Positions 1 through 64,000 of a stretch of DNA of 64,000 nt are shown here, one piece after another. The notes under the pieces are model-generated. The model ran no database searches, was not told the origin of the DNA, and saw only the letters and a program-made list of their open reading frames with translations. Source of the DNA: Pyruvatibacter mobilis (GTDB taxonomy: Bacteria > Pseudomonadota > Alphaproteobacteria > CGMCC-115125); contig NZ_CP051630.1 of the NCBI RefSeq assembly GCF_012848855.1, positions 2,893,501-2,957,500 of the forward strand, read 5' to 3'. The position numbers were made by a program, and so were the translations under genes. Position 1 is the first letter of the stretch. Every line of letters begins with the position of its first letter.

Positions 1-569
1 GCGACCACGAGGCCCGCGAGGAAGATGCGGCCGGAATGGCGCTGACGCAGGGCCTTGATGTCGCCGGGGGCGAAATGACGGACGGCAGCAGCCTCGAAGA
101 ATTCGCGCCCGAGCAGGAAGCCGTTGACCACCAGAAAAATCACGAAGCCGAAGCCCGGCAGCAGGAAGACCAGCGGCAGGGCTGCCAGGTTGACAGCCAG
201 AAGGATCACCAGCGCCCTGAGGCCCAGGCCGATACCCTCGAGCACGCCCTGCTCGCGCGGCCCCTTGCGCGCGGGGAAGTGCCTGTCTTCCACCGCCTCG
301 GCCACCTCGTCCTGAAACAGGGGGATGAAGATGGCGGTGACGGGGACCACCAGAAAGATCAGCCCGACCACCACCGCGGCATCGACCAGAATATCGATGA
401 TTGTATCGGCCCAGCCGATGCCGACATCGGGGATGAACTGTGTGCCCCAAAGGCCGGCCGCGCCGATGGTGACCAGCAGCAGCAGGGTCATGCCCAGGGA
501 CCGCCACAGGATGGAGCGGAACGGGCCGGAGAAGATCTGGGAGAGGGTCTTGGTGAATGCGCCAATCAT
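1..569 (-). CDS. EI24 domain membrane protein (CysZ-like), 3' end beyond window
   Basis: About 189 residues are visible and the C-terminus runs off the left edge. Hydrophobic segments lie at roughly residues 25-46, 56-83 and 117-154. The stretch NGFLLGREFFE (about residues 149-159) is typical of EI24/CysZ-family integral membrane proteins of alphaproteobacteria. The E. coli relative CysZ is linked to sulfate uptake, but most alphaproteobacterial members are uncharacterised and no sulfur genes are adjacent. The ATG at 569 is preceded by a small GC-rich inverted repeat (585-600) rather than a clear ribosome binding site. It is divergent from the kinase gene starting at 749. Family assignment is fairly sure; substrate is unknown. 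Confidence 0.75.
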   Translation of the reverse strand, partial: MIGAFTKTLSQIFSGPFRSILWRSLGMTLLLLVTIGAAGLWGTQFIPDVGIGWADTIIDILVDAAVVVGLIFLVVPVTAIFIPLFQDEVAEAVEDRHFPARKGPREQGVLEGIGLGLRALVILLAVNLAALPLVFLLPGFGFVIFLVVNGFLLGREFFEAAAVRHFAPGDIKALRQRHSGRIFLAGLVV

Positions 570-748
570 GATGGCGGGGAGAGTGCCGCAGATTTGCGGC
601 AGGTAAAAGGCCCGCATTCCGGGCGTGAAACTGGACTTTTGAAGCCGGTGCTTTAGTGATGGGGATCCATCCCGAGGGCGGGACCCGGACGCCGGGCAAT
701 CGACCCCGCAGCCCGCCCCTTCGACAGACCCAAGCGGAAAGACACCTG

Positions 749-1741
749 ATGAGCGCGCCTGAATTTCACGTGGCCGGACTTGGCAACGCAATTGTCGATG
801 TGCTGGCCCATGCGGACGACACTTTCCTCATCGCCCATGGCATCGAAAAAGGCGGCATGACGCTGATCGACGAGGACCGGGCACAGACCCTGTATGACGC
901 CCTGGGCCAGACGGTGCAGGTCTCCGGCGGATCCGCCGCCAATACCATTGCGGGCATCGCCTCGCTTGGCGGCAAGGCGGCCTTCATCGGCAAGGTGCGC
1001 AACGACCAGCTCGGCACCGCCTTCACCCATGACATCCGCTCGCTCGGCGTTGTCTTCGAGACCGCGCCCGCGGACCGCGGGCCGGCTACCGCGCGCTGCC
1101 TGATTGTTGTCAGCCCGGACGCCCAGCGCTCCATGAGCACCTATCTGGGCGCGGCCCAGGACCTGACCGCCGCGGACGTGGACGAGGAGATCATCTCCCG
1201 CTCGGCGATCACCTATCTCGAGGGCTATCTGTGGGATCCGCCCGCCGCCAAGGAGGCGTTTCTCAAGGCTGCCGCCATTGCCCACGACGCCAACCGCATG
1301 GTGGCGCTGACCCTGTCTGACTCGTTCTGCGTCGACCGCTACCGGGACGAGTTCCTGAAGCTGGTGCGCGGGGATGTGGACATTCTCTTCGCCAACGAGG
1401 CGGAGATCATGTCGCTCTACCAGACCGAGACCTTCGACGAGGCGCTGCAGGCCGTGCGCGGCGACACCAAGGTGGCCGCGCTGACGCGGTCGGAAGCCGG
1501 GTCGGTCGTGGTGGTCGACGGCAAGGTGCATGTGGTGGATGCGGAGACGCCGACCGCCCTTGTGGACACCACCGGCGCGGGCGACCAGTTCGCCGCGGGC
1601 TTCCTGTATGGCTGGGCGACCGGCCGCGGGCCGGTCGAGTGCGGCCGCCTCGGCTCCATCTGTGCGTCCGAAGTGATCTCGCATATGGGACCGCGTCCGG
1701 AAGTAAATCTCGGGCAGCTGGTGGCGTCTAAGGGTCTCTAG
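749..1741 (+). CDS. PfkB-family sugar/adenosine kinase
   Basis: The 330-residue product is a ribokinase-fold (PfkB) kinase. The N-terminal GNAIVD strand, the SGGSAANT substrate loop and the C-terminal DTTGAGDQFAAG signature (about residues 273-284, catalytic Asp about 279) are all present. Alphaproteobacterial proteins of this kind are usually annotated adenosine kinase and would phosphorylate adenosine or a related ribosyl substrate in the cytosol; the exact substrate is not proved here. I chose the ATG at 749 because an upstream in-frame start adds about 31 Arg/Pro-rich residues with no family similarity. A strong hairpin-T terminator follows at 1764, so the gene is probably monocistronic. 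Confidence 0.85.
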   Translation: MSAPEFHVAGLGNAIVDVLAHADDTFLIAHGIEKGGMTLIDEDRAQTLYDALGQTVQVSGGSAANTIAGIASLGGKAAFIGKVRNDQLGTAFTHDIRSLGVVFETAPADRGPATARCLIVVSPDAQRSMSTYLGAAQDLTAADVDEEIISRSAITYLEGYLWDPPAAKEAFLKAAAIAHDANRMVALTLSDSFCVDRYRDEFLKLVRGDVDILFANEAEIMSLYQTETFDEALQAVRGDTKVAALTRSEAGSVVVVDGKVHVVDAETPTALVDTTGAGDQFAAGFLYGWATGRGPVECGRLGSICASEVISHMGPRPEVNLGQLVASKGL

Positions 1742-1763
1742 GTCCCATCATCCCAGGGAAAGA

Positions 1764-1797
1764 AAGGCCGGCGCGGTGAATCCGCCGCCGGCCTTTT
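1764..1797 (+). terminator. Rho-independent terminator of the PfkB kinase gene
   Basis: Stem AAAGGCCGGCG (1764-1774) pairs with CGCCGGCCTTT near 1785-1795 with a small bulge, followed by a T run. It starts 22 bp after the kinase stop codon. The A run on the left could let it work in the opposite direction too. Confidence 0.85.
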
Positions 1798-1903
1798 TCA
1801 TTGCTGTCAGCGAATCCTATATTGTTCCGGTACCGGAATTCTCTACTCAGTGAATCCGCGAGCCGGGCGCGGCTTCGCCAAGAGCGAGTCCCTGGACAGA
1901 TTC
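1778..1903. promoter_or_regulatory. Cluster of five GANTC sites (CcrM methylation motif)
   Basis: GANTC pentamers occur at 1778, 1812, 1852, 1886 and 1899, five in 126 bp of non-coding DNA between two convergent genes. GANTC is the target of the alphaproteobacterial cell-cycle methyltransferase CcrM. Three sites share the extended form GAATCC. No gene start is close, so a promoter role is uncertain. The first site lies inside the terminator stem. Confidence 0.5.
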
Positions 1904-1929
1904 GGAGGCTGAACAGCCGTTGCCACAGC

Positions 1930-2307
1930 TCAGCCGGCGAGCATCGGGCCGAGTGGCTTGCCGCCGAACAGATGCACATGCAGGTGCGGCACCTCCTGCC
2001 CGGCATCCCCGCCCGCATTGGCCAGCGCCCGGAAGCCTGTGCCGCCTTCGCTTTCGGCGAGTCCCAACTCGCGGGTGACTTTGCCCACAGCACGGAAAAA
2101 GCCCGTGACCAGCTCATCCGGCGCCTCGGCCAAAAAATCATCCAGACTCACATAGGGCCCCTTGGGGATCACCAGGACATGCACCGGTGCCTGCGGGTTG
2201 ATGTCGTGGAAGGCGAGGGCGTGCGCGTCCTCATAAACCTTCCTTGCGGGGATCTCGCCGCGCAGGATCTTTGCGAAGATGTTTTCGTGGTCGTAAGGAT
2301 CAGCCAT
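1930..2307 (-). CDS. hinT: HIT-family nucleotide phosphoramidase (HinT-like)
   Basis: The 125-residue protein carries the histidine triad HLHVHLFGG at about residues 108-116, whose central His is the nucleophile in HinT proteins that hydrolyse nucleoside phosphoramidates and acyl-adenylates. The start MADPYD is preferred over an ATG four codons upstream because GGAGG lies six bases before it, overlapping that upstream codon. It is the last gene of the minus-strand his cluster, about 45 bp after hisE; HIT genes beside hisE are common in alphaproteobacteria. The length is typical. The 1801-1929 stretch downstream holds no gene. Confidence 0.9.
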   Translation of the reverse strand: MADPYDHENIFAKILRGEIPARKVYEDAHALAFHDINPQAPVHVLVIPKGPYVSLDDFLAEAPDELVTGFFRAVGKVTRELGLAESEGGTGFRALANAGGDAGQEVPHLHVHLFGGKPLGPMLAG

Positions 2308-2352
2308 TTCGGCCTCCATATCCGGCCGTCACACAATGTCCGGCACTCACAG

Positions 2353-2697
2353 TCAGGATTGTTTGCGCGACGCTTTTTCGGCGATGCCTGACACGCCCTC
2401 GCGGCGGGCCAGTTCGCCATAGACGTCCGACGGGTCCACATCCATGGCCGCCCACAGGACCAGCAAGTGATAGAGCACGTCGGCGCTTTCGGAGACGACG
2501 CCGGCCTTGTCGCGCGAGGCTGCCGAAATGGCGGTTTCCACCGCTTCCTCACCCAGCTTCTGGGCGCATTTCTCCACTCCCTTGCCAAGCAGCTTGGCCG
2601 TGTAGCTCTCGGACGGGTCGGTCCCCCTGCGCGCGACAATGGAGGCTGCGAGGCGGGCAAGGACTTCGGGGCCCGGATTTTCGGTCTGGCTGCTCAT
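2353..2697 (-). CDS. hisE: Phosphoribosyl-ATP pyrophosphatase
   Basis: The product (114 residues) catalyses the second step of histidine synthesis, hydrolysing PR-ATP to PR-AMP. The all-alpha NTP pyrophosphohydrolase signature is visible: KLGEEAVET followed about 20 residues later by ESADVLYHLLVL, supplying the acidic metal ligands. It is a stand-alone HisE, not the HisIE fusion seen in enterobacteria, and no hisI is present in the window. It lies in the minus-strand his cluster but is separated from hisF by the CYTH-CHAD gene. No strong Shine-Dalgarno sequence precedes the ATG. Confidence 0.93.
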   Translation of the reverse strand: MSSQTENPGPEVLARLAASIVARRGTDPSESYTAKLLGKGVEKCAQKLGEEAVETAISAASRDKAGVVSESADVLYHLLVLWAAMDVDPSDVYGELARREGVSGIAEKASRKQS

Positions 2698-2782
2698 AAA
2701 CGGAACGTCTCGGCTCGATCTGCGGATTTGGATCCCGGTGGCGTAGCAGATATTCAGCGAAGGCCGCTAGGGGCTGCAGCGC

Positions 2783-4480
2783 CTAGGCGTCAAGCGGTGG
2801 GGCGTGCCAGAAAGGGCTGGACGCTTCAAAGGCGGGCCAGAGGGCGCAGACATGGGCAAAGGCCGCCTCGGCCCGCGCGCCGTACCAGCCACCCACATAG
2901 CCCGCCGCCCGGGCCGCGCTGTCTCCGCCGATGCGGGCCGCCGCCATGTCCGCCATGTGGAAGGCCGTGACCGCGTCGTTTATGGCGCCGAACTCGTCCT
3001 GCAGGCCCTTAAGCTGCTTCATGAACGGCTTGACGCCGGACGCGGGCCAGAGCGGGGCGAAGAACTCTGCTTCATAGCGCAGGCCCTTCAGGTCCTTGCG
3101 CAGGTCATGACGTGCTTCATTGCTCAGACCGGTCAGGACGTGGTGGGCGATCACCGCCCTGTCCCATTGCTTGTCGAGGCGGGCGCGGGCGAAGTCGGCA
3201 AGGGGCATACCCGCGTCACCGGGACGGCCATCCCCTGTCACACCGCCATTGGATTCCGCCTGGGCAGCCAGGTCACCGGCCTGCAGCAGTACTTCGGTGA
3301 AGGCCGGGGCCTTGATTGCTGCCAGGACCCGCGTCCAGACCTCCGCCCGCAGCTCTTCCGCCGCCGCGGCGAGGGGGGTCACGTCAGGGGCTGCGCCCGG
3401 ACCGGCCTCGGCGCTCGCGGAAACCATGGCCGGTAATGTTTCGGTACAGAAAATATCCAGATCCCGCGCCTCACCCAGCAGGGAGAACAGGGTTTTGACC
3501 CGGGCGATGTGCTCACGGGCTCCGGACACGGATATGGCCTTGTGAAAGGCGGCATGGGCCGCTCTCAGCCGCCGCATGGCCACGCGCATCTGGTGGATTC
3601 CCTCGGGAAAGCGGTGGTCCACCACCGCGTCTATGTTGCCTGCGATCTGCCCGGCACAGCGCGTGAGGGTGAGGGCATAGGCTTGGGCCAGGGTCATACC
3701 GGGTAGCACGGCTGAGCTACCGGCTTTTTCAATCGCCTCGGCCGGTGTGACCGGCACCGCGCCGCCATTCCGTATGGCCGAAAGTGCGTAACCGCGGGCG
3801 GCCTTGGAGCGGGTGCCGAGCGACAGCGGATAGCGCTGCGCCAGTGTCCGGGCTGTGCGGATAAGGGCGGCAGGCGCACCCGCCACAAGCTCCAGTTCGA
3901 TCTCGCACAGGACCTCGCGGACCGTCCGGTCTGCCACCAGCGCCACATGGCCATCATCGAACACCACCGCGAAGCGGTCCCCGTCCGGGGTCGCGTAGAG
4001 ACGCTCCGTGCGCTGCACCACGCTCTCGAAGAGCGGCTGCAATGGCTGCTTGCCGATCGCCTTGCGGGCGCGGCGGCGCAGGGCCTTGTCGGCGATGAGG
4101 CGCAGATCAGGCGTCCAGCCTGCGGGCGATGTGCCGCGCGGGGCATCGGAAATCACGGTTTCGTCTTCCGCCCGGTCCGAGGCCAGCCCCGCGCCTTCAT
4201 CTTCTGTCTTGAGGGTCTGGATCAGGGTGCCGCCTGCATCCCGGATGCGCAGGCCGAGACCCTCAGCCGCAAGGTCATGGGCAGACGTGTCCCAGTAGAC
4301 GGAGTGCAGCCTCTTTGTGGTGGCGCGGCCCAAAGGTGTGAGCGAGGCCAGACGCGCCAGCGCCCCGCCCTTGCGGATGCGCGCCAGCGTTTCTGGCGTG
4401 ACCGAGAGCTTGAGTTCGAGCTCCCGCGGCGCCGGCTTTGTTGACAATCTAGATGTCGTTTTCTGAGAGGCCGTTGGCAT
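2783..4480 (-). CDS. CYTH-CHAD domain protein, putative inorganic triphosphatase
   Basis: This 565-residue protein begins with a CYTH domain (ELELKL, the ExExK metal/phosphate motif at E20, E22, K24) covering about the first 200 residues, followed by a CHAD helical domain (about residues 260-560) rich in conserved His and Arg (HQMRVAMRRLRAA near its start). CYTH-CHAD proteins such as E. coli YgiF hydrolyse inorganic triphosphate, and CHAD domains bind polyphosphate. It sits between hisF and hisE on the same strand, a position not expected in a his operon. Co-transcription with the his genes is likely from spacing (62 and 85 bp). The functional link to histidine synthesis is unknown. Confidence 0.85.
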   Translation of the reverse strand: MPTASQKTTSRLSTKPAPRELELKLSVTPETLARIRKGGALARLASLTPLGRATTKRLHSVYWDTSAHDLAAEGLGLRIRDAGGTLIQTLKTEDEGAGLASDRAEDETVISDAPRGTSPAGWTPDLRLIADKALRRRARKAIGKQPLQPLFESVVQRTERLYATPDGDRFAVVFDDGHVALVADRTVREVLCEIELELVAGAPAALIRTARTLAQRYPLSLGTRSKAARGYALSAIRNGGAVPVTPAEAIEKAGSSAVLPGMTLAQAYALTLTRCAGQIAGNIDAVVDHRFPEGIHQMRVAMRRLRAAHAAFHKAISVSGAREHIARVKTLFSLLGEARDLDIFCTETLPAMVSASAEAGPGAAPDVTPLAAAAEELRAEVWTRVLAAIKAPAFTEVLLQAGDLAAQAESNGGVTGDGRPGDAGMPLADFARARLDKQWDRAVIAHHVLTGLSNEARHDLRKDLKGLRYEAEFFAPLWPASGVKPFMKQLKGLQDEFGAINDAVTAFHMADMAAARIGGDSAARAAGYVGGWYGARAEAAFAHVCALWPAFEASSPFWHAPPLDA

Positions 4481-4542
4481 GGCCTCAGCTTACCCGCACT
4501 CCGTGACGGGAGGGAAGGTGTGCCTGGGCATGCCGTCGCCGG

Positions 4543-5316
4543 TCAGGGCCGCACATCGACCCCGTTGGCGGCCATATGCGCCTTGGCTTCACCGATGGTG
4601 TGATCGCCGAAATGGAAGATCGACGCCGCCAGCACAGCGGTGGCGTGCCCGTCGCGGACGCCGTCCACCAAGTGGTCCAGCGTGCCGACGCCGCCAGAGG
4701 CAATCACCGGCACACGGACCGCGTCCGCAATGGTGCGGGTCAGGTCCGTATCGAACCCCGCGCGCGTGCCGTCGCGGTCCATGGAGGTGATGAGCAGTTC
4801 ACCGGCCCCCAGATCGACAACCTTCTTCGCAAATTCGATCGCGTCGATGCCCGTTTCGGTGCGGCCGCCATGGGTGAAGATCTCCCATTTGGCGGGCTCG
4901 CCGTCCTTCGACACGCGCTTGGCGTCGATGGCGACGACGATGCACTGGGCGCCGAATTTCTCAGACGCCTCGCGCACGAAATCCGGGTTGGTGACGGCGG
5001 CGGTGTTGATCGCCACCTTGTCGGCACCGGCCAGCAGCAGCTGGCGCACATCTTCCACCGTGCGCACACCGCCGCCGACGGTCAGCGGCATGAAGCAGCG
5101 CTCCGCCGTGCGGCGCACCACATCAATGAGCGTGCCGCGCTTTTCGTGGCTGGCCGTGATGTCGAGGAAGCACAGTTCGTCGGCGCCCGCCGCGTCATAG
5201 GCGGTGGCGGCCTCTACCGGGTCGCCCGCATCGCGCAGATCAACGAAATTGACGCCCTTCACAACGCGGCCGTCCTTCACGTCCAGGCAGGGAATGACGC
5301 GTGCCTTGAGGCTCAT
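4543..5316 (-). CDS. hisF: Imidazole glycerol phosphate synthase cyclase subunit
   Basis: HisF (257 residues) is the TIM-barrel subunit that closes the imidazole ring using ammonia supplied by HisH, giving IGP and AICAR. The CLDVKDG N-terminal catalytic Asp (D12), the second catalytic Asp in VVAIDAKR, and [11 protein letters not shown] are all present. The start MSLKAR is chosen because GGAG lies seven bases upstream; an earlier start would add 18 unrelated residues. Its 5' end is only 31 bp from the oppositely oriented DUF3800 start, so any dedicated hisF promoter would have to lie inside that foreign-looking gene, or hisF relies on read-through from hisA. Confidence 0.95.
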
Positions 5317-5347
5317 GGTATGCTCCAGTTGCAGGAGGTAGCAGGCG

Positions 5348-6088
5348 ATGAACTTCGGGGAATATATCATCTATGTCGATGAGAGTGGGGATCATGGACT
5401 GAAGTCAATCGATCCAAACTATCCTGTTTTTGTTTTGGCATTCTGCATTTTTGAGAAAAACAACTATGCACACGAAATTGCACCAAAACTGCAGGCTTTT
5501 AAGTTTCGTTGGTTTGGTCACGATTCAATAATTTTGCATGAACATGAGATTCGAAAGCAAAAACCGCCATTCAATTTTTTAAAGCCGCAAATTGTGAGAG
5601 ATCAATTTTTGGAAGAACTGAACAAAATATTTGGCGAAACCCAAATGACTATTATCTCATCTGTTATTAGAAAAGACCATCTCAAAAAGAACTACTCATC
5701 CCCTGCCAACCCTTATGAACTTGCATTGCTGTTTTGCATGGAGCGTCTCGTTCGATTTCTCCAGGAAAGAGGCGAATCAGGGAAGCAAGCTCATATAATA
5801 TTTGAGAGAAGAGGTCGCAGAGAGGATGCCGACCTTGAGCTTGAATTCCGAAGAATTTGCGATACCAAATCAAGAACAGATAAAGCTTGGGGCAATCTTG
5901 AGATTTGCTTCGTTGATAAAAAGGCAAACTCAACCGGGCTTCAGATGGCAGATCTGGTCGCCCGCCCGATTGGCCTCAATGCTATCCGCCCCAAACAACC
6001 CAATAGAGCGTTTGAGATCATCAAACCGAGAATTAGGGCATCTGAAAGTGGGAAAATTATGGGGTGGGGCCTGAAGCACTTTCCATAA
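5348..6088 (+). CDS. DUF3800 family protein, A+T-rich insertion in the his cluster
   Basis: This 246-residue protein has the DUF3800 hallmarks: YVDESGD at residues 9-15 and QMADLVA at about 199-205, both with conserved Asp residues. The family is widespread near phage and defence islands but has no settled function; a nuclease-like acidic active site is often suspected. AGGAGG precedes the ATG by about nine bases. Base composition is strikingly lower in G+C (about 40-45% by eye) than every neighbour, and Lys/Asn/Ile codons are A/T-ending, which indicates horizontal acquisition. It lies between hisA and hisF on the opposite strand, with no transposase, integrase or obvious terminal repeats. 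Confidence 0.85.
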
Positions 6089-6122
6089 ACGAAGGGCCCC
6101 AGCTCAAGTGCTGAGACCCCAC
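6064..6122. terminator. Imperfect inverted repeat at the DUF3800 3' end, possible bidirectional terminator
   Basis: An 18-base arm at 6064-6081 is nearly the reverse complement of 6106-6122 (core AGCACTT/AAGTGCT plus GTGGGG/CCCCAC). The left arm overlaps the last codons of the DUF3800 gene. A nested GGGGCC/GGCCCC pair offers an alternative fold. There is no T run, so termination is inferred. It would separate the DUF3800 transcript from the convergent hisA transcript. Confidence 0.45.
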
Positions 6123-6189
6123 GCCGACCGGGAAATAACCCCAATCCATACAACTAAAATAGTCGATTCTCCGGAGATCATCAACAGGC

Positions 6190-6936
6190 TTATGAGTCAA
6201 GAACAAAATCATTGCCCTTCAGGACAGCCAGCGCCTCGGCGGGGTCGAGGCGGCCGTCATAGATGGCACGGCCGGAGATGACGCCGATGATGCCCGGCGC
6301 GTTGGCGGCCTTCAGCGCGTGGAGATCGTCGAGATTCGTGACGCCGCCCGACGCGATGACCGGAATGCCAACTGAGTTTGCAAGCTCTGCCGTGCCGGCG
6401 ACATTCATGCCCCGCATGGCACCGTCGCGCGAGATGTCGGTGTAGATGAGGGCGGCAACGCCTGCATCCTCGAAGCGCTTGGCAAGGTCGAGGGCCTGAA
6501 TGTCGGAGACTTCCGCCCAGCCTTCCACCGCCACATAGCCGTCCTTGGCGTCGACGCCGACGGCGATCTTGCCGGGCCAGGTCTTGCAGGCCTCGATCAC
6601 CAGCTGCGGGTCGCGCAGGGCTGCCGTGCCGAGAATGACGCGGGCGATGCCCTTGTCGAGCCAGGCTTCGATCTGCTGCATGGACCGGATGCCGCCGCCA
6701 AGCTGGGCCGGCAGCGACACGGTCTTGAGGATCGCTTCCACCGCGTCGCCATTGACCGGCTTGCCCTCGAAGGCGCCGTTGAGGTCGACCAGATGCAGCC
6801 ATTCAAAGCCCTGGTTTTCGAAAACCTTGGCCTGTTCGGCAGGGGTATCGGAGAAAACCGTGGCGCGGTCCATGTCGCCCTGCACGAGGCGCACGCACTG
6901 GCCGTCCTTGAGGTCGATGGCGGGAAAGAGGATCAT
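6190..6936 (-). CDS. hisA: ProFAR isomerase (HisA)
   Basis: HisA (248 residues) isomerises the ProFAR aminoaldose to the aminoketose PRFAR in histidine synthesis. It is a (beta-alpha)8 barrel with catalytic Asp8 in FPAIDLKDG, the second-half Asp in VGVDAKDG, and the phosphate-binding SGGV loop ([13 protein letters not shown]). It starts five bases after the hisH stop, so it is translationally close to hisH. Its stop codon borders the A+T-rich DUF3800 island; the last codons (NDFVLDS) use more A/T-rich triplets than the rest, so the C-terminus may have been touched by the insertion. Confidence 0.95.
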
Positions 6937-6941
6937 AAGTG

Positions 6942-7595
6942 TTAAGGCGTCCAGTTAAGGAAGTTTGCGATCAGGCGCAGGCCGACAAGCTGGCTTTTTT
7001 CCGGGTGGAACTGTGTGCCAACCATGTTGTCACGTCCGATGGCAGCGATGATCTCGCCGCCATAATGCACCTTCGCCAGCACGTGGCCGGGATCGATCGG
7101 GGTGATGGCATAGGAATGCACGAAATAGGCGTGCTCGCCATGTTCGAGCCCGTCAAACACCGGGTGCGGCTGGCCCGCCACATCCACCGGTTCCAGCGCG
7201 TTCCAGCCCATATGCGGGATCTTGAGGCCGGGGTCATCGGGGGTGATCTCGGCGACGTCACCGGGGATCCAGCCGAGCCCCTCATGGCTGCCATGCTCCA
7301 GCCCGCGGGTGGCCATCAGCTGCATGCCGACGCAGATCCCGAAAAAGGGAACGGCGCGCTTTTCGACTGCCTCGCGCAGGGCGTCGACCATGCCGTCGGC
7401 CGCATAGAGCCCACGGCGGCAATCGCCGAAGGCGCCGACGCCGGGCAGCACGATGCGGTCGGCGCTCGCCACCACATCCGGATCGCTGGTGACGCGGATC
7501 GTGGTGTCGGCGCCGGTCTCGCGGGCGGCGCGCTCGAAGGATTTCTCCGCCGAGCGCAGATTGCCGGAGCCGTAATCAATGATGGCGACGGTCAC
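6942..7595 (-). CDS. hisH: Imidazole glycerol phosphate synthase glutaminase subunit
   Basis: HisH (217 residues) is the class I glutamine amidotransferase that feeds ammonia to HisF. The oxyanion strand and nucleophile [10 protein letters not shown] and the His-Glu pair in GTQFHPEKS complete the Cys-His-Glu triad. It lies 24 bp downstream of hisB and 5 bp upstream of hisA on the minus strand, the standard alphaproteobacterial order. HisH and HisF act as a heterodimer, yet here their genes are about 1.6 kb apart because of the DUF3800 insertion. Confidence 0.95.
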
Positions 7596-7619
7596 GTCTG
7601 ACTTGTCCTGGTTTCGTGG

Positions 7620-8231
7620 CTAGCTGCCGAGCACGCCCTTGGTGGACGGAATGGCGTCGGCCTTGCGCGGGTCGATCTCGATCGCCTGGCGCAAAGCGCG
7701 GGCGAGGCCCTTGAAGCAGCTTTCCACGATGTGGTGGTTGTTCTCGCCATACATGTTTTCGATATGCAGCGTGATGCCGGCGGCCTGGGCGAAGGCCTGG
7801 AACCATTCCTTGAACAGCTCGGTGTCCATGTCGCCCAGCTTCGGCTTGGTGAAGTTCACCTTCCAGATCAGATAAGGCCGCTGCGAGACATCCAGCGTCA
7901 CCCGCGTGCAGGTCTCATCCATGGGGATGATCGCGTTGCCATAGCGGGTGATGCCCTTGAGGTCGCCGAGCGCCTGCAGCACGGCCTCGCCGATGACGAT
8001 GCCGCTGTCCTCGGTCGTGTGGTGGAAGTCGATATGCAGATCGCCTTCGGCACGCACCTTGAGGTCGATCAGCGAATGGCGGGACAGCTGCTCGAGCATG
8101 TGGTCGAGGAAACCGATGCCGGTATCCACGTCATATTCACCGGTGCCGTCGAGATCGAGGGAGACGAAGACTTCTGTCTCCTTGGTCTTGCGCTCGACAA
8201 TTGCCGTGCGGCTATCGCGATCGTTGCTCAT
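7620..8231 (-). CDS. hisB: Imidazoleglycerol-phosphate dehydratase
   Basis: This single-function HisB (203 residues from MSNDRDS) dehydrates IGP to imidazole acetol phosphate. The paired metal-binding motifs are present: [14 protein letters not shown] and [14 protein letters not shown] in the first half and [18 protein letters not shown] in the second. Starts at 8246 or 8291 are also open, but the 8231 start gives the usual length of about 200 residues; no candidate has a strong Shine-Dalgarno sequence. It is the first his gene of the cluster. The 177 bp between it and the divergent PPOX gene should contain the his promoter, which I could not pin down. Confidence 0.92.
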
Positions 8232-8408
8232 TCGTGTGACGTCCATTGGGGCCCTGCGGCCCGTCCTGCCTTCGCCGGGGAGGCGTTTCAAGTCATTGTG
8301 TGCCCGCGCGGTCTAGCAGCTTCGCGCACAAGGTGCCATATGCGCTGTTTCATGACAGCTTTTCCTTAAGGCCGCCTGCATGGGCGGCGCTTTGTTTCCG
8401 AGGCACCC

Positions 8409-8912
8409 ATGCCCGCAGAGATCACAGAACCGGTTGCCCAGTTCATCGCCCGGCAGACGCATTTCTACATGGCGACGGCGAATGCCAAGGGCCAGCCCTA
8501 TGTGCAGCATCGCGGCGGACCGGCGGGCTTTCTGAAGGTGCTGGGGCCGAAGACACTGGGCTTTGCCGATTTCCTCGGCAACATGCGCTACATCACGGTC
8601 GGCAATCTCGGCGAGAACGACAATGTGTTCCTGTTCCTGATGGATTATCCAGCCCAGCGCCGGGTGAAGATCCGCGGGCGGGCCGGCATCGTGACGGACC
8701 CGGATGTGATCCGCTCGGTGGCGGACCCCAATTATGATGCGGTTGTCGAACGGGCGATCATCATCGACGTGGAGTATTGGGAGACCAATTGCAACGCGCA
8801 TATCTCCCAGCGGTTCACCCAGGCGGATGTGGACCGGGCCGTGGCACCGGTGCTTGAGCGCATGAAGCGGCTGGAAGAACGGCTTGAGGCGGCGGGCCTG
8901 CCGACTGACTGA
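8409..8912 (+). CDS. Pyridoxamine 5'-phosphate oxidase-like FMN-binding protein
   Basis: This 167-residue protein has the split-barrel flavin-binding fold: FYMATANAKGQPYVQHRGGPAGF near the N-terminus, a DFLGNMRYITVGNL segment for the FMN phosphate, and a YPAQRRVKIRGRAGI strand. Close families are general flavin-dependent oxidoreductases, not the PdxH enzyme of vitamin B6 synthesis. A helical tail (residues about 135-167) is rich in Glu and Arg. It is divergent from hisB and upstream of hslV. The physiological substrate is unknown. Confidence 0.8.
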   Translation: MPAEITEPVAQFIARQTHFYMATANAKGQPYVQHRGGPAGFLKVLGPKTLGFADFLGNMRYITVGNLGENDNVFLFLMDYPAQRRVKIRGRAGIVTDPDVIRSVADPNYDAVVERAIIIDVEYWETNCNAHISQRFTQADVDRAVAPVLERMKRLEERLEAAGLPTD

Positions 8913-9074
8913 GCTTTGGGGCACCTCTCTCCGTTTTGGGCGGCGGCAGGAATAGGGTGATTTCGCGGCATTGTGTGGCCCGGCCTTGACCCCGGCGACG
9001 CGGCGGGCCACCTGTTGCGCCAGATTTCATCTGTCCGTCACACCGGACCCGCACGCACAGGATCCTTCGCCCCC

Positions 9075-9632
9075 ATGGCTTCTTCCGACTTTCCCAACTG
9101 GCACGCCACCACCATCGTCACGGTCCGCAAGGGCGGCAAGGTGGTGATCGCGGGCGACGGGCAGGTCTCGATGGGCGATACGGTGATCAAGGCCACCGCG
9201 CGCAAGGTGCGGCGGCTGGCGGGCGGCACCGTCATCTCGGGGTTTGCCGGGGCGACGGCCGACGCCTTCACCCTGTTCGAGCGGCTGGAAGCCAAGCTTG
9301 AGCAATATCCCGGCCAGCTCGCACGCGCCTGCGTGGAGCTTGCCAAGGACTGGCGGACGGACCGCTATCTGCGCAAGCTGGAAGCGATGATGCTGGTGGC
9401 CGACAAATCCGAGAGCTTCATCCTCACCGGCAATGGCGATGTGCTGGAGCCGGAAAATGGCATTGCCGGCATCGGCTCAGGCGGCAATTACGCGCTCGCC
9501 GCCGCGCGGGGGCTTTCGGAAACAGATCTCGACGCCGAAGAGATCGCCCGCAAGGCGATGAAGATTGCCTCGGATATCTGCGTCTATACAAATGACAATA
9601 TTGTTGTCGAAGTGCTTGACGCCCAGGCCTGA
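9075..9632 (+). CDS. hslV: HslV peptidase subunit of the HslUV (ClpQY) protease
   Basis: HslV is the N-terminal-nucleophile peptidase of the ATP-dependent HslUV protease. The start [11 protein letters not shown] gives an 11-residue propeptide ahead of [10 protein letters not shown]; Thr12 should become the catalytic N-terminal Thr after processing, as in other alphaproteobacteria, in contrast to the one-residue Met removal of E. coli. The [11 protein letters not shown] and [17 protein letters not shown] blocks confirm the family. A start at 8973 would add a non-conserved leader. The partner hslU follows after 57 bp. No convincing sigma-32 promoter was identified in the 160 bp upstream. Confidence 0.95.
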
Positions 9633-9689
9633 GGGCCCCGCCTCACCGTTTCACCGTCCCAGCTTCCTCACATCAGACCCGAGTAATCC

Positions 9690-11000
9690 ATGACCACCCT
9701 GTCTCCCCGCCAGATCGTTGCTGAACTCGACCGGCATATTGTCGGCCAGAAGGACGCCAAGCGCGCCGTGGCAATTGCGCTGCGCAACCGCTGGCGGCGG
9801 CAGCAGCTTGAGACGGGGATGCGCGAGGAAGTGTTGCCGAAGAACATCCTGATGATCGGCCCGACCGGCGTCGGCAAGACGGAGATTTCCCGCCGGCTGG
9901 CCAAGCTGGCCCAGGCCCCCTTCATCAAGGTGGAGGCCACCAAGTTCACCGAGGTGGGCTATGTGGGCCGCGACGTGGAGCAGATCGTCCGCGACCTGGT
10001 GGAGGCCGCCATCTCCATGGTGCGCGAGGCCAAGCGCGAGGAAGTGAAGCCGCAGGCCCATGCGGCAGCGGAAAACCGGGTGCTTGATGCGCTTGTTGGC
10101 CCCAATGCCGGCGAGGCCACGCGGGACAGTTTCCGCAAGAAGCTGCGCGACGGGTTGCTCGACGACAAGGAAGTTGACCTCGAAGTCCGCGATAGCGGCG
10201 GCGGCATGCCGATGATGGAGCTGCCGGGCATGCCCCAGGGCTCCGGCATGGGCATGATCAATCTGTCGGACATGTTCGGAAAGGCGTTCGGCCAGCGCAC
10301 GCGCACCCGCCGCATGAAGGTGCGCGACAGCCATGATGTGCTGGTGCAGGATGAAAGTGACAAGCTGCTTGACGACGAGCAGATCACCCGCGAGGCCATC
10401 GACCGGGTGGAGAACGCGGGCATTGTCTTCCTCGACGAGATCGACAAGGTGTGCGCCAAGTCGGAGCGTCAGGGGGCCGATGTGAGCCGCGAAGGCGTGC
10501 AGCGGGACCTGCTGCCGCTGATCGAGGGCACCACGGTGTCCACCAAATACGGATCGGTGAAGACCGACCATGTTCTGTTCATCGCGTCCGGCGCCTTCCA
10601 CATTGCCAAGCCGTCCGACCTGCTGCCGGAGCTTCAAGGTCGGCTGCCGATCCGTGTCGAGATGACGGCGCTGACCCGCGATGACCTGAAGCGCATCCTG
10701 ACCGAGCCGGAAGCGAGCCTCGTGAAGCAATATGTGGCGCTGATGGGCACGGAAGAAGTGACGCTCGATTTCACGGAGGAAGGCATCGACGCCATCGCCG
10801 ACATTGCCGCGGAGGTGAACGGCACGGTCGAGAATATCGGTGCGCGCCGCCTGCACACGGTGATGGAGCGCGTGCTTGATGAGATCAGCTTCGAGGCGAC
10901 GGATGCGGGCGGGGCGACGATCACCGTCGACCGGGCCTATGTGGAAAGCCGTATCGGCGACCTGGCCCAGAACGCCGACCTGCAGAAATTCATCCTGTAA
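9690..11000 (+). CDS. hslU: HslU ATPase/unfoldase subunit
   Basis: HslU (436 residues) is the AAA+ hexamer that unfolds substrates and feeds them to HslV. Walker A GPTGVGKT is at residues 57-64, the pore loop GYVG at 90-93 and Walker [10 protein letters not shown] at about residue 250. An insertion I-domain lies between (about 110-240, with the Met/Gly-rich [20 protein letters not shown] stretch typical of the group). The C-terminus ends in QKFIL, the tail that docks into HslV. It forms an operon with hslV. Confidence 0.97.
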
Positions 11001-11013
11001 TCAGGCTCTCAGC

Positions 11014-11107
11014 GAATCCGCCTCGACGCGCTTCTGGGTCTGGCCGCGAATCTTCCTGAAAATATGGCTCGATTCGGGGCCGGACAGATTTTCGCTGACC
11101 GCGAATC
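11014..11107. promoter_or_regulatory. Cluster of four GANTC sites between convergent hslU and smr
   Basis: GANTC occurs at 11014, 11048, 11071 and 11103, four in 94 bp, again mostly as CGAATCCG or CGAATC. The sites fill the gap between two convergent stop codons (hslU at 11000, Smr at 11117). A looser pair lies at 11808 and 11843 between mltA and smr, with the same GGCGAATCC context. Confidence 0.5.
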
Positions 11108-11116
11108 CGGCCGCTG

Positions 11117-11758
11117 TCAGCGCTGCCGCCTGAGCCACACATAGAACGCACCGCCACCGCCATGACGCGGATGGGCGGGGCGGATGGCCGCCACATGCGG
11201 CCTGAATTCCGCCTCCGCCAGCCAGCGGGGCAGGTTATCCCGCAGGACGCCGCGGCGCTCCGGGGTCTCTGAAATCCGGTCGCCATGCAAGGTGTGACGG
11301 GCGAGCGTCGAGGCTGACCCCTTGCCGGTCACCACCAGCAGGCAGCGGACCCCCTGGGTGCGGAGGCGCGGCAGATCCTGCCTCAGGCGGATATGGGCCT
11401 GGGCCTGGTTGAGGCCATGCAGGTCAATTTTGGCGTCCGGATCAATACGGCCACGGCGCAGTTTCCGCTGCAAGCCGCCATCCAGTGTGCCTGCATCATG
11501 GGGCGCGGGAGGCGGTTTGGGGCGCCGTGCCTGTGTCGGTGAGTGGGCCGGGTGGCCCGTGGGATGAAGGGCTGCCTTCGCCGCCTTGGCTTTGCTGCGG
11601 GCCAGTTTCGATGTGGCGGCGGGGGATTTGGGGGTTTCCGCCTTGAGCAGGTCGGCCATGGCAGCGCGGTCATCCAGGGGTTTCACCGCCTCGGTTACCT
11701 TCTGCCAGAGCTCCTGCTCGTTGGGCTCGAGGCCGCGCTTGCCGCGCCTGCGTGCCAT
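11117..11758 (-). CDS. Smr domain protein
   Basis: This 213-residue protein has a basic, Ala/Lys/Pro-rich N-terminal half (MARRRGKRGL...) followed by a C-terminal Smr (MutS2-like) domain: KIDLHGLNQAQAHI, VVTGKGS, GVLRDNLPRWL and a closing HGGGGAFYVWLRRQR. Smr domains cleave or bind nucleic acids, and DLHG and TGKG are the conserved active motifs. The start at 11758 is chosen over 11824 because the additional residues are unlike the family. It lies downstream of mltA on the minus strand, the usual alphaproteobacterial neighbourhood. Confidence 0.88.
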   Translation of the reverse strand: MARRRGKRGLEPNEQELWQKVTEAVKPLDDRAAMADLLKAETPKSPAATSKLARSKAKAAKAALHPTGHPAHSPTQARRPKPPPAPHDAGTLDGGLQRKLRRGRIDPDAKIDLHGLNQAQAHIRLRQDLPRLRTQGVRCLLVVTGKGSASTLARHTLHGDRISETPERRGVLRDNLPRWLAEAEFRPHVAAIRPAHPRHGGGGAFYVWLRRQR

Positions 11759-11863
11759 CTCACTGCGCCCTGCAAGAGGTGCCGGATGGGCTGTATTTGC
11801 CGCGGGCGAATCCCGCACCTGCACATTGTTTCGGCAACGGGCGAATCCAGGTGAAAAAGCCGG

Positions 11864-13165
11864 TTACCATGGGATGTCCCGGACCCGGTCGGCCAGGTGG
11901 GCAGGTATCAGCACGGTCAGTCGGCCCTGCTCGGCCATGGCCCCGGCCATGTCGCCGGCCGCAGCACCAGAGCCCGCGAAATAATCGGCGCGGACAGGCC
12001 CTCGAATGGCACCGCCGGTGTCCTGCGCCACCATCAGGCGATTGACCGGGCCGTCAGGGTCAACAGGAGAGGCCTCCGGCAGCTCGAGCCAGAAGGGCAG
12101 GCCAAGCACATGATGCTTGCGGTCCACGGCGATGCTGCGATGGGGGGTCAGCAGGGCGGATTGCGCGCCGGGCGGGCCGAGTTCGGGATGCTCGACGGGC
12201 AGCTCGGTGAAAAAGACGTAGGACGCGTTGCGGTTCATCATGTCCTGGGCGTCGTCCGGATTGCTCTCAAGCCAATCCCGGATCGCGGCCATCGACATCT
12301 TCTCGCGGGGGATGTGCCCGGCCTCGATGAGGGGCCCTCCGATGGCCGTATAGGGGTGGCCGTTCTGCCCCGCATAGGACAGGCGTATGACCTGGTCAAT
12401 CTCGCCGTCCGCGGCAAGTATCACCCGGCCCGACCCCTGGATTTCGAGGAAAAAGGCGTCGATGGCACTCTCCAGCCAGATGAGTTCGAGGTCCTGATCG
12501 GCCAGCGCACCGCGGGCAATGGCCGCGCGATCCTCGAAGGGCACCAATTGGCCGTCAATCACCCGCCCCGCAATGCGCTGACCGCGCAGGCTGTCGCGAA
12601 AATCGCCCAGTTCCACCGACACAAGGTCCGGCGGCCGCGCCAGGACAGGTGCCGGGAATTGGTCGGATTTCTGGCGCGATCCCTTTATTTCGGGTTCGTA
12701 ATATCCGGTGACCAACCCTGTATCATCGTTATCATTCCGAACACGGAACGGAATGAAGCCGGACTCGAAAAAATTCCGCGCCTGATCGCTCGACAGCGTT
12801 TCACCCAGTTCCGCCACCAAATCGCATACAGGGTGCAGATCACCGGCGGTCAAGGCGAGGCGCGGGTCGCCACGCAGGCCCCTTTCGCCCGGCAGACGGC
12901 TGATAATCCGGCAGGATTCCCGCAAGGAAGCCAAGGCTGCGGCATGGTCATCCGCCTGCCAGCCGGGCAGAGCATTGAAGGTCGTTTCTTCGAGAACAAG
13001 GCGCTCGGTTGGGGCGTGGTCAGTCATCGGCCCTACCCGCAGAAGCAGGAAAGTCATACCCGCGGCCACGGCCAATGCGACGAACCCGGATGCTACCCGA
13101 TGGCGGGTGACCCACCGGGAGATAGCAGAGCCGGCACCTGTCGGCCGATGACTGTCTGCCGGCAT
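11864..13165 (-). CDS. mltA: Membrane-bound lytic murein transglycosylase A
   Basis: The 433-residue protein has an N-terminal membrane anchor (about residues 24-46) and then an MltA domain (GLVTGYYEPEIKGSR, LIWLESAIDAFFLEIQGSGRV) with a C-terminal 3D-type barrel (MVAQDTGGAIRGPVRADYFAG) holding the conserved Asp. MltA cleaves peptidoglycan glycan strands to 1,6-anhydro products in the periplasm. It lacks a lipobox, unlike E. coli MltA. It is followed by smr and preceded 21 bp away by the Tim44-like gene, so the three are likely co-transcribed. Confidence 0.92.
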   Translation of the reverse strand: MPADSHRPTGAGSAISRWVTRHRVASGFVALAVAAGMTFLLLRVGPMTDHAPTERLVLEETTFNALPGWQADDHAAALASLRESCRIISRLPGERGLRGDPRLALTAGDLHPVCDLVAELGETLSSDQARNFFESGFIPFRVRNDNDDTGLVTGYYEPEIKGSRQKSDQFPAPVLARPPDLVSVELGDFRDSLRGQRIAGRVIDGQLVPFEDRAAIARGALADQDLELIWLESAIDAFFLEIQGSGRVILAADGEIDQVIRLSYAGQNGHPYTAIGGPLIEAGHIPREKMSMAAIRDWLESNPDDAQDMMNRNASYVFFTELPVEHPELGPPGAQSALLTPHRSIAVDRKHHVLGLPFWLELPEASPVDPDGPVNRLMVAQDTGGAIRGPVRADYFAGSGAAAGDMAGAMAEQGRLTVLIPAHLADRVRDIPW

Positions 13166-13186
13166 GGGCCGTCACCTCCGGGCTGC

Positions 13187-13909
13187 TCAATTGCCGCCGG
13201 TGGCGACCAGCTTCCAGTTGGGGTCGCGGCTCTTGGTGTCGCGCTCGAAGGTCCAGACATCGACGACCTGCCGCACGGCCTCGGGGCTGCCTTCCACCAC
13301 GTCGCCATTGGCCGCGCGCAGGGCGGAAATCATCTGGCTGACAAAGCGCACGGTCACCCGGGCACGGGAGCCGTCCAGTTCAGCGGCCGTGATATCCGCG
13401 GAGGAGAGGCCCACATAGCTCTGTTCCAGCGATCGGCCTTCCATTTCACGGTCCTCGATGGCGGCTTCGAAATCCTTGAAGACGTCGTCATCCAGGAGCT
13501 GGCGCAGGGTGGTGCGGTCAGCGGAGGCAAACGCCGTGACGATCATCTCATGCGCCTTACCGGCTCCATCGAGGAAGCTTTCGGGCGTGAAAGTGCGGTC
13601 GGCGAGTTCGACCTGGGCAAGGCCGTTGGCCAGCGGCGAGCCTTCCGGCGCATAGGCGGGCCGCGGTGCATCTTCGTGCGGCTCATCCTGACGGTCCGAT
13701 CCGGGCAGGCGGATCACGTTGTCATCCCGGCTGTCGGCCTGCCGCGCACCCTCCTCGTCGTCCTTGCGGCGCTCAAGCGGATTGCGGGAATAGGGATCGT
13801 GGGGCGGGCGCTCATTGCCGGTGCGCTTGCCAAGTACCGAGCGCAGCCGGAAGAACACGAAGACCGCGATGGCAAGAAAGATGAGATTGATCAGGTCATA
13901 ACCGGTCAT
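13187..13909 (-). CDS. Tim44-like domain inner-membrane protein (TimA type)
   Basis: The 240-residue protein has one N-terminal transmembrane helix (YDLINLIFLAIAVFVFFRLR), a charged low-complexity linker (residues about 30-90), and a Tim44-like domain (FLDGAGKAHEMIVTAFASAD ... TVRFVSQMISALR ... VVDVWTFERD). This is the bacterial relative of mitochondrial Tim44 (TimA in Caulobacter), found in alphaproteobacteria. It is divergent from fxsA and upstream of mltA, the arrangement commonly seen in the class. A molecular role in bacteria is not settled. Confidence 0.9.
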   Translation of the reverse strand: MTGYDLINLIFLAIAVFVFFRLRSVLGKRTGNERPPHDPYSRNPLERRKDDEEGARQADSRDDNVIRLPGSDRQDEPHEDAPRPAYAPEGSPLANGLAQVELADRTFTPESFLDGAGKAHEMIVTAFASADRTTLRQLLDDDVFKDFEAAIEDREMEGRSLEQSYVGLSSADITAAELDGSRARVTVRFVSQMISALRAANGDVVEGSPEAVRQVVDVWTFERDTKSRDPNWKLVATGGN

Positions 13910-13954
13910 GGCGGGCGCGGGCTTTCCGTTGGTCGGGACTGTTGCAAGGGCCGG

Positions 13955-13968
13955 GCATCTCGAGATGC
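13955..13968. promoter_or_regulatory. 14-bp perfect palindrome in the tim44/fxsA divergent promoter region
   Basis: GCATCTCGAGATGC reads the same on both strands and lies in the 201-bp divergent gap, 46 bp before the Tim44 start. It looks like a dimeric regulator's operator; no known regulator consensus was recognised. Confidence 0.4.
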
Positions 13969-14110
13969 GGCGCTTTTGGTCACCATAGCTTTTGCGCCTT
14001 GCTCTGGTCCAGCAAGGGCCGCATTCCTAGGTGTATAAAAGGTAGTATTGCGACAGCGCGGGTCCAAACCCGCAACCGGGTGCCATTGGCCCCTACAGTC
14101 CGGAGACCAG

Positions 14111-14710
14111 ATGTTTTTTTACCTCCTGCTCGTGTTCATCGGCATACCACTGATCGAAATCGCCCTGTTCATCCAGGTGGGCGGCGCGATCGGCACGGCG
14201 GCCACCATCGCGATCGTGATCGGGACGGCTTTTCTGGGGGCCTGGATGCTGCGGGCACAGGGCATTTCCACCGCCCAGCGGGCCCAAGCGAGCCTTCAGC
14301 GCGGCGAGATCCCCGTCGAGCAAGCCTTTGACGGTATGTTTCTGGTTTTTGCCGGCGGGCTGCTGCTCACGCCCGGCTTCCTCACGGACGCGATTGGCTT
14401 TTCGCTGTTCATTCCGCAGGTGCGCGCCTTTCTGCGCCAGCGGGTGACCGCCATGGCGGCGCGGCGGGGATCATCTTTCCGCGTTTACGGGACCAGCGGC
14501 ATGGGCGGAACCGGCTTTGCCGATGAAGATGCCATGTGGCAGCGGCGCGGCCCGCAGCGACCGGCCAATGACAGCTCGTCTGCCGGACCCGGCCGTCATC
14601 GCGGGCCAAGTGGCAAGGGCGGCAACGGCAGCCCGCCTGTCATTGACGGCGACGCGGTCGATATCGGCGAGGACGGCCCGCCGCGGGACGACAGCCCCTG
14701 GCGCAGCTAG
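14111..14710 (+). CDS. fxsA: FxsA family membrane protein
   Basis: FxsA-type protein (199 residues) with membrane segments at about residues 3-21 (FYLLLVFIGIPLIEIALF), 27-47 and 74-95, and a hydrophilic Gly/Asp-rich C-terminal tail. In E. coli, FxsA overproduction suppresses F exclusion of phage T7; its normal role is unknown. The ATG at 14111 is chosen because GGAG sits six bases upstream and translation begins directly with the membrane segment. It lies next to secB, as is common in alphaproteobacteria. Confidence 0.9.
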   Translation: MFFYLLLVFIGIPLIEIALFIQVGGAIGTAATIAIVIGTAFLGAWMLRAQGISTAQRAQASLQRGEIPVEQAFDGMFLVFAGGLLLTPGFLTDAIGFSLFIPQVRAFLRQRVTAMAARRGSSFRVYGTSGMGGTGFADEDAMWQRRGPQRPANDSSSAGPGRHRGPSGKGGNGSPPVIDGDAVDIGEDGPPRDDSPWRS

Positions 14711-14793
14711 GCGCGGTTGCAGCGGCTGGGCCGGCATGATAGCCACCGCCATCACTTCGAATTCCGACCGCAACCCGTCAGGACATTTTCCTC

Positions 14794-15324
14794 ATGACTG
14801 ATACTCCGGCAGCAGACGCAAACGGTTCCGCCAATGGTGCCGCCAACGGCAATGGCGGCGAGGGACAGGCGATGCCGCCGCAGATCCGCATTCTCGGCCA
14901 ATACATCAAGGACCTGTCCTTCGAGAACCCGAATGCGCCCGGTGGCTTCACCAACCAGGCCCCGCAGATCAACGTGTCGGTAGATGTCCGCGTGCCGGGC
15001 AACCAGGACAACGATTATGAAATCGAGTTGCGGCTGACGGCGGACGCCAAGGTCGAGGACAAGCAGGTTTTCCTGGTCGAGCTGGTGTATGGCGCGGTGT
15101 TCCGGCTGGAAAACATTCCCGCCCAGGGCCTGCAGCCGGTGCTGCTGATCGAGTGCCCGCGCATCATCTTCCCGTTTGCACGCCGCATCATCGCGGACAT
15201 GACACGCGACGGCGGCTTCCCGCCGCTGATGATCGATCCCATCGATTTCGCAGCACTGTACCGGCAGCGCCTGGACCAGCAGCAGGCAGCCCAGCAGGGT
15301 GATGCACCCGCCGGCGACGCCTAA
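14794..15324 (+). CDS. secB: Protein-export chaperone SecB
   Basis: SecB (176 residues) keeps preproteins unfolded and hands them to SecA. The core PQIRILGQYIKDLSFENPNAP, the VFLVELVYGAVF strand, and the ECPRIIFPFARRIIADMTRDGGFPPLMIDPIDF block are diagnostic. An Asn/Gly/Ala-rich N-terminal extension (about 25 residues) and a Gln-rich tail flank the core. It is convergent with dnaQ, with only 21 bp between stop codons and no clear terminator. Confidence 0.97.
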   Translation: MTDTPAADANGSANGAANGNGGEGQAMPPQIRILGQYIKDLSFENPNAPGGFTNQAPQINVSVDVRVPGNQDNDYEIELRLTADAKVEDKQVFLVELVYGAVFRLENIPAQGLQPVLLIECPRIIFPFARRIIADMTRDGGFPPLMIDPIDFAALYRQRLDQQQAAQQGDAPAGDA

Positions 15325-15345
15325 ACCGTCAGGCTGTTTTTCAGA

Positions 15346-16038
15346 TCAGGCTGATTTGAGCCACAGGGCCTTGTCGCCGATTTCGGCGATGAAGGCCTCG
15401 TGCGCGTGCCGTTCTTCCTCGGTGAGGAGAGACGGCAGTACCTTGCCCCGGCTGCGGCGCGCGGTGGTGGGCACATTGGTCGCAAGCGGCTGAGCCGCTG
15501 CTTTTTCTTCGAGCACAAGGCCCGGTTCGCGGCCGCCGATCAGCTCCAGATAGACTTCCGCCAAAAGCTCGGCATCCAAGAGCGCGCCGTGCTTTTCACG
15601 CGCGGAATTGTCGACGTTGAAGCGGCGGCACAGGGCATCGAGCGACGCTGCCGCGCCCGGGAAGCGGCGCTTGGCAATGGCCAGTGTGTCGACCGACTGC
15701 GCGTCAGGGATCGTCGGCTTGTTGGCCCAGCCCAGCTCGGCATTGATGAAGGTCATGTCGAAGCTGGCATTGTGGGCGACCAGCGGTGCGTCGCCGACGA
15801 ACTCCAGGAATGCATCGGCGATGTCGGCGAAGAGCGGCTTGTCGGACAGGAACTGCTCGGAGAGGCCATGCACCTCGAAGGCACCCTGGGGCATGTCGCG
15901 CTGGGGGTTGATGTATTGATGATAGGTGCGGCCGGTAGGCACGTGGTTCATCAATTCGACGCAGCCGATTTCCACCAGCCGGTGTCCTTCGGACGGCTTG
16001 AAGCCGGTCGTTTCCGTATCGAAGACGATTTCGCGCAT
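15346..16038 (-). CDS. dnaQ: DNA polymerase III epsilon (proofreading exonuclease) subunit
   Basis: This 230-residue DEDD exonuclease starts with MREIVFDTETTGF (D7, E9), followed by HNASFDMTFINAEL (ExoII) and KHGALLDAELLAEVYLEL (ExoIII, HxAxxD), all the catalytic residues of the 3'-5' proofreading subunit. The start at 16038 is favoured because 44 preceding in-frame codons show no family similarity. A short C-terminal segment (about residues 175-230) should bind the alpha subunit. It lies downstream of coaE. Confidence 0.93.
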   Translation of the reverse strand: MREIVFDTETTGFKPSEGHRLVEIGCVELMNHVPTGRTYHQYINPQRDMPQGAFEVHGLSEQFLSDKPLFADIADAFLEFVGDAPLVAHNASFDMTFINAELGWANKPTIPDAQSVDTLAIAKRRFPGAAASLDALCRRFNVDNSAREKHGALLDAELLAEVYLELIGGREPGLVLEEKAAAQPLATNVPTTARRSRGKVLPSLLTEEERHAHEAFIAEIGDKALWLKSA

Positions 16039-16133
16039 GCTGTGTTCCGGCAGCCGGCCCCCACGGGAGGGTCGTGCCGGGTCCCAATCAAGTTGTCGTT
16101 CACACCCTTGCGCCTGCCCAAAGGCGCGGGGGC

Positions 16134-16754
16134 TCAGCCGAGGCGCTGTGTCAGCACCTTCGGCTCCCAAGACTGCAAATTCTCGGTGATTCGTTTCACC
16201 TGTTCAAATGCATGCTCGAGGCCCTTGTCGGTCTCGACCACGAAGTCGGCCCGGGCGCGCTTGTCAGCATCCGGCACCTGCTTTGAGAGGATCTGTTCGA
16301 ATTTTTCCGTCGTCATGCCCGGCCGCTCCAGCACGCGGGCGCGTTGCACATCGGCGGGAGCGGAGACGACAACCACCGCGTCAACGCGCGTCTCACCGCC
16401 GGTTTCATAAAGAAGCGGGATATCAAGCACGGCGATTTTGGCGCCGGAGGCTTGCGCATCCTTGAGGAACTGAAGCTGCGTCTGGCCGACCAGCGGATGG
16501 ACGATGCCTTCGAGTTTCTTGAGCGCGTCCTTGTCATCGAGCACGCGCTTCGACAGGCGCGCCCGGTCCACCGCGTCATCGACGATGGCATCAGGAAAGT
16601 TGGCACGCAGGGGCTCCACCGCCGCGCCGCCTTTTTCGTAGATCGCGTGCACGGCAGCATCGGCGTCATAGACCGGCACGCCGAGGCGGGCGAACATCTT
16701 GGCGGTTTCGGATTTCCCCATGCCGATGGAGCCGGTGAGACCAACGAGCAGCAT
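16134..16754 (-). CDS. coaE: Dephospho-CoA kinase
   Basis: CoaE (206 residues) phosphorylates dephospho-CoA in the last step of coenzyme A synthesis. The P-loop [12 protein letters not shown] is at residues 5-16, with [13 protein letters not shown] (the DAD motif) and [11 protein letters not shown] further on. Its ATG overlaps the aroE stop codon (TGATG), so the two are translationally coupled. Confidence 0.95.
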
Positions 16755-17632
16755 CAGCCCTGTTCCTTTTTCAGATCATCTTCAATGAGCGCGCGGGCGG
16801 TAGCCACATCGTCTTCGGTCACCTCGACGCCGAACCATCTGGCAAAGCCGGGGGCCGCCTGCCACAGCAGCATCCCAAGCCCGTCCACCGTCGCAAGGCC
16901 GCGATCACGGGCCTGACGCAGCAGGGGCGTCTCCAGCGGCACATAGACAATGTCATAGACCACAGCTGTTGCAGGCAATGGAGAGAGGTCGATGTCGAGA
17001 TCAGCCTGGCCCTTCATGCCGAGCGATGTGGTGTTGACCACAAGGTCTGCACCCTCCAGCGCCTTGGGCATCTGCTGCCAGTCATAGACCATCGCCTTGG
17101 CCTCGATGTCGGCCACGAGGCTGGCGGCGCGGGCCATGGTGCGGTTGACGAGGCGCACTTTCATGCGGCCTTCGGTTTCCAGCACATCGACAATGGCACG
17201 GGCAGCCCCGCCGGCGCCGATCACCACCGCCGTCTTGCCGGAAAAGTCCGGCACGGATTTTTTGAGATGGGTCCAGAACCCGATGCCGTCGGTATTGGTG
17301 CCACGGATCTCGCCGGTGTCGGGGTCGCGGTAGATGGTGTTGACAGCCTGAAGGCGCTCCGCAGGCGGATCAACAAAAGGCGCGAGCGCTTCGAAAGCTG
17401 CTTCCTTGTGCGGGACCGTCACATTGGCGCCGCGAAATCCAAGATTGGGCAGGAAGCGCAGCGTGTCGGCCAGCTCGGCGGGTTCGACGGGTAGCTTGGT
17501 GTACTCGCCCTCGAGCCCGTGGCGCTTGAGCCAGGTGTTGTGGATCATCGGCGAGCGGGAATGGTCCACCGGCCAGCCGATGACGCAGACCTTGCGCGGC
17601 CCGACGGAGATGATGCTGTGTGTTTCGGCCAT
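16754..17632 (-). CDS. aroE: Shikimate 5-dehydrogenase
   Basis: AroE (292 residues) reduces 3-dehydroshikimate with NADPH in aromatic amino-acid synthesis. The shikimate-binding [17 protein letters not shown], catalytic VPHKE Lys, NTDGIGF and the Rossmann [13 protein letters not shown] motif are all present. It starts eight bases after the maf stop and overlaps coaE, giving a compact maf-aroE-coaE operon with dnaQ beyond it. Confidence 0.96.
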
Positions 17633-17640
17633 GGGCGCTG

Positions 17641-18264
17641 TCAGTCCCGCAGGGCGCCGAGGCGGCGGAGCTCTGCCATCAGCGGCAGCAGCGGCAGGCC
17701 GAGGATCGCGAAATAATCACCGTCGATCCGGTCGAACAGCTGTGCGCCGATGCTTTCGAGCTGGTAGGCGCCGACACTCGACAGCACGGCCTCACCGGCT
17801 TCTTCCAGATAGTGATCAAGGAAGGCGTCCGAGAATTCACGCATGGTGAGGTGCGACGGCTGGTAGTGATGCCAGATCGTCTCGCCGCCGCGGGCGAGCG
17901 CTACGCCGCCATGCAGCACATGGGGCTTGCCACGGAAGTCCCGCAGCCGGGCCTTTGCTTCGGCCATGTCCTTCGGCTTGTCGTAGCAGGTGGTGCCAAG
18001 CGTCATCACCTGGTCAGCGCCGATCACCAGCGCGTCGGGACTTTCCCGCGACACGAGCTCTGCCTTGGCCTTGGCCAGCGCCACGGCGATAGCGGGGCCT
18101 GCGCCGTGTTCGCCCTGGGCGGTGGGATCGTTTTCCAGTTCGCGCTTCAGGATGCTTTCATCGAGATCAGCCGGCTTTTTTTCAAACGGAATACGCGCGC
18201 CGTTGAGCAGATTGGCGCGCACAGCAGAACCGGAAGCAAGAATGAGGGTCGGCGTATCGGACAT
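17641..18264 (-). CDS. Maf-family nucleoside triphosphate pyrophosphatase
   Basis: The 207-residue protein has the Maf fold: LILASGSAVRANLL at the N-terminus, the catalytic Asp in VIGADQV, and SSVGAYQLESIGAQLFDRIDGD near the C-terminus. Maf proteins hydrolyse dTTP, UTP, CTP or modified nucleotides to monophosphates. The Ser-Ala-Val in the SGSAVR loop differs from the usual SASPRR of one subgroup, so the preferred substrate cannot be given. It lies between ppsR and aroE. Confidence 0.9.
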   Translation of the reverse strand: MSDTPTLILASGSAVRANLLNGARIPFEKKPADLDESILKRELENDPTAQGEHGAGPAIAVALAKAKAELVSRESPDALVIGADQVMTLGTTCYDKPKDMAEAKARLRDFRGKPHVLHGGVALARGGETIWHHYQPSHLTMREFSDAFLDHYLEEAGEAVLSSVGAYQLESIGAQLFDRIDGDYFAILGLPLLPLMAELRRLGALRD

Positions 18265-18300
18265 GGCGTGCGTTTCGTTTCGATGCGGAAGGGGCTCGGG

Positions 18301-19140
18301 TCAGACGGCGGGTGCCTTGGACTCCGTATAGAGATTGAGGATCGAGGCGGCGGTTTCCTCGATGGAGCGGCGGCTCACATCAATGATCGGCCAGCCATGG
18401 CGCGCATAGAGCCTGCGCGCGGCTGTCACCTCGGCGCGGATCTGGTCGAGGTCGACATAATTGGTTTCAGCGTCTTCCTTCAGCGACAACAGCCGCTGCT
18501 TGCGGATCTGCAGCAAGCGCTCAGGCGAGGCGATGAGGCCGACGACGAGGGGGGACGATAATTGCTCGATCTGGTGCGGCACAGGGATTTCCGGCACCAG
18601 CGGATAGTTCGCCGCCTTCACCCCGCGATGGGCGAGATACATGCAGGTAGGTGTCTTTGATGTCCGGCTGACGCCAACAAGCACAATGTCGGCTTCCTCG
18701 AGATTGTCGAGGTTTTGGCCGTCGTCGTGGGCGATCGTGTAGTTGAGCGCGTCGATGCGGGCGAAATATTCCGCGTCCAGCGTGTGTTGCGAGCCGGGCT
18801 TCTCGGTGCGCTCGGTGCCCAGATAGGCGCCGAGGACCTGCATCACCGGATCGAGCACGGCGATGCAGGGGACCTGCAATTCACGGCACCGGGTTTCCAG
18901 TTCGCGCCGCAGCTTGTCGCTGACCATCGTGAACATGACGATGCCCGGCGATGCCTCAATCTGGCGCAGCACCCGGTCAAGCTGACGCGGCCCGCGCACC
19001 AGCGCATAGATGTGTTCGATGGGATGCACCATCTCGAACTGCGCCACCGCTGCCTTGGCCACCGCATTGAGGGTCTCGCCGGTGGAATCCGACACCAGAT
19101 GCAGATGGAAGAAGGACTTGCTGGTGAGGTCGTCGCTCAT
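18301..19140 (-). CDS. Pyruvate, phosphate/water dikinase regulatory protein (PPSR, DUF299)
   Basis: The 279-residue DUF299 protein is a bifunctional kinase/phosphorylase that regulates PEP synthase or PPDK. The HLVSDSTGETL N-terminus and the P-loop-like LVGVSRTSKTPTCMYLA segment are diagnostic. The ATG at 19140 starts MSDDL; earlier codons belong to the upstream non-coding region. This is the RP001-type gene that flanks the replication origin opposite hemE in Caulobacter and Rickettsia, which is the main reason to place oriC in the adjacent 560 bp. Confidence 0.9.
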   Translation of the reverse strand: MSDDLTSKSFFHLHLVSDSTGETLNAVAKAAVAQFEMVHPIEHIYALVRGPRQLDRVLRQIEASPGIVMFTMVSDKLRRELETRCRELQVPCIAVLDPVMQVLGAYLGTERTEKPGSQHTLDAEYFARIDALNYTIAHDDGQNLDNLEEADIVLVGVSRTSKTPTCMYLAHRGVKAANYPLVPEIPVPHQIEQLSSPLVVGLIASPERLLQIRKQRLLSLKEDAETNYVDLDQIRAEVTAARRLYARHGWPIIDVSRRSIEETAASILNLYTESKAPAV

Positions 19141-19346
19141 GATGTCCAGTGACGTGATCGGGCGGGGGATAAGGGGAGCATCAGCCCCCGAAAGTAGGGC
19201 CTGTGGGAACCGGGCCGGATGGTCCGGTGTTTTGTGGTTACGCCGCTCGCGCCCCGAAGGCAATGGGCGGTGCGAATGCCGCGCCGCAAGGTGTCTTGCA
19301 GCAGCAAACCCTTATGGGAAAAGCACGGGGATGAAGTGCCCCTATC

Positions 19347-19355
19347 TGGGGATAA
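19347..19355 (-). promoter_or_regulatory. DnaA box, TTATCCCCA
   Basis: Eight of nine positions match the TTATCCACA consensus (A to C at position 7). It lies on the minus strand in the putative origin, 37 bp before the CtrA box. Confidence 0.5.
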
Positions 19356-19377
19356 AAATGGTGCTTTCAGACCAGCC

Positions 19378-19386
19378 TGTGAATCA
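19378..19386 (-). promoter_or_regulatory. DnaA G-box-like site TGATTCACA overlapping a GANTC site
   Basis: It matches the Caulobacter moderate-affinity G-box TGATCCACA at eight of nine positions. The surrounding TGTGAATCACA is symmetric and contains a GAATC methylation target. It ends six bases before the CtrA box, so DnaA and CtrA could compete here, as known for the Caulobacter origin. Confidence 0.5.
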
Positions 19387-19392
19387 CAGGTG

Positions 19393-19407
19393 TTAACGAA
19401 GTGTTAA
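19393..19407. promoter_or_regulatory. CtrA binding site, TTAA-N7-TTAA, in the putative origin
   Basis: TTAACGAAGTGTTAA is an exact TTAA-N7-TTAA palindromic half-site pair followed by C, the consensus of the alphaproteobacterial cell-cycle regulator CtrA, which silences the Caulobacter origin. Confidence 0.75.
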
Positions 19408-19617
19408 CGGCCGGTTTGTGAGTCTGTTGATGGGCAAAAGGCACTACCCGGTAGGGCTTGGGGAACAGGGGGACAAGTCTGCGTCATCGGATGGATCTAT
19501 CCTCGCTATCCCCGTTTTCCCCCGCCAGCCAAACCATGCCCATACATGACTGCCCACAAGATGAGGCGTCGTGCCCTATGGGCCGGGGCCAAAACCGGTT
19601 TATATCTTCGGCCATAC

Positions 19618-19626
19618 TGGGGATCA
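19618..19626 (-). promoter_or_regulatory. DnaA G-box-like site TGATCCCCA
   Basis: One mismatch to the Caulobacter G-box TGATCCACA, on the minus strand, close to the A+T-rich tract beside hemE. A weaker plus-strand site TTATCCCTG follows at 19641-19649. Confidence 0.45.
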
Positions 19627-19699
19627 GGACATAGTCCCCGTTATCCCTGCCTCTTACATCTTCATCTATTATTAAAGAATCCTAGATCGGAAGTTCTGC

Positions 19700-20773
19700 G
19701 TGCCGGACGTCAAACAAACCTCTCTTCCGTCCTCCCAAGGTGCAAGGCCTGACGGACGTCTCCTTAAGGCGATCAAGCGGGACATCCAGGCGGTGCCTCC
19801 CATCTGGCTCATGCGCCAGGCAGGACGGTATCTGCCTGAGTACAGGGCAACGCGCGAACAGGCCGGCGGGTTTCTGGATCTGTGTTATTCGCCGGAGCTT
19901 GCCGCCGAAGTCACCTTCCAGCCGATCAGGCGCTATGGCTTTGATGCGGCCATTCTGTTTGCGGATATTCTGCTGATACCGCAGGCGCTGGGTCAGAAGC
20001 TGTGGTTTGAGCCGGGCGAAGGCCCGCGGCTTGAACCGCTTGAGGATGGCAAGGCCATCGCGGCGCTCAATGTGACAGCGTCTGAAGACTTTCTCTCGCC
20101 GATCTATGAGACGGTCGACCGGCTGCGGACAGGGCTGCCGGCGGAAACAGACCTCATCGGCTTTGCCGGCGCGCCGTGGACAGTGGCGACCTATATGATT
20201 GCCGGGCGCGGGACGCCGGACCAGGCCCCGGCGCGGCTGTTTGCCTATCAGCACCGGCAGGATTTCACAGCGCTGATGGATGTGCTGGTGGAAGCCACCG
20301 CGCAGTACATGAAGCGTCAGGTGGATGCCGGGGCTGACCTCCTGCAGATCTTCGATACATGGGCGGGCGTGCTGCCGGAGGCGGAATTCGCCGAATGGTC
20401 CATCGCGCCGACAAAGGCGCTGGTTGAGCGGCTGCGGGCGCTGGGGGTCACGGTGCCGATCATCGGTTTCCCGAAGGGTGCGGGTCCGCTGCTGCCGCGC
20501 TATGTGGCGGAGACCGGTGTGGATGCGGTGGGGCTTGATCCGGCTGTGCCGCTGTCCTGGGCGGTGCCGACGCTGGCGGACGATATTGTCTGCCAGGGCA
20601 ATCTTGATCCGCTGCTGCTGGTGGCGGGCGGTGACCGGATGCTGAAAGCAATCGACGGCATTCTGGACGCCTTCGACGGCAAGCCGTTTGTGTTCAATCT
20701 GGGCCATGGCATCGTGCCGCAGACGCCGCCGGAGCATGTGGCGCAGCTGGTGGAAAGGGTGAGGAACCGATGA
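19700..20773 (+). CDS. hemE: Uroporphyrinogen decarboxylase
   Basis: HemE (357 residues) decarboxylates uroporphyrinogen III to coproporphyrinogen III. The signature [15 protein letters not shown] is at about residues 34-48, and [18 protein letters not shown] follows at about residue 155. Translation starts at GTG 19700 with GGAAG six bases upstream; the next Met lies inside the signature, so GTG is the only sensible start. Its stop overlaps the hemH start (ATGA). It flanks the putative origin, so its promoter may be embedded in origin DNA. Confidence 0.96.
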
Positions 20774-21804
20774 AGCGCGCGGTTGTCCTGTTCAATCTCG
20801 GCGGGCCGGATGCGCCGCAGTCGGTGCAGCCTTTCCTGTTCAACCTGTTCAACGACAAGGCCATTATCGGTCTGCCGCAGCCCTTGCGCTGGCTGGTGGC
20901 CAAGCTGATTTCCACGCGCCGGGCGCCGGTGGCGCGGGAAATCTACGAAAATCTTGGCGGCAAATCGCCGTTGCTTGAGCTGACCCAGGCACAGGCGCGG
21001 GATCTGGAAGTCTCCCTGTCCGCGGCATCGCCGGGCGACGACTTCAAGGTTGTGATCGCCATGCGCTATTGGCACCCGTTCTCAGGCGAGGCGGCGGCTC
21101 AGCTCAAGGCGTTCGGGCCGGACGAGATCACGCTGCTGCCGCTTTACCCGCAGTTTTCGACAACCACCACCGGCTCCTCGGCGCTTGAGTGGGCGAAGGC
21201 TGCCAAGGACGCGGGCCTCAGCGCCCCGACGCGGACGGTGTGCTGCTATCCCATGCAGGATGATTTCATCACCGCGCATGCGGAGATGCTGAAGCCTTAC
21301 GTGGCAGATGGTGCGGCACGCGTCCTGTTTTCCGCCCATGGTCTGCCCAAGCGGGTGGTGGAGCGCGGCGATCCCTATCAATGGCAGGTGGAGCAGACGG
21401 TGGCCGCCACGGTGCAGGCGCTGGATGTGCCGGGCCTTGATTATGTGACCTGCTACCAGAGCCGGGTGGGGCCGCTTGAATGGATCGGCCCGTCGACGGA
21501 GGACGAGATTGAGAGGGCGGGCCGTGAGGGCAAGCCCCTTGTTGTGGTGCCCATTGCGTTTGTGTCGGAGCATTCCGAAACGCTGGTCGAGCTTGATATC
21601 GAATATGGCGAGCTTGCCGAGAAGGCCGGCGTGCCTGACTACAAGCGTGTGCCGGCGCTGGGGACGCACCCGTCCTATGTGGTAGCGCTGACGTCGGCTG
21701 TGTTGGGTGCTGTTGGCGGGGTTGCGCCGAACACGGGCAAGCGGATATGTCCCAAGGGCTTCAGCCAGTGCCCGTGCGACCGCCAAGGTGAGCGTGCGGC
21801 CTGA
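20770..21804 (+). CDS. hemH: Ferrochelatase, [2Fe-2S] type
   Basis: HemH (344 residues) inserts Fe(II) into protoporphyrin IX. Conserved parts include [10 protein letters not shown], the RYWHPF segment, [10 protein letters not shown] (catalytic His), and [14 protein letters not shown]. Cysteines at 158, 327, 334 and 336 (the C-terminal [10 protein letters not shown] has C-x6-C-x-C spacing) match the pattern of cluster-binding ferrochelatases such as that of Caulobacter, so an iron-sulfur cluster is likely. It is coupled to hemE by a four-base ATGA overlap and is followed by hemJ. Confidence 0.95.
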
Positions 21805-21827
21805 CACCGTTTGGGGAGATGTGACCG

Positions 21828-22274
21828 GTGGCGGAATATTACCTTTGGATCAAGGCGTTCCACGTCATCTCGGTGATCTTCTGGATGGCGGGCATGTACA
21901 TGCTGCCGCGCCTGTTCGTTTATCACTATCCCGCGGCGGTGGGCTCGGAGATGTCCGAGACCATGAAGAATGCCGAACGGCGGCTGATGCGGATCATCAT
22001 CAATCCGGCGATGATTGCCGCGTGGATTTTCGGTATCGCGCTGATCTTCACGCTCTACCCGGGACTTGAGGGCTTCGGCCAGGCGGGCTGGCTGCATGGC
22101 AAGCTGACCCTGGTGGTGCTCCTCAGCGCGCTGCACGGCATGCTGTCCGGCTGGCGGCGCAAGTTCGAGAAGGACGAGCGGCCGAAGTCGGAGAAATTCT
22201 TCCGGATGATCAATGAGGTGGCGCCGGTGGCGACCATCTTCATCGTCATTCTGGTGATTGTGAAGCCGTTCTGA
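21828..22274 (+). CDS. hemJ: Protoporphyrinogen IX oxidase HemJ
   Basis: HemJ (148 residues, formerly UPF0093) oxidises protoporphyrinogen IX to protoporphyrin IX in bacteria lacking HemG/HemY. It has membrane helices at about residues 7-30, 55-77, 84-105 and 125-147, and the conserved IKAFHVISVIFWMAGMYMLPRLF N-terminus with His12. The start is GTG with GGGGAG upstream. It completes a hemE-hemH-hemJ operon next to the origin. Confidence 0.93.
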   Translation: MAEYYLWIKAFHVISVIFWMAGMYMLPRLFVYHYPAAVGSEMSETMKNAERRLMRIIINPAMIAAWIFGIALIFTLYPGLEGFGQAGWLHGKLTLVVLLSALHGMLSGWRRKFEKDERPKSEKFFRMINEVAPVATIFIVILVIVKPF

Positions 22275-22737
22275 GTGCCGCCGACCACCGCCTGATTTCC
22301 GCTTCCGGTGCGGCGGTGAATGGGGTAAGGTTTTTTTCCGTCTTCAAAGATATTGTTGAACGTCATCCGGACGTCCTGCGGCTATCCCGGTGCTGGAACG
22401 CCAGTGAACAAGGGATCAGCGGCACGCAAAGACCGCTAGACATAAGCAAAATCTCCATTATCTGTAGGCCATCATTCCGGGCGCATGCCCTGCTGCTGGC
22501 ATGCCGGTAATGACCCGCCTTTCATAAATCCACGCCGTAGCGTCGTTTCCGTCATGCCTTCCCGGTGTGACCAGACAGAACCAGACTTGCTGCCGGACGG
22601 CCGGTTTCCCGGCCCGAGGATTTCCCCCCCGCCGGGTTTGGCGCCCTTTCCTGCCGCGCTGAACCCCTGCCTGAATTCCGTCTTCCGGAGGCATCCTGCC
22701 GAAGGGGGACACCTGTTGAGAGTCCGAAGAAGGTCCG
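22275..22737 (+). promoter_or_regulatory. 463-bp leader/intergenic region upstream of rho
   Basis: No gene is supported here. An imperfect GC-rich hairpin lies just after hemJ (about 22277-22317), with a T run about 15 bp later (22329-22335), which may end the hem transcript. The rest is probably a long rho leader; rho is autoregulated through its leader in several bacteria. No riboswitch or clear promoter was recognised. Confidence 0.35.
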
Positions 22738-24003
22738 ATGGAACCCGTCAAACTCGCTGACCTGAAAGCCAAAAGTCCCACCGAGCTGCTGACCATTGCG
22801 GAAGAGCATGAGGTCGAGAATGCCTCGGCCTTGCGCAAGCAGGAGCTGATGTTCGCCATCCTCAAGGAGCTGGCGGAAAAGGATGTGGACATCATCGGTG
22901 AGGGTGTCCTGGAAGTTTTGCAGGACGGCTTTGGCTTTCTGCGGTCGCCGGATGCCAATTACCTGCCCGGGCCGGACGACATCTATGTGTCGCCGTCACA
23001 GATCCGCCGGTTCTCTCTGCGCACCGGCGACACTGTGGAAGGCGATATCCGCAGCCCGAAGGATGGCGAGCGCTATTTTGCGCTGCTCAAGGTCAACAAG
23101 ATCAATTTCGAGGACCGGGAAGCTGCCAAACACAAGGTGCATTTCGACAATCTGACCCCGCTCTATCCGGAAGAGCGGCTGAAGATGGAAATCGAAGACC
23201 CGACCATCAAGGACAAGTCGGCGCGGATCATCGATATCGTCGCCCCGCTGGGTAAGGGCCAGCGCGCCCTGATCGTGGCGCCGCCGCGCACCGGTAAGAC
23301 CGTGCTGCTGCAGAATATCGCGCACTCGATCTCGGCCAATCATCCGGAATGCTATCTGATCGTGCTGCTGATTGATGAGCGGCCGGAAGAAGTGACGGAC
23401 ATGCAGCGCTCGGTGAAGGGCGAAGTCGTGTCCTCGACCTTTGACGAACCGGCGGTGCGTCACGTCCAGGTGGCGGAAATGGTCATCGAAAAGGCCAAGC
23501 GCCTGGTCGAACATGGCCGCGACGTGGTGATCCTGCTCGACTCCATCACCCGCCTGGGCCGCGCCTACAACACGGTGGTGCCGTCTTCGGGCAAGGTGCT
23601 GACCGGTGGTGTGGATGCCAATGCGCTGCAGCGGCCGAAGCGTTTCTTCGGTGCTGCCCGCAACATCGAAGAGGGCGGATCGCTGACCATCATCTCCACG
23701 GCGCTGATCGACACCGGCAGCCGGATGGACGAAGTGATCTTCGAAGAGTTCAAGGGCACCGGTAACTCAGAAATCGTCCTTGATCGGAAGGTGGCTGACA
23801 AGCGCACCTTCCCGGCGATGGATATCCTCAAATCCGGTACCCGCAAGGAAGAGCTTCTGGTCGACAAGAAAGTGCTGCAGAAAATGTATGTGCTGCGCCG
23901 GATCCTCAATCCGATGGGCACGACGGACGCCATCGAGTTCCTGCTCGACAAGCTCAAGCAGACCAAGAGCAATGACGAGTTCTTCGACTCCATGAACACC
24001 TGA
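22738..24003 (+). CDS. rho: Transcription termination factor Rho
   Basis: Rho (421 residues) is the hexameric RNA helicase that ends transcription. An N-terminal helical domain is followed by the cold-shock-like RNA-binding domain ([35 protein letters not shown]), Walker [13 protein letters not shown] (about residue 180), Walker [18 protein letters not shown] and the R-loop/Q-loop blocks. Length and sequence are standard. It stands alone after a long leader, a common position near alphaproteobacterial origins. Confidence 0.98.
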
Positions 24004-24115
24004 CGCCTTATGGGTCTCGCATTTTTCGCGTCTCGCGGGCTGGTTGTGGGCGCGGTGCGAATAATTCGGCATTTGATTAATATTTCCGGCAGTTTTGTTC
24101 CCTATGGTCCGGCTG

Positions 24116-24694
24116 ATGATCGGATCTGTGAACGAGTATGCGCCTGAAACGTGTGCCGGCATGCCATCTGCGCCGCCACTCGCGGCGGTGAACCAGGCGT
24201 TCTGGGAATTTTGGCTCGAGCTGCGCGGCGACCGGGCGATGCCTGCTGCCGGCGACATCAATCCGGCTGGTTTCCGGCATCTGCTGCCGCATGTGAGATG
24301 CATGCGTTGGGACGGGCCAGAGCGGGTGGTGTTCACGCTCTGGGGCACAGGCCTAGGGGAATGGCTCAAGGTCGATCCGACCGGGCAGAATGTCTTCGAT
24401 CTCATTCCTAAAGCGGAAAGAAGCCGGGAGAAGGTAAGGCTGGAGAACCTTCACCGCTATCCGTGTGCCTTCGTTCAGCAGCGATCGGTCACTGATGTGC
24501 GGGGCACGACTTTTCTCTTCGAGTTCCTGACCTTGCCGGTGGCGGCGGGGGCAGATGGCGCGCCAAGAATGATCGGCACCGGCGCGTTCTGCAGTGATGC
24601 CCCGCTCGGTCGGGCTGATGCGGATCCTGATCAGCGAACCGTGCAGCGCTCGTTTCGCTATATCGACATCGGGTTCGGGGTTCCCGCTGAATAG
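24116..24694 (+). CDS. PAS_5-type sensory protein, first of a tandem pair
   Basis: The roughly 192-residue protein resembles the small single-domain PAS_5 proteins common in alphaproteobacteria. The pattern is FWxxWxxLRGDRAMPAAGDINPAGFRHLLPHVRCM..., then VVFTLWGTGLGEWLKVDPTGQNVFDLI and FEFLTLPVA...RMIGTGAF. No output domain, no signal peptide. Ligand unknown. ATGs at 24104 and 24116 are both possible and neither has a good Shine-Dalgarno sequence. The neighbouring gene at 24821 is a diverged paralogue. Confidence 0.7.
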   Translation: MIGSVNEYAPETCAGMPSAPPLAAVNQAFWEFWLELRGDRAMPAAGDINPAGFRHLLPHVRCMRWDGPERVVFTLWGTGLGEWLKVDPTGQNVFDLIPKAERSREKVRLENLHRYPCAFVQQRSVTDVRGTTFLFEFLTLPVAAGADGAPRMIGTGAFCSDAPLGRADADPDQRTVQRSFRYIDIGFGVPAE

Positions 24695-24756
24695 GCTGGC
24701 CCCCAAAGCGACACACGCTTTACGTGTTTAATTGTTCTTGTGCCCGGAAAAGTTGT

Positions 24757-24779
24757 TATTTGGTTGAGATAACCAAATA
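24757..24779. promoter_or_regulatory. Palindrome in an A+T-rich promoter region upstream of the second PAS gene
   Basis: TATTTGGTT (24757-24765) and AACCAAATA (24771-24779) form perfect 9-bp arms around GAGAT. The surrounding 24720-24800 is unusually A+T-rich. It is 42 bp before the second PAS_5 start, suiting an operator; as RNA it could also form a hairpin, but no T run follows. Confidence 0.5.
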
Positions 24780-24820
24780 TTTGACTATCGAGGTGCATAG
24801 TTGGCGGCATATTCAGCTGC

Positions 24821-25534
24821 ATGACGTGTGCGGCTGATCTGCCGTTCAGGGGATACGCCTCGGTGAGCACCGACGACAGTCAAAGACTGATTTCAGGCTG
24901 GGTCTATGAGGCCATGCAGCCGGAGGTGGCCAATGCCGCAGCTGCTGCCGTGAGTGCGCCTCTGGATCAGGTGCCGCGGCAGCATGGACCCGTCAAACTC
25001 ACCCATGTGGCGCACGCTTTCCTTGCCTATTGGTGGCATGTGCGGGGCGACAAGATCATGCCGGATGCTACGGATATCGTGATCCCGCAACTGCGCACCC
25101 TGGCACCTTATGTGCGCTACATGCACTGGGACGGGGATAAGCTGATTCACCGGCTTTGGGGCAGTGCGCTGACTGAGGGGATCGGGCTGGATCTGACGGG
25201 TCACGATGCCCTTGCCTATATCCCCGAGGAGCGGCGGGATGCCAATCGCAACCTGTTCCGGTCCCTGCACACCCACCAATGTGGACTTGTGGTGCTGGTT
25301 CGGAATGACAGCCGGTCCGAAGGCTTGATGGCGGAGCTGACCTTTCTGCCGGTCGCCACAGGGCCCGGCAAACCGCAGCGACTGATCGGCACCATGCAAT
25401 GGCGGCGCGCCGAGGGGGCTTCAGTCGTTCTGCCCATCGAATCCGGCAAGCCTCAGGAGCTCAATCTTGAGGCTATTCTCTTTTTGGATTTGGGTGCGGG
25501 GCTTCCGGATCAGGACCTGCTTGCAGGGCTCTAG
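24821..25534 (+). CDS. PAS_5-type sensory protein, second of a tandem pair
   Basis: The 237-residue protein shares the layout of the upstream gene: AFLAYWWHVRGDKIMPDATDIVIPQLRTLAPYVRYMHWDGDK, HRLWGSALTEGIGLDLTGHDALAYIPEERR, then LTFLPVATGPGKPQRLIGTM. It has a longer N-terminal part of about 60 residues. The two genes look like an old tandem duplication. A GTG at about 24862 is an alternative start. The intervening promoter region has its own palindrome, so it is probably transcribed separately. Function not known. Confidence 0.7.
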   Translation: MTCAADLPFRGYASVSTDDSQRLISGWVYEAMQPEVANAAAAAVSAPLDQVPRQHGPVKLTHVAHAFLAYWWHVRGDKIMPDATDIVIPQLRTLAPYVRYMHWDGDKLIHRLWGSALTEGIGLDLTGHDALAYIPEERRDANRNLFRSLHTHQCGLVVLVRNDSRSEGLMAELTFLPVATGPGKPQRLIGTMQWRRAEGASVVLPIESGKPQELNLEAILFLDLGAGLPDQDLLAGL

Positions 25535-25566
25535 GCACGTGCGTTCCTGCAGTAAACAGGTTCCGT

Positions 25567-26541
25567 CTACGGAATGAGAACTGTAGCGCCGGTGGTCTTG
25601 CGGGCTTCCAGGTCGCGATGGGCCTGAGCTGCGTCCGCCAGCGCATATTCCTGACGCACGTCAGCTGTCACCACGCCCTTGGCCATTACGTCAAACAGGT
25701 CTGCTGCGGTCATGGCGAGATCCTCGTCTGTCGCGGTGTAGCCGGCGAGTGACGGGCGGGTGAGGAACAGGGATCCCTTGAGGTTGAGCACTCCGATATC
25801 CACCGGCGGCACAGCACCTGAGGCATTGCCGAAGGACACCATCAGGCCACGCGGCGCGAGGCAGTCCAGTGACATCTCGAATGTGTCCTTGCCGACACCG
25901 TCATAGACCACGGGCACCATGGCGCCGCCGGTGATCTCCCGGACACGGGCAGGCACGTCTTCCTCACGGTACAGGATCACATGGTCGGCGCCGGCCTTGC
26001 GGGCAAGGTCGGCCTTTTCCTTACTGCCCGCGGTGCCGATGACCGTGGCGCCCAGATGCTTGGCCCACTGGCAGGCAATGAGGCCGACACCGCCTGCGGC
26101 CGCATGGAAAAGGATCGTGTCGCCCGGCTGAACTTCATAGGTGCGGCGCAGCAGGTACTGAACGGTCATGCCCTTGAGCATCATGGCCGCGGCGTCCTTG
26201 TCGCTGACGCCGTCCGGGATTTTCACCAGGCGGTTGGCGGGGGCATTCTGGGCCTCGGAATAGGCTCCGAGCGGACCGGTACCATAGGCGACCCGATCAC
26301 CCGTCTTAAGGGTTGTGACGCCGTCGCCCACCGCGTCGACCACGCCGGCTGCTTCAAGACCCAGGCCGCAGGGAAGCGGGGCGGGGTAGAGGCCGGAGCG
26401 GAAATAGGTATCGATGTAATTGAGCCCGATGGCCGTGTGGCGCACCCGCACTTCGCCCGCTGCCGGGGCTGCGAGGTCCACGTCTTCGTAGGACATGACA
26501 TCCGGACCGCCGGTCCGGGTGATGCGGATTGCCTTGACCAT
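25567..26541 (-). CDS. Quinone oxidoreductase (zinc-free MDR family)
   Basis: The 324-residue NADPH:quinone oxidoreductase has the GroES-like N-terminal domain (VRHTAIGLNYIDTYFRSGLYP, a family signature) and a Rossmann domain with HAAAGGVGLIACQWAKHLGATVIGTAGS. The Cys/His zinc ligands of classical alcohol dehydrogenases are absent, as in QorA. It would reduce quinones or enones in the cytosol. ATG 26541 (MVKAIRI) is preferred to an upstream in-frame start because it fits family length. Downstream of a dienelactone hydrolase-like gene on the same strand. Confidence 0.9.
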   Translation of the reverse strand: MVKAIRITRTGGPDVMSYEDVDLAAPAAGEVRVRHTAIGLNYIDTYFRSGLYPAPLPCGLGLEAAGVVDAVGDGVTTLKTGDRVAYGTGPLGAYSEAQNAPANRLVKIPDGVSDKDAAAMMLKGMTVQYLLRRTYEVQPGDTILFHAAAGGVGLIACQWAKHLGATVIGTAGSKEKADLARKAGADHVILYREEDVPARVREITGGAMVPVVYDGVGKDTFEMSLDCLAPRGLMVSFGNASGAVPPVDIGVLNLKGSLFLTRPSLAGYTATDEDLAMTAADLFDVMAKGVVTADVRQEYALADAAQAHRDLEARKTTGATVLIP

Positions 26542-26644
26542 GATGCGGTTCCTCGCGGGGCTTGTTTTGATTCGTATACGGAACAATGCCCGGCGGGATT
26601 CAGGATCCCGGCCGGGCATGTGTCATTCTGTGGCCTGACAGGTG

Positions 26645-27343
26645 TCAGCCCAGATTGGCCTGGAAGAATTCCAGCGTCCGGGCATTCGCAGTGGTTGCGT
26701 CTTCGGCATGGTAGTGGGCGCCGCCTTCACGGGCGAAGGCGTGGTCGCGGCCTTCGTAAATGTGCAGCACTACGTTTTCGTTGCGCGACAGCACGGTCTC
26801 GATCTGCGACTGGGCTTCCAACGGCACGAACTCGTCTTCCCGGGCGATGTGAAGCATCAGCGGCTTCTTGATCTGCTCCATCTCATCGAGCTTTTCGTGG
26901 ATGTTGACGCCGTAGAAGCCGACCGAGGCGTCTGCGTCAGTGCGGGTGGCTGTGAGGTAGGCAAGGAGCCCACCCAGGCAGTAGCCCACGGCACCGACCT
27001 TGCCGGTGCACCCGTCCATGCCGCGGAGATACTCGATGGTGGCGTCGATATCGACGATGCCGGCGTCCACGTCGAACTTGCCGAACAGGTCGAAGGCCTT
27101 CTGCCATTCTTCATCGGTTTTGTCGGTGAGCTGGATGCCCGGCTCGAGGCGCCAGAAGAGGTCCGGGCACAGGGCGATGAACCCCTTGGCGGCGAGGTCG
27201 TCGCAGATGTCGCGCATGACCTTGTTGACGCCAAAAATCTCCTGGATGACCACGATACCTGGGCCGGTGCCCGAAGCGGGGGTGGCGAGATAGCCGCTGA
27301 ATGCACCGTCCGGGCCGTTGATTTCGATGTCCTGTCCGCTCAC
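26645..27343 (-). CDS. Dienelactone hydrolase family protein
   Basis: This 232-residue alpha/beta hydrolase has the DLH catalytic Cys in GAVGYCLGG, an Asp in the REDEFVP region, and His in GRDHAFAREGGAHY. Dienelactone hydrolases open cis-dienelactone to maleylacetate, but members are often general carboxylesterases; no other aromatic degradation genes are adjacent. The start is taken as GTG at 27343, because GGGAGG lies eight bases upstream; an ATG farther out adds 18 unrelated residues. Confidence 0.88.
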   Translation of the reverse strand: MSGQDIEINGPDGAFSGYLATPASGTGPGIVVIQEIFGVNKVMRDICDDLAAKGFIALCPDLFWRLEPGIQLTDKTDEEWQKAFDLFGKFDVDAGIVDIDATIEYLRGMDGCTGKVGAVGYCLGGLLAYLTATRTDADASVGFYGVNIHEKLDEMEQIKKPLMLHIAREDEFVPLEAQSQIETVLSRNENVVLHIYEGRDHAFAREGGAHYHAEDATTANARTLEFFQANLG

Positions 27344-27476
27344 GGGGTGGACCTCCCTTGAAGATGTCTTGAGATGGGCACGTTTGCTGCCGCGCACCTT
27401 AGCGTGCTGGGGGGCGCGTTCAAGCGGTTGACATGCGCGCCGTGGGGTCCGCAGTGCGGGTCCTGGGCCTGTGTGC

Positions 27477-29501
<2,025 letters not shown>

Positions 29502-29560
29502 GGTGTCCCTTGAGATAAACGGGGCGGCATGGACCCCATCTAGGCATGCAGGAGCATGGC

Positions 29561-29869
29561 ATGAAGATCAATATCGAGGTCGATCTCACCCCGGACGAGG
29601 CGCGGCGCATGCTGGGCCTGCCGGATCTTGCGCCGATGCAGGAAGAGCTGGTTGCGCAGATCAGCGACCAGATCAAACGCAATGTGGCCTATATCGATCC
29701 TGAGCTGCTGGTGAAGACCGCTTTGCCAGTGGGGCTTGAGGGTGTGGACCGGCTTCAGAAAGTGCTGTGGTCCGTTGCCAAGTCGGCGGTCGGTGACGGC
29801 GCCGGGGCGACAAAAGGCGATTCACCGGCGCCAAAGAAGGCTGCCAAGTCCCGGAGCCGCCGCAGCTAA
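29561..29869 (+). CDS. Small conserved alphaproteobacterial protein (DUF6489-like)
   Basis: The 102-residue protein begins [30 protein letters not shown] and ends in a Lys/Ser/Arg-rich tail ([11 protein letters not shown]). This N-terminus is characteristic of a small uncharacterised alphaproteobacterial family. ATG 29561 has AGGAG eight bases upstream. It lies 17 bp before mnmE, so the two are probably co-transcribed. A nucleic-acid or protein contact by the basic tail is only a guess. Confidence 0.75.
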
Positions 29870-29886
29870 TCGGCGCCGACGATCTC

Positions 29887-31206
29887 ATGGAAGAAACAGT
29901 TTTTGCCTTGTCCAGCGGTCAAGGGCGGGCGGGTATTGCGGTTATCCGCGTCAGTGGGGATCGGGCGCGGTTGGCGCTTGAGACGCTGAGCGGCCGCGCT
30001 GTTCCTCCATCGCGGCGTGCCAGTGTGCGGCGTCTGGCTGATCCGGGCAATGGTGAGCAGCTGGATGAAGCTCTGGTGCTGTGGCTTCCGGGTCCCGCGA
30101 CAGTGACCGGTGAAGACATGGCCGAGCTGCATGTGCATGGAAGCCGGGCTGTGGTGGGTGGGGTTCTCGATGCACTGGGGACTCTTGAAGGTCTGCGCCT
30201 TGCCGAGCCAGGAGAGTTCACCCGCCGGGCTTTTGCCAATGGCCGCATGGACCTGACCCAGGTGGAAGGGCTGGCGGACCTTATTGATGCAGAAACAGCC
30301 GGGCAGCGGCGGCTGGCGCTGGCCCAGGCGCAAGGGGCACTGGCTGCGCGGTGCAGTGAGTGGCGCAACCGGCTTGTGCGCGCTTTAGCGCTGGTTGAGG
30401 CGGAAATTGACTTCAGTGATGAGGAGCTGCCCGACGGGCTGGATGATCAGGCGCTGTCCATGGTGATGGGTGTCGCCAAGGAAATCCGGGAGGTGGTCGC
30501 CTCCGGGTCCCGCGGTGAACTCATGCGCGATGGTGTGCAGGTGGCAATCCTCGGGCCGCCCAATGTGGGGAAGTCGAGCCTTCTCAATAGGCTGGCGGGT
30601 CGTGACGCCGCGATCGTGTCCGACATATCCGGGACCACGCGGGACATTGTGGAAGTTACCCTTGATCTTGGTGGTGTGCCGGTGGTGCTGGCCGATACGG
30701 CTGGCTTGCGGGAGACGGATGATCCGGTGGAGCGGGAAGGGATATCCCGGGCGCGGGCCCGGGCGTCTGCGTCAGACATTGCCGTGTGGGTCGTCGACCT
30801 TGCCTATCCAACACCACCGGTCTGGCCTGAGGAGCTTCAGGCTGCGCGGCGGGTGGTGGTGGGGAACAAGGGCGATGTGGGCGACACGTCCTTTCCCTGC
30901 GGCCTCGTGGTCTCGGCGACCTCGGGCAGTGGGATGGAGGACCTGGAGCGGTTTTTGGCAGATGCGGCACAGGATCTGGCCGGCGGGGCTGATGGGTCAA
31001 CACTGGTGAGCCGCGTCAGGCAGCGGGAGGCTCTGGCCGACTGTCTTGCATGCCTTGACCGGGCCTGCGAGGAGGCCTGGGGAGAGGCGGCCTTGGCGGG
31101 CGAGGAAATACGGCTGGGGCTGCGGGCGCTTGGTCGTCTTGTGGGCCGGGTGGATGTCGACGATATTCTGGACGTCATCTTCCGGGATTTCTGTATCGGG
31201 AAGTAG
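29887..31206 (+). CDS. mnmE: tRNA uridine-5-carboxymethylaminomethyl modification GTPase MnmE
   Basis: MnmE (439 residues) works with MnmG to build the cmnm5 group on wobble U34 of several tRNAs. The N-terminal folate-binding domain opens with EETVFALSSGQGRAGIAVIRVSG; the inserted GTPase domain has P-loop GPPNVGKSSLLNRL (about residue 225) and DTAGLRETDD; the C-terminus ends FCIGK with the conserved catalytic Cys436. It is the first gene of the mnmE-mnmG-rsmG-parA-parB series. Confidence 0.97.
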   Translation: MEETVFALSSGQGRAGIAVIRVSGDRARLALETLSGRAVPPSRRASVRRLADPGNGEQLDEALVLWLPGPATVTGEDMAELHVHGSRAVVGGVLDALGTLEGLRLAEPGEFTRRAFANGRMDLTQVEGLADLIDAETAGQRRLALAQAQGALAARCSEWRNRLVRALALVEAEIDFSDEELPDGLDDQALSMVMGVAKEIREVVASGSRGELMRDGVQVAILGPPNVGKSSLLNRLAGRDAAIVSDISGTTRDIVEVTLDLGGVPVVLADTAGLRETDDPVEREGISRARARASASDIAVWVVDLAYPTPPVWPEELQAARRVVVGNKGDVGDTSFPCGLVVSATSGSGMEDLERFLADAAQDLAGGADGSTLVSRVRQREALADCLACLDRACEEAWGEAALAGEEIRLGLRALGRLVGRVDVDDILDVIFRDFCIGK

Positions 31207-31230
31207 CTGCGATCTGGGCAAGTAGCGGTG

Positions 31231-31245
31231 TTAACACCCGGTTAA
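31231..31245. promoter_or_regulatory. CtrA binding site, TTAA-N7-TTAA, upstream of mnmG
   Basis: TTAACACCCGGTTAA followed by C is an exact TTAA-N7-TTAAC match. It lies in the mnmE-mnmG gap about 180 bp before the mnmG start, so it could control the mnmG-rsmG-parA transcript. Confidence 0.7.
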
Positions 31246-31309
31246 CCGTTCCTGAGGCCATGTGAGGACTGCCTGCGGCGTCCGTGATTCACGGGTCTTC
31301 GGCTGCCGG

Positions 31310-31325
31310 TGTTTCACGTGAAACA
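31310..31325. other. parS centromere site 1
   Basis: TGTTTCACGTGAAACA is the perfect 16-bp palindromic ParB binding site. It lies between mnmE and mnmG, about 3.7 kb from parB. ParB should load here and spread. Confidence 0.95.
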
Positions 31326-31340
31326 AATGGAGTCCAAAGC

Positions 31341-31349
31341 TGTGGATAA
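31341..31349 (-). promoter_or_regulatory. Perfect DnaA box TTATCCACA between parS and mnmG
   Basis: TGTGGATAA on the plus strand is the exact reverse complement of the DnaA consensus. It is 15 bp after parS site 1. It could regulate mnmG or mark an origin-proximal element. Confidence 0.7.
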
Positions 31350-31411
31350 TCTCCATGGCGACCCCTTCTCTCTGTGTTGCAGATGGGATATGCACCCGGT
31401 CCATGATCTCC

Positions 31412-33310
31412 ATGTTCAATATCATCGACCCGGCGGATGGATTGCGCTGCGATGTCATCGTGATTGGCGGCGGCCACGCCGGCTGTGAGGCTGCGTCGGC
31501 GTCGGCGCGCATGGGGGCTGATACGCTCCTGGTGACACATCGGGCGGACCGGATCGGGGAAATGTCCTGCAACCCGGCTATCGGCGGGATCGGCAAGGGA
31601 CATCTGGTTCGCGAAATCGACGCGCTGGATGGCCTCATGGGCCGGGTGGCGGATCAGGGCGGTATTCAGTTTCGTGTCCTGAACCGGCGGAAGGGGCCGG
31701 CGGTCCGTGGGCCCCGTGCCCAGGCGGACCGGAAACTGTATCGCGAAGCGATGCAGGCAGCGTTAGGGGCGCAAGATAATCTCCGCATCGTTGAGGCACC
31801 GGTAGAGGACCTGATCTGCCAGGGCCGGGAAGTATCAGGGGTGGTTCTGGGGGACGGCCGGAAGCTCCATGCCGCATCGGTGGTGCTGACGACGGGGACC
31901 TTCCTCCGAGGTGTCATCCATATGGGTGAGGCCAAAAGCGCCGGCGGGCGCATTGGTGACGTACCCGCGATAGGTTTGGCGGAAACCCTTGACCGTTTCG
32001 GTCTTGCGCTCGGCCGTCTGAAGACCGGGACACCGCCGCGCCTTGATGGACGTACGATCCGCTGGGATGTGCTGCCTGAGCAGAAGGGGGATGATCCTCC
32101 CGAGCCTTTCTCGTCTCTGACCTCGGTGATTAGCCAGCCGCAGGTGAGCTGCTTTGTGACCGGGACGACAGAGGCCTCCCATGAGATCATTCGGGGCAAT
32201 CTTGACCGGGCGCCGATGTATTCCGGTCAGATTGAGGGTACAGGCCCGCGCTACTGCCCGTCCATTGAAGACAAGGTGGTCCGGTTTGCTGAGAAAGACC
32301 GGCATCAGATCTTCCTGGAACCCGAGGGTCTGGATGATCCAACCGTCTATCCGAATGGTATTTCAACGTCGCTGCCGGAAGACGTGCAGCTTGCGTTCCT
32401 GAAGACCATTCCGGGGCTGGAAGAGGCCCGGATGATCCGGCCGGGTTATGCGATCGAGTATGATTATGTAGACCCGCGGGAGTTGTCGGCGGGGCTGGCG
32501 GTCAAGTCTGTTCCGGGTCTCTATCTGGCGGGTCAGATCAATGGCACGACCGGATATGAGGAAGCCGCAGCCCAGGGCTTGCTGGCCGGGCTTAATGCAG
32601 CATCGCGCGCTGGTGGTGCGACTGAGATGTCGTTTGACCGGGCCTCGAGCTATCTCGGTGTTATGGTGGATGACCTGATCACGCGGGGGGTGAGTGAACC
32701 CTACAGGATGTTCACCAGCCGGGCGGAATACCGCCTGAGCCTTCGCGCCGACAATGCGGACCAGCGGTTGACCCCTCTGGGCCTTGCTTTGGGGTGCATT
32801 GGGCCGGAACGGCGCGACCATTTCGCCCGCAAGGAGGCCGATCTCGGCAAGGCACGGGCGCTTCTGGAGAACTTGTCCATGCTTCCCAGAGAAGCGGCAG
32901 AGTGGGGTCTCAAGGTCAATCAGGATGGGGTACGGCGGTCGGCATTCGAAATGCTGCGGTATAGGGACGTGGATATGGCCTGGCTGGCCGGAGTCTTCCC
33001 GGAACTCGGGTCCCTGGATCCCGCGGTGGCGCAACAGATGGAGATTGAAGGTGGCTACGCCGTTTATCTTGAGCGTCAGGCAAATGACATCCGAGCTTTT
33101 GAGCGCGATGAGAATGTGAGGCTGCCTCGGGACCTGGATTATGAGGGTGTGCCCGGCCTGTCGATCGAGTGCAGACAAAGGCTGTCCCGGGTGCGGCCGG
33201 CAACCCTTGGCCAGGCAGCCAGGGTTGAGGGCGTGACCGCATCTGCCGTGACGGCGCTGCTCATGTATCTGCGCAGCGGTCGCGGGGGCGCGGTCAGTGC
33301 CGCGGAATAG
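31412..33310 (+). CDS. mnmG: tRNA uridine 5-carboxymethylaminomethyl modification enzyme MnmG (GidA)
   Basis: MnmG (632 residues from MFNIID) is the FAD-dependent partner of Mnm[17 protein letters not shown] is the dinucleotide-binding motif; [26 protein letters not shown] and [16 protein letters not shown] are family signatures; the C-terminal domain contacts MnmE and tRNA. Starts at 31355 and 31403 are also open and none has a Shine-Dalgarno match; 31412 fits the usual distance to the GGGHAG motif. The gene is flanked on both sides by a DnaA box and a parS site. Confidence 0.95.
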
Positions 33311-33340
33311 GGGCCGCGCGTCCGGTTGGTCCGGCCTGTC

Positions 33341-33349
33341 TGTGGATAA
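33341..33349 (-). promoter_or_regulatory. Perfect DnaA box TTATCCACA between mnmG and rsmG
   Basis: A second exact match (TGTGGATAA on the plus strand), in the 49-bp gap between mnmG and rsmG. It directly precedes the AAAGG ribosome binding site of rsmG, so bound DnaA could block rsmG transcription. Confidence 0.65.
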
Positions 33350-33359
33350 AGGTCTGCAA

Positions 33360-34019
33360 GTGTCTGAGATTGAATCCGTTTCCGGTCTAGCCGGTGTTTC
33401 ACGTGAAACACGTGGACGGCTCGAGACCTATCGCGATCTTTTGGTGAAGTGGCAGGCGCGGATAAATCTGGTGGCCCCCTCAACACTCGAGGATGCGTGG
33501 GTCAGACACTTCGCTGACTCAGCGCAGCTGATAGCTCATGCGCCCGACAGGGTCCGGCTGTGGCTGGATGTGGGCAGCGGGGCGGGCTTTCCTGGGCTCG
33601 TGGCGGGCATCATGCTGATGGAAACTCATCCGGATTCGCAGGTATGCCTGATCGAAAGCGATACGCGGAAATGCGCCTTCCTGCAGAGTGTGGTGGCTGA
33701 GACAGGTGCGCCGGTAAAGGTCATACCCATGCGGGTCGAAAAGGCGGAGGCGGCTGTCGCCGCGCTCGGCCACACCGCCGATGTCATCTCCGCGCGGGCG
33801 GTAGCACCGATGCCCCGGCTGATGGAAATGATTGCGCCTTATTGGTCACAGGGCTGCATCGGATTATTTTTAAAGGGACGAGATGTAGCGTCGGAATTGA
33901 CCGAAGCCGCAAAATATTGGACGATCAGGACCTCCCACATCCCCAGTAGCACCCCGGGGGATGGGGTCATACTCAAGCTGGAGGAGCTTGCCCGTGTCCG
34001 CCCCGAACACCCCCATTGA
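33360..34019 (+). CDS. rsmG: 16S rRNA (guanine527-N7)-methyltransferase (GidB)
   Basis: RsmG (219 residues) methylates G527 of 16S rRNA. The SAM-binding LDVGSGAGFPGLV and the downstream ISARAVAPMPRLMEM block are diagnostic. GTG 33360 is chosen because AAAGG lies seven bases upstream; a start at 33297 would overlap mnmG. The codons for VSRET near residue 12 encode parS site 2, a dual-use sequence. The 3' end overlaps the parA start. Confidence 0.93.
   Translation: MSEIESVSGLAGVSRETRGRLETYRDLLVKWQARINLVAPSTLEDAWVRHFADSAQLIAHAPDRVRLWLDVGSGAGFPGLVAGIMLMETHPDSQVCLIESDTRKCAFLQSVVAETGAPVKVIPMRVEKAEAAVAALGHTADVISARAVAPMPRLMEMIAPYWSQGCIGLFLKGRDVASELTEAAKYWTIRTSHIPSSTPGDGVILKLEELARVRPEHPH
33395..33410. 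other. parS centromere site 2, inside rsmG
   Basis: A second perfect TGTTTCACGTGAAACA, about 2.1 kb from site 1 and read in frame as part of RsmG. Paired parS sites near gid genes are classic for origin-proximal partition loci. Confidence 0.95.
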
Positions 34020-34887
34020 TGCGTCCATGACGAAGCCTGACTCCGTCGATCTGTCCTCCCTGCGTGCCGGTGGCGGCCGTGAAGGTCAGCCGCGCGTGCT
34101 GGTGCTGGCCAATCAGAAGGGCGGCGTCGGCAAAACGACCACGGCAATTAATCTGGGTACGGCGCTTGCCGCGGTTGGCGAGCGCGTGCTGGTCGTCGAC
34201 CTTGATCCGCAGGGTAATGCCTCCACGGGTCTCGGGGTTGACCGGACCAGCCGCCCGGTCTCCGCCTATGATGTGCTTGTCGGCGAGGCCAGCATCGAAG
34301 AGGCGCTGATTGACACGGCCGTGCCGGGACTGTCGCTGGTCGCATCCTCCATGGATCTTCTGGGGGCTGAGCTTGAGCTGGCCGATTTCGACCACCGCTC
34401 GCACCGGCTCTCGGATGCGCTGGCGGCCTTCACCTCGTCGGACGCGGGCGGGGCCTTTTCCTACGTGCTGGTGGACTGCCCGCCATCGCTCAACCTGCTG
34501 ACCATCAATGCGATGGTTGCAGCCGATGCCATCCTGGTGCCGTTGCAGTGCGAGTTCTTCGCTCTTGAAGGTCTCAGCCAGCTGCTGCGCACGGTGGAGC
34601 GGGTGAAGACCAGCCTGAACCCCGACCTGGAAATCCAGGGCATTGTCCTGACAATGTTTGATAAGCGGAACAATCTGTCGGACCAGGTGGCGGCGGATGT
34701 GCGCGACTATATGGGCGACAAGGTCTACCGCACGGTGATCCCGCGCAATGTGCGCATTTCCGAGGCGCCGAGTTTCGGCAAGCCGGCGCTGGTCTATGAC
34801 TACAAGTGCGCCGGGTCGAAGGCCTATATGAAGCTGGCCTCGGAGCTGATCCAGCGTGAACGGACAATCCGCCAGGCTGCGGCCTGA
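33994..34887 (+). CDS. parA: Chromosome partitioning ATPase ParA
   Basis: ParA (297 residues) is the deviant Walker-type ATPase that moves ParB-parS complexes. The deviant Walker A motif KGGVGKT is at residues 42-48, DLDPQGNASTGLG follows, and VDCPPSLNLLTINAM is the Walker B region. GTG 33994 is preferred over ATG 33961 because GGAGGAG lies seven bases upstream. It overlaps the end of rsmG by 26 bp, so translation is coupled. Confidence 0.95.
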   Translation: MSAPNTPIDASMTKPDSVDLSSLRAGGGREGQPRVLVLANQKGGVGKTTTAINLGTALAAVGERVLVVDLDPQGNASTGLGVDRTSRPVSAYDVLVGEASIEEALIDTAVPGLSLVASSMDLLGAELELADFDHRSHRLSDALAAFTSSDAGGAFSYVLVDCPPSLNLLTINAMVAADAILVPLQCEFFALEGLSQLLRTVERVKTSLNPDLEIQGIVLTMFDKRNNLSDQVAADVRDYMGDKVYRTVIPRNVRISEAPSFGKPALVYDYKCAGSKAYMKLASELIQRERTIRQAAA

Positions 34888-34963
34888 AAGGGACAGCCCG
34901 GCGCGGGCCCTGCCGATGACGCTAAGACCCCTGACCGGGACAGCTAACACTTCTTGAAAAGTA

Positions 34964-34994
34964 GGGCCGGGTAGGGCCAGCCCTGATCCGGCCC
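34964..34994 (+). promoter_or_regulatory. Hairpin in the parA-parB intergenic region
   Basis: Outer arms GGGCCGG/CCGGCCC (34964-34970, 34988-34994) enclose an inner AGGGC-CA-GCCCT hairpin. No T run follows. It may tune ParA:ParB ratios by attenuation or mRNA stability (inference). Confidence 0.4.
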
Positions 34995-35046
34995 GGCACA
35001 GTTCAAGCACATTGACCCCTCTCCGGAGGCAAAAAGGAATACGAAT

Positions 35047-35952
35047 ATGGCGGCAGAAGACGGAAAGCGGCGCGGATTGGGACGCGGACTTGCAGCGCTG
35101 ATCGGAGACGAGACTCCGGCCGGTGCGGCTTCAGGACCCGCGGCGACCATCAGCCCGAACACGGTTCCCATCGAGTTCCTCCGCGCCAACCCCTACCAGC
35201 CGCGCCGGGACTTCACCGAGGAGGATCTTGCGGATCTCACCCAGTCGGTGAAGGAGAAGGGCATTCTGCAGCCCATCGTGGTGCGGCCCGTGTCCGGTGC
35301 GACCAACGCCTTCGAGATTGTCGCCGGTGAACGCCGCTGGCGCGCGGCCCAGGCCGCCAAGCTCGACCGGGTGCCGGTCACGGTGCGTGACCTGACCGAT
35401 GCCGAGACGCTCGAGATCGCGATCATCGAGAACGTGCAGCGCGCCGATCTCAATGCGATCGAAGAGGCGGACGGCTATCAGCGCCTGATGGATGAATTCA
35501 AATACACCCAGGCGGACGTCTCCAAGCTCATCGGCAAGAGCCGCTCGCATGTGGCGAACACGCTCCGCCTGCTCGGCCTGCCGAAGAAGGTGCGCGGGTT
35601 CGTTGCCGCCGGTGATCTGACAGCCGGCCATGCCCGCGCGATCATGGGCCATGAAGATGCGGTCGCTCTTGCCCGCAAAATCATCGACGAGGGGCTGTCT
35701 GTCCGCGAGGCCGAGGCCCTGGGCAAGACCGGCCTTGAAGAGCAGCCATCCGGCAAGGCGAAGGGCGGCAAGGTGACAGCCCTTGAAAAGGACGCGGATA
35801 CGCGCTCGCTTGAACGGAACATTACCGACGCGCTCGGCCTTGCCGTGTCGATCGAGCACAAGGGTGACAAGGGCGGCAAGCTGGTCGTCACTTACAAGAC
35901 GCTCGATCAGCTCGATGAGATCTGCCGGCGCCTTGCAAACGGCAAAATCTAG
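35047..35952 (+). CDS. parB: Chromosome partitioning protein ParB
   Basis: ParB (301 residues) is the CTP-dependent DNA clamp that loads at parS. It opens with the conserved RRGLGRGLAALIGDE basic motif for ParA contact, then the CTPase/ParB-Srx domain (NPYQPRRDF, IVAGERRWRAAQAAKL), a helix-turn-helix (TQADVSKLIGKSRSHVANTLRLLGLP) and a C-terminal dimerisation domain. Two parS sites lie 1.6-3.7 kb upstream. It is convergent with holA. Confidence 0.97.
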   Translation: MAAEDGKRRGLGRGLAALIGDETPAGAASGPAATISPNTVPIEFLRANPYQPRRDFTEEDLADLTQSVKEKGILQPIVVRPVSGATNAFEIVAGERRWRAAQAAKLDRVPVTVRDLTDAETLEIAIIENVQRADLNAIEEADGYQRLMDEFKYTQADVSKLIGKSRSHVANTLRLLGLPKKVRGFVAAGDLTAGHARAIMGHEDAVALARKIIDEGLSVREAEALGKTGLEEQPSGKAKGGKVTALEKDADTRSLERNITDALGLAVSIEHKGDKGGKLVVTYKTLDQLDEICRRLANGKI

Positions 35953-35991
35953 CCGGACAGCGTCTAACCGACAATCAATCTGTCATTATTC

Positions 35992-36022
35992 AGGCCGCCG
36001 TTGCTCTCAGCTTCGGCGGCCT
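35992..36022. terminator. GC-rich hairpin at the parB/holA convergent junction
   Basis: AGGCCGCCG (35992-36000) and CGGCGGCCT (36014-36022) are perfect 9-bp arms around 13 bases. The right arm overlaps the last holA codons. No T run is present on either side, so intrinsic termination is doubtful. Confidence 0.4.
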
Positions 36023-37035
36023 GCTGCTGCCGCACGGGCAATGCTCATCATGGCCCGGGCCACAATGGCCTCCGACAGCGGCCCGGCACCCCGGCACTGA
36101 GCCTCGGCGTCGGCCAGCATGGCGAGCGCGCCATCCAGCCGCCGCCGTGACCATACGGCACATTGGCGACGCATGGCCGGCTGACGAGAAAAGTGGAGCG
36201 GCGGCCTGAGGCTGCGCAGGATCTCGTCCAGCCGCCCGCCGCGCTCGACACGACCGAGAACCAGGTGCAGCCTCTCAAGATGCATCGTCAGTGCACGGAT
36301 CATTCTTTCTGGCGCCACCCCGCTCTCCACGAGTTTGGCAAAGCTCACATCCAGCTTCTGCATGTCGCCGCCGGCCGCACTGTCGATGGCATCATCGACG
36401 CCGCGCGCATCCGCACCACCAACGCTGGCGGCAATGTCATCCAGCGTTACGGGGCTTTCGCCATTCTTGTAGAGAATGAGCTTTTCGATCTCGTTACGCG
36501 ACAATTGCCGGTCGGCGCCTAGCTGCTCCACAAGGGCGAGAATGACCGGGTGATCCGCGTCCAGCCCTGCGTCCCGCAACATCCCGGCGGCAAGCTTTTC
36601 CAGGCTCTCGGCAGTGTCCGCATAGCAGGGCAGGCAGGCAGCATCTTTGGCGCTTTCGACGAGCTTGCGCAGGGCTGACCGCGGGGTGAGATCACCTGCT
36701 TCGAGGATCACGAAGCCGTCGCCCGGTTGCTCAAGATAGGATTTCAGCGCCTTTGCAGCCGCCTCGCCTGCATCCCGCACGCGGACAACGCGCCGGCCGC
36801 CGAACATGGCAACGGCGCCGGCTTCATCAGCCAGCCGGGCCGGATCCCCCTTGAGGACACTTTCCTCCAGATCGGCAACAGAGAAGGGGTCGTCAGGCGT
36901 ATCCGTCAGTGCACGGAGCAACTTGCCGCCACGCTCGCGGACGAGACCCAGGTCGGGCCCGTAAATGAGCGCGGCCCTGACCGTGTCCGGCGGCTGTTTG
37001 ATGAACCGGTCTATTTCAGCGGGTTTGAGTTTCAC
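36007..37035 (-). CDS. holA: DNA polymerase III delta subunit
   Basis: HolA (342 residues) opens the sliding clamp as part of the clamp loader. The N-terminal ALIYGPDLGLVRERGGKLLRAL and LVEQLGADRQLSRNEIEKLILY segments match the DNA_pol3_delta family. It has a degenerate AAA+ fold with no functional Walker A motif, as expected. It is the last gene of the minus-strand leuS-lptE-holA series, 26 bp after lptE. Confidence 0.93.
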   Translation of the reverse strand: MKLKPAEIDRFIKQPPDTVRAALIYGPDLGLVRERGGKLLRALTDTPDDPFSVADLEESVLKGDPARLADEAGAVAMFGGRRVVRVRDAGEAAAKALKSYLEQPGDGFVILEAGDLTPRSALRKLVESAKDAACLPCYADTAESLEKLAAGMLRDAGLDADHPVILALVEQLGADRQLSRNEIEKLILYKNGESPVTLDDIAASVGGADARGVDDAIDSAAGGDMQKLDVSFAKLVESGVAPERMIRALTMHLERLHLVLGRVERGGRLDEILRSLRPPLHFSRQPAMRRQCAVWSRRRLDGALAMLADAEAQCRGAGPLSEAIVARAMMSIARAAAAGRRS

Positions 37036-37061
37036 GGACGGAACCGGGCCATGGCAGCGGG

Positions 37062-37787
37062 TCAGTCGGCGCTGTCGATGGCAACGGGCTCCGGGAACCG
37101 GGCGCTGGAAGCTGCACGATCATCACCGGCGCCAATGAGCGTGGTGCCGTCAGGCGCCGGAGAGACCAGCGGCTGATCCACCGGCTCCGGCGGTGTGGCG
37201 CTGCGTGCCGGGGCTGCCTTGATACGGTTGGCCTCCTCGAGTGCTGCCTTGCGGCGCTTTTCGGGAGATGCAAGTTCCGACAGGGCGATGGAGAGACGCT
37301 GTGTGATCACGGTCGCCACAGCCGCAGCAGCGCGTTCCTCGGCATCACGCAGCGCGATGACATTCGCATATTCGGAATCAAGGCGGTTGAGCGCCGCGTT
37401 GCGTTGCACCGAGGAGCTGAAGACCGGAGCCCCGGTCTCGTTGTCGATCAGCTGGTATGTCGCGGTCAGCGTGTAGTTACGACGCAGGACGGTCGAGTTT
37501 TCCTGCACCAGGAGATCCGCGACCATATCCTGTAGGGCGACGCTGAGAGTGAACTCCGGACGCGCCGGCGTGCCGCGCGGGGTCATCTGGCTAATCAGCT
37601 CATTGCGGACATGCTGGCCGACACGGCCGAAATCGATTTGCCCGACCTCAACCGACTGGATGCCCGTGCGCGCGGCTGCTCCCTCGGCGGAATTGCCGTA
37701 AAGCGGGCGGAATGAACAGGCGGCAACCCCGGCCACCAGACCAAGGGCCAGCAGGCTCCTCGCCAACAGCTTCACGGCCTTGTTCAT
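37062..37787 (-). CDS. lptE: LPS-assembly lipoprotein LptE
   Basis: LptE (241 residues) plugs the LptD outer-membrane barrel in lipopolysaccharide export. The signal peptide ends with the lipobox GVAAC (Cys24), followed by SFRPLYG, the typical alphaproteobacterial start of the mature protein. A Pro/Ala-rich C-terminal tail (about residues 190-241) exceeds most family members. The leuS-lptE-holA order is a conserved synteny. Confidence 0.92.
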   Translation of the reverse strand: MNKAVKLLARSLLALGLVAGVAACSFRPLYGNSAEGAAARTGIQSVEVGQIDFGRVGQHVRNELISQMTPRGTPARPEFTLSVALQDMVADLLVQENSTVLRRNYTLTATYQLIDNETGAPVFSSSVQRNAALNRLDSEYANVIALRDAEERAAAAVATVITQRLSIALSELASPEKRRKAALEEANRIKAAPARSATPPEPVDQPLVSPAPDGTTLIGAGDDRAASSARFPEPVAIDSAD

Positions 37788-37844
37788 GCGTCATCCACTC
37801 CTGTCGCGCGGGATTGGGCAGGGCCTCAAGGACCCCAACTCACC

Positions 37845-40484
37845 TTACCCGACAATGTTGACGATACGGCCGGGAACCACAATGACCTTGCGCACCGGCT
37901 TGCCATCAAGGGCCTTGGTCACCTTGTCCAGCGCCAGCGCTGCCTGTTCGATGGCCGTCTTGTCGGCGTCCCGTGCGATGGTCAGTTCGTCGCGCTTCTT
38001 GCCGTTTACCTGCACCGGCAGGGTCATGGTGTCTTCAACCAGCAGGCTGTCGTCTGCCTGCGGCCAGGCCTCGTTGACGATCAGGCTGTCATTGCCGATT
38101 GCCGCCCATGCTTCTTCGGCCAGATGCGGGATCATCGGCGCACTCAGCTTCACCAGCGCCTCGGCTGCTTCGCGCACGGCAAATGCATCGCCGGGGTCGC
38201 CCTCGGCGGGCTTGAAGCCGGAGAGCGCGTTGACCAACTCATAAAGCCGGGCCACGGAGCTGTTGAAGCGGAACGCCTCGATCCCTTCGGTCACACCCTT
38301 GATTGTCTTGTGTGTTTCCTTACGCAGGCTAAGAGCCTGATCGGAAAAGGTATCAGGGACATCGGCTTCGGGCGCACACATATGGGCGCTGTTGCCGGTC
38401 ACCGCACGCCACAGACGCTGGGTGAACCGCCAGGCACCTTCAACGCCGGATTCAGTCCATTCGACATCGCGCTCGGGCGGGCTGTCGGACAGCATGAAGA
38501 AACGCGCAGTGTCCGCCCCGTATTCGGAAATGATGTCGGTCGGGTCGATGACGTTCTTCTTCGACTTGGACATCTTCTCGACGCTGCCTATGGTCACCGC
38601 TGTGCCGGTTTCCCGGCTGCGGGCCACTGTCCGGCCATCGACGGTTTCAAGCGTCACGTCTGCCGGGGACAGCCACGCGCCTGCTTCGGACTTGTACGTC
38701 TCATGGGTCACCATGCCCTGGGTGAACAGGCCGGCGAACGGCTCGTCGATCCCCACATGGCCTGTCTTCTTCATTGCGCGGGTGAAGAAGCGCGAATAGA
38801 GCAGGTGCAGGATCGCGTGCTCGATGCCGCCGATATACTGGTCCACCGGCAGCCACTCATCGACTGCTGTGCGGTCGGTGGGGGTTGCAGCGTCAGGCGC
38901 CGTGAAGCGGGCGAAGTACCAGGACGAATCCACAAAGGTGTCGAAAGTGTCGGTCTCGCGCCGGGCATCGGCCCCGCATTTGGGGCAGGGCACGTTTTTC
39001 CAGGTCGGGTGCCTGTCCAGCGGATTGCCGGGCACGTCGAAGGTCACGTCTTCGGGGAGTTCCACCGGCAGGTCAGCCTTGGGCACCGGCACCACGCCAC
39101 AGCTATCGCAGTGGATGATGGGGATCGGGCAGCCCCAATAGCGCTGACGGGAGATGCCCCAGTCACGCAGCCGGTAATTCACGGTGCCTTCGCCCCGGTC
39201 CAGATCCTCCAGCCGCGAGATCGCCCGCGCTTTCGCGTCCGCCACCGGCAAGCCGTTCAGGAAATCAGAGTTGATCGCCACACCGTCTCCGGTGAAGGCG
39301 TCCTGTCCCGCTTCGATCTCCGCTGCGAAGCTTGGATCGTCTGCCTTCTCCTTGGGGGCGACCACGGCCTTGACCGGTAGACCGTATTTGCGCGCGAAGT
39401 CCATGTCGCGCTGGTCGTGCGCCGGGCAGGCGAAGATGGCACCGGTGCCGTAATCCATCAGCACGAAATTCGCAATGTAGACAGGCAGCTCCCAATCGTC
39501 AGCAAACGGATGTTTTGCCGTCAGGCCCGTGGCCAGCCCGCGCTTTTCGGCCTTCTCGATCGCTTCCTCGCTGGTGCCGAGGCTCTCGCATTCCGCTATG
39601 AAGTCGGCGACCTCCGACGAGGTTTTCGCCAGCCGCTTGGCCAGCGGGTGCTGCGGTGAGATCGCGCAGAAGGAAGCGCCGAACAGCGTGTCCGGGCGGG
39701 TGGTGAAGACTTCAAGGGTTTCCCCGGCCTCGGCAGCCTCGCCGGAGAGCGGGAAGAACACACGCGCGCCCTGAGACTTGCCGATCCAGTTCTTCTGCAT
39801 CAGCCGCACTTTTTCGGGCCAGCGCTCGAGGGTCTCGAGACCTTCCAGCAGCTCGTCGGCGACATCGGAAATCTTGAGGAACCACTGGGTCAGCTCGCGC
39901 CGTTCGACCGGCGCGCCCGAGCGCCAGCCCTTGCCGTCAATCACCTGCTCATTGGCCAGGACAGTGTTGTCCACGGGATCCCAGTTCACGGTGGATTGGC
40001 GGCGTTCGACGATGCCTGCCTCAAGAAAGTCGAGGAACAGGGCCTGCTCGTGCTTGTAGTAATCAGCGTCGCAGGTGGCGAATTCCCGCTCCCAGTCGAG
40101 GGACAGGCCCATCACCTTCAGCTGCCCGCGCATGGTGGCAATGTTGTCGTAGGTCCAGCCCTTGGGATGCACGCCTTTTTCCATGGCGGCGTTTTCGGCC
40201 GGCATGCCGAAGGCGTCCCAGCCCATCGGGTGCAGTACGGCGTATCCGCGGGCACGCTTGTACCGCGCGACCACATCACCCATCGCGTAGTTCCGCACAT
40301 GGCCCATGTGGATGCGGCCTGAGGGGTAGGGGAACATCTCAAGGACGTAATATTTCTCGCGCGGGTCGTCGGCGCCCGGCGTGCGGAAGACGTTGAGCTC
40401 TTCCCAGGCCTTCTGCCATTTCGGCTCGGCGGTCTTCGGATTGTAGCGGTCAGGGATCGGCTGGTTGTCTGTGTCGGTCGTCAT
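37845..40484 (-). CDS. leuS: Leucyl-tRNA synthetase
   Basis: LeuS (879 residues from [14 protein letters not shown]) is the class Ia synthetase for leucine. The HIGH-type motif HMGH is at residues 59-62 and KMSKS occurs in [12 protein letters not shown]1 editing domain ([18 protein letters not shown]), a zinc-site region with paired Cys and a C-terminal anticodon-binding domain are also recognisable. The ATG at 40484 is preferred; an open frame to 40691 would run through the terminator of the upstream gene. Four residues upstream another ATG (40496) is possible. Confidence 0.96.
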
Positions 40485-40550
40485 GATGTCGATCATCGGG
40501 CGATGGGCCGCGGCACGGATGTCCGCGGGCGGGGTTTCCCGCTGCATAAA

Positions 40551-40584
40551 CGAAAAGGGCACGGGAGTGAAACGCCCGTGCCCT
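40551..40584 (-). terminator. Rho-independent terminator of the DUF3576 gene
   Basis: Perfect 10-bp arms AGGGCACGGG (40556-40565) and CCCGTGCCCT (40575-40584); in the minus-strand direction the stem is followed by TTTTCGTTT. It lies 43 bp after the DUF3576 stop and about 70 bp before the leuS start, isolating the two genes. Confidence 0.9.
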
Positions 40585-40626
40585 GAATTCTGATGTCTCG
40601 AGGTGCCGCACGCACGCTGTGCAGGC

Positions 40627-41175
40627 TTATTCCTCGGCAGCCAGTGTATCAATGCGCAATTGGCGGGCGCGGATGAGAATGGCGTTCTCAAGCTGTGCGG
40701 AGGTGCCCGGGGTCACGGCCGCATCTGCCCAGCCGGTACCGTCCGGGGTTTGCTGCTGCTTGAAGACCGACACTTTCACGCCGTCAGCCCGTAGCCGCGT
40801 ATCGAGAATGTAGATCGTCATCTTAAACCGTTCGGCGGGGGCTTCAGGCGCCGTGTACCAGTCAGTGATAATGACGCCGCCGAAAGGATCCGCTGAGGCG
40901 AGCGGCATGAAGGAGGTGGTGTCGAGCGAGGCGCGCCACAGGAAGCTGTTGACGCCGATGCCGTTGCCATTGCCGCCGTCACCGCCGGAGCCCAGCGAGA
41001 ACAGGCCGCCTTCGCCGAAAATGCCGGGCTCGGTCACCGCGCGGCTGTTGCCAAAGGGGTCGCTCTTGCCGCCGGGCTTTTCGGTCGGATAGCGCTGTTC
41101 GCCCTCGGAGCCGGCGCAGGCGGCGATGCCGAGCGTCAGGACACAGGTGACGGCAAGTGAGACTAGCTTTTTCAA
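40627..41175 (-). CDS. DUF3576 lipoprotein
   Basis: The 182-residue protein has a lipoprotein signal ending GIAAC (Cys20), a Gly-rich linker (about 55-72) and a conserved DUF3576 core ([34 protein letters not shown]). DUF3576 proteins are alphaproteobacterial envelope lipoproteins, often next to leuS and lptE; no activity is assigned. It has its own terminator. Confidence 0.9.
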
Positions 41176-41670
41176 GGGACTGCCTATCCGACATTAAGTG
41201 AAGGGGCGGGCCGGCGGGCACCGGAAAACCCGTGTCTTGCTTATAGCGAGCCGCATACCGCGGGGGCAAGAGGCGCGCCGGTTGGCCCGGGCGCATTAAG
41301 CATGCCCGGCCTTTGAGGCTACTTGGTCTCCGCCCGTCGGCCAGGTTCAGACGGAGCCACGGCGGGGTGCCCACCCATTGCGGTTTTTGTGCAACACACC
41401 GGGTGGCGGATGTGTCGGATCGTGCTTCTGCAACGTGCTGGGTGGTACTTGATGGGACAGTGGGATCATCGGTCCAGGGGCGGGTTTGCGGGAATTTCAC
41501 GCCTCCGGACCCAATTTTGGTAACGGACCGTTAGGGAAATGTGGCGGCTCTGCCACAGGAGGCCGTTTCCGCGCGCAACAGGCGTCCGGACAGCTTGACG
41601 GTGGGCCCGCAATGTCAGAGTTTCCCAGTCGAGCATGGGGGGCGAGCTTCGTCCCGTTTGGGCATGTTCT

Positions 41671-41695
41671 TGTGCTCTGTAAGCACACCTCTTTT
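41671..41695 (+). promoter_or_regulatory. Leader hairpin followed by a T run just before the porin gene
   Basis: TGTGCT (41671-41676) and AGCACA (41682-41687) flank CTGTA, followed by CCTCTTTTT ending 17 bp before the porin ATG. It resembles a short attenuator or the end of a small upstream RNA. The rest of 41176-41670 is non-coding, with no gene that I can support; a TTGACG at about 41595 could be a -35 element. Confidence 0.45.
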
Positions 41696-41711
41696 TGAAT
41701 GTGAGGGACAG

Positions 41712-42815
41712 ATGAAGAAGCTTCTTGGAACTACCGCCCTGGTGGCCGCCGCTTTCGCGACCGCGCCTGCCATGGCTGCTGATAAGATCAAGATGAAGGT
41801 CGGCGGTTACTTCGTCGGCGCCATCGCCGCTGTTTTCGATGCTGATCTGGGTGCCGGTGGCGCCACTGATGAGCGCACCATCCGCTTCGCCCGCGAAGCG
41901 GAAATCCACTTCAAGGGTTCCACGACCCTCGACAATGGCGTTGAAGTGGGTGTGAAGTTCGAGCTCGAAGGTGGCGACGACCAGTCAGGTGCTGGTTCAC
42001 CCAATGCCGCTGCCACGTTCGATAACCTCGACGAAGCCTATATCTGGGTTGAAGGTGCGTTCGGTGAATTCCAGTTCGGTGACCAGGACGGTGTCGGCGA
42101 CCAGATGCCGATCGTTGCTCCGTCTCCGTTCCTGGAGCACTTTGCCAACGACACCGATCTCGACCCGATCGGCGGCGTGTTCGACGGTGGCATCAACACC
42201 GTTCCGGATTTCTCCGGCGACTCGACGAAGATCATCTACTTCACCCCGCGTCTCGCTGGCTTCCAGGCCGGCCTGTCGTTCGCTCCGGAGCGTTCCGAGC
42301 TGTCGGGTGACGAGACCTACTCCGACGCCATCTCTGGCGACGACACCTACGAAAACATCTTCGAAGCCGGCCTGACCTGGGAATACGGCTTCAACGGTGT
42401 GGACCTCGGTGCCTCCTTCGTTTACGTGACCGCCGAAGACAATGGCATTGGCGTAAACGACGTTGACGACTGGGCCGTTGGTGCGTCTGTCGGCTTCGCC
42501 GGCTTCACCGTGGGCGGTGCCTACGGCGAGAAGGAATCCGCTTCCTCCGGTAACGAAGAGTACAAGGCCTGGGACATCGGCGTCACCTACGGCACCGGTC
42601 CGTGGACCTTCGGTGTTGAATACGCCGCTGCCGACCGTGACGAGAACAACGCTCTCCTCGGTGTGCAGGAAATCGACGACACCGCCATCATCGGTGGCGT
42701 GGCCTACTCCCTCGGCGGTGGTGCCAACGTGTCTCTCGGTTACAAGTACGGCGAAGGCGATGCCAACAACCGCGAAGGTTCGGCTCTCTTCACCGAATTC
42801 GGCGTGAAGTTCTAA
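41712..42815 (+). CDS. Outer-membrane porin
   Basis: The 367-residue protein has a signal peptide cleaved after APAMA (about residue 22) and a mature region of alternating beta-strands rich in Gly, Asp and aromatic residues, ending in a C-terminal Phe (EFGVKF), the outer-membrane insertion signal. Strand-loop motifs such as AYIWVEGAFGEFQFGDQDGVGDQM fit the Gram-negative porin family. Codons are strongly biased to C/G-ending preferred codons, suggesting high expression. A Shine-Dalgarno AGGGA lies upstream, and a strong terminator follows. Confidence 0.92.
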   Translation: MKKLLGTTALVAAAFATAPAMAADKIKMKVGGYFVGAIAAVFDADLGAGGATDERTIRFAREAEIHFKGSTTLDNGVEVGVKFELEGGDDQSGAGSPNAAATFDNLDEAYIWVEGAFGEFQFGDQDGVGDQMPIVAPSPFLEHFANDTDLDPIGGVFDGGINTVPDFSGDSTKIIYFTPRLAGFQAGLSFAPERSELSGDETYSDAISGDDTYENIFEAGLTWEYGFNGVDLGASFVYVTAEDNGIGVNDVDDWAVGASVGFAGFTVGGAYGEKESASSGNEEYKAWDIGVTYGTGPWTFGVEYAAADRDENNALLGVQEIDDTAIIGGVAYSLGGGANVSLGYKYGEGDANNREGSALFTEFGVKF

Positions 42816-42838
42816 GCTTCACACCATTTGGTTACGGG

Positions 42839-42870
42839 AAGGGCGGGTCTTCGGACCCGCCCTTTTCTTT
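42839..42870 (+). terminator. Rho-independent terminator of the porin gene
   Basis: A perfect 11-bp stem AAGGGCGGGTC/GACCCGCCCTT closed by a TTCG tetraloop, followed by TTCTTT. It starts 24 bp after the porin stop. It probably also serves the convergent ThiE-like gene. Confidence 0.95.
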
Positions 42871-42912
42871 TGCCTGACCGGACCCCAGACGGGATGTCCG
42901 GCTGAGGCCTGA

Positions 42913-43566
42913 TCAGGGCTGAAATCTGATCCCGGCCACCCCAACAAGGTTCGGCCAGCTGCCTGCGCAGGCCATGGCGTGCCGGGCATTGCCTGTGTGA
43001 ATGCCACCAAGAGCATAGGCGGGCAGCGGTGCGACTTCTTGCAGGAGTTTCGACAGACCGAGGGGCCCCAGCGTGTGTGCGCCGGGATGGCTTTTCGTCT
43101 CAAAAACGGGTGACAGGGTCACAGCGTCCGCAACCAGAGGGCCGGACATGACTGCACGGGCTGCCGCCGAAGAATGGACAGCCGTCGTGACCCGCAAGCC
43201 TCCGGCGCGTGCCTTCCGTATCTGCCCCCTCCGCCCTCGCCATAGGCCTTCGGGCACATGGACACCGAAGGCGTTGACCTCAAGGGCCAGGTCGACGTCC
43301 CCACCGATCAGTAGTCGCAGGGATTGCTTGCGGCAGATCCTGGCCAGATCCTTGGCCAGTGCGGCCCGGTCCGGATGATCGTAGTCCCTCAGGCATAGGA
43401 TCGATCCTGCGGGGATAAGATGGGCCAGATCTGCTGCCAGTCCCTGGGCCATCTCGTCGGTCATCACCCATAGCGGCGGCCAATTCCGGCTGACGGCTGT
43501 GTGCGCGCGATGCCGGGCGGCGATGCTTGCCACCGCATGGAGAGCAGCTTTAGTGTTTCGCCCCAT
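42913..43566 (-). CDS. Thiamine phosphate synthase-like (ThiE/TenI family) protein
   Basis: The 217-residue TIM-barrel protein resembles alphaproteobacterial TMP synthase-like proteins: PPLWVMTDEMAQG (beta-1), LLIGGDVDLALEVNAFGVHVPEG, and VTLSPVFETKSHPGAHTLGP (phosphate-binding part). ThiE joins the thiazole and pyrimidine moieties of thiamine; several catalytic positions differ, so this may be a diverged TenI-like member. Starting at ATG 43566, it shares bases with the divergent yggS start (CATG). No other thiamine genes are present. Confidence 0.75.
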   Translation of the reverse strand: MGRNTKAALHAVASIAARHRAHTAVSRNWPPLWVMTDEMAQGLAADLAHLIPAGSILCLRDYDHPDRAALAKDLARICRKQSLRLLIGGDVDLALEVNAFGVHVPEGLWRGRRGQIRKARAGGLRVTTAVHSSAAARAVMSGPLVADAVTLSPVFETKSHPGAHTLGPLGLSKLLQEVAPLPAYALGGIHTGNARHAMACAGSWPNLVGVAGIRFQP

Positions 43567-44245
43567 GAGCACCGATCCCAAGACGTCCGCCGCAGGCGGG
43601 CTGGACATTGTCCGTACACAAATCGCCAAGGCCGCATTGCGTGCCGGGCGGTCTGCGAACGATATTACGCTTGTGGCTGTCAGCAAAACCTTCCCGGTAG
43701 AGCACATTCGTCCGGTTCTGGAAGCAGGCCAGCGTGTGTTCGGCGAGAACCGGGTTCAGGACGCGCAGCAGAAATGGCCGACGCTCCGCAACGACTGTCC
43801 TGATGCCCACGTTCATCTGATCGGACCGCTTCAAAGCAACAAGGCCAAGGACGCGGTGGCGCTGTTTGACGCCATTCATTCGGTGGACCGGCCCAAGATC
43901 GCGCGCGTTCTTGCCGAAGAGATGGACCGGCAGGACCGGCGCCCGGATGTCTTCCTGCAGATCAATACCGGTGAAGAGCCACAGAAGGCCGGCATGCTTC
44001 CGGCGGACGCGGATGATTTCATCCAGTCCTGTGTCGAGGAGCATGGGCTCCCGGTGCGGGGCCTCATGTGCATTCCACCTGCGGATGAGAATCCGGCGCT
44101 ACATTTCGCGCTTCTGGCAAAGATCGCGGCCCGGAACGGGCTGAACGGCCTGAGCATGGGCATGAGCGGAGACTTCGAGACAGCCATCGAGCAGGGCGCG
44201 ACCCATGTGCGCGTCGGCAGTGCCATCTTTGGTTCCCGCGGCTGA
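43565..44245 (+). CDS. PLP homeostasis protein YggS (PipY/COG0325)
   Basis: The 226-residue, alanine-racemase-fold protein binds pyridoxal phosphate through Lys41 in VAVSKTFPVEHI. GENRVQDAQQKWP, HLIGPLQSNKAKDA, INTGEEPQKAGML, LSMGMSGDFETAIEQGATHVRVGSAIFG are diagnostic. These proteins buffer free PLP and affect amino-acid metabolism. Its ATG overlaps the start codon of the divergent ThiE-like gene, with no evident Shine-Dalgarno sequence. Confidence 0.93.
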   Translation: MSTDPKTSAAGGLDIVRTQIAKAALRAGRSANDITLVAVSKTFPVEHIRPVLEAGQRVFGENRVQDAQQKWPTLRNDCPDAHVHLIGPLQSNKAKDAVALFDAIHSVDRPKIARVLAEEMDRQDRRPDVFLQINTGEEPQKAGMLPADADDFIQSCVEEHGLPVRGLMCIPPADENPALHFALLAKIAARNGLNGLSMGMSGDFETAIEQGATHVRVGSAIFGSRG

Positions 44246-44256
44246 GTACGCCTCTC

Positions 44257-44781
44257 TTACCCCTTCGGCGGGTGAATGGTGATGGTGCTCCGTCGATCTG
44301 CCAGGGCCAGAACCCGATTGAGGTCATCCGGGCTGAGTGCCACGCAGCCGAGCGTCGGCCGGAAGTCTTCGCGCGCCACATGCATGAAAATTGCGCTGCC
44401 GAGACCGGGGGTGACCGGGTCATCATTGTGACCCAGCACCACGATGGTGTCATAAAGGCGGTCCTTGCGGCGCAGCTTTTCGCAGCTTGCCGGATAGGGC
44501 AGCCGGACCGGGCGATTATAGGCTGGATCACCGGGTGCATCGCACCATCCATCGCGGGGGCCTATGGGGACGCAGGATAACTCCGTATCCGGATGATCGC
44601 GCCTGTCGGGGCGGTAGAGGATGCGGCGCAGCGGGTAGCTGCCTGCGGGTGTCGCCCCGTCTCCTTCCACGCCGTTGACGACGATGCCGTTGCGTCCCAG
44701 CGCACAGGGCAGCACAAGCTGCCCGATGGTCAGGACACCATGATGCGGCTTTGGGCCACGCTGGCGAACGTCAATTCTCAT
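44257..44781 (-). CDS. YkuD-type L,D-transpeptidase domain protein
   Basis: The 174-residue protein has the YkuD catalytic motif HVAREDFRPTLGCVAL with the nucleophilic Cys146. L,D-transpeptidases make 3-3 peptidoglycan crosslinks or attach proteins to the wall. There is no signal peptide or anchor, unlike typical periplasmic enzymes, a known feature of this short alphaproteobacterial group, so the site of action is unclear. It converges with yggS, 11 bp apart. Confidence 0.88.
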   Translation of the reverse strand: MRIDVRQRGPKPHHGVLTIGQLVLPCALGRNGIVVNGVEGDGATPAGSYPLRRILYRPDRRDHPDTELSCVPIGPRDGWCDAPGDPAYNRPVRLPYPASCEKLRRKDRLYDTIVVLGHNDDPVTPGLGSAIFMHVAREDFRPTLGCVALSPDDLNRVLALADRRSTITIHPPKG

Positions 44782-44833
44782 GGGACCAATCTAGCATGGG
44801 GGCCGCGCAGCAGTGCCACTGGCCTCACAGCCC

Positions 44834-45625
44834 TCAGGCATCCGGCCGCAAGGACGTGTCCCGGGCAGCATGATCCTGCCCGGTGCTCTCAGCCGCTGTG
44901 CCGAAGCTTTCCATCAGGGCGTCAAAAGCTGCGGGGGACAGGTTGGGGACAGGTGCCCCGCCCAACGCTGATGCCTGGGGCGGCCGGGCGGGTCCGGCAC
45001 TGGATGCCTGTGCCTTGGACTGAAGGGCTGCCTGGCGCGCGGCGGCGGCCTGCACGGCGGCCACTTCATCGGCCACGCGGGCAGAGGCGCCATTGGCCTG
45101 TGCGGCAGGCTCATCCTGCGGCGGTGCATCGCCGGACTCCGCGAGCAGGGTGTCTGTGCCCTTTGCCGGATCATCGTCGCCGAACAAAGCGGTCATGACA
45201 TGGCCACCGATGTCGTCGCCGGAAAACTCCTCGATGGCCACATCAAGAAGTGAGCCTGCAAGGCCGAGCACGCCGCCGAACAGGGCGCCACCGGCGACCT
45301 TGGCGGGGGCGCTGATTTCGTCATCTGTCAGGTGACGATAAATGTTGGAGACGACAGGCAAGTGGTGCAGCGGGTTGATGACGTCAAGAAAGTCATCAAA
45401 GGACAAGCCATCACCCTCGTCGTCAGACAGGCTGGCGGTGGTTATGGGTGTGTCAGGGCCTGAGCCGTCCGCGGATGCCGTCCGGGTCTGCTCAGCAACA
45501 TGACGGGCGAAGTCACCCTGGGCTGCCATGCGGTCATCCAGTGCGCGCCCGAAGCGGTGGGTGCGCTCCGGCAGCGGTGCGGCAATTGGTTCCGGTGAGG
45601 CGGCTGTGAGGACGGCTGCGGACAT
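44834..45625 (-). CDS. Conserved hypothetical protein with a central NPLHHLPVVSNIYR motif
   Basis: The 263-residue protein has a disordered N-terminus and an Ala/Gln-rich C-terminus around a conserved centre (about residues 72-145): SFDDFLDVINPLHHLPVVSNIYRHLTDDEI, then a Gly/Ala-rich segment GGALFGGVLGLAGSLLDVAIEEF that may associate with a membrane. Similar centres occur in other alphaproteobacterial proteins of unknown function. AAGGAGA precedes the ATG. I do not recognise a function. Confidence 0.65.
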   Translation of the reverse strand: MSAAVLTAASPEPIAAPLPERTHRFGRALDDRMAAQGDFARHVAEQTRTASADGSGPDTPITTASLSDDEGDGLSFDDFLDVINPLHHLPVVSNIYRHLTDDEISAPAKVAGGALFGGVLGLAGSLLDVAIEEFSGDDIGGHVMTALFGDDDPAKGTDTLLAESGDAPPQDEPAAQANGASARVADEVAAVQAAAARQAALQSKAQASSAGPARPPQASALGGAPVPNLSPAAFDALMESFGTAAESTGQDHAARDTSLRPDA

Positions 45626-45945
45626 CTAATTCTCCTTTGGACAGATGTCTGCAAGGCCGGGGCCACCGGCAATCTCATATATTTCAACCACTTAGCGTTG
45701 CGCCATGGCACGTCGGCAGGCAAAATCTGCCGGGTGGGCGGCATGATCGGACACAGGGCTTCGCTCACGCATCGTTGACGTGTAGGTGAAGGACTGTGTG
45801 TGGCGGAGTTGCAGGGCCAACCTCTACATAACCCACACGGAAAGGGCCGCTCCTCCCCGTGGATGTGTTGGGGTGGCTTTCAGGTGATCACCCGGCCGGG
45901 ACGGAGACTGTCCGTATACGGCCTGATAAGCGGCGGGGGCCACTT
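45626..45945. other. 320-bp intergenic region between two divergent genes
   Basis: No gene. It holds a hairpin (CGGCAG 45714-45719 / CTGCCG 45727-45732) and a small palindrome CCGTATACGG at 45912-45921, about 25 bp before the response regulator ATG. Promoters for both flanking genes should lie here; none was assigned with confidence. Confidence 0.4.
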
Positions 45946-46635
45946 ATGAGCAATATCCGAAAGATCCTGCTGGTCGATGATGACGACGCCCTGCGCGACT
46001 CGCTGGCCGAGCAGCTCGATCTGCATCAGGAATTCGAAGTCACCAGCTGCGACAAGGGCGCGGACGCGGTGAAGCTGGCCAAGGACGCGCACGTGGACCT
46101 CATCCTGCTGGATGTGGGCTTGCCGGATATGGACGGGCGTGAAGTCTGTCGTCTGCTGCGTAGCCAGGGCGTGAAGTGCCCGATCGTCATGCTTACCGGG
46201 CATGATTCCGATGCCGATACGATTCTGGGCCTCGACTCCGGCGCCAATGACTATGTCACCAAGCCGTTCCGCTTTGGTGTGTTGCTGGCGCGGATCCGCG
46301 CCCAGTTGCGGCAGCATGAGCAGAGCGAGGACGCCGTCTTCAAGATCGGTCCCTATACCTTCAAGCCCGCAGCCAAGCTGCTGCTGGAGGAGGAGGCCAA
46401 CAAGAAGGTGCGGCTGACCGAGAAGGAAACCTCGATCCTCAAATATCTCTACCGCTCAGGTGACCGGGTGGTGGGCCGCGACGTGTTGCTGCACGAAGTC
46501 TGGGGTTACAATGCGGGTGTCACCACCCACACGCTTGAGACCCATATCTATCGCCTGCGTCAGAAGATCGAGGCCGACCCGTCCAACGCGGAAATCCTCG
46601 TGACCGAGACCGGCGGGTATCGCCTGGTGCCGTGA
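45946..46635 (+). CDS. OmpR-family response regulator (orphan)
   Basis: The 229-residue protein has a receiver domain (LLVDDDDALRD acidic pocket, phospho-acceptor Asp56 in LILLDVGLPDMDG, Thr in MLTGHDSD, Lys in YVTKPF) and a C-terminal winged helix (LTEKETSILKYLYRSGDRVVGRDVLLHEVWGY ... LETHIYRLRQKIE). No histidine kinase is adjacent. It is not CtrA, whose winged helix differs. The target genes are unknown. A bidirectional terminator follows. Confidence 0.93.
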   Translation: MSNIRKILLVDDDDALRDSLAEQLDLHQEFEVTSCDKGADAVKLAKDAHVDLILLDVGLPDMDGREVCRLLRSQGVKCPIVMLTGHDSDADTILGLDSGANDYVTKPFRFGVLLARIRAQLRQHEQSEDAVFKIGPYTFKPAAKLLLEEEANKKVRLTEKETSILKYLYRSGDRVVGRDVLLHEVWGYNAGVTTHTLETHIYRLRQKIEADPSNAEILVTETGGYRLVP

Positions 46636-46669
46636 GGCAGCGAAGCAGGCACATGTCCCTTCTGCAATG

Positions 46670-46704
46670 AAAAAGGCGGCGCCCCTTGGGGGTGCCGCCT
46701 TTTT
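46670..46704. terminator. Bidirectional terminator between the response regulator and a small membrane gene
   Basis: AAAAAGGCGGC (46670-46680) pairs with GCCGCCTTTTT (46694-46704) around a GCCCC/GGGGT inner stem. Runs of A and T on the two sides allow termination both ways. Confidence 0.92.
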
Positions 46705-46727
46705 GCGATGCCGAGCGGCCTGTGGTG

Positions 46728-46916
46728 TCAGGCCTTGATCTCTGCGGGCGCCTTGGCGCGGGTCGTCAGTGTAATAATGATCAGGATCGACAGCATCAGC
46801 GGTGCGCCGGCAAGGGCGGCGAAGAAGAACACCATCGGGCTGATGAGCAGGGCGGCGAGCGCCAGCATCAGCACGGCATTGATCATGATGAGAAGAAGGG
46901 TATTTGGATTGGTCAT
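46728..46916 (-). CDS. Small two-helix membrane protein
   Basis: A 62-residue protein with hydrophobic helices at about residues 7-25 and 28-50 and a short basic/acidic tail (TRAKAPAEIKA). AGGAG lies eight bases before the ATG, and the gene ends 24 bp from the shared terminator, which supports a real gene. Function unknown. Confidence 0.6.
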   Translation of the reverse strand: MTNPNTLLLIMINAVLMLALAALLISPMVFFFAALAGAPLMLSILIIITLTTRAKAPAEIKA

Positions 46917-47099
46917 GAGGTGAGCTCCTGGCTGCTACTCTTCACTGCGTGTGCTCCCCCACAACGCGGAGTGTATATGCCCCTCCAGGCTCCGCACCGG
47001 TAGTGACATGGCGCCGCATGCGCGCTTTTGCGCACCACTGAGGCGGGTCTCTCCGGCGTTAATACTCAATAGGGGTGCAGGGTTTGCGGAAGGCAGGGA

Positions 47100-47351
47100 A
47101 TGGGCGAAGGCATGTCACCTGAGGAACGGCTGATCCGCTTCATGCTGGGTCACATGGCAGCCGGGATCGCCGCCGGGCTGGTCTTTGGCGGGGCTCTCAT
47201 CGCCACCAATGTGGCCGGACTGAAAGACCTTCTTTTCGCTTCAAGGGACGGATGGCTGTTTGCCATCCTGTTCTTCATGGGCCTGTCTGTCACCTTCGGC
47301 AGCCTGGCCATGGGGGTGGCCATCATGCTGGACAAGACGCCGCGGGACTGA
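47100..47351 (+). CDS. Small two-helix membrane protein with MSPEERLIRF start
   Basis: An 83-residue protein with transmembrane helices at about 17-38 and 51-74. The N-terminal MSPEERLIRFMLGHMAAG and the C-terminal FGSLAMGVAIM pattern recur in alphaproteobacterial small membrane proteins. AGGGA precedes ATG 47100; the Met at residue 5 is an alternative start. Function unknown. Confidence 0.65.
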   Translation: MGEGMSPEERLIRFMLGHMAAGIAAGLVFGGALIATNVAGLKDLLFASRDGWLFAILFFMGLSVTFGSLAMGVAIMLDKTPRD

Positions 47352-47353
47352 CC

Positions 47354-47797
47354 TCAGTCGCACGGCCACATGATGGGATAGCCGTCGGCGAATTCCTGCG
47401 GCATGCGGCAGGCCCGGCCGGTCGACAGCTTGATGATTGCAAAGCCTGTCCGGGCGCGGGCGAGGGTGCGGCCTGACGCCTCGTCGCGGATCTGGAAGCG
47501 GCGGCTCAGGCGCAGCCGCCGGTCATTGGATGATACCCAGGTTGCCACAAGGGCGGTTTCGCCCGGCATGGCGGAGCTGATGTAATCGATCTCGTGGCGG
47601 ACCACGACCACGCCGGCATCGAGCCTGCGGTAGCTGTCGAAATCAAGGCCGAGGGATTTTGAATGCGCCCAGGCACCGTCATTGATCCAACGGACATAGA
47701 CGGCGTTGTTCACATGGCCGAAATCATCGATGTCCGCGTCTGTCACCTTGAAGGGGGTCACGAAGGGGTCCGGGTGATCCCACTCATGCTCGGCCAT
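47354..47797 (-). CDS. YbgC-like acyl-CoA thioesterase (hotdog fold)
   Basis: This 147-residue 4-hydroxybenzoyl-CoA thioesterase-type hotdog protein has VTDADIDDFGHVNNAVYVRWIND at the N-terminus, including the catalytic Asp/Asn region, then HEIDYISSAMPGETALVATWV. It would hydrolyse acyl-CoA thioesters. The ATG at 47797 has AGGAA upstream; a longer reading to 47845 is not supported. Divergent from the cNMP-fold gene and convergent with the small membrane gene, stop codons 2 bp apart. Confidence 0.85.
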   Translation of the reverse strand: MAEHEWDHPDPFVTPFKVTDADIDDFGHVNNAVYVRWINDGAWAHSKSLGLDFDSYRRLDAGVVVVRHEIDYISSAMPGETALVATWVSSNDRRLRLSRRFQIRDEASGRTLARARTGFAIIKLSTGRACRMPQEFADGYPIMWPCD

Positions 47798-47875
47798 GTC
47801 GTATTCCTTTCCGGCGGTCGCCCTGTGGCGGCTCCTGCTTGCCACAGCGGGGCCGGTTTGTCACAAAATGAGGCC

Positions 47876-48418
47876 ATGACAGACAGCATCTCCGCCAACG
47901 GAAGGCCTGCCGCGCTGCCGCTCGAAGAGCTGGTGGCGGCGCTGGCCCGTTCGCCCCTTTTCGCGGCGGTTGAATTGCCGCAATTGCGGCTCCTGGCCTT
48001 CTCGGCAGAAGAACGCCGCTACGAGGCGGGCGTACGAATTGCCGGGCCTGATGCTGTGGATGCGCCGGCCTTTCTCATCAGCGCGGGCCGCGTGCGGTTC
48101 GACCCGGCCCGGGACGGGCGGCAGGAAGCCGGGCCCGGGGCTCTGATCAATGCGGCCGGGGCGATGAGCCACGCGCCGCTCACCTACACGATCACCGCCC
48201 ATGTAGACGTCCGGCTGTTGCTGATCACCCCGCAGCTGGTTGCCCGGCTGATCGGCGAATACCCGGAAATGGGCCGCGCCATGCTGCGCTCCCTCGGACA
48301 GGATCTGCGCGGTCTTGCGCGGCAGTTGCGGGCTGAGACAGCTTCTGCGACGTCTGCGGCAGCGGGCACAGCTTTGGGCGCGGCGTCCAATCCGCAGCCC
48401 GGCGCAGGCAGCCGGTAG
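47876..48418 (+). CDS. Cyclic nucleotide-binding-fold protein without a DNA-binding domain
   Basis: The 180-residue protein resembles the effector domain of Crp/Fnr proteins: LARSPLFAAVELPQLRLLAFSAEERRYEAGVRIAGPD, then a beta-roll and LITPQLVARLIGEYPEMGRAMLRSLGQDL. The helix-turn-helix is missing and the C-terminus is a short Ala/Gly-rich tail. Canonical cAMP-contact residues are not obvious, so ligand binding is uncertain. It precedes a PaaI-like thioesterase by 48 bp. Confidence 0.7.
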   Translation: MTDSISANGRPAALPLEELVAALARSPLFAAVELPQLRLLAFSAEERRYEAGVRIAGPDAVDAPAFLISAGRVRFDPARDGRQEAGPGALINAAGAMSHAPLTYTITAHVDVRLLLITPQLVARLIGEYPEMGRAMLRSLGQDLRGLARQLRAETASATSAAAGTALGAASNPQPGAGSR

Positions 48419-48466
48419 CCTGCGCCCACGCTTTTGAAACCAACGAGATCAATCAAGGAGACGACC

Positions 48467-48982
48467 ATGGCAAGCGCGCGTGAGACGGGAGAGTGGCCTC
48501 CCAACATCAAGGCGATCTTCAAGCGGCCAGCACCGGCGAGTGCCTATCTGGGGCTTGAGGTGGTGGACTGCGATGTGGAGGCCGGCACGGTCGAGCTTGC
48601 GTTCAATGCGTCCGACCAGCTCTGCAATCTGTGGGGCGGCATTCATGGCGGCATGGTGGCGGCGATGATGGACGACATCCTCGCCATCGCTGTCGGCCTG
48701 ACGCTCGAATGGGGGCAGATTTCCCCGACGCTGGAAATGAAAGTGTCGATGCTGTCGGTCGCCAAGCCGGGGCGGCTTACGGGCCGCGGGCGTGTGCTGC
48801 GGCGGGGCAAGTCCGTCGTTTTTGTCGAGGGCGAATTGCTGGACGCGGAGGGCACGCTGCTCGCCAAGGGCTCCAGCACCTGCACGCTGGTGACGCTTAA
48901 GAAGAAAGACGACCGGGCGGCTGACAAGAAGGCGGGCAACAAGGCGGGCAAGAAGGATGGTGCGGCGGAGACCGCCGCCTGA
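48467..48982 (+). CDS. PaaI-family thioesterase with a lysine-rich tail
   Basis: The 171-residue hotdog protein has the PaaI signature CNLWGGIHGGMVAAMMDDILAIAV, in which the Asp of MMDD is catalytic, and VSMLSVAKPGRLTGRGRVLRRGKSVVFVEGEL. Such enzymes cleave phenylacetyl-CoA or other acyl-CoA esters. A Lys-rich tail (about 143-166) is unusual. AAGGAG precedes ATG 48467. It converges with xthA (6 bp between stops). Confidence 0.88.
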   Translation: MASARETGEWPPNIKAIFKRPAPASAYLGLEVVDCDVEAGTVELAFNASDQLCNLWGGIHGGMVAAMMDDILAIAVGLTLEWGQISPTLEMKVSMLSVAKPGRLTGRGRVLRRGKSVVFVEGELLDAEGTLLAKGSSTCTLVTLKKKDDRAADKKAGNKAGKKDGAAETAA

Positions 48983-48988
48983 TTTTCT

Positions 48989-49798
48989 CTACAGCGCGAA
49001 TTCGGCAATGACGGGTGCGTGGTCAGAGGGTTTTTCCCAGCTGCGCGCATCCGTCAGTGTCTGAACGCTCTTCGCCGCCCCGTCCAGGGCCTGGCTTGCC
49101 CAGATATGGTCCAGCCTGCGGCCGCGATTGGAGGCGGCCCAGTCCTTCGAGCGGTAGCTCCACCAGGAGAAGAGTTTCTCGTCGGCCGGGGTGAAGAGCC
49201 GGGGCACGTCGATCCAGTCATGGGCGGCCAGCACCTGTTCAAAGCGCTCGACTTCTACCGGGGTATGGCTGACGACCTTCAGCAGCTGCTTGTGGGACCA
49301 GACATCGTGCTCGAGCGGGGCGACATTGAGATCGCCGACCACCACGCGGGGTGTTGTCGTCTTCTGCTTCGCCTTGCCGAACCAGTCGGCCATCTCGTCG
49401 AGGAACTGGAGCTTGTGGGCGAACTTCTCGTTCACCTCAGGGTCCGGCTCGTCGCCGCCTGCGGGGACGTAGAAATTGTGGATCTCCACGCCCTTGGCTG
49501 TTGCCTGGATGTGGCGGCAATCCTCCTTGCCGCAGAAGCGTTTCACCGAGGCATTTTCCAGCGGCACGCGGGAGAGGATGGCGACGCCGTGATAGCCCTT
49601 CTGGCCACTCTTGACGATGTGCTCATACCCCGCAGCCTTGATTGCCTTTTCGGGAAAGAGATCGTCCGGGCACTTGGTTTCCTGCAGGCACAGCACGTCG
49701 GGTGCGTGCTCGTCCAGCAGCCGCGTCACGTGATTGATCCGCAGGCGGACGGAATTGATGTTCCAGGTGGCAACCTTGAGGGTGGCGGATTTGGGCAT
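48989..49798 (-). CDS. xthA: Exodeoxyribonuclease III
   Basis: XthA (269 residues) is the AP endonuclease/3'-exonuclease of base-excision repair. The KVATWNINSVRLR motif, metal-ligand Glu in LCLQETK, VVGDLNVAPLEHDV (Asp/Asn pair) and the final SDHAPVIAEF (Asp-His) are all present. It lies downstream of the 49817 gene on the minus strand. Confidence 0.96.
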   Translation of the reverse strand: MPKSATLKVATWNINSVRLRINHVTRLLDEHAPDVLCLQETKCPDDLFPEKAIKAAGYEHIVKSGQKGYHGVAILSRVPLENASVKRFCGKEDCRHIQATAKGVEIHNFYVPAGGDEPDPEVNEKFAHKLQFLDEMADWFGKAKQKTTTPRVVVGDLNVAPLEHDVWSHKQLLKVVSHTPVEVERFEQVLAAHDWIDVPRLFTPADEKLFSWWSYRSKDWAASNRGRRLDHIWASQALDGAAKSVQTLTDARSWEKPSDHAPVIAEFAL

Positions 49799-49816
49799 GG
49801 GGCTGTGTCCCGGAGA

Positions 49817-50428
49817 CTAAAACAGGTTGAAACTGAGGCCGGCGATGCCGATCGGCCAGCGGCCGCCTTCAAACAGCCGGAACCGAAGGGCGAAGGGGTG
49901 ATCTTCCTCGGCCTCGGCGGCGAGCACGAGGGCTGCCTGGTGGCAGGCCTGGATGGCGCTGCCCACGGCGAGGTCGCGGAGTTCATCGGGCCGCTCGTCC
50001 CAGATGGCCAGGGCTTCGTCCACCGAGGTGGTGATGGGCTCATGCACCGTGGCGGCGACATGGGTGAGGGCCACCTGCAAGGCGTCCTCGCTGAGACGGT
50101 CGAGCGCGTCCATGGTGAGGGCGGCGCGGAGCTGCTCTTCCATTTCCCAGGCGGCGGCGTCGAAATCGAGCGTCTCGGCGGCGGCGGCAGCCTCCGCCCA
50201 GTCGGTTACGAGTGCCACGCGTGCATCGGGGAAGCCGAGGGCATCTGCGTAGTGCTCGGCCATGTCCATGGTGCGCGGGCCGGGATGCTCTCCCACATGG
50301 GCAAACCAGTCGACGCGGGTGGCGGCCGTGGCGAAGCGGCGGATGCGCGCCAGAGCCGGCAATTCGCTTTCCAGCTCTTCCAGCTCGGTGCCGGAGGGCA
50401 GGTCCTCTTCGTCGAAATCTGCTGTCAT
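49817..50428 (-). CDS. Conserved hypothetical protein, mostly acidic and helical
   Basis: A 203-residue acidic protein rich in Ala, Glu and Leu; the C-terminal region ends RFRLFEGGRWPIGIAGLSFNLF. It has no signal peptide or membrane helix. Position beside xthA fits a conserved alphaproteobacterial hypothetical gene. The start at 50428 (MTADFDEED) is chosen because the open frame upstream to 50731 crosses a structured non-coding region. Function unknown. Confidence 0.65.
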   Translation of the reverse strand: MTADFDEEDLPSGTELEELESELPALARIRRFATAATRVDWFAHVGEHPGPRTMDMAEHYADALGFPDARVALVTDWAEAAAAAETLDFDAAAWEMEEQLRAALTMDALDRLSEDALQVALTHVAATVHEPITTSVDEALAIWDERPDELRDLAVGSAIQACHQAALVLAAEAEEDHPFALRFRLFEGGRWPIGIAGLSFNLF

Positions 50429-50974
50429 GTCCGCCGGGGTGCCGCGTGGGGAAGGGAAGGCATCATGGCCGGTTCTTAGCGCGGGGCAAGGGCAAAGGCC
50501 AGATGGGGGCGGTGCGGGTCCAGCGGTGTTTGCCGATCGTCCGGAGGGCTGATCAAGCGGGTCTTGTGCGGACGGGTGGCAGGGCAGTGTTGTGGAGCGC
50601 GCAAAAGAGAAGCCCCCGGTTGCGGGGACAACCGGGGGCCGCGCGTGTCGCGCTCTTTTGGCGCCGAGAGGGGGATCACCAGCGCCTAAGCGGGGCTTAG
50701 CGAACCTTCCGGTGAACGAGCGGGGGGGCAACGCTCAACCGGGACTTGTGGCTCGTGCCCGCTGATGGTCAAGAAGTAGGACCAGAATTCATGCCGTTCA
50801 ACGCCATTCATTCAATTTCGTGAAGCAAAGATGAATTGTTTGCCCCATTTTGGGCTAAACGCTCATGGATTCCGCACGCGGATAAGTGTGGATGAATGAT
50901 CATTCACGATTGTTTCAGCCGGATAATCCAGCACTTCTGCGCATTTCAGTGGTTAACAGGAGCGCTGTTCAGCC
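50429..50974. other. 546-bp structured non-coding region, possible ncRNA
   Basis: No gene is supported. It contains a perfect 10-bp hairpin GCCCCCGGTT/AACCGGGGGC (50612-50639) whose minus-strand downstream side is TTCTCTTTT, a GCGCG-TGT-CGCGC hairpin followed by TCTTTT on the plus strand (about 50641-50658), a TAAGC/GCTTA hairpin (about 50686-50698), and a nested CCGGT/GAGCG hairpin near 50709-50741. The density of stems suggests a structured RNA flanked by terminators. An A+T-rich stretch (50790-50950) could hold its promoter. I could not match it to 6S, SRP, tmRNA or RNase P. Confidence 0.4.
50887..50906. promoter_or_regulatory. DnaA-like box overlapping a 14-bp palindrome
   Basis: TCATCCACA on the minus strand (50887-50895) is one mismatch from the DnaA consensus and overlaps the perfect palindrome TGAATGATCATTCA (50893-50906). 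Both are in the A+T-rich part of the non-coding region after lolA. Confidence 0.4.
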
Positions 50975-51631
50975 CTAGTTCTGGCGGCCGCGCAGGGTTG
51001 AGCTTTCCGAGTGCAGTTCGAATAGCTCGCCGTCCAGGGTGGCCGGATAGCCGATCTCGGTCAGTGACACCGTGGTCCGGAGGCCCTGGCTGTCGGTGAC
51101 GATCCAGCGCTGCAATTCCGGATCAGCGCCTGTGAAGATCATGGTCACATGGCCGAGTTCAGGCGCCTCGGGGTCCTCGATGGTGAGGGCCAGCGTGCCG
51201 GCCCGGCTGTCGACGCCGATGACCCGCGCATCGCGGGTGATGTCTACCTCGCGGCCCAGCAGCACCTTGAGGGGCGTCCCGTCCAGGGGCAGCTCGTTGG
51301 TGACGAAGCTGCCTTCCTTGATCATCAGCTTCTGGCCGCGGGCCACGACCACCAGCTCTTCTTCGTCATAGTCGAAGCGGGCCCGGCCGGGACGCGCCAG
51401 ATAGAACGACCCCTCGCTCAGCACGCCGTCCGGGTTGATCTGCAGGAAGCGGCCGGACATGTAGCGCAGCTTGTTGAGATAGGAATTGACCCGGGCCACC
51501 TCGGCCTTCTGCGCGGCATCGAGTACCAGGGGCTCGCGGCTGACGATCTGGGCTACGGCAGGGGCGATCAGCGCCGGCGCCGCGGCAAGGCCAAGGCAGA
51601 TGGTCACGGCGGCAAACAGGGAGCGATACAT
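50975..51631 (-). CDS. lolA: LolA-like outer-membrane lipoprotein carrier protein
   Basis: The 218-residue protein has a signal peptide (MYRSLFAAVTICLGLAAAPALIAPAVAQ) and a LolA-type half-barrel: YLNKLRYMSGRFLQINPDG, SFYLARPGRARFDYD and the VVVARGQKLMI strand. LolA ferries lipoproteins across the periplasm to LolB. The ATG at 51631 begins the signal peptide; the longer open frame to 51727 is not supported. The ftsK-lolA-xthA neighbourhood is conserved in alphaproteobacteria. ftsK stop is about 240 bp upstream. Confidence 0.9.
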   Translation of the reverse strand: MYRSLFAAVTICLGLAAAPALIAPAVAQIVSREPLVLDAAQKAEVARVNSYLNKLRYMSGRFLQINPDGVLSEGSFYLARPGRARFDYDEEELVVVARGQKLMIKEGSFVTNELPLDGTPLKVLLGREVDITRDARVIGVDSRAGTLALTIEDPEAPELGHVTMIFTGADPELQRWIVTDSQGLRTTVSLTEIGYPATLDGELFELHSESSTLRGRQN

Positions 51632-51871
51632 AAGCGGCTCTTTGGTCAGATTGGTCGAGCGGGAACAACACGCGGGCACCGGGGTGGTTTCATGGCGCCT
51701 GCCATTGGCGGCTCGCGTGCCGGACATTCCGCCCGGTCCTGCTCCCCCTCGGTCTCATGGGGGCCCACTGTCGCGCGGGCGGATTGAACCTAGCCTGAAC
51801 AGCAATTCAGGCAAAATGACGGTTCGCTTACGGGATGCGCCGCGAAAGGCCGAAACCCGGGCCGGTGTGGA

Positions 51872-54310
51872 TCAGTAAGCGTGATCGCCCGAGCCGATTT
51901 CGCCAATCAGCACTTCGCGTTTGCCCGCATGGTTGGGGGCGGAGACGATGCCTTCCTCTTCCATGCGCTCGATGATCCGGGCAGCGCGGTTATAGCCGAT
52001 CTGCAGCTTTCGCTGAATGTAGCTGGTCGAGGCCCGCTTGTCGGAGGCAACAACGGCGATGGCCTTGTCGTAGAGCTCGTCGCCTGATCCATCTTCCACA
52101 CCTGTGCCGAACAGGCTGTCGCCGCCATCTTCCGGCTCGGCGGTGATCTGCTCCAGATATTGCGGTGCGCCCTGTTCCTTGAGGAAGCGCACCACCTGTT
52201 CGACCTCGTCGTCCGACACGAAGGGGCCGTGCACGCGGCGGATGCGGCCGCCGCCGGCCATGAACAGCATGTCGCCCTGACCGAGGAGCTGTTCGGCGCC
52301 CTGTTCGCCCAGAATGGTGCGGCTGTCGATCTTGGAGGTGACCTGGAAGGAGATGCGGGTGGGGAAGTTGGCCTTGATGGTGCCGGTGATGACATCCACC
52401 GAGGGGCGCTGGGTGGCGGTGATCATGTGGATGCCTGCCGCGCGCGCCATTTGTGCCAGGCGCTGGACGGCGCCTTCGATCTCCTTGCCGGCGACCATCA
52501 TCAGGTCGGCCATTTCGTCGACCACCACCACGATGAAGGGCATGGGGGTGGGCTCCATCTCCTCGTCCTCATAGACGGGGGAGCCGGTCTCGGGGTCGAA
52601 GCCCGTCTGCACGGTGCGGGTCAGCATCTCGCCGTCTTCCAGCGCTTCGGCGACCCGGTTGTTGTAGCCCTCGATGTTGCGCACACCGAGCTTGGCCATG
52701 GTCTTGTAGCGGTCCTCCATTTCGCGGACGACCCATTTGAGCGCCACCACGGCCTTCTTCGGATCGGTCACGACGGGGGAGAGGAGGTGCGGAATACCGT
52801 CGTATACGGACAATTCCAGCATCTTCGGATCGATCAGGATCAGCTTGCACTTGTCCGGCGGCAGCCGGTAGAGCAGCGACAGGATCATGGTGTTGATGCC
52901 CACCGACTTGCCCGAGCCGGTGGTACCGGCAATCAGAAGATGGGGCATGCGGGCGAGGTCGCTGATCACGGCTTCGCCGGAGATGTCCTTGCCCAGGGCA
53001 AGACCCAGATTGGTGGACGTGGCTTCGTAGTCAGCGGAGGACAGGAGTTCGCGCAGGAACACGGTCTCGCGCTTGGCGTTGGGCAGCTCGATGCCGATGA
53101 CGTTGCGGCCCGGCACAACGGCTACGCGAGCGGACACGGCGCTCATGGAGCGGGCAATGTCGTCTGCAAGGCCGATCACGCGGCTGGACTTGATGCCCGG
53201 CGCGGGCTGCAGCTCATACATGGTGACGACGGGTCCGGGGCGCACCTCGATGATCTCGCCACGAATGCCGAAATCCTCCAGCACCCCTTCAAGGATGCGC
53301 GCATTCTGTTGCAGGGCCTCGTCGGAGATGAGTTCGGTCTGGCCTTCCTTGGGCGGGGTAAGCAGCCCCAGCGGCGGCAGCTCGTAGTCTTCGCTGGGGA
53401 CGAGGTCCAGGGTCGGCTGGCGTTCGGCTGCGGCGCGTTTGCTTTCGCGCTTCGGCTTGGTGATGCGGGTCACCCGTTTTGGCGCCGTGCCTGACGCATC
53501 CGGTCCGGCGATGCCCACGGGGGCCCGAGTGACCGGCGTGTCGTCCTCGCGCTGACGCTGGCCGAAGACGGGTTCGCGCCGGCGCTCTTCGTAATAGTCG
53601 TCGTCGTCCACCTCGCGGCGGCGGAAGGGGCTGGTGATCCAGTCACCGGCGGTGAGGGCGGCACCTGCGGCAGCATGGGTCAGAGGGCGGGCACGCCAGG
53701 CGGCTTCGCGGGTCAAGGCCACGGCCCAGGGCGCTGCCTGGGCCACCTGCTCCACGGTCACGGGCATGGCCCAGCCGGCGAGTACCAGCCCGGCGGCACC
53801 GGCAAGCAGCGCGATGACGGGTGCGACAACATCCCCGGCGACGGCATTGGTGGCCGAGAGCAGCAGCGCACCCGCCGCGCCGCCCGCGCCGGATAGGATG
53901 GAGAGGTCAAACAGGGACGTGGCGAAGGCCAGGCCGAGGGTTGCACCGATGACGGCCAGAAGCCTGAGGCCGATGCGCTCGATCTCCAGATGGATCAGCA
54001 GGCGGGTGCCCCAGACCGCGAGGATGATTACGGGAACAGCGGCTGCGAGGCCCACCGCCTGCAGCATCAGGTCAGCCGCGAGTGCGCCATCGGTGCCGAG
54101 CCAATTTTGCGGCTCAACGGTGGTGGCGTGGTTGAGGCTTGGATCGGCCGGGTTCCAGGAAGCCAGGGCCAGGGCGGCCCATCCGGCGGCAAACAGGGCG
54201 GCGATGCCCATCGCTTCGTTGGTGCGGTCGCGCAGGAAGTCGCGGACCGCGGGCGGGATCATGCCGATGGCGGTGGTGACGGCAGACGAGATGGTGACGG
54301 CGAGGCGCAT
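51872..54310 (-). CDS. ftsK: DNA translocase FtsK
   Basis: FtsK (812 residues) anchors at the division septum and pumps the terminus region for dimer resolution. Four hydrophobic segments occupy about residues 30-200, a charged linker follows, and the motor carries Walker [13 protein letters not shown] and Walker [12 protein letters not shown]. The C-terminal winged-helix gamma domain ([27 protein letters not shown]) reads KOPS-type polar sequences. Its start is two bases after the aminotransferase stop, so the two are co-transcribed. Confidence 0.97.
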
Positions 54311-54312
54311 GG

Positions 54313-55518
54313 TCAGAATATCTCCGTCATCCGGGTGAGGGCGCGGGCTGTTTCCTCCTCGTCACCCACGAGGGCCACGCGGATATAATCCGTACCCGGA
54401 TTGCCCTCCGCAGTATCGCGCGACAGGTAGCCGCCGGGCAGAACACGGATACCGGCCTCACGCCACAGGGTGAGGGCGGCCTGTTCGCCGCCGCCGGCTT
54501 CGCTCATGTCCAGCCAGAGGAAGAATCCGCCATCAGGCCGGGCGAAAGCAAAGCGGTTGCCGAGAATGCGGGCGGCGGTGTCGAACTTGGCATTGTAGAG
54601 CGCGCGGTTCTTCGCGGCATCGTCGTCGTCGTTCCAGGCAGCGATGCTGGCCGCCATGACGGGCAGGGGTACCTGGGGAGCCGCGAGATTACGGAATTGT
54701 CCGTAGGCAGATGTTATTGCCGGATCACCTGCCGAAAAGCCGGAGCGCAGGCCGGGCAGATTGTTGCGCTTGGACAGGGAGTGGAAGGTGATGATGCCGT
54801 CGAAGCCCAGGCCCGCCCTGTGTGCAGCTTCGAGGATGCCGGTGGGCGGCGTGGCGGTGTAGATGTCCGCGTAGCATTCATCGGCCACGATGGTGATGCC
54901 GTGCGCGCGGGCAAGCGTGATGAGCTTGACCCAGTAGGCATCATCAGCGGCGGCGCCCTGGGGGTTGGCGGGTGAGCAGATATAGATTGCGCAGGCGCGG
55001 GCGAGTGTCTCCTCGGTCAGCGCGTCGAGGTCCGGCAGGTGGCGCGTGGCGGCGGTGGCGTTGAGATAGACAGGCTCGGCGCCGGCGCCGAGGGCGGCTG
55101 CGGCATAGCACTGATAGAACGGATTGGGCAGCAGGATCAGCGGGCGTGTGCCGTCATGCCGGGGGGCAACGACCTGGGCTATGGCGAAGAGTGCCTCGCG
55201 GGTGCCGTTGGCGGGCAGGATCATGGCATCGGCGTCGATCGCGCCGGCAAGGCCGTAGCGGCGCTCCAGCCAGCCTGCGCAGGCTGCGCGGAAGTCCGGC
55301 GTGCCGAGGGCGGGGGGGTATTTGCCGAAGCCCGCTGCAGCCTCGGTGATGGCCTTCATCACGAAGCTTGGCTGGGGGTGGCGCGGCTCGCCGAGCGATA
55401 GATTGATGGGGGCATCGCCGGGCGCAAGGCCGGGCTCCACGCCATCGAGCAGCGCCCGCAGGCGCGCGAAGGGGGATTCGGGCAGGCCCTCAAACCGGTC
55501 AAGATACTGGGCCTGCAT
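54313..55518 (-). CDS. Class I/II PLP-dependent aminotransferase (DapC-like)
   Basis: The 401-residue aminotransferase has [44 protein letters not shown] and the PLP Lys in [17 protein letters not shown]. It resembles alphaproteobacterial succinyldiaminopimelate aminotransferases (DapC) in lysine/peptidoglycan precursor synthesis, but substrate cannot be proved. ATG 55518 has AGGA five bases upstream, better than 55548. A CtrA-type box lies about 120 bp before it, and ftsK follows immediately. Confidence 0.85.
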
Positions 55519-55638
55519 GAAATCCTTTCTGGCTTCTGCCGGGTACAAGGCGGGGTGGTGTTAACGGATGACGGCGCGCGCGGCGGCTATGGTTCTCTCC
55601 TGAAAACCCGCAGTCTCCGGCAGCTTCGGCGCTTAGGC

Positions 55639-55653
55639 TTAATGCATTGTTAA
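55639..55653. promoter_or_regulatory. CtrA binding site, TTAA-N7-TTAA, upstream of the aminotransferase-ftsK operon
   Basis: TTAATGCATTGTTAA followed by C is an exact TTAA-N7-TTAAC match, about 120 bp before the aminotransferase start, suiting cell-cycle control of ftsK. A single GTTAAC half-site also lies at about 55560. Confidence 0.65.
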
Positions 55654-55818
55654 CGCCGGAAGCACGGTCAGCGTTAGGGGTTTTGCGCCAGTTTGAATGA
55701 ATTGCCGGAGGCGTGTTCAGCGGTCTGGCAGGCGGTGACCTCTAGGCTTCTGGCATGGGCACGCTGCATCTCTCGCTTTCCGTGAGGAGCAGGGTCCGCA
55801 GATCCGGGAGGCACGACC

Positions 55819-56217
55819 ATGCGACCGTCTGCAACACCGATCTCTTTTTCCCCGCGCGCGGGGCATGGGCCGGCTGACTGGCTGATGCATGTTGCGGGGC
55901 TCCTCGTCTTTGTCTCAGCTTTCGGGTCGATCTTCATCCTCAGCGGCTGCGTGGCGGCCGGGCTGACCATCGCCGAAGCGCTGGCGGTGGATGGCGGGCT
56001 GTTTGCGGCTGGGAGCGTGCTGGGCGGTGGTCTGCGGCTCCAGCGCGCGGTGGCTGAGCGGCGGGCTGTTGCCTGTCACCGGCGGGCGGGTGTTTTTGCC
56101 CGCAAGGATGTGGCTGCCGTGCCGGTGCGCCGGGAGCGGCCCATGAAAAAGGCCCGGGCGATTGCGCGCCCGAGCCTTGATGTGTGTGGGGGCAGGACGA
56201 TCCTGCCGGTTGCCTAG
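55819..56217 (+). CDS. Possible small membrane protein overlapping the amtB terminator
   Basis: An open frame of 132 codons with GGGAGG seven bases before ATG and two hydrophobic segments (about residues 22-42 and 44-70), then an Arg/Ala-rich tail. Its last 25 codons run through the amtB terminator hairpin and end inside the amtB stop region, which speaks against the full length being real. I cannot link it to a family. It may be a short membrane protein or chance. Confidence 0.35.
   Translation: MRPSATPISFSPRAGHGPADWLMHVAGLLVFVSAFGSIFILSGCVAAGLTIAEALAVDGGLFAAGSVLGGGLRLQRAVAERRAVACHRRAGVFARKDVAAVPVRRERPMKKARAIARPSLDVCGGRTILPVA
56146..56178 (-). terminator. Rho-independent terminator of the first amtB gene
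   Basis: In the minus direction AAGGCTCGGGCG pairs with CGCCCGGGCCTT around a short loop, with one unpaired pair, followed by TTTTT. It lies about 36 bp after the amtB stop at 56214. Confidence 0.8.
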
Positions 56218-57479
56218 CGGGCCGACAGATCTTCTTCCGGATAGGCGGAGATCTGGTGGATTGCGAGGTCGGCACCGCGGGCTTCGTCCTCTTCGGTGAG
56301 GCGGATGCCCATCACCGCGTTGAGCAGCAAATAGACCGCGTAGCCGACGATGAGCGCATAGGCGGCGCCCAGGGCCGTGCCGACGAGCTGGGCGCCGAAG
56401 GTGACACCGCCAAGGCCGCCGAGGGCCTCGAGCCCGAAGATGCCGCAGGCGATGCCGCCCCAGGCGCCGCACAGGCCGTGCAGCGGCCAGACACCCAGCA
56501 CGTCGTCGATCTTCCAGCGGTTCTGGGCCAGCTGGAAGGTGATGACGAAGAGAGCGCCTGCGACACCGCCGGTGACCAGCGAGCCGATGGGATGCATGAC
56601 GTCTGATCCGGCGCAGACAGCGACGAGACCGGCCAGCGCACCGTTATGCACGAAGCCCGGGTCATTGCGGCCGGCGATTAGGGCCGCCACGACGCCGCCG
56701 ACCATGGCCATCAGCGAGTTGAGGGCGACAAGCCCGGACACGCCTTCGAGCGAGCCCGCGGTCATGACATTGAAGCCGAACCAGCCGATGCACAGCATCC
56801 AGGAGCCCATGGCGAGCCAGGGAATGTTGGACGGCGGAATGCCCTGTGCGTTGGGGTGGCCCGGGCGGTAGCGGCCGATGCGCGGCCCAAGCACCAGAAT
56901 GGCGCCCAGGGCGATCCAGCCGCCGACCGCATGCACCACGACGGAGCCCGCGAAGTCGTGGAAGGGGGCGCCGAGATTGTTTTCAAAGAAGGCCTGGAGA
57001 CCATAATTGCCGCCCCAGATCAGACCTTCGAAGAAGGGGTAAAGGAGGCCGACGATGATGGCGGTGGCCATGGCCTGCGGCCAGAATTTGGCGCGCTCGG
57101 CGATGCCGCCGGAGATGATCGCCGGGATGGCGGCGGCGAAGGTCGCCAGGAAGAAGAACTTCACAAGGTCGAGGCCGGAGGCTGCGAAGGCGACACCGTC
57201 CGGACCCGGCGCATTGCCGGACAGCACGGCGGCGGAGAAGAAGAAAGTGGTGCCATAGGCGACGGCGAAGCCGACGAAGAAGTAGGCGATGGTGGAGATG
57301 GAGAAATCCACCAGGATCTTCACCAGGGCGTTCACCTGGTTCTTGCGGCGCACGGTGCCGACTTCGAGGAATGCGAAGCCGCCATGCATGGCGAACACGA
57401 GGATGGCGCCAATCAGCACAAAGAATACGTCTGCGCCGGTCATCACCGTGGACACGGTGGCCGGATCAAGGTCTCCCAT
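56214..57479 (-). CDS. amtB: Ammonium transporter, Amt family (first copy)
   Basis: The 421-residue protein has about eleven transmembrane helices and the pore histidines in FAGSVVVHAVGGW and WPLHGLCGAWGG. It conducts ammonia/ammonium across the inner membrane. It lacks a signal peptide, unlike the second copy, and is only moderately similar to it. ATG 57479 (MGDLDPATV) is chosen over GTG 57569. Downstream of amtB2 and glnK on the same strand but separated by a terminator, so probably an independent transcript. Confidence 0.92.
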   Translation of the reverse strand: MGDLDPATVSTVMTGADVFFVLIGAILVFAMHGGFAFLEVGTVRRKNQVNALVKILVDFSISTIAYFFVGFAVAYGTTFFFSAAVLSGNAPGPDGVAFAASGLDLVKFFFLATFAAAIPAIISGGIAERAKFWPQAMATAIIVGLLYPFFEGLIWGGNYGLQAFFENNLGAPFHDFAGSVVVHAVGGWIALGAILVLGPRIGRYRPGHPNAQGIPPSNIPWLAMGSWMLCIGWFGFNVMTAGSLEGVSGLVALNSLMAMVGGVVAALIAGRNDPGFVHNGALAGLVAVCAGSDVMHPIGSLVTGGVAGALFVITFQLAQNRWKIDDVLGVWPLHGLCGAWGGIACGIFGLEALGGLGGVTFGAQLVGTALGAAYALIVGYAVYLLLNAVMGIRLTEEDEARGADLAIHQISAYPEEDLSAR

Positions 57480-57614
57480 GGGTCTTTCCCCTCCAGGCGG
57501 GTGCTGCCATACGGGCCTTGGATGGCCGGTTTTGCGGCAGGTCGTGGGTGTTGAAGATGGCTTGCGCACTCAAGTGCTGTGCCAGCCCAAATGACAGGCA
57601 GCGAAAGCCTAGGG

Positions 57615-57629
57615 CTAACAACAGGTTAA
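57615..57629. promoter_or_regulatory. Near-match to a CtrA site (CTAA-N7-TTAAC)
   Basis: One base departs from TTAA-N7-TTAA in the left half-site. It lies about 136 bp before the first amtB start, in the amtB1-amtB2 gap. Weak evidence on its own. Confidence 0.35.
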
Positions 57630-57724
57630 CGCCAGAGCGCCCATGCGGGCGGCAGGCTGCCCAATGGCTGTGCGCCTATTTTTGAGGCAGCAAATCTAGG
57701 CAGAGCGCCTGTTCCTTAGGCAAT

Positions 57725-57758
57725 AAAAAAAGGGCCCGGCGGTGATCCGCCAGGCCCT
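57725..57758 (-). terminator. Rho-independent terminator of the glnK-amtB2 transcript
   Basis: In the minus direction AGGGCC-T-GGCGG pairs with CCGCC-G-GGCCCT around ATCA, followed by seven T. It lies 113 bp after the amtB2 stop at 57871. A second hairpin CACCGGGC/GCCCGGTG (57835-57862) lies closer to the stop. No gene is present in 57480-57870. Confidence 0.85.
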
Positions 57759-57870
57759 GAAGGTGGGAGGTTGCCCGTTCACGCGGCCGTCCAAGGGAGA
57801 CAGGCCAGAAGCGGGCGAGGGAAAACAACAGGAGCACCGGGCGGCCCGAAGGCTGCCCGGTGCGAGAGCG

Positions 57871-59205
57871 TTAGATGGTCTGAGACCCGCGGCCGAATTC
57901 CGGGTAGGCCTCGAGGCCAAGCTCGGCGCGGTCGAGACCGTCGAACTCTTCCTCGGAGGTGGCCCGGATGCCGATGGTGAAGCGGAGCACCAGCCAGAAG
58001 ACCAGGCTTGCCACCACCACGAAGGCGCCGATGGAGGCCACACCGATGAACTGGGTCACGAAGTTCGTGTCCGTGTTCGTCAGCGGCACGGCCATGGTGC
58101 CCCAGATACCGGCCAGCAGGTGGACCGGGATGGCGCCGACCACATCATCGATGTGCAGGCGATCAAGGAGCGGCACCGTGAAGACCACGATCACGCCGCC
58201 GATGCCGCCGATGATGGCAGCCATGGCGAAGGTCGGGGCCAGCGGTTCGGCGGTGATGGACACCAGACCGGCCAGGGCACCGTTCAGCGCCATGGTCAGG
58301 TCAACCTTCTTGTAGACGACCTGGGTAAGGATCATCGCCACAACACAGCCTGCAGCAGCGGCGATGTTGGTGTTGGCGAAGATGCGGCTCACGTCAGAGG
58401 CGTCACCCAGCGTGCCGAGGGCAAGCTGCGAACCGCCGTTGAAGCCGAACCAGCCGAGCCACAGGATGAAAGTACCCAGCGTGGCGAGCGGCAGGGACGA
58501 ACCCGGGATCGCGTTGATCTGGCCGTCCGGACCGTACTTGCCGGTGCGGGCGCCGAGGATGATGGCACCAACCAGAGCGGCCCAGCCGCCGGTGGAGTGC
58601 ACGAGGGTGGAACCCGCGAAGTCCGAGAAACCCATCTCGGAGAGCCAGCCACCGCCCCACTGCCAGGACGCCTGGATCGGGTAGATGAAGCCGGTAAGGA
58701 TCGCCACGAAGATCAGGAACGGCCACAGCTTGATGCGCTCGGCAACCGTACCGGACACGATGGACGCGGTGGTTGCGCAGAACACCATCTGGAAGAACCA
58801 GTCGGACGTGCCTGCTGCGTAGGTGAGATCCTCGGCATCGTGAGCCGGGTGCGAGAACCATGTGAAGGAGCCGAGATAGCCACCGTCGACGCCGTCATAC
58901 ATGAGGTTGTAGCCCACCAGCCAGTACATCAGACCGGCAATGGAGAAGAGGGCAATGTTCTTAGTGCACTGCATGGCCACGTTCTTGGAGCGGACGAGAC
59001 CCGCTTCCAGCATGGCGAAACCGGCCGCCATCCACATGACCAGGAAGCCGCCGATCAGGAACAGCAGCGTGTTGAATACGAAATAGGCTTCTTCCGGCGA
59101 GGTCGACGGCGGAGCCTCTTCCTGCGCGAGTGCCGGGTCCACCAGCATCACGCCTGTCAGGGCTGCCGCAACGGCGATGCCCCAGTATTTCTTCAGGTTG
59201 TCCAT
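57871..59205 (-). CDS. amtB: Ammonium transporter, Amt family (second copy, glnK-linked)
   Basis: The 444-residue Amt protein has a cleavable signal peptide (to about Ala27 in PALAQ), eleven helices, and the conserved pore histidines in FAGSTLVHSTGGW and VHLLAGIWGT. It lies 28 bp downstream of glnK in the classic glnK-amtB pair; uridylylation-controlled GlnK should block its cytoplasmic face when ammonium is plentiful. Longer than the first copy and probably the main transporter. Confidence 0.95.
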   Translation of the reverse strand: MDNLKKYWGIAVAAALTGVMLVDPALAQEEAPPSTSPEEAYFVFNTLLFLIGGFLVMWMAAGFAMLEAGLVRSKNVAMQCTKNIALFSIAGLMYWLVGYNLMYDGVDGGYLGSFTWFSHPAHDAEDLTYAAGTSDWFFQMVFCATTASIVSGTVAERIKLWPFLIFVAILTGFIYPIQASWQWGGGWLSEMGFSDFAGSTLVHSTGGWAALVGAIILGARTGKYGPDGQINAIPGSSLPLATLGTFILWLGWFGFNGGSQLALGTLGDASDVSRIFANTNIAAAAGCVVAMILTQVVYKKVDLTMALNGALAGLVSITAEPLAPTFAMAAIIGGIGGVIVVFTVPLLDRLHIDDVVGAIPVHLLAGIWGTMAVPLTNTDTNFVTQFIGVASIGAFVVVASLVFWLVLRFTIGIRATSEEEFDGLDRAELGLEAYPEFGRGSQTI

Positions 59206-59233
59206 TCAGATTTCTCCTCTCACACGAAATCTT

Positions 59234-59755
<522 letters not shown>

Positions 59756-59794
59756 AAAGAGCGGCAGATGATGCCTGTTTATGCACATTATTTG

Positions 59795-59822
59795 GGCATT
59801 GATGCTTCAATGCCTATTTTTT
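59795..59822 (+). promoter_or_regulatory. Hairpin plus T run upstream of the PQQ dehydrogenase gene
   Basis: Perfect arms GGCATTGA (59795-59802) and TCAATGCC (59807-59814) around TGCT, followed by TATTTTTT. It resembles an intrinsic terminator, but no plus-strand gene lies before it. It could be an attenuator or the end of a small RNA, or an operator. An ATGCCT-(5-8)-TATGC repeat occurs before and after the hairpin. Confidence 0.45.
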
Positions 59823-59990
59823 ATGCGTACTGGCTAGACTGCGGTCTGCTTCAGCTTTTCCCGGCCTAATCATCGCGCTAGGTTTCGTCTTGATTTCCTA
59901 GAAAAGCGCCGCCGGGCCGCCGGTGGCGACGCCAAACGGCAGGCCCGGGCAACGGGACCGCCGCAAGAAAACCCCAGGGAGGGGAAACGA

Positions 59991-62297
59991 ATGAGTTACT
60001 GGAAGGGCCCGGGGTCGGTGACCCCAGCCATGGCCGGTCTTGCCATTGGCGCGGTCTTCATCGTGTCAGCACTTGCGCTGGGTCCCGGCGGGTCGACGGG
60101 GACAGCGCCCGCGCCGGCCGAGATGGATCAGACGGCTGACACACCCGCTTCCGAAGAGGCCGGGGCCCAAGAGGCTGGGGCCGACGCAGCCGCCGCTGCT
60201 GCTGTTCCCTCAATTGAGGAGGCAACACAGATCACCAAGGCGCGGATCGTTGCCGCCGATAGCGAGCCACAGAACTGGCTGTCGCACGGCCGCACCTACT
60301 CCGAGCAGCGCTACTCGCCGCTCACCCAGGTCAATGCGGACAATGTGGATGAGCTGGGGCTCGCATGGTCCTACGAGATGTATACGACGCGTGGTCTTGA
60401 GGCCTCGCCGATCGTCGTGGACGGCTACATGTTCGTGACCGGCAATTGGGGCGTGACCCATGCGATTGACGCGCGCACCGGCGAAGAGCTGTGGATGTTC
60501 GACCCGAAAGTGCCGGGCGAGTGGGGCCGCTATGGCTGCTGTGACGTGGTCAACCGCGGCGTGGCCGTGTGGGAAGGCAAGGTCTATGTGGCCTCCTTCG
60601 ACGGCCGCCTGCATGCGCTGGACGCCAAGACAGGCACGCCGATCTGGCAGGTGGACACGGTCAACAACACGCCGCCCTACACGATCACCGGCGCACCGCG
60701 CGTGATCAACGGCAAGGTCATTATCGGCAATGGCGGCGCGGAGCTGGGCGTGCGCGGCTACTTCACTGCCTATGACGCCAATACCGGCGAAGAGCTGTGG
60801 CGCTTCTACACGGTGCCGGGCAACCCGGACGAGCCGGTTGAGAACCCGCACCTGGAAGCCGCGATGGACACCTGGTCGATGGGCGAAGGCTATGACGGCC
60901 CGCCGTGGTGGGAAGTCGGCGGCGGCGGCACGACCTGGGATTCCATGGTCTATGACGCCGAACTCAACACGCTTTATGTGGGCGTCGGCAACGGCTCGCC
61001 CTGGGCGCGCTATGTGCGCTCGCCGGGCGGCGGTGACAATCTCTACCTGTCGTCGATCCTGGCTGTGAACCCGGATACGGGTGAGCTCAAGTGGCATTAC
61101 CAGACCACGCCGGGCGACACATGGGACTACACGGCCACGCAGCACATCATTCTCGCCGACATGGAAATCGACGGCGATATGCGCAAGGTGGCGATGCAGG
61201 CCCCGAAGAACGGGTTCTTCTATGTGCTGGACCGGGTGACGGGCGAACTCATCTCCGCGGAGAAGTATACGCTGGTGACCTGGGCATCCCATGTGGACAT
61301 GGAAACGGGCCGTCCGGTGGAAACGCCTGAATCCAACTACAAGGACCAGACGCAGGTCGTGTTGCCGGGCGCCATCGGCGGGCACAACTGGCACCCGATG
61401 GCCTACAACCCGGACACGGGCCTTGTGTACATCCCCGCCATGGAGACCTTCGGCATCTACGCGGACGCGTATGAGAGCTATGAGATCCAGGAGCGGTGGT
61501 GGAACACCGGCATGAAGTGGGATGCCTATTACGACGAGATCATCCGGACGCTCGAGGCGGAAGGTGACCTGCCGTATAACCGCGGCGTGCTGAAAGCCTG
61601 GGACCCGGTGAAGCAGAAGGAAGCCTGGGCGGTGGTCCATACGGATCACTGGAACGGCGGCGTGCTGACCACGGCGGGCAATCTCGTGTTCCAGGGCACG
61701 GGCGACGGCAAGTTCCGCGCCTATCGCGCTGACAATGGCGAGCAGCTGCTGGAGATCGAAACCAAGACCGGCATCATTGCGCCGCCCATCACCTATGCGG
61801 TGGATGGGGAGCAATTTGTGGCGGTGCTGCTGGGCTGGGGTGGCGCGGCCATCACGGCCGGTGACGCCCGCACGGCGTCGGCGGCGCGTTATGGCAATGA
61901 GGGCCGTCTGCTGGTTTTCAAGCTTGGCGGCGAGGCGGAGTACCCGGAAGTGATCGAGAAGAATCTCGACATTCCCGAGCCGCCGACCGATGTGCAGCTC
62001 TCGGCCATGGAGATCCGCAAGGGCGGCCAGCTGTTTATGGGCACCTGCGCCCTGTGCCACGGCGCGCTCGCCGTGTCGCCGGGTGTGGCACCGGATCTGC
62101 GCTACATGTCCGAAGGCGTGCATGCCAATTTCAAGGACATCGTCGCCAACGGCATTCTTGCCCATTCGGGCATGGCCAAGTTCTCGGACCTGCACACGGA
62201 CGAAGAGTTTGACCTGATGTATGGCTACATCGTTGCCCGGGCCCGCGAGGACCGGAAGGCAGCGCTGGCCGCACAGGAAGGCCAGAACGGCGGATAA
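59991..62297 (+). CDS. PQQ-dependent quinohaemoprotein alcohol dehydrogenase
   Basis: The 768-residue protein has an N-terminal membrane/signal segment (about residues 13-30), an eight-bladed beta-propeller with tryptophan-docking motifs, adjacent Cys183-Cys184 (GCCDVVNRG) typical of the PQQ site, and catalytic Asp379 in WDYT. A C-terminal cytochrome c domain has C686-x-x-C689-H690 (CALCH). It would oxidise alcohols in the periplasm and pass electrons to a cytochrome. The residue two after the catalytic Asp is Thr, not Asp, so calcium rather than a lanthanide is expected. Substrate unknown; no PQQ biosynthesis genes here. Confidence 0.92.
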   Translation: MSYWKGPGSVTPAMAGLAIGAVFIVSALALGPGGSTGTAPAPAEMDQTADTPASEEAGAQEAGADAAAAAAVPSIEEATQITKARIVAADSEPQNWLSHGRTYSEQRYSPLTQVNADNVDELGLAWSYEMYTTRGLEASPIVVDGYMFVTGNWGVTHAIDARTGEELWMFDPKVPGEWGRYGCCDVVNRGVAVWEGKVYVASFDGRLHALDAKTGTPIWQVDTVNNTPPYTITGAPRVINGKVIIGNGGAELGVRGYFTAYDANTGEELWRFYTVPGNPDEPVENPHLEAAMDTWSMGEGYDGPPWWEVGGGGTTWDSMVYDAELNTLYVGVGNGSPWARYVRSPGGGDNLYLSSILAVNPDTGELKWHYQTTPGDTWDYTATQHIILADMEIDGDMRKVAMQAPKNGFFYVLDRVTGELISAEKYTLVTWASHVDMETGRPVETPESNYKDQTQVVLPGAIGGHNWHPMAYNPDTGLVYIPAMETFGIYADAYESYEIQERWWNTGMKWDAYYDEIIRTLEAEGDLPYNRGVLKAWDPVKQKEAWAVVHTDHWNGGVLTTAGNLVFQGTGDGKFRAYRADNGEQLLEIETKTGIIAPPITYAVDGEQFVAVLLGWGGAAITAGDARTASAARYGNEGRLLVFKLGGEAEYPEVIEKNLDIPEPPTDVQLSAMEIRKGGQLFMGTCALCHGALAVSPGVAPDLRYMSEGVHANFKDIVANGILAHSGMAKFSDLHTDEEFDLMYGYIVARAREDRKAALAAQEGQNGG

Positions 62298-62320
62298 TCG
62301 TCCATTCACGGAAAAAGAAG

Positions 62321-62350
62321 CGGGCGCCGGAGCAATCCGGCGCCCGTTTT
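62321..62350. terminator. Bidirectional terminator between the dehydrogenase and amidase genes
   Basis: Perfect 11-bp stem CGGGCGCCGGA/TCCGGCGCCCG around GCAA, followed by TTTT on the plus strand and preceded by an A-rich tract that gives CTTCTTTTTC for the minus strand. It lies between convergent stop codons. Confidence 0.95.
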
Positions 62351-62354
62351 CGTT

Positions 62355-63713
62355 TCAGGACAGGACTGCCTCGACGGCCCGGGCCAGCTGCAGCAGGCGG
62401 GCATCGTGGCCCTTCGGGGCCATCAGCATGAGGCCGACCGGCAGGCCTGCCCTGCTGGTGCCGCAGGGCAGGGTGATGGCGCACAGATCAAGCTGGTTGC
62501 CGAGGGTGGTGTTGCGCAGGGCAAGCCGGTTGGCACGGTCATAGGCGGGGCCGCCGTCGGCGAGGGCGTCAATTGGCGGCGGGTCGATGGGGATGGCGGG
62601 CAGGGCAACGGCATCAAAGCCGGCCATGGCCTCGATGAACTCCCCGCGGATGATTTTCCGTTCACGGACGAGTGTCCAGGCCTCCGCTGCGGTGGGTGCC
62701 GCCCCGCCCTCAAAGCGCTTGCGTACCGGCGGGTACATGAGCTCGCCCCTGGCGGTTATCTTCTCCTGCCAGATGGACCATGCCTCGACGGCGGGCAGGG
62801 ACAGGCCGCGCTCCCAGGTGAGGGCGTTCATGCGCGCAAGGGCCGGCAGGTCTGCGTGGGTAATTTCGGCGCCTGCACGGGCGATGGCGGCAAGGGCCGC
62901 CTGCACGGTTTCGGCAATGCCGGGGTCGCACTCATCGAAGACGATCGCGTCGGGAACGAGGAGCCTGCTGTCCGACAGTCGCAGCTGAGATGCCAGCGGA
63001 TCTGCGTGGCCTGTGAGGAGGCTCCAGATGGCGGCAGCATCGGCGACGCTGCGGGTCAGCGGGCCGATGGTATCGAGGCTCGGGCACAGGGGGACAACGC
63101 CGTCGAGGGGTGTTGTGCCATGGCTCGGTTTGAAGCCGACGACGCCGTTCCATGCCGCGGGAATGCGGACGGAGCCGCCGGTATCGGTCCCCATCGCCGC
63201 AGCGCACATGCCGCGGGCGAGGCTTGCGCCTGCGCCGGATGACGAGCCGCCGGGTACGCGCGCGGTCGCCCTATCATGCGGGTTGGCCGGGGTGCCGAGC
63301 ACCGGATTGATGCCGAGGCCCGAAAAGGCCAGTTCGGTCATCGCGGTCTTGCCCAGGCAGACCGTGCCGCCGGCCCCCAGCCGCCGCAGGGCCAGGGCAT
63401 CGCGGGTCGGTGTGCGGCCCGCCAGCATGGCGGAGCCGGCGCGGCACTCATCACCGGCGCTGTCGAACAGGTCCTTCCATGAGAGCGGAACCCCATCAAG
63501 GGGCGAGCGGGGCAGCCCGCGTGTGGCGCGGTCATGGGCAGCGGCCGCTTCGGCGCGGGCGCGGGCGAAGGTGCGCACATAGAAGACATGCGCGTCCGGG
63601 TCGCCGGCCTCGATTTCGGCAATGAAGGCTTCGGTGGCATCGCGCGCGTCGGTCCTGCCTGAGGCGATGGCGCGGGCAAGGTCGAGGGCGGATAGGGGGA
63701 TGGGGTCACTCAT
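62355..63713 (-). CDS. Amidase signature family hydrolase
   Basis: The 452-residue enzyme carries the amidase-signature catalytic triad: Lys80 (SWKDLFD), the cis-Ser near residue 157 (GGSSSG) and nucleophile Ser181 (GTDTGGSVRIPA). It hydrolyses amides or ureides; with no adjacent aminoacyl-tRNA amidotransferase genes and a length below GatA, a catabolic amidase is more likely than GatA. The substrate is unknown. It is divergent from the UbiH-family gene. Confidence 0.9.
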   Translation of the reverse strand: MSDPIPLSALDLARAIASGRTDARDATEAFIAEIEAGDPDAHVFYVRTFARARAEAAAAHDRATRGLPRSPLDGVPLSWKDLFDSAGDECRAGSAMLAGRTPTRDALALRRLGAGGTVCLGKTAMTELAFSGLGINPVLGTPANPHDRATARVPGGSSSGAGASLARGMCAAAMGTDTGGSVRIPAAWNGVVGFKPSHGTTPLDGVVPLCPSLDTIGPLTRSVADAAAIWSLLTGHADPLASQLRLSDSRLLVPDAIVFDECDPGIAETVQAALAAIARAGAEITHADLPALARMNALTWERGLSLPAVEAWSIWQEKITARGELMYPPVRKRFEGGAAPTAAEAWTLVRERKIIRGEFIEAMAGFDAVALPAIPIDPPPIDALADGGPAYDRANRLALRNTTLGNQLDLCAITLPCGTSRAGLPVGLMLMAPKGHDARLLQLARAVEAVLS

Positions 63714-63814
63714 GGCGCGCAGCCTAGGGGCTGGCGGGACATTTCGCCACGGGATTGCGCGCCGCCGGTGCTTTGGGCTTGCCGGATGCGGGTCTCTCCG
63801 CCACCTTTCCCCCC

Positions 63815-64000
63815 ATGAGCAGGCTTGATGCAGATGTGGTGATCGCCGGGGGCGGTCTTGTGGGGCTTACGGCGGCGCTGGCGCTGGCCAGCGGTGCGGC
63901 GGGGACACCGTTCAAGGTGATCGTCGTCGACGCGCTGGACCCGGCGAAGGTCGTGGGTGTCGCCTATGACGGGCGCAACTCGTCGATTGCCTATGCGTCC
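63815..64000 (+). CDS. UbiH/Coq6-family FAD-dependent hydroxylase, 5' part only
   Basis: Only the first 62 residues are in the window. The FAD-binding N-terminus DVVIAGGGLVGLTAALALA and the later DGRNSSIAYAS segment fit the UbiH/UbiF/VisC/COQ6 ubiquinone hydroxylases. It starts 101 bp from the divergent amidase. The exact hydroxylation step cannot be told from this part. Confidence 0.8.
   Translation, partial: MSRLDADVVIAGGGLVGLTAALALASGAAGTPFKVIVVDALDPAKVVGVAYDGRNSSIAYAS

What the first reader, a model, noticed from the sequence alone, without database searches (positions are those of the whole stretch)
19141..19699. Likely chromosome replication origin between a DUF299/RP001-type gene and hemE
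Seen: a 559-bp gene-free stretch between these two genes, with one-orientation near-consensus DnaA boxes (19347, 19378, 19618; weaker 19164, 19641), an exact CtrA TTAA-N7-TTAA box (19393-19407) six bases from a G-box-like site, three GANTC sites and an A+T-rich end beside hemE. Established: hemE and RP001 flank the origin in Caulobacter and Rickettsia, with CtrA and weak/moderate DnaA boxes. Inference: this is oriC and CtrA can repress it. Unlike many origins it has no exact TTATCCACA.
Basis: partly seen in the sequence, partly recalled or inferred. Interest (0 to 1): 0.8.

Follow-up and report, generated by a model that had tools for sequence, protein, structure and literature searches.

The report
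Alphaproteobacterial replication origin with CtrA box
The gap beside hemE is very probably where this bacterium starts copying its chromosome; that is the usual place in its class, but here, as in Caulobacter, it carries a conserved docking site for the cell-cycle repressor CtrA next to weak initiator (DnaA) sites, which is rare outside Caulobacter's order.

Summary
The 559-bp gap lies between the PPSR (DUF299/RP001) and hemE genes of a closed 3.33-Mb chromosome. It holds five DnaA-like sites (at most 2 mismatches), all on one strand; no other 559-bp tile of the window has more than four. It has one exact CtrA box (18 in the genome). Both the CtrA box and the neighbouring TGATTCACA site are kept in all four genomes of this one-genus order.

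Replication polarity agrees coarsely. KOPS-like GGGNAGGG motifs switch strand somewhere in 2.868-2.921 Mb (gap at 2.913 Mb) and switch back at about 1.43 Mb. The only two parS sites lie 12-14 kb away. Plain GC skew has no minimum here.

PPSR-hemE origins are common in the class, so the location is ordinary. The CtrA box is not: 2 of 55 other alphaproteobacterial gaps have one, against 17 of 29 in Caulobacterales.

Also found: the window's only exact DnaA boxes flank the two parS sites around mnmG, one with a second CtrA box, recalling DnaA binding at the Caulobacter centromere. mnmG is the chief rival origin site, but less likely. No binding or replication data exist.

The parts
19141..19699 (.). 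PPSR-hemE intergenic region, predicted oriC
   Evidence: no conserved gene inside; motif cluster and conservation
18301..19140 (-). PPSR kinase/pyrophosphorylase gene (DUF299, COG1806, RP001 ortholog), left flank
   Evidence: PF03618, E 7.9e-98
19700..20773 (+). hemE, right flank
   Evidence: PF01208, E 2.2e-111
19347..19355 (-). DnaA-like site TTATCCCCA (holds W-box TCCCCA); altered but recognisable in congeners
19378..19386 (-). G-box-like DnaA site TGATTCACA, invariant in 4 of 4 genomes; overlaps GANTC at 19381
19393..19407 (.). exact CtrA box TTAA-N7-TTAA, exact in 4 of 4 genomes
19420..19424 (.). GANTC (CcrM-type) site inside invariant TGAGTCTGT
19459..19464 (-). W-box-like TCCCCA
19618..19626 (-). 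DnaA-like site TGATCCCCA; poorly conserved
19641..19697 (.). A+T-rich stretch beside hemE, candidate unwinding element, holds GANTC at 19677
   Evidence: up to 70% A+T per 40 bp; among the least stable stretches of the window
31231..31245 (.). second exact CtrA box, mnmE-mnmG gap, 79 bp before the start of parS 1; a CtrA box at this place also in G001 and G003
31310..31325 (.). parS 1, TGTTTCACGTGAAACA
31341..31349 (-). exact DnaA box TTATCCACA beside parS 1, conserved in G001 and G003
33341..33349 (-). exact DnaA box TTATCCACA, 54 bp before parS 2, conserved in G001 and G003 and at the same spacing in G012
33395..33410 (.). parS 2

Best explanation
The 559-bp gap is the chromosomal origin. 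DnaA would assemble on weak, same-strand DnaA sites (one G-box-like, several W-box-like) and melt the A+T-rich stretch beside hemE. Phosphorylated CtrA, bound at the conserved TTAA-N7-TTAA box six bases from the G-box-like site, would exclude DnaA and hold replication off in part of the cell cycle, as at Caulobacter Cori. Shown here: location, motifs, conservation through the sampled order, coarse replication polarity, and a closely similar CtrA in the genome. Inferred: DnaA and CtrA binding, unwinding, start of replication, repression.
For: Five one-strand DnaA-like sites, unmatched by any of 114 tiles; G-box-like site and CtrA box invariant in four genomes; GGGNAGGG polarity switches in 2.868-2.921 Mb and back at 1.43 Mb; the only two parS sites 12-14 kb away, same layout in two congeners; GC-skew slope of G003 changes 1.8 kb from the gap, 90% bootstrap -11 to +11 kb; CtrA 82% identical to Caulobacter's; the same gap in Caulobacterales is strongly enriched in CtrA boxes; the location is known as origin in Caulobacter and Rickettsia (PMC1914354).
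Against: Plain GC skew has no minimum here and its break in the window genome is estimated 29 kb off with a wide interval. The polarity switch zone is 53 kb wide. Only one CtrA box against five in Cori, no exact DnaA box, no IHF consensus. A second DnaA/CtrA cluster lies 12 kb away.
Confidence: 0.85

Rival explanations
1. Replication starts in the mnmE-mnmG gap (31207-31405), 12 kb away, which has an exact DnaA box, a TGATTCAC(G/A) site, a CtrA box and parS; the hemE gap is only a relic or a promoter region.
For: The window's only exact DnaA boxes flank the two parS sites around mnmG and are conserved; the CtrA box and G-box-like core recur there. Skew in the window genome and G001 cannot separate the two sites.
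Against: That gap is about 200 bp with one exact DnaA box, no cluster and no A+T-rich end. Skew in the interval between the two gaps is already as high as in the right arm in three genomes, and the G003 break interval just excludes it. Across the class parS lies there without exact DnaA boxes, while 26 of 55 other PPSR-hemE gaps hold an exact DnaA box.
Confidence: 0.08
2. The gap is the origin, but its CtrA box serves transcription (hemE, the PPSR gene or an RNA from the gap), not repression of initiation.
For: CtrA boxes mostly act at promoters (established knowledge); hemE lies 293 bp downstream of the box and the PPSR gene 252 bp upstream.
Against: The box is far from both start codons and six bases from a conserved DnaA-like site, with joint conservation; enrichment of CtrA boxes in this gap is seen in Caulobacterales and here, hardly elsewhere, although the flanking genes are the same.
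Confidence: 0.25
3. The gap is only a long divergent promoter region and the origin lies elsewhere in the polarity switch zone.
For: GC skew is uninformative, and the GGGNAGGG switch zone is 53 kb wide.
Against: Motif excess and conservation, parS position, known use of this gap in the class (PMC1914354). dnaA, at 2.7986 Mb, lies outside the switch zone.
Confidence: 0.04

Closest known systems
Caulobacter crescentus origin (Cori)
   Same: same flanking genes, about 400-560 bp, weak DnaA sites of G-box and W-box type, exact CtrA box close to a G-box-like site, parS about 10 kb away on the same side as mnmG/parAB
   Different: one exact CtrA box instead of five sites; G-box-like site is TGATTCACA, not TGATCCACA; no IHF consensus found; belongs to a different order
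Origins of Rickettsia (hemE-COG1806 gap)
   Same: same flanking genes, CtrA-type box
   Different: Rickettsia gaps are shorter (383-396 bp) and about 82% A+T (PMC1914354)
Sinorhizobium meliloti chromosomal origin
   Same: alphaproteobacterium with a conserved CtrA
   Different: no CtrA motif, not bound by CtrA (PMC4433202); Rhizobium-type gaps here hold exact DnaA boxes instead
Caulobacter centromere parS with DnaA binding (Mera et al. 2014, via PMC6399470)
   Same: DnaA sites close to parS, near the origin
   Different: here exact TTATCCACA at both parS plus a CtrA box at one; not seen beside parS in 16 Caulobacterales loci

Membership tests
hemE/COG1806-type alphaproteobacterial oriC | gap between hemE and COG1806 (PPSR) orthologs | tested here: met
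hemE/COG1806-type alphaproteobacterial oriC | cluster of DnaA sites above chance | tested here: met
   five sites with at most 2 mismatches, tile maximum 4; no exact box
hemE/COG1806-type alphaproteobacterial oriC | A+T content above genome average, A+T-rich stretch | tested here: met
   44% A+T against 36% in the window; 59% in the last 70 bp
hemE/COG1806-type alphaproteobacterial oriC | strand-composition switch at the site | tested here: inconclusive
   GGGNAGGG switch within 53 kb; GC slope break at the gap in G003 only
hemE/COG1806-type alphaproteobacterial oriC | replication starts there | not testable with these tools
   needs marker frequency or a plasmid test
CtrA-controlled origin (Cori type) | TTAA-N7-TTAA near or over a DnaA site, conserved | tested here: met
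CtrA-controlled origin (Cori type) | several CtrA sites across the origin (five in Cori) | tested here: not met
   one exact box, one further site with one mismatch in the window genome and none in the congeners; Caulobacterales gaps hold 0-3 exact boxes
CtrA-controlled origin (Cori type) | IHF site | tested here: not met
   no WATCAN5WTR match; the consensus is loose evidence
CtrA-controlled origin (Cori type) | ctrA encoded in the genome | tested here: met
   82% identity over 227 residues
CtrA-controlled origin (Cori type) | CtrA binds and represses initiation | not testable with these tools
   needs ChIP, footprint or change of the box

The most novel reading that the evidence does not exclude
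An order-level lineage outside Caulobacterales has, independently or by old inheritance, a Cori-like switch (weak DnaA sites plus CtrA at the origin) together with strong DnaA boxes plus a CtrA box at the centromere, so that one DnaA/CtrA pair would time both segregation and replication.
Probability: 0.3. Interest if true: 0.6.

Novelty: new member of a known kind. Interest (0 to 1): 0.4.

Why it matters
A 2015 review held that CtrA sites are not seen in origins outside Caulobacter and perhaps Rickettsia (PMC4468827). The survey supports that as a rule (2 of 55 gaps) and offers this order as a conserved exception. It makes testable whether CtrA control goes with loss of strong DnaA boxes: exact TTATCCACA is absent from 4 of 4 gaps here, present in 2 of 29 in Caulobacterales and in 26 of 55 elsewhere (related genomes are not independent). 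The parS-side DnaA boxes give a second system for asking whether DnaA triggers segregation.

Tried and rejected
Alignment A1 was invalid because minus-strand loci are not turned; redone as A2. Plain GC and AT skew do not locate the origin in the window genome. Learned polar octamers added noise near the origin. A class-wide search for G-box plus CtrA box hit 8 of 381 other genomes; their sequences lack the genus's core, and I did not check their locations. The 15-mer TTAATGAAGTGTTAA shared with a Caulobacterales gap (L187) sits in different flanks, so homology is not claimed. IHF consensus: no hit. Brassinga 2002 and Mera 2014 are not held. The genus was not identified; a Pyruvatibacter/Phaeomarinobacter-like organism is a guess from memory that I could not test. 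The ccrM gene was not looked for.

Full report
WHAT IS THERE. The window is bases 2,893,501-2,957,500 of a closed 3,333,914-bp chromosome, so the gap is 2,912,641-2,913,199. It separates a PPSR-type kinase/pyrophosphorylase gene (DUF299, COG1806, the RP001 ortholog) from hemE; the two genes diverge. DnaA-like sites with at most two mismatches to TTATCCACA number five, all on the minus strand (19164, 19233, 19347, 19378, 19618); none of 114 window tiles of the same size has more than four, mean 0.92. Sites 19347 and 19618 contain the Caulobacter W-box TCCCCA, a third W-box lies at 19459, and 19378 is TGATTCACA, one base from the Caulobacter G-box TGATCCACA (box definitions: PMC4285127). W-box-like TCCCC(A/G) occurs six times against 0.57 per tile. 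The CtrA box is exact; 18 such boxes exist in the genome.

CONSERVATION. The order holds four genomes of one genus. All four keep CTGTGAATCACA, then TTAA-N7-TTAACGGC, then TGAGTCTGT; the 40-base window at this core is 33 of 40 invariant, equalled only at the end beside hemE, while the gap as a whole is 40% invariant. All three GANTC sites lie in invariant blocks. The TTATCCCCA site persists in altered form, for example CTATCCACA in G003.

IS IT THE ORIGIN? The motif GGGNAGGG (resembling Caulobacter KOPS, the FtsK guide; from memory) is almost wholly on the plus strand in right-arm samples and on the minus strand in left-arm samples, and switches back between 1,425,120 and 1,428,509. Near the origin it is plus throughout the contiguous stretch 2,921,148-2,997,400, mixed at 2.868-2.883 Mb, with one minus copy at 2,906,531, and mostly minus before 2.868 Mb. 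The switch is therefore placed only within 2.868-2.921 Mb, with the gap towards its right edge. In G003 and G001 the hemE side is polarised and the PPSR side is mixed. GC skew has no minimum, because both arms are weakly G-rich on the plus strand, but its slope changes at the gap in G003 (+1.8 kb, 90% bootstrap -11 to +11 kb) and less sharply in G001; in the window genome the estimate is +29 kb and unreliable. The only two exact parS sites are at window 31310 and 33395, with the same layout in G001 and G003. dnaA is 114 kb away. With the known location in Caulobacter and Rickettsia (PMC1914354) the hemE gap is the best candidate by far.

CtrA. The genome encodes a CtrA 82% identical to the Caulobacter protein. 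Across the class, exact CtrA boxes occur in 17 of 29 PPSR-hemE gaps from Caulobacterales (0.3 gaps expected from dinucleotide shuffles), 2 of 55 from other alphaproteobacteria (0.48 expected), and 4 of 4 in this order. Exact TTATCCACA shows the reverse pattern: 2 of 29, 26 of 55 and 0 of 4. Published data agree: CtrA binds at or near the origin in Caulobacter and Hyphomonas neptunium (PMC7200025), whereas the S. meliloti origin has no CtrA motif and is not bound (PMC4433202). A two-gene tree puts this order beside a Rhodobiaceae-type lineage (L029/G012, L068) whose gaps lack the box, and near part of the Caulobacterales. Gain in this lineage and old inheritance with losses both remain possible; the boxes sit at different places in different Caulobacterales families, so they turn over.

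MECHANISM. Most likely DnaA assembles on weak co-oriented sites and melts the A+T-rich end; CtrA, bound six bases from the G-box-like site, excludes DnaA. This copies the model published for Cori (PMC4468827, PMC4285127). Beyond presence and conservation of the sites, no step is shown here.

THE mnmG NEIGHBOURHOOD. The only exact TTATCCACA boxes of the window lie at 31341 (mnmE-mnmG gap, beside parS 1) and 33341 (mnmG-rsmG junction, before parS 2), both conserved in G001 and G003. The first gap also has an exact CtrA box (31231) and a TGATTCAC(G/A) site, the same core as at the origin. This is the rival origin site. Against it: small size, no cluster, no A+T-rich end, and already high skew in the hemE-mnmG interval in all three genomes, as expected if the switch is at hemE (confounded by gene direction). 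parS lies around mnmE/mnmG across the class, but none of 27 other alphaproteobacterial loci or 16 Caulobacterales loci with parS-like sites has an exact DnaA box within 150 bp of them; the sister-lineage genome G012 has one at parS 2 at the identical spacing. I read these as centromere DnaA sites like those of Caulobacter, where DnaA binds parS and is needed to start segregation (Mera et al. 2014 as described in PMC6399470). That reading is inference.

VERDICT. The finding is right: an ordinary place for an alphaproteobacterial origin, with a less ordinary CtrA box conserved through its order. New member of a known kind.

Noticed in passing
window 31207-31414 and 33330-33410: The window's only exact DnaA boxes lie beside the two parS sites flanking mnmG, one with an exact CtrA box; conserved in two congeners, and the parS 2 box has the same spacing in G012, but is absent beside parS in 43 other loci.
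   Followed up: partly
G000:C1:2868834-2882711 (L053, L054): GGGNAGGG polarity is mixed and GC skew high in this stretch 30-45 kb left of the origin, perhaps an inverted or imported segment.
   Followed up: no
G000:C1:1425120-1428509: Sharp switch of GGGNAGGG polarity, the likely terminus (dif) region; the arms would be about 1.85 and 1.49 Mb, so unequal.
   Followed up: no
L064 and L032, PPSR-hemE gaps: The only two gaps outside this order and Caulobacterales with an exact CtrA box (TTAAGAGTTCGTTAA and TTAATAAAATATTAA); conservation in their relatives not checked.
   Followed up: no
window 24095-25534: Two adjacent, similar plus-strand ORFs (199 and 237 aa) downstream of rho look like PAS-type sensor domain proteins without an output domain; read by eye only.
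   Followed up: no
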